From: a bacterium
GTDB lineage: Bacteria > CSSED10-310 > JAJRTK01
Length of the DNA stretch: 15,320 bases
Reading direction: 5' to 3'
NCBI GenBank assembly: GCA_024278345.1
Contig: JAJRTK010000017.1
Coordinates: forward strand, 1 to 15,320
Shown: one piece after another, positions 1 to 15,320 of the stretch
Layout of the letters: every line of letters begins with the position of its first letter
How positions within the stretch are numbered: the stretch's first letter is position 1
Made by a program: the position numbers and the translations under genes
The notes under the pieces: generated by a model
What the model saw: only the letters and a program-made list of their open reading frames with translations
Told to the model about the DNA's origin: nothing
The model's database searches: none

Positions 1-54
1 CTTCCTCGCCTACTTGCGCCAAGGCATCCGCCGTGCGTCCTTAGTAGCTTGATC
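1..54 (-). rRNA. rrl: 23S ribosomal RNA, 5' end only
   Basis: Read on the minus strand the segment starts GATCAAGCTACTAAGG and continues GCACGGCGGATGCCTTGGCG. This is the conserved 5' end of bacterial 23S rRNA (E. coli begins GGTTAAGCGACTAAG and has GGTGGATGCC). The gene runs off the left edge, so only about the first 54 nucleotides are present. The order 16S, tRNA-Ile, tRNA-Ala, 23S is the common bacterial rRNA operon order. The exact mature 5' nucleotide is estimated by comparison. Confidence 0.9.
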
Positions 55-127
55 TCCATCATTGGTGAGCAACCTCGCATGCACGAAATGCACTTACTCG
101 GCTACCCGAAAAATCTTTCTCTATTCT

Positions 128-140
128 GTTGTCAAAGAAC
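128..140 (-). promoter_or_regulatory. boxA antitermination element ahead of 23S rRNA
   Basis: The minus strand reads GTTCTTTGACAAC, about 75 nt upstream of the 23S start. It is nearly identical to the boxA copy before 16S at 2246-2258: 123-140 and 2241-2258 match at 17 of 18 positions. BoxA binds the NusB/S10 antitermination complex in bacterial rRNA operons, and a second copy before 23S is common. The function is inferred from sequence and place. Confidence 0.6.
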
Positions 141-248
141 ATCGGCCTCGGAAGCCTTCCTCCGAAGCATCGTCGGTGCGATCCTCACGCGCCGCCTCGT
201 TAGGCGGTGGCGCGTGAGCATCGCACCAGCTCGACGCCGGCGAGCCGC

Positions 249-324
249 TGGTGGAGCTGATCGGGATCGAACCGACGACCTCAGGCTTGCAAAGCCCGCG
301 CTCTCCCAACTGAGCTACAGCCCC
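249..324 (-). tRNA. tRNA-Ala (TGC)
   Basis: This is a 76-nt minus-strand gene with the 3' CCA encoded. The acceptor strands GGGGCTG and CAGCTCC pair with one G-U. The D arm contains AGCTCAGTTGGGAGAGC, the anticodon loop is CTTTGCAAG with anticodon TGC, and the T arm has GGTTCGATCC. It lies in the 16S-23S spacer next to tRNA-Ile, the usual spacer pair. Confidence 0.97.
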
Positions 325-329
325 GTACG

Positions 330-2149
<1,820 letters not shown>

Positions 2150-2245
2150 ATACGAATAACTCATCGCTCCGACCGAAGCCAAAGCTTACATTCACAAGAA
2201 TGGCTCGCACAACTTCGGCGATAAATCGCCGATATCCGCTATTCT

Positions 2246-2258
2246 GTTTTCAAAGAAC
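2246..2258 (-). promoter_or_regulatory. boxA antitermination element in the 16S leader
   Basis: The minus strand reads GTTCTTTGAAAAC about 100 nt before 16S rRNA, the classical boxA-type sequence of rRNA leaders (NusB/NusE loading). The following AGAATAG can pair with the spacer after 16S to form the processing stem. The near-identical element before 23S at 128-140 supports a real function. Confidence 0.65.
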
Positions 2259-2327
2259 CCTCGCTGCGCCCGCTCTGAGCCGAGACCGCATTACGTTTCG
2301 CTGTCTCTGCTTTACCGAGCGAGCCGC

Positions 2328-2356
2328 ACTATACCGCTCCGGGATTTTGCTGTCAA
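2328..2356 (-). promoter_or_regulatory. rRNA promoter P4 (proximal, near consensus)
   Basis: On the minus strand TTGACA (2356-2351) is followed by exactly 17 nt and TATAGT (2333-2328). This is a perfect -35 and a five-of-six -10 for the housekeeping sigma factor. Transcription would begin near 2321, about 170 nt before 16S and upstream of boxA. It is the best match of four TTGACA boxes arranged in tandem. Confidence 0.75.
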
Positions 2357-2463
2357 ACACTGCAACATCCAAGGAGCCGAGGGAGCAAACCCTCGTGGAG
2401 CCGGACACGGATTAACCTGCAGAACCCAGAGGCACTGTAGACATCACCCGAGCACGAATCCGA

Positions 2464-2492
2464 ATACTGCCAGATCCAACCGGAATTGTCAA
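2464..2492 (-). promoter_or_regulatory. possible rRNA promoter P3
   Basis: TTGACA at 2492-2487 (minus strand) is followed after 17 nt by CAGTAT, which matches TATAAT in only three positions. It is supported mostly by the perfect -35 and by its place in the tandem set. It is the weakest of the four. Confidence 0.35.
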
Positions 2493-2587
2493 AACCAAAC
2501 ATCCACTTCATGGTGCGGAGACAAAACCGAAAGCATCCTTTCTAACAGCGACCCCGACTCTCTGAGCGGGGCTGCTCCAGTGGAAGA

Positions 2588-2616
2588 AGAGTATCTCCCG
2601 GCACTCGGATTGTCAA
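2588..2616 (-). promoter_or_regulatory. possible rRNA promoter P2
   Basis: TTGACA at 2616-2611 (minus strand), a 17-nt spacer and TACTCT at 2593-2588. The -35 is perfect and the -10 keeps the initial TA and the final T. It lies upstream of P3 and P4 and points towards 16S. Confidence 0.5.
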
Positions 2617-2813
2617 ACGCCTGCATTACCGTCGAGCTGACCAAAATCAGGCGCCGGCAGTTATAGCCCTTTCTGTTCCCAGATTCAGACCGATTTCGCC
2701 AACACCTTCGGGCTCCATTCTGAGGTGGAAACCCATACAGACCCGCTCGCGCCGGCAAACAGCCGCGCCGAGAGCCACTCCCACTGGATCGATTGCTCCT
2801 AGACAGCGGGGGG

Positions 2814-2842
2814 AGGATACGAATGAGTAGAGCCTTTGTCAA
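2814..2842 (-). promoter_or_regulatory. rRNA promoter P1 (distal)
   Basis: TTGACA at 2842-2837 (minus strand), a 17-nt spacer and TATCCT at 2819-2814. It lies about 80 nt past the thrC stop codon and is the farthest upstream of the four TTGACA boxes that lead into the rRNA leader. Only the first three bases and the last T of the -10 agree with consensus. Confidence 0.55.
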
Positions 2843-2921
2843 ATGGTGCTCGATTCTGGTTGCTCCAGAAAATCTATGGCAGAAGCTTTCTGACTGAAAA
2901 TAAAGACATTTCAGCTAACTT

Positions 2922-4328
2922 CTATACATTGGTATCGAGACCGCAGCGTCCCAACTGTTCCACAAAAGCGAGAACACTCTTGAGGTTTGGCTCTAGAACG
3001 TGGTGTGGATTAGCGTGCCGACACTGAAGGCCCTCAAGGTCATTCCGATGGTAGTCCCTTTTGTAATCCATGAACTTCAGCCCATTGGCAGTAGAGATCA
3101 CAACCGTTTCATCCTCGGACCCAATCACACCCACATGGACCAGTTTTCGCGAACAAGCGAGGGCCACAGCAGTCTGAGGGCAACAGAGCATGCCCTCTGA
3201 ATCAGCCAGAGCCGCTGCATCCGCAAGCTCCTGCTCACTGGCCTGCTCCACGACACCATGGAATTCCCTGAGAACTTGTACAGCCCGCGGAGCACTTACG
3301 GGGTTTCCGATCTGTATGGCTGTCGCAAGAGTGTTTCTAGCGACAATGGAGCCTACGTCCGCCCGACCAGCCTTGTACGCTCTGTACAGGGGGTTCGCCT
3401 GTTGAGCCTGGGCGCAAGCAATCCTGGGCCTTTTTCTGATGAGCCCCAGTCGATGCAGGAGCGAAAACCCATATCCCAATGCCGAGACATTTCCAAGATT
3501 GCCCCCTGGAATGACCACCCAATCCGGAGCTCTCCAGCCAAGCTGCTGACAAATCTCAATGGCAAGTGTCTTCTGTCCTTCGAGTCTCAGGGAATTTAGG
3601 GAGTTCGCCAAGTAAATGTGGCCGTCTTCGGTGAGTTTTTGCACGATCTTCATGCAGCCATCGAAGTCAGTACGCAACGCGCAAACGACAGCGCCGCTCG
3701 CCAAAGGCTGGAGAAGCTGCGCCATCGAGGTTTTGCCCTCGGGCAAAAGGATGAGGGCCGGAATTCCTGCTCGGGCACAATATGCCGCAAGAGCGGCAGA
3801 AGTATCACCCGTCGATGCACAAGCAACAGCCTTCAGGCTCGGCCTCCGGCGGCGAAGACGCTTCACGGCGGAAACAAGGACCGTCATTCCCAAATCTTTA
3901 AAGGAGCCGGTCTGCGTGTGGCCACACTGCTTGATCCATCCTCGACCAAGACCAGACACTCTATGTGGCAGCTCAACAAGCGGCGTATTTCCTTCGGAAA
4001 AATGGATGATGTCTCGAGAATCAAGCCCTGGATAAACCCATTCCCGCTTGGACCAGACCCCGCTCGCGTCAACGGTGCCCGCCCGCGCCGGATATCTTGA
4101 ATCAAAGAGCTCGATCCATTCCTCTCCGGACAAACGCTGCAAGGCACCTACATCATGAGAAACTTCCAACAGCCCGTGACAGCTCGGGCAACAATAAATC
4201 AGTGAATCAAGCGGGTAGGCTCCCTGGCACCCGGCAATGCAGCGGAATACGGCTGAATACGGGACTGAAGGGATGTCCGTCATTTTCCCACGAAAACCTG
4301 AAGTGACTGAACCTGGAACCACCCTCAC
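2922..4328 (-). CDS. thrC: threonine synthase, PLP-dependent
   Basis: Converts O-phosphohomoserine to threonine plus phosphate with pyridoxal phosphate in the cytoplasm, the last step of threonine synthesis. The 468-residue protein has an N-terminal Zn-ribbon-like cysteine set (C30, C34, C47, C50), then EGNTPL (112-117) and the PLP-lysine segment TGSFKDLGMT (140-149, K144). A glycine-rich PLP-phosphate loop GGNLGN follows in the middle. The KQCGHTQTGSFKDLGM stretch resembles plant and chlamydial/planctomycete threonine synthases more than the short E. coli type, from memory. The GTG start at 4328 forms a GTGA overlap with the upstream small gene, the same arrangement as ccmA-ccmB here, so translation is probably coupled. 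An ATG at 4283 (453 residues) is a plausible alternative; neither has a strong ribosome site. The rRNA promoters begin just past its stop. Confidence 0.93.
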   Translation of the reverse strand: MRVVPGSVTSGFRGKMTDIPSVPYSAVFRCIAGCQGAYPLDSLIYCCPSCHGLLEVSHDVGALQRLSGEEWIELFDSRYPARAGTVDASGVWSKREWVYPGLDSRDIIHFSEGNTPLVELPHRVSGLGRGWIKQCGHTQTGSFKDLGMTVLVSAVKRLRRRRPSLKAVACASTGDTSAALAAYCARAGIPALILLPEGKTSMAQLLQPLASGAVVCALRTDFDGCMKIVQKLTEDGHIYLANSLNSLRLEGQKTLAIEICQQLGWRAPDWVVIPGGNLGNVSALGYGFSLLHRLGLIRKRPRIACAQAQQANPLYRAYKAGRADVGSIVARNTLATAIQIGNPVSAPRAVQVLREFHGVVEQASEQELADAAALADSEGMLCCPQTAVALACSRKLVHVGVIGSEDETVVISTANGLKFMDYKRDYHRNDLEGLQCRHANPHHVLEPNLKSVLAFVEQLGRCGLDTNV

Positions 4329-4630
4329 ACGCCAATGAAGGTCTGAGCAAAAATCCGAATTGCATTTTCGCCGATGCGGTATTCTGGCGCCACCTTGAGA
4401 ACCATCGACCGCACACTCCGGGCCACATCCTCCAATTCCCGAATACTCAGACCTTGGTTGACACTCTTTCCCAGGTACTGGCGGCCACCAATGGAGGCTG
4501 TCTGAAGGTAACGCGGATCGTCATCTTTGTAGTAGTAGGCAAGAGCAGGCTTACATCGGTCCAAGTTCACCTTTAGACTCGACGTTATTTGGAGCCCGAC
4601 AAATAGAGATTCCCTGACACCACCGGCCAT
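4325..4630 (-). CDS. unrecognised small protein coupled to thrC
   Basis: A 101-residue protein of unknown function; I do not recognise the family. ATG at 4630 is preceded by a strong Shine-Dalgarno AGGAGGGAG (core AGGAGG with 9 nt to ATG), and the stop TGA overlaps the GTG of thrC in GTGA. These two facts make it a real gene and the first member of a two-gene unit. The sequence is soluble-looking with no signal or membrane segment. It has an aromatic acidic patch AYYYKDDDPRYLQ near the middle, then a likely helix LSIRELEDVARSVRS, and ends in FAQTFIGV. Context suggests a link to amino-acid metabolism or simply co-expression; no activity can be assigned. A TTG at 4633 is a less likely start. 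Confidence 0.72.
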   Translation of the reverse strand: MAGGVRESLFVGLQITSSLKVNLDRCKPALAYYYKDDDPRYLQTASIGGRQYLGKSVNQGLSIRELEDVARSVRSMVLKVAPEYRIGENAIRIFAQTFIGV

Positions 4631-5150
4631 CAAATACTCCCTCCTCTAGAACACTGGGCTTGCCGCCATATTCACCATGCATCTGGTGCGTTAGTCTATT
4701 CTCAGATCGGCAACCGTTTCGCAAATGGGACCTATCAGATCCGGTTGACAAGTCCACGCACGAAAGGAACCCACCGTTCAATTTCGTGAATCCCATCCAG
4801 CCCGCCACCGGCAAGATGCCGGTGCCACCGTGTCGGCGAAGAAAATTGTAAAGCAAAAACACGACAATTTGATAGGTCCCTCGCAAATCACGCAGAAGCC
4901 AGGCCGTCTCACGCGTCAAGAGCCAAAAAGAAACCGGGCAGGCATGTCTTTTTTGGGGTGAGTTCCGCGACTTCACGAGCAAGGTCGCCTGTTTGTCACA
5001 GCCCTCAAATGCACGCCGTTCGTCCTCAATGCACTGCCGCATCTCCGCCAAAACCAAGCAGCCACACCCGAAAACCAGCCTTGCTCGAAAAGCAGATGGG
5101 TCTCCTGCGAAGGGAGAAAAAGCGCAGCCCCCTTCCCAAACAGCGAGCCG
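4631..5150. other. gene-poor stretch holding a MITE copy
   Basis: Apart from the 154-bp element at 4727-4880 I see no convincing gene here. On the minus strand the upstream region of the thrC unit contains the strong ribosome site near 4641 and, at 4726-4631, the DNA between the element and the small gene, where its promoter would be expected; no clear -35/-10 pair is visible. A GAAGGG/CCCTTC inverted repeat at about 5108-5136, just past the stop of the next gene, has no T-run and is a poor terminator. A minus-strand open frame (4551-5057) crosses the element, but its ribosome site is poor and its sequence is unconvincing. Confidence 0.5.
4727..4880. mobile_element. MITE-like element, copy 1 (8-bp target duplication)
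   Basis: A 154-bp non-coding element begins GGGACCTATCAGAT and ends ATTTGATAGGTCCC. The ends are inverted repeats matching at 13 of 14 positions. It is flanked directly on both sides by TCGCAAAT (4719-4726 and 4881-4888), an exact 8-bp target-site duplication. An internal hairpin CACCGGC-AAGAT-GCCGGTG lies at 4806-4824. A second copy at 12236-12389 has the same length and about 90% identity. There is no room for a transposase, so movement would need one in trans; 8-bp duplications occur in several IS families (for example IS66, ISL3, IS1595, IS6), and I cannot choose. It sits about 97 bp upstream of the thrC unit's first start codon. Confidence 0.85.
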
Positions 5151-5663
5151 CTAACCTTCTTCTCTCAGCAATTGTCTGTCCCCATTCGCCAAGATCTGGA
5201 GCACGCTTTCCTCAAAATACTCCTCACACGCCTCTTCCGAGATCGAGGCGCTCGCCTGAAAAAGCTTCTTCGAAGTTTCAATCTCCCGCACGAGGTACTT
5301 CAGTACATTGCCCTCGCTCCGCCCTCTCTCAAGCTTCTCCTGGTTGTACATGGATATTTCCTGGACTAGCACTTTTGCCCGCCGCCGGGCCTTCTCGTGT
5401 AGTCGAGTTTGGGCCGGGTCCTCAGAAGCGATCTGAGGAGGTCGAGCCGCCACAGGCCGGGAAGGCGACGGGGCCACGGGCCGACCTTGGGGCGCAGGCG
5501 CTGGTCTGGGTCGAGGTGCTGGAGTTTCCTCCTCGTAATCATCGGGACCCTCTAGGATAGTCGGGGGCTCCGCCGATTGCCGGAGGATCAGATAAACGAT
5601 GATGGCTATGGCAACGACCGCCACAATTCCGATCGCCACGATGACTGTCAAAGAACTTCCCAT
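5151..5663 (-). CDS. single-pass membrane protein with Pro-rich linker and conserved soluble tail
   Basis: A 170-residue protein of unknown function. An N-terminal hydrophobic segment (about residues 5-27, rich in V/I/A) is followed by RQ and then a disordered linker (about 30-80) rich in Pro, Ala and Arg (PAPRPRPAPAPQGRP). The C-terminal domain (about 85-165) is helical and contains HEKARRRAKVLVQEISMYNQ and EKLERGRSEGNVLKYLVREI. This style of tail (ARRxAxxLVxEIxxYN, then EKxxxGR) recalls a domain of uncharacterised proteins in Acidobacteria and Deltaproteobacteria, from memory. The tail is probably cytoplasmic, since the membrane segment looks like an uncleaved anchor. ATG at 5663 has no clear Shine-Dalgarno. 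It is divergent from the regulator gene at 6182. Confidence 0.78.
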   Translation of the reverse strand: MGSSLTVIVAIGIVAVVAIAIIVYLILRQSAEPPTILEGPDDYEEETPAPRPRPAPAPQGRPVAPSPSRPVAARPPQIASEDPAQTRLHEKARRRAKVLVQEISMYNQEKLERGRSEGNVLKYLVREIETSKKLFQASASISEEACEEYFEESVLQILANGDRQLLREEG

Positions 5664-6181
5664 GTCGTTCTTAGGCTTTTCACCCGATGAGGAAACTAGC
5701 CTGCATCACCAGCGACGTGTTCAAGGCCACATTGACCGGGGCGCACGCCAACGCGGAGAGTCTCCAACGGGCAAAAACCCAACCTCCTGCCTTCGAGATA
5801 CATCTGTACAAAAGCCAACGCGAGAAAAAAGAAACAAGGTTTCCACTCCCGGGCTCACGGTACGAGTGCGGATCTCCCCCATTGTACGCTAGGAGGCCAG
5901 AAGCCGCAAGGGGTGCAACGACGAAAAATGATTCGCTGGACGTCTACAGAACAAGAAAAGGAAAAAACGCTTTTGTTCCCGTCAATTACGACCGTCTTTC
6001 CATAAATCGATGATCGACCCCAGCGGCACATTGTGACAAGCGCCGCTGGCATGGCTACATTGCCTTGACGCGGGCTCCCATCTTGGTGTTACGCCACTCA
6101 TGACCAGCCCCTTTTCCACGGCCAGCCTTGACGCTCCGCTTTTGATGCCTCATTCTTGTTCGCAAACAGGGAAGGGACTCA
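5664..6181. other. divergent intergenic region (~518 bp), no gene recognised
   Basis: This lies between the minus-strand membrane protein and the plus-strand regulator. Open frames present (for example 5687-6013) have no ribosome site, no recognisable domain and shadow-like composition. For the regulator, two weak plus-strand promoter candidates start with TTGACG: 6065-6070 with TGTTAC at 6087-6092, and 6128-6133 with CATTCT at 6151-6156. Each matches the -10 at only three positions, so neither is called. I see no tRNA, no terminator with a T-run and no repeat here. Confidence 0.4.
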
Positions 6182-8179
6182 ATGACGAACGAATCGATGT
6201 TGCTCACGGTTGAACGAAGCAACGGCAAGTCGCAAACCAGGGTGCTTAGCGACGGTATTTACGGAATCGGGCGAGGTCCGGACAATGAGATCTGTGTACA
6301 GGATCAGGGGATAAGCCGCCGTCATGCTCGCATCATTGTCTCTGAGAAGGGAATTCGGATTGAAGATCTTGGCTCGAAAAACGGTGTTTTGGTCAACGGC
6401 CAGACCATTGAGGGCGGCAAGGCACTACGGGATGGCGACCAGGTGGTCTTGGGGCTTGCGTTCCTCACATTTCATCGCCCCGATAGCGTCCGGCGGTGGA
6501 TCGAAGAGAGCGAAAGCTCTTGCAGTACAGTCTTCCGGCGTATCGACTCGCAGATCACCGAGCTTCAGCTTGAGACTGTGGCCTTCGACCAAAAGGAACT
6601 GGTTCGTGCCACGGACGACGTGAAACGTCTCTGGGTCTTGTATCATACGGCCCGAGCCATGAGTAGCAATAAGCCTCTTCATGCCCGTCTTCACGCGGCT
6701 TTAGACTATCTTCGGATGGGTTTGGGATACGAGCGGGCCCTTGTAGGCCTGCGAAACTCAGATGGGACGAACTTTGCTCCCGTGGCGGTGCGCTCGGCCA
6801 GTGGCCTCGCCACAACAGTCGATGAAAAATTAGTGAACCGCGTGACAGGAAATCGCACTGCTGCTCTGACGAGGGTCGTGGATCAGTTGCGAGGGAACAA
6901 AAGACAATTCCGCTCCGTCCTCTGTGTTCCCATTTGCCTGGGCGAGAAAATGATGGGCTACCTCTACGTGGAGTCGGGACCGGAGGCTCAACCCTATTCC
7001 GGGAAGGACCTTGATCTGGTCAGCGCCATAGCCAACCAGGCTGCGTTCGCGGTGGACAATGCAGGTTTAATTGAGCAGCTCAAGGCGTCTCGAGATCGAC
7101 TTGAGAGAGAAAATGTCAATCTTAAGGAAGAGATCCGCTGTCAGTACGACCTCAACGGATTCATCGCTCAAAGCGGGGCAATGGAGCCGGTAAAGCGGCA
7201 AATCCGCAAAGTACTGAACCGCGACACAACCTTGTTGATCCTTGGTGAGAGTGGAACGGGAAAAGAAGTTACGGCGAAGATCATCCACTACAACAGCATG
7301 CGAGCTAGCCGGCCATTTGTAGCACTCAACTGCGCCGCGATACCGGAGAATCTTCTGGAAAGCGAGCTTTTTGGCATTGAGGCGGGTGTGGCAACGGGAG
7401 TGCAAAAGCGGATCGGCAAATTCGAACAGGCGGCGGACGGGACGCTGTTTCTGGACGAAATAGGGGAAATGTCCCTTTCTACTCAAACTCGACTTCTCCG
7501 AGTCATTCAGGAACGGCAGTTCGAAAGAGTGGGTGGCCACAAGCCTCTCCGGGTCCAGGCACGCATTATCACTGCTACAAATCGGAACTTGACGGAAGAA
7601 GTGCAAGAAGGGCGGTTTCGGGAAGATCTCTATTACCGGCTAGCTGTCATCCCTATCCTTTTGCCTCCTCTTCGTCGCCGCAGAGAAGATATTCCGGCGC
7701 TGGCTGAACATTTTCTCAAACTCCACTCTGATCGTCCACTAAAACTATCAGGAAGAGCTATCGGCGCCCTTTGCAGCTACGACTGGCCCGGCAATATTCG
7801 AGAATTATCGAACGAAATTGAACGAGCGACTGCTCTTGTGGAAGGCTCCATGATCGATGCCACCGATCTGTCCGATCGGCTCCAGCCCCCCCCCCATCCC
7901 CTGGCACAGGATCTCAAACACGAAGATGCCGGGAGCCCGGAAGCGCGAGGGTCTCGCCTGCCTATAAACTTGTCCTCCAAACTGGAAATTTTACCCCTTG
8001 GCAACCTCAAAGAACTGGTCTCTGCCGAAGTTGAACGGATCGAAACCCACGTCATTGCCCTGGCGCTCCAGGCGACGCGGGGCAACAAGCTTCGTGCCGC
8101 GAAACTCCTTGGCCTCAGCCGAGAAGGGCTAAGGAAGAAGCTGCAACGCTACCGCATGACTTCATCGGCCCGAGGCTGA
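6182..8179 (+). CDS. FHA-GAF-AAA+-Fis regulator (sigma-54 activator family) with altered GAFTGA loop
   Basis: A 665-residue transcriptional regulator. Residues about 7-97 are an FHA phosphothreonine-binding domain (YGIGRG, SRRHA, LGSKNGVLVNG). About 150-295 is a GAF sensor domain, followed by a short coiled coil (SRDRLERENVNLKEE). About 318-555 is an AAA+ domain with Walker A GESGTGKE (355-362), Walker B LFLDEIGEM (D425, E426) and FREDLYYRL. The C-terminus is a Fis-type helix-turn-helix (NKLRAAKLLGLSREGLRKKL). The loop that contacts sigma-54, usually GAFTGA, is GVATGV (402-407); without the Phe, remodelling of sigma-54 is doubtful or modified. FHA suggests input from a Ser/Thr kinase. Start ATG 6182 follows GGGAAGGGACTCA. 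A nine-C run (7886-7894) lies in the linker before the DNA-binding domain. It converges on the ccm genes; its targets are unknown. Confidence 0.92.
   Translation: MTNESMLLTVERSNGKSQTRVLSDGIYGIGRGPDNEICVQDQGISRRHARIIVSEKGIRIEDLGSKNGVLVNGQTIEGGKALRDGDQVVLGLAFLTFHRPDSVRRWIEESESSCSTVFRRIDSQITELQLETVAFDQKELVRATDDVKRLWVLYHTARAMSSNKPLHARLHAALDYLRMGLGYERALVGLRNSDGTNFAPVAVRSASGLATTVDEKLVNRVTGNRTAALTRVVDQLRGNKRQFRSVLCVPICLGEKMMGYLYVESGPEAQPYSGKDLDLVSAIANQAAFAVDNAGLIEQLKASRDRLERENVNLKEEIRCQYDLNGFIAQSGAMEPVKRQIRKVLNRDTTLLILGESGTGKEVTAKIIHYNSMRASRPFVALNCAAIPENLLESELFGIEAGVATGVQKRIGKFEQAADGTLFLDEIGEMSLSTQTRLLRVIQERQFERVGGHKPLRVQARIITATNRNLTEEVQEGRFREDLYYRLAVIPILLPPLRRRREDIPALAEHFLKLHSDRPLKLSGRAIGALCSYDWPGNIRELSNEIERATALVEGSMIDATDLSDRLQPPPHPLAQDLKHEDAGSPEARGSRLPINLSSKLEILPLGNLKELVSAEVERIETHVIALALQATRGNKLRAAKLLGLSREGLRKKLQRYRMTSSARG
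7886..7894 (+). repeat. C9 homopolymer inside the regulator gene
   Basis: Nine consecutive C residues encode the Pro-rich start of the linker between the AAA+ domain and the Fis helix-turn-helix. A one-base slip would remove the DNA-binding domain while leaving the AAA+ part. Whether it varies is not known; the sequence as given keeps the frame open. Confidence 0.9.
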
Positions 8180-8197
8180 AGCCCTGTCTTAGGGCCC

Positions 8198-8345
8198 TCC
8201 ACGCAAGGCGGGACATTTCATGGATTATGGAATTATCGGCGTTCGGGCAACGCCTCGCTTTGCTCGGCGATCATCCGGGGACTCTCCCCGATCCCCAGGC
8301 AGGGCTTTGCCCTGCACCCACGAGGGAGCCAGCTCCCTGGACCCA
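8198..8345. repeat. palindrome-rich repeat, copy 1, between convergent genes
   Basis: It begins TCCACGCAAGGCGGGACATT (8198-8217), identical over 20 nt to 15157-15176. It continues with CGGGCAACGCCTCGCT and ends with two adjacent hairpins, GCAGGGCTTTGCCCTGC (8299-8315) and AGGGAGCCAGCTCCCT (8323-8338). The second copy near the window end keeps the same order with an extra ~35-bp segment. It lies between the stop codons of the regulator (+) and the CcmD-like gene (-), so the hairpins could act as a two-way terminator, although no T-run follows. GCCCTGTCTTAGGGC right after the regulator stop (8181-8195) is another small hairpin. No coding capacity is seen. Confidence 0.7.
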
Positions 8346-8425
8346 CATTTTTCTAAGGTAGGCCTCGCTTATGCTCGGCATCTCGCTGCGCTCGGCACCA
8401 CGATGACCAGCTCCGGGAGAATTCG

Positions 8426-8887
8426 CTAGTCGCTGGATACACCGAGAGAGTTTTGAAGGTGTTGGACTTCAGCAGCCAACTTCTTCTGCCGGCTGCCCAT
8501 GACAAGGAGGTAAGCCAAAAGGACAAGAAAAAACACCAGGTAGGCGCCAAACAAGAAGCGGAAATTTTTGATGGGAGCGGCAATCGATGGGGGTTCTTTC
8601 TTGTTTCCTTCCGGGGAGGCTTGCGATGGGGAGAGAGCGGGCTCGCGGCCTTCGGCAGTCGGAGAAATCCCGTCCGGAGTACGATTTTCAGTTTCCTGCT
8701 GCGCCTCCCCAGCCACGGGAATCTCGTTATCATGACCATCTCCGAAAGTTGCCTCGGCTTCCGCACGGGTCTCCTTTTCGCTTGGGTTCGAGGGCGGAGG
8801 CGAATTATTCTGCGCCCATACTGGCAATGGAGTCAAAAAACTGCACGCCAAGAGCCATAGTACCAGGTTTGTTCCACGACCGTTCAT
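8426..8887 (-). CDS. ccmD: CcmD-like protein with signal peptide and long linker
   Basis: A 153-residue protein, last gene of the ccm cluster. CcmD is a small one-helix protein that helps the CcmABC complex release haem-loaded CcmE. The C-terminal ~45 residues fit CcmD: FRFLFGAYLVFFLVLLAY (109-126), a membrane helix to about 130, then basic SRQKKLAAEV and a short coiled coil. Unusually, it is preceded by a signal peptide (1-25, cleavage likely after VWA) and about 80 residues of low-complexity Pro/Glu/Ser/Thr-rich sequence that would lie outside the membrane; normal CcmD is only about 50-70 residues. ATG 8887 has AGGAG but at a long distance (13 nt). The CcmD call rests on position after ccmC and the helix pattern, so it is probable rather than certain. 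Confidence 0.68.
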   Translation of the reverse strand: MNGRGTNLVLWLLACSFLTPLPVWAQNNSPPPSNPSEKETRAEAEATFGDGHDNEIPVAGEAQQETENRTPDGISPTAEGREPALSPSQASPEGNKKEPPSIAAPIKNFRFLFGAYLVFFLVLLAYLLVMGSRQKKLAAEVQHLQNSLGVSSD

Positions 8888-9156
8888 GGTTTCGATTTTA
8901 CTCCTCTTCTCCTGCAGCAGACGAATCCGCGCCCTGAAAACTGTTTAGACCCAAAACTCTCAGCACAGCTCTAGTGCGGCGGCGGCTCCGTTGTCCCCAC
9001 TGGCCTTCCTGTGGAGCGTCCCTTCAGCGGGGTCCAGGTGTGGTTTGAAATCGCGTTATGGAGCACCTTCAGGACAAGACATCCACCCGCCTCTTCCAAC
9101 CCTTGTGGGTCCCTTTTTGACTGCCTCGCCACGGGTTCGTGATCAAGATATCTGGT

Positions 9157-9882
9157 TTAGAGCAAACCGTCGTCATCGACTCTTTGACGCACATGCTCTC
9201 GAATGAGCTCGATCTCCTCTTCAGTTTCCGCCAGCGCCAACCTCTCTAGCAGCACCCAGCCAAAAAGAACGGTGATCGTCACCATGCAGAAAAAGAACGT
9301 CTGGGACATGGCTGGAGAGAGAGCCGGTTTTCCAACGCTTTCCATTTTGAACAAATGTGGATGTATGGAACGAAAATAGCGAACCGAGAAATGTACGATG
9401 GGTACATTGGCGAAACAAAAGATTCCATAAATCGCTGAGATTGACGCTCTCTTGGGGCTTTCTTTCGCAGAGACTTTGAGCATGAGGTAGCCCACATACA
9501 TGAGCCACATCAGCAATGTTGTTGTCAGTCGGACATCCCAGGTCCAATAAACTCCCCAAGTGGGACGTGCCCAAAGAGGCCCGGTGATGAGGACGATTGC
9601 GCAAAAGACAACCCCTAGTTCCGCGGAGACACCGGCCAAGAGATCCCAGTTTCTCTTTCTTGTGAGCAAGTACATCGTACTGCCCACCATGACAAGGAAA
9701 AACGCGAGAAAACTCACAATAGCGGATGGTACATGGTAATAGAAGATTTTTTGTACCGGTCCCATGACTCGTTCCATGGGAGCATAGAAGAAGATCAAGT
9801 AAAGACTGATGGGAACGAGTATTGCCGCGCCCACCGCCAAGATCGGGCGAAATGAAACAGCGAGTCGATTCAAGGATCTCAT
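9157..9882 (-). CDS. ccmC: CcmC haem-handling membrane protein (cytochrome c maturation)
   Basis: A 241-residue, six-helix membrane protein of the haem-handling family. CcmC presents haem to CcmE at the outer face of the membrane. The tryptophan-rich WWD signature is GPLWARPTWGVYWTWDVRLT (101-120). The two outward histidines expected as haem ligands are present in FYYHVPS (H50) and PIVHFSVR (H164). ATG at 9882 is chosen because GGAGG lies 5 nt upstream; a TTG at 9894 adds four residues but would include that site. The gene follows ccmB after a 226-bp gap that may hold a small ORF, and precedes the CcmD-like gene by 269 bp in which I see no convincing gene. Confidence 0.95.
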   Translation of the reverse strand: MRSLNRLAVSFRPILAVGAAILVPISLYLIFFYAPMERVMGPVQKIFYYHVPSAIVSFLAFFLVMVGSTMYLLTRKRNWDLLAGVSAELGVVFCAIVLITGPLWARPTWGVYWTWDVRLTTTLLMWLMYVGYLMLKVSAKESPKRASISAIYGIFCFANVPIVHFSVRYFRSIHPHLFKMESVGKPALSPAMSQTFFFCMVTITVLFGWVLLERLALAETEEEIELIREHVRQRVDDDGLL

Positions 9883-9926
9883 GAAGGCCTCCAAATAAGC
9901 ACCCCTAGCCTATCCCAGAAATCTCA

Positions 9927-10112
9927 TCACTGATTTGCCGCGGTCTTCAGCACCGTTTCCACCGGCATCCTCGCGGGGGGACCCTTACAACGAAGTCCAC
10001 CGGCGGGTTGAATCCCAGCCCGAGGCGCCTGTGATACCTGCATCTCCTGGTCCTTGGTGGAAATGCTCCCTGGCAGCCTTGCTACGAGCCGTGATGAGAG
10101 TTCCGGACTCAT
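9927..10112 (-). CDS. possible small ORF coupled to ccmB
   Basis: A 61-residue open frame starts at ATG 10112, overlapping the ccmB stop as ATGA, with GGGGGA immediately upstream, and ends 44 nt before the ccmC start. The peptide is hydrophilic (starts MSPELSSRLVARLPG, ends VETVLKTAANQ), has one Cys and shows no membrane segment or known motif. The overlap and its filling of most of the ccmB-ccmC gap support it. The lack of a recognised family and the possibility that the overlap is chance argue against it. Confidence 0.4.
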   Translation of the reverse strand: MSPELSSRLVARLPGSISTKDQEMQVSQAPRAGIQPAGGLRCKGPPARMPVETVLKTAANQ

Positions 10113-10789
10113 TCCCCCAGGGCGAAATCGAACAGCATGATAGATAGAGAAAAGAAGACGATATCGTAGCCAATCACAAGGCGAAGCCACACCCCACTGG
10201 TCGCCAGATCGCCGTCTGGCAGAAGCGCAACGGTTCCTTCCACGGCTGAAATGAGAATCGGAACGAGGAGCGGGAAGAGAAGAATGGGAAAAAGCAGTTC
10301 TCGGTTTCGTGCGCTCAATCCAAGGGATGAAAGGAGTGTTCCAACGATAGACAGGCCGAGCGTGACGCTGACCAGGAGCAAAAACCACTGCCCTGGTCGA
10401 GCGATCTGAGGAAGCTGATACAAGAGGGCAAAAAGGGGAATGATCGAGACCTCCACTAGACCGATAAATAATAAATTAACAATGACTTTCGCGACGTAGA
10501 TAGCACTGCGATCCGCCGGCGTCAAAATCAGCCCAGTGAGGCATCCTCTCTCGCGTTCCGCTACGAATGTCCTGCTCTGCCCCAACACCGCGGCAAAGAA
10601 GAGCGCGACCCAAAAAGCACCGGCAGCAAGCTGCGGATTTTGCTCGACCTGCTCGGCCAGCGCAAAATGGAAAATGATGAGGACCACCAGCAGGATCATC
10701 AAGATCGAGCCTACTGTCTCTCGACCTCGTAGCTCGGCAACCAGATCTTTTCTTACAACGGCAAACAGACAACTGAGATATAGCGTCAC
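10109..10789 (-). CDS. ccmB: CcmB, ABC-type membrane subunit of cytochrome c maturation
   Basis: A 226-residue integral membrane protein with about six hydrophobic helices, the family's usual size (about 220). CcmB is the membrane partner of the CcmA ATPase in the complex that releases haem-bound CcmE. Family-like features are the N-terminal RKDLVAELRGRETV segment on the cytoplasmic side, the loop FVAERERGCLTGLILTPADR (about 76-95), and the LFPLLVPILISA helix. The start is GTG at 10789, overlapping the ccmA stop in GTGA, so the two proteins are probably made in step. Its own stop overlaps a possible small ORF through ATGA. Confidence 0.94.
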   Translation of the reverse strand: MTLYLSCLFAVVRKDLVAELRGRETVGSILMILLVVLIIFHFALAEQVEQNPQLAAGAFWVALFFAAVLGQSRTFVAERERGCLTGLILTPADRSAIYVAKVIVNLLFIGLVEVSIIPLFALLYQLPQIARPGQWFLLLVSVTLGLSIVGTLLSSLGLSARNRELLFPILLFPLLVPILISAVEGTVALLPDGDLATSGVWLRLVIGYDIVFFSLSIMLFDFALGE

Positions 10790-11502
10790 GCGATGCCCCC
10801 AAGCACTGGATTCGCAAGCCAGGCTTCCGTTCGTTCGAGGTTATGGTTCTCCGTGGAATCCCAAAAGGAGACACGCCCTCGAAGAAGCCCTAAAACCCGG
10901 TCAGCAAAAGGGTAGACTTCACGAATCTCGTGTGTCGTCAGCACCACGGTTTTTCCTTCCTTCGACAACCGCTCAAGCAAACTCAGCACGTGCTTCCGCC
11001 CCGAGGTGTCGAGTCCCGTAAAGGGCTCGTCAAGCAACAAGAGATCGGGACCGTGTAAGGAGACGCGAATAAGAGCCAGACGTTGCAGCATTCCTCGTGA
11101 ATAGGAACTCACCGGCTGCATAGCCACGGGTAGAAGCCCCACTTCTTCCAATCGGGTAAAAAGCTCCTTATCCTGGAGTCGAAGCCCGTGGAGGCGGGCG
11201 GCAAACCGCAGATTCTCAACTGCTGTCAACGAAAGATAGAGTTGAGGGTCATGCCCAAGGTAGCCCAAGCGCCGCCGTACTCCTCCTTCCCCGGGAAGAG
11301 CGTGTCCCAGAACTGAAACGTCCCCTCTCCGCGGCGGAATGAGCGTGGACAACATCTTGAGAAGGGTCGATTTTCCCGCTCCATTGTGGCCCAGTACCAA
11401 CACGGCTTCGCCTGGGGCTACGCGCATGGATATTCCCGAAAGAACAACCCGATAGCCGTACCGGACTTCCACGCCTTCAAGCTCGATGACCCATTCACCC
11501 AT
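10786..11502 (-). CDS. ccmA: CcmA, ABC ATPase of cytochrome c maturation
   Basis: A 238-residue ATPase. Walker A is GHNGAGKST (38-46), the signature region is SSYSRGMLQRLAL (132-144, degenerate LSGGQ as usual in this family), Walker B is LLLLDEP (154-160), the D-loop is GLD and the switch is TTHE with His at 191. CcmA hydrolyses ATP with CcmB to free holo-CcmE from CcmC; it is not a haem exporter. The neighbours (ccmB overlapping by 4 bases, ccmC, ccmF, ccmE) decide the assignment among ABC ATPases. ATG 11502 gives a typical N-terminus; ATG 11529 would add nine residues. Neither has a strong Shine-Dalgarno. An overlapping 45-codon frame ends just inside its start. Confidence 0.94.
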   Translation of the reverse strand: MGEWVIELEGVEVRYGYRVVLSGISMRVAPGEAVLVLGHNGAGKSTLLKMLSTLIPPRRGDVSVLGHALPGEGGVRRRLGYLGHDPQLYLSLTAVENLRFAARLHGLRLQDKELFTRLEEVGLLPVAMQPVSSYSRGMLQRLALIRVSLHGPDLLLLDEPFTGLDTSGRKHVLSLLERLSKEGKTVVLTTHEIREVYPFADRVLGLLRGRVSFWDSTENHNLERTEAWLANPVLGGIA

Positions 11503-11632
11503 GGACGTCTCTAGCGTTTTCCATCTCATTCATCCACAACTCACTGATTCGGGTCCCGCGAAGCAGCTCAAGTTCAGCTTTCCGGGCACCCGCTTTAGAG
11601 CCGGCGCTTGGCCGTTCAGTGCGTACCGGCAT
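11495..11632 (-). CDS. possible small ORF overlapping the ccmA start
   Basis: A 45-residue frame starts at ATG 11632 and ends with TGA at 11497-11495, eight bases into ccmA. The peptide is charged (PVRTERPSAG, KAGARKAELELLRG, WMNEMENARD) with a likely helix. The same frame stays open upstream to beyond the stop of the CcmI-like gene (codons read RCRQQRNGPETRRAKPV), so it could be a frameshifted tail of that gene. No Shine-Dalgarno is visible. Support is weak; it is listed because it fills the gap between two operon genes. Confidence 0.22.
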   Translation of the reverse strand: MPVRTERPSAGSKAGARKAELELLRGTRISELWMNEMENARDVHG

Positions 11633-11681
11633 CACAGGTTTCGCCCGCCGAGTTTCGGGGCCATTGCGCTGCTGGCGGCAC

Positions 11682-12008
11682 CTAGGTGTCCAGAAGGGAT
11701 TCGAGGCGATCCATCTGTAACTGGCCAGACTCGTCGATAAACCTATGGTCGTATCCCGCCTGCCGAACGGCCGAAATGATTCGTGTGATCAGTCCCTTGT
11801 GGAGTTCTTGGTATTCCGTTTCTTCCAGTTTTCCGGTTTCCCAATCGTAGGCCAAGTCCTTCATGGTAGCAATCAAGGAGCTCACCTCCCCTCGAAAACC
11901 AGGAAGCAGTTCTTGACTCTCTTCTTCCGATGCGGGATCGCGAAAGGAGGGCAGCAAAACGAACAATGCGAGCCACAACGTCAGCGCGATAAAGAAAGAG
12001 GCGCTCAA
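11682..12008 (-). CDS. short membrane-anchored CcmI-like protein
   Basis: A 108-residue protein. One N-terminal membrane helix (about 3-20, FFIALTLWLALFVLLP) is followed by a soluble acidic helical part. The stretch LAYDWETGKLEETEYQELHK recalls the start of CcmI/CycH (DLEfDhxxGKLsexEYexL). CcmI helps deliver apocytochromes in other Ccm systems; here only the anchor and first helical segment exist, without TPR repeats, so it is a stub or a separate small family. The start is TTG 12008, because an in-frame TGA lies three codons upstream and no ATG or GTG fits; the ribosome site is weak. It lies between ccmF and ccmA in the same direction. A MITE copy separates it from ccmF. Confidence 0.7.
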   Translation of the reverse strand: MSASFFIALTLWLALFVLLPSFRDPASEEESQELLPGFRGEVSSLIATMKDLAYDWETGKLEETEYQELHKGLITRIISAVRQAGYDHRFIDESGQLQMDRLESLLDT

Positions 12009-12235
12009 TGTTCAATCCCAGTTATGTCGACCCACTTCAAGCGGTCGTCGTTTATCCGCGGACGGTCCGTGCCAGGCCCCTCTGAGGGCCGGCAGCAGCC
12101 ACCCCATATTGCTTAGGCGGGAGGAGCAAGAACTTGGCACAACTTGGCACATCCTCGGCCTTCGGTGGTATCACGGGTCGCAAAAAAGAGGAAACAGCGA
12201 TCTGGAAAAGACCGGGCTTGCCGGATCATTTCAGG
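12009..12235. other. intergenic DNA between the MITE and the CcmI-like gene
   Basis: No gene is recognised. A perfect tandem 10-bp repeat AACTTGGCAC lies at 12131-12150. A hairpin GGCCC-CTCTGA-GGGCC with outer GCC/GGC (about 12070-12092) has no T-run. A 31-codon minus-strand frame (starting MGWLLPALRG) ends at the start of the CcmI-like gene but has no support. Confidence 0.35.
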
Positions 12236-12389
12236 GGGACCTATCAGATCCGGTTGACAAGTCCACGCACGAAAGGAACCCACCGTTCAATTCCGTGAAT
12301 CCCGTCCAGCCCGCCACCGGCAAGATGCCGGTGCCACTAGGGCGGCGCCGCAGAGTGTAAAGCAAAAACGCGGGGATTTGATAGGTCTC
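12236..12389. mobile_element. MITE-like element, copy 2 (8-bp target duplication)
   Basis: This is a 154-bp copy of the element at 4727-4880 in the same orientation, with no length change. It begins GGGACCTATCAGAT and ends ATTTGATAGGTCTC; the next-to-last base differs from copy 1. Exact 8-bp ATTTCAGG flanks it (12228-12235 and 12390-12397). The internal hairpin CACCGGC-AAGAT-GCCGGTG is at 12315-12333. The left ~100 bp differ from copy 1 at two positions, but the right ~50 bp at about fourteen. It sits just beyond the ccmF stop codon; the right target duplication ends within a few bases of that stop, so the insertion spared the coding region. Confidence 0.85.
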
Positions 12390-12403
12390 ATTTCAGGCTT
12401 TCC

Positions 12404-14389
12404 TCATGGCTCTGATCTCGTTTTCCACCAGATCTTGTCATAGCCGCGGGGTGACAGGGGCACCATGGCGATGATAGCCCCAAGGACCATGACGATGGAG
12501 CCGAACCAGAGCCAAGAGACAAGGGGGCGGAGTATGATCTTGAAGTAGGCTGCACCGTCGGCACTTTCACCGCCATAGATCACGTAAACATCCTCAGCAA
12601 GGGTGTAGTAGAGGGCAACTTCGGAAAAGACCTGATCTTTGCGGTTCGAGTAACGCGATTGCGACGGCGTGAATACACCAACCAAGTCCCCGCCCCGTCG
12701 CACTTCTAGATCGGCTTCGTCCAGGGTGAAATTTCTCATCACGCGCTCTCGAATGTCCCCTCGGCGAAAACTGTAAGGCTCCATGGTGGCGGATTCTCCG
12801 TATTTGAGCATGAACTCCTGTTCTCTCATATGAAGCTCTGAACCGGTCAGCCCGATGAAGAGCAAGACAACCCCAAGATGGGTTAAATAACCGCCATAGC
12901 GCCGTTGGTTTCTAGAAAACAACCACAAAACCGACTCCAAGACCCCGCGGCCTGACAGCCGCGCGGCCCAGATCCCCCGCCAGAACTCCTGGAGGATGCA
13001 GACCAGGGTCAAGACACAGAGTACAATGGACAGAAGACTCATCCAAGGCCTATGCCCGGCAATCAAGAGTCCGACTGCCGTCACGACCGCCATGATGGCA
13101 GGCCAAAATAAATTCCGTTTCAAGCCACCTAACGATGTGGCCTGCCAAGCAAGCAACGGTCCTACGCCCATGCCAACGAGTATGATCAGGGCCAGTGGGG
13201 CGATCACGGAATTGAAAAAAACCACATCCACCGAAATTTTCGTTCCCATGGTCAGCCCCGTAATGACGGGAAACATTGTTCCCACAAAGACAACGGCGAG
13301 CATAAGGAGCAAAACGACGTTGTTTAAAGCAAAGGATGCTTCCTTGGAGGCCAGGGATCGAAGGCTGTTTTCAGAGCGAAGTAGAGGATAACGCCAAGCG
13401 ATGAGAGCCATGGAGATGAAAGTCAAGGCTATCAGCGCATAGAGGAACCAGACGGTGGCGTCCGTTTTGCCGAAGGTGTGCAAGGAGCTTAAGACGTCAC
13501 TTCGAGTGAGGAAGGTCCCGAAGATACAGGTGGCAAACGCCAGTGTTACGAGAGAAAAATTCCATATTTTAAACATCTTTCGACGTTCTTGGACCATAAT
13601 TGAATGGATGTAGGCTGTCCCAATCAACCAGGGCATAATGGAGGCGTTTTCCACCGGATCCCAAGCCCAGTACCCTCCCCAGCCGAGTTCTTTGTAGGAC
13701 CACCAAGCTCCCAGAGCAACACCGATGGTCAACGTTGTCCACGCAAACATGGCCCAAAGCCGAGTCGAGCGAATCCAACGATCATCCAGCTCCTTCGCGA
13801 TGAGAGCCCCTACCGCGTAGGCAAAAGGAATTGTCCAGGCGGCGTATCCTGTAAAGAGTGTCGGGGGGTGAAAGAACATCCCGGGATCCTGCAGAAGAGG
13901 ATTCATTCCCTGGCCATCAAGTGGCGCAAAGCCATCAGCATACTGAAGAAACGGGTTCGATAAGAACCCGGAAACCCCCAAGAAGAAAGCCAGGCAAATC
14001 GCTGCGGTTCCCAGTGTGTAAGGAATCGCCCCGCGATCCCAATCGTTCCGATGAAGCCAAGTGAGCAGGGACACCATCAACGCCAGCTCCACTCCCCACA
14101 AGAAAAGCGAACCGGGATGGCCAGCCCAGAAGGCGGAAATCAGGTAGAACAGGGGCAGCTCACGGTCGGAATAGCGCGCGACGTAATCGATGCTAAAATC
14201 GTGGGTAAACAGAGAATAATAAAGAGCAAATGCCGCAATGACAGTGAACGCGGTGGCCGCGTGTAATGCGCGAGATCCACTGACGACAAAGCGGCGATCC
14301 CGCTTCCAGCCCCCGTAAAACATGACTACGGCTGCATAGACACAAAACCAAAAAGCCACTGGCACGGCGAAATAGCCCACGAGCTGCAT
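12404..14389 (-). CDS. ccmF: CcmF, cytochrome c haem lyase subunit
   Basis: A 661-residue polytopic membrane protein (E. coli CcmF has 647). CcmF takes haem from CcmE and attaches it to the CXXCH cysteines of apocytochrome c on the outer side of the membrane. The WWD domain is GWGGYWAWDPVENASIMPWL (236-255). The conserved histidines are in FFHPPTL (H174), AYIHSIM (H262) and SSLHTFG (H304), with a further one in YLTHLGVV near the C-terminal third; spacing agrees with E. coli. ATG 14389 follows AAGGAG at 6 nt; the longer frame to 14407 would start before that site. It is downstream of ccmE after a 120-bp gap. A MITE copy follows the stop codon and may separate its transcript from ccmABC. Confidence 0.97.
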   Translation of the reverse strand: MQLVGYFAVPVAFWFCVYAAVVMFYGGWKRDRRFVVSGSRALHAATAFTVIAAFALYYSLFTHDFSIDYVARYSDRELPLFYLISAFWAGHPGSLFLWGVELALMVSLLTWLHRNDWDRGAIPYTLGTAAICLAFFLGVSGFLSNPFLQYADGFAPLDGQGMNPLLQDPGMFFHPPTLFTGYAAWTIPFAYAVGALIAKELDDRWIRSTRLWAMFAWTTLTIGVALGAWWSYKELGWGGYWAWDPVENASIMPWLIGTAYIHSIMVQERRKMFKIWNFSLVTLAFATCIFGTFLTRSDVLSSLHTFGKTDATVWFLYALIALTFISMALIAWRYPLLRSENSLRSLASKEASFALNNVVLLLMLAVVFVGTMFPVITGLTMGTKISVDVVFFNSVIAPLALIILVGMGVGPLLAWQATSLGGLKRNLFWPAIMAVVTAVGLLIAGHRPWMSLLSIVLCVLTLVCILQEFWRGIWAARLSGRGVLESVLWLFSRNQRRYGGYLTHLGVVLLFIGLTGSELHMREQEFMLKYGESATMEPYSFRRGDIRERVMRNFTLDEADLEVRRGGDLVGVFTPSQSRYSNRKDQVFSEVALYYTLAEDVYVIYGGESADGAAYFKIILRPLVSWLWFGSIVMVLGAIIAMVPLSPRGYDKIWWKTRSEP

Positions 14390-14509
14390 GTCGCTCTCCT
14401 TTTCCAAAGCTCAGCTTCATCGCCCCGCCGACAAAGCCATTCCCCTACACTCGTTCCTGACTCGTTTCCGAATCGACGACCCTCCGGCCCGAAGTTCGGT
14501 TGCTCTGTG

Positions 14510-14992
14510 TCACCGAGTCCCCTCCGACGGGTCCGACACTGTAGTTCCCCGATTCCGCGCCGGAATCCCGCTTTCGGACTCCCCACGGCTTGCCACCGTT
14601 GGATCGTATTCCGCGGCCTCGTATTTCGAGGGGCACTGTACAATGACCTGCTTGGCCGTCACCTTGTTGCCATCGTATTTTCCAACGACAATCACATTAC
14701 GGCCTTCATCGAAGTTGTCCGGTGCCAAGGAATTGAGGCCGACTTCCACCTGTTTCCCCAGCTTGCCAACAAGTCGAAACCTCACACGTCTCCTGTGATC
14801 CAGCCACTCCACGGAGCCTTCAGCGACTTGCCCCATCACTTTGACGGACTTCCCTGTATGGATAGCCGGATCCAGCTCATCAGCTTCAAGGTAATACATC
14901 ATGGCTCCCTTAAAACCGGTCACCCCAAAGTAGATGACGACCGCAAGAATCGAGAGGAAGCCGAGGCCACATTTCCATTTCGAGCCGCTCAT
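14510..14992 (-). CDS. ccmE: CcmE haem chaperone, Cys-type (CxxxY)
   Basis: A 160-residue periplasmic haem chaperone with an N-terminal anchor helix (about 10-30) and an OB-fold (about 35-115: SVKVMGQVAEGSV, FDEGRNVIVVGKYDGN). In E. coli CcmE the haem is bound covalently by His130 in HxxxY. Here the aligned motif is C120-P-S-K-Y124, so Cys replaces His and the Tyr is kept. This Cys variant is established in Desulfovibrio-type bacteria and archaea whose Ccm systems lack CcmG and CcmH. The tail after residue 130 is polar and low complexity. ATG 14992 has AGGAG at 7 nt (CAGGAGCCTTGTG); a GTG at 14995 is possible. It is the first ccm gene in the window, reading into ccmF. Confidence 0.95.
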   Translation of the reverse strand: MSGSKWKCGLGFLSILAVVIYFGVTGFKGAMMYYLEADELDPAIHTGKSVKVMGQVAEGSVEWLDHRRRVRFRLVGKLGKQVEVGLNSLAPDNFDEGRNVIVVGKYDGNKVTAKQVIVQCPSKYEAAEYDPTVASRGESESGIPARNRGTTVSDPSEGTR

Positions 14993-15156
14993 CACAAGGC
15001 TCCTGTGCTAGAGTTGTCCCCACGTGTCATCTTCCCTAAAAGTCCCAACATTCCTTAGCCTTTTCTGGTTTACCCCGCCTGGGTCATTCCCTTGGTTTTG
15101 TTGCTTCGGGAAACCCTGCGCCAACAATAACGGGAACGAATTTCGAAGTTCGGGTA
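14993..15156. other. upstream region of ccmE
   Basis: This holds the CcmE ribosome site AGGAG. I see no clear -35/-10 pair on the minus strand and no gene. Confidence 0.35.
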
Positions 15157-15320
15157 TCCACGCAAGGCGGGACATTCCCGGGACTGTGGAATCGCAAGCG
15201 TCCGGGCAACGCCTCGCTATCGCTCGGCGGGTCACGCCGCGCGTTACCCGTAGGTGGTCCGGGGATTCCATCCCCCGTCCCCTGGCAGGGCTTCGCCCTG
15301 CACCAACCAGGGAGCGCGCA
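15157..15320. repeat. palindrome-rich repeat, copy 2, runs off the window
   Basis: It starts with the same 20 nt as copy 1 (TCCACGCAAGGCGGGACATT), has CGGGCAACGCCTCGCT, then a ~35-bp segment not in copy 1 (GGTCACGCCGCGCGTTACCC). It continues with GCAGGGCTTCGCCCTGC (15285-15301) and the beginning of the second hairpin (CAGGGAGCGCGC), where the window ends. It lies upstream of ccmE. The hairpin loop base changes (TTT to TTC) keep the stem, which suggests structure is conserved. Confidence 0.68.

Follow-up and report, generated by a model that had tools for sequence, protein, structure and literature searches.

A high-copy family of 154-bp MITEs with 8-bp target duplications in the genome of a CSSED10-310 bacterium

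Two 154-bp repeats in the window, by which we mean the whole 15,320-bp stretch of DNA analysed (contig C311 of a genome of 6.06 Mb in 550 contigs that is 87.9% complete), raise the question whether they belong to a genuine family of mobile elements and what sets such elements in motion. An earlier note, made from the sequence alone, had described them as two copies of a MITE that carries no protein; 154 bp is indeed too short for any transposase, and it is natural to suppose that a transposase acts on the copies in trans. The analysis presented here indicates that the repeats are almost certainly members of a genuine, gene-less MITE family, moved in trans by an insertion sequence (IS) with matching ends that generates 8-bp duplications.

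Results and discussion

The features of the window are as follows.

252-324 and 333-406, minus strand: two tRNA genes, located after the 16S rRNA gene
590-2149, minus strand: complete 16S rRNA gene
4719-4726: left target duplication of copy 1, 8 bp, TCGCAAAT, identical to 4881-4888
4727-4880, plus strand: MITE copy 1, chimeric subfamily AB, left part A-type and right part B-type
4727-4740, plus strand: left terminal inverted repeat of copy 1, GGGACCTATCAGAT
4806-4824: central palindrome of copy 1, CACCGGCAAGATGCCGGTG, with the A/B junction at the palindrome or just past it
4867-4880, minus strand: right terminal inverted repeat of copy 1, read inward, GGGACCTATCAAAT
4881-4888: right target duplication of copy 1, 8 bp, TCGCAAAT
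12228-12235: left target duplication of copy 2, 8 bp, ATTTCAGG, identical to 12390-12397
12236-12389, plus strand: MITE copy 2, subfamily AA, between ccmF and the following ccm-cluster gene
12236-12249, plus strand: left terminal inverted repeat of copy 2
12315-12333: central palindrome of copy 2
12376-12389, minus strand: right terminal inverted repeat of copy 2, GAGACCTATCAAAT, with one extra mismatch
12390-12397: right target duplication of copy 2, 8 bp, ATTTCAGG

On rechecking, the coordinates, the length and both 8-bp duplications of the two copies proved exact, and the copies are identical at 138/154 positions. The match of 13/14 bases between the terminal repeats that had been claimed for both holds for copy 1, but not for copy 2, where position 2 also differs and 12/14 bases agree.

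A search of the whole genome for the MITE ends, as the earlier note had proposed, returned 347 matches to the 14-base end GGGACCTATCARAT with at most one mismatch, compared to 0 for the reversed control pattern. Because one or two ends are seen per copy, we estimate from these matches that the genome contains roughly 175-220 copies, which would make up about 0.5% of its sequence. A DNA search with the MITE gave 44 matches in the 40 of 264 candidates that were scored, and nearly all of these were family members with 88-100% identity. Copy statistics were obtained from a sample of about 1.29 Mb, which consists mostly of contigs with hits and whose densities are therefore biased. It comprises 74 two-ended copies, 58 of which are exactly 154 bp long, and the 14-bp terminal inverted repeat is nearly invariant (148 ends). 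With a length below 500 bp, many copies, conserved length, terminal inverted repeats, a duplication of fixed length and the empty sites described below, the family shows features by which MITEs are recognized.

The target duplications carry most of the evidence for transposition. Among the 72 copies for which both flanks are available, the 8-bp duplication is perfect in 50 and shows one mismatch in 9 more; no two of these 59 duplications are alike, and among the first 68 copies the longest exact duplication never had another length between 4 and 12 bp. Sequence shared beyond the borders, named at the outset as the observation that would speak against the element, is absent: outside the duplications the flanks are unrelated, with a mean identity of 0.26 (26%). 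There is no strong target-site consensus. In several cases, in silico excision of the element together with one duplication restored a continuous known repeat. The clearest of these empty sites is found on C533, where an A-type copy is inserted in a B-type MITE with the duplication CCGCCCCA, and where the restored junction is spanned by alignments to dozens of uninterrupted B-type copies, mostly at about 94-98%; further empty sites lie in other repeats. Half of a MITE is also preserved within the remnant of an IS1595-type transposase on C16. The earlier claims of base-exact borders and of past transposition thus hold in dozens of copies and are joined by empty sites in repeated DNA.

Many contigs end about 70-141 bp inside the element, as is expected at repeats, and the high copy number of the family explains many of the contig breaks in this assembly. 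These breaks might also suggest that the copies are an assembly artefact or a duplicated segment rather than the product of transposition. With two-ended copies inside contigs, 59 different duplications and unrelated flanks, this explanation is refuted and we regard it as hardly conceivable.

The aligned copies fall into the subfamilies AA (29 copies), BB (21), AB (7) and AC (3) and a divergent set (4). Copies of AA, BB and AB differ from the consensus by about 2-3%, those of the divergent set by about 18%, a pattern which, judged from the sequences, we would read as a recent burst upon an older background. In AB copies the left part is A-type and the right part B-type, and the two meet at the common central palindrome; full-length, near-identical relatives of copy 1 (99%) are found on C480, C353, C184 and C69. 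Since most AB copies share two private changes, at positions 58 and 69, the chimera arose once and then multiplied. The AB copies on C446 and C221 are without these changes and may represent separate chimera events.

Insertions are strongly biased towards intergenic DNA. Only 5 of 43 restored sites are located in reading frames of at least 250 amino acids, compared to 72% of randomly chosen positions (P about 3e-16), and copy 2 is inserted 15 bp past the ccmF stop codon within a run of ccm genes. This avoidance of genes may reflect target choice or selection.

Such an intergenic bias would also be expected if the repeats were structural RNAs or REP/BIME-like extragenic palindromes, kept for a role in transcripts or in the chromosome, and no transposons at all. 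The MITE folds strongly (z about -3 to -5), and most copies contain the palindrome CACC-GGCAAGATGCC-GGTG, the opposite strand of which reads GTGG followed by the palindrome and is thus REP-like. Changes in its arms are paired (CACA...TGTG in some copies, CAGC...GCTG in the array on C116), and tandem palindrome arrays with a unit of about 31-36 bp are found on C116 (L216 8213-8491), C28 (L097 5640-5876) and C153 (L160 1-164). In addition, a Y1/IS200-like (RAYT-type) transposase gene with a duplicated stretch inside is located on C390 (L214, about 7700-8350). However, every fully paired copy of the palindrome in the 1.29 Mb lies within a MITE or in an array that continues from a MITE end, and no independently dispersed GT(A/G)G-headed palindrome, as expected of a REP/RAYT system, was seen in this sample; nor did the window copies give a match in Rfam. 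To our knowledge, REPs do not show the combination of exact borders and 8-bp duplications, which is a signature of DDE transposition. Together with the empty sites, these duplications largely refute an explanation by RNA or REP elements, which we consider very improbable. The palindrome may play a role in the folding of DNA or RNA. It is also conceivable, though improbable, that the core of the MITE is a captured REP-type hairpin recognized by the Y1/RAYT transposase of the genome, so that the arrays would grow by one system while the whole element jumps by another.

For the MITE family as such, an autonomous IS with matching ends would supply the transposase in trans, and a staggered cut by this enzyme would give rise to the 8-bp target duplications. 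No intact IS with MITE ends was found among the genome contigs; of the full IS sharing these ends that the earlier note had called for, only candidate end fragments came to light. A left-end type that is not a MITE is present on C395, C385 and C390, which have about 100 bp in common, and a right-end type, GGGACCTATCAATTCATAGTATTTGGAGCTTACAAG, on C521 and C70. On C521 it is preceded by a reading frame ending in ...QRLTGCAIHDWLAELGYPPSHLLN*, of which 24 codons lie on the contig and whose stop codon is located about 90 bp before the right end; C70 keeps only part of this frame tail. Past the 11 common bases, 17/25 positions agree between the left-end candidate and the left end of the MITE (shuffle p 2e-5) and 14/25 between the right-end candidate and the right end of the MITE (p 0.003), compared to 4-5/25 in crossed comparisons with the opposite MITE ends. 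Because each matches the corresponding MITE end past the terminal repeat, the C395-type and C521-type sequences probably represent the termini of the autonomous parent or of a close relative whose middle part is unassembled. The mover would be a DDE-type IS that survives as a left end on C395, C385 and C390 and as a right end on C521, where the final 24 codons of a reading frame accompany it, and partly on C70. No contig was seen to carry both a left and a right candidate, and that they belong to a single element is what we infer. A left end matching the C521 duplication was searched for and not found.

Searches for the transposase itself were negative. The assembled genome gave no match to the IS256 transposase (Transposase_mut, PF00872), and the 24-amino acid frame tail from C521 had none in Pfam, NCBIfam or plasmids. 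Remnants of IS1595-family transposases are located on C322 (12275-12682), C295 (4162-4431) and C16 (3-155); among these assembled remnants, no IS1595 (PF12762) transposase lies beside MITE ends, and the right border GGCTCTATATGCG common to those on C322 and C295 differs from the MITE ends. A zinc-ribbon start on C390, which looks IS1/IS1595-like, was not taken as the parent because it lies beyond a putative terminase-like fragment. Several lone matches to GGGACCTATCA were likewise dismissed as element ends, being codons for GTYQI in probable genes. That neither a full IS nor a transposase domain was recovered with MITE ends, in a genome that is itself incomplete, would agree with genuine MITEs whose mover is absent from the genome, the C395/C521-type ends then belonging to other non-autonomous derivatives and the family being dead by now or mobilized from an unbinned replicon. 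We consider this a real but less likely alternative to a resident parent, as the reading-frame tail adjoins the right end, and as the low copy number of the C395/C521-type sequences and the contig breaks inside them agree with a multi-copy IS left unresolved by the assembler.

Two other repeats were noticed in the course of the analysis. A second MITE-like family, about 200 bp long, has 24-bp ends GGCCTCGGTCATGGTACCGGCCAC, of which the 1.29 Mb contain 54 with at most one mismatch, and its intact copies are flanked by duplications of 8 or 9 bp; members are located at L087 335-535, L187 2873-3072, L225 13165-13413 and L227 3099-3299. An abundant dispersed repeat of GC-rich palindromes is present in the window at 8198-8342 and 15157-15319; one of its palindromes, GTCCAGGGAGCTGGCTCCCTGG, occurs in 37 copies with at most one mismatch in 1.29 Mb, and some copies of the repeat carry MITE insertions.

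The exact 14-base end is absent in 7/7 genomes of the same phylum that were searched, and the one match in another phylum (L061) lacks a partner end and is of the kind that chance would produce. Nothing was found with one end variant in GTDB r220 genomes, with the end patterns in viral contigs or with the 154-bp query in plasmids and phages, collections in which the window's own record may be missing. As literature text, the 11-base end retrieved only papers on animal cells and on human or mouse genes. The 154-bp family is new, while bacterial MITEs as a kind are well known. Duplications of 8 bp and ends starting with GG are characteristic of IS1595, ISL3, ISKra4/ISMich2, IS256 and IS6; several of these families fit the MITE in duplication length and first bases, but none is linked to its ends by a transposase.

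Bacterial MITEs with hundreds of copies have been described, with ERIC reaching 711 (PMC10969869). Correia elements, ERIC, Chunjie and QMITE2 are, like the 154-bp family, multicopy and mostly intergenic MITEs, and QMITE2 combines 7-9-bp duplications with an internal GTAG REP palindrome, as the 154-bp family contains a REP-like one (PMC10969869); compared by description, not by sequence, the copies of QMITE and Chunjie vary far more in size. MITEAba12 of Acinetobacter, for which transposition has been observed, is likewise short, gene-less and nearly fixed in length (113 bp) with a duplication of fixed length (PMC6382973). In contrast to the 154-bp family, whose parent is incomplete, its terminal repeats match a resident IS, ISAba12, and it differs in having 9-bp duplications and at most 22 copies per genome. 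In REPs with their RAYTs (PMC2817692), as in the MITE, a GT(A/G)G head precedes a GC-rich palindrome whose middle is unpaired, but the palindrome of the MITE was not seen dispersed by itself.

Conclusions

The 154-bp repeats represent a clean MITE family of very high copy number in a bacterial phylum that has scarcely been sampled; its subfamilies are distinguishable, and it includes chimeras and nested insertions. The probable ends of its parent give the search for the transposase a concrete starting point.
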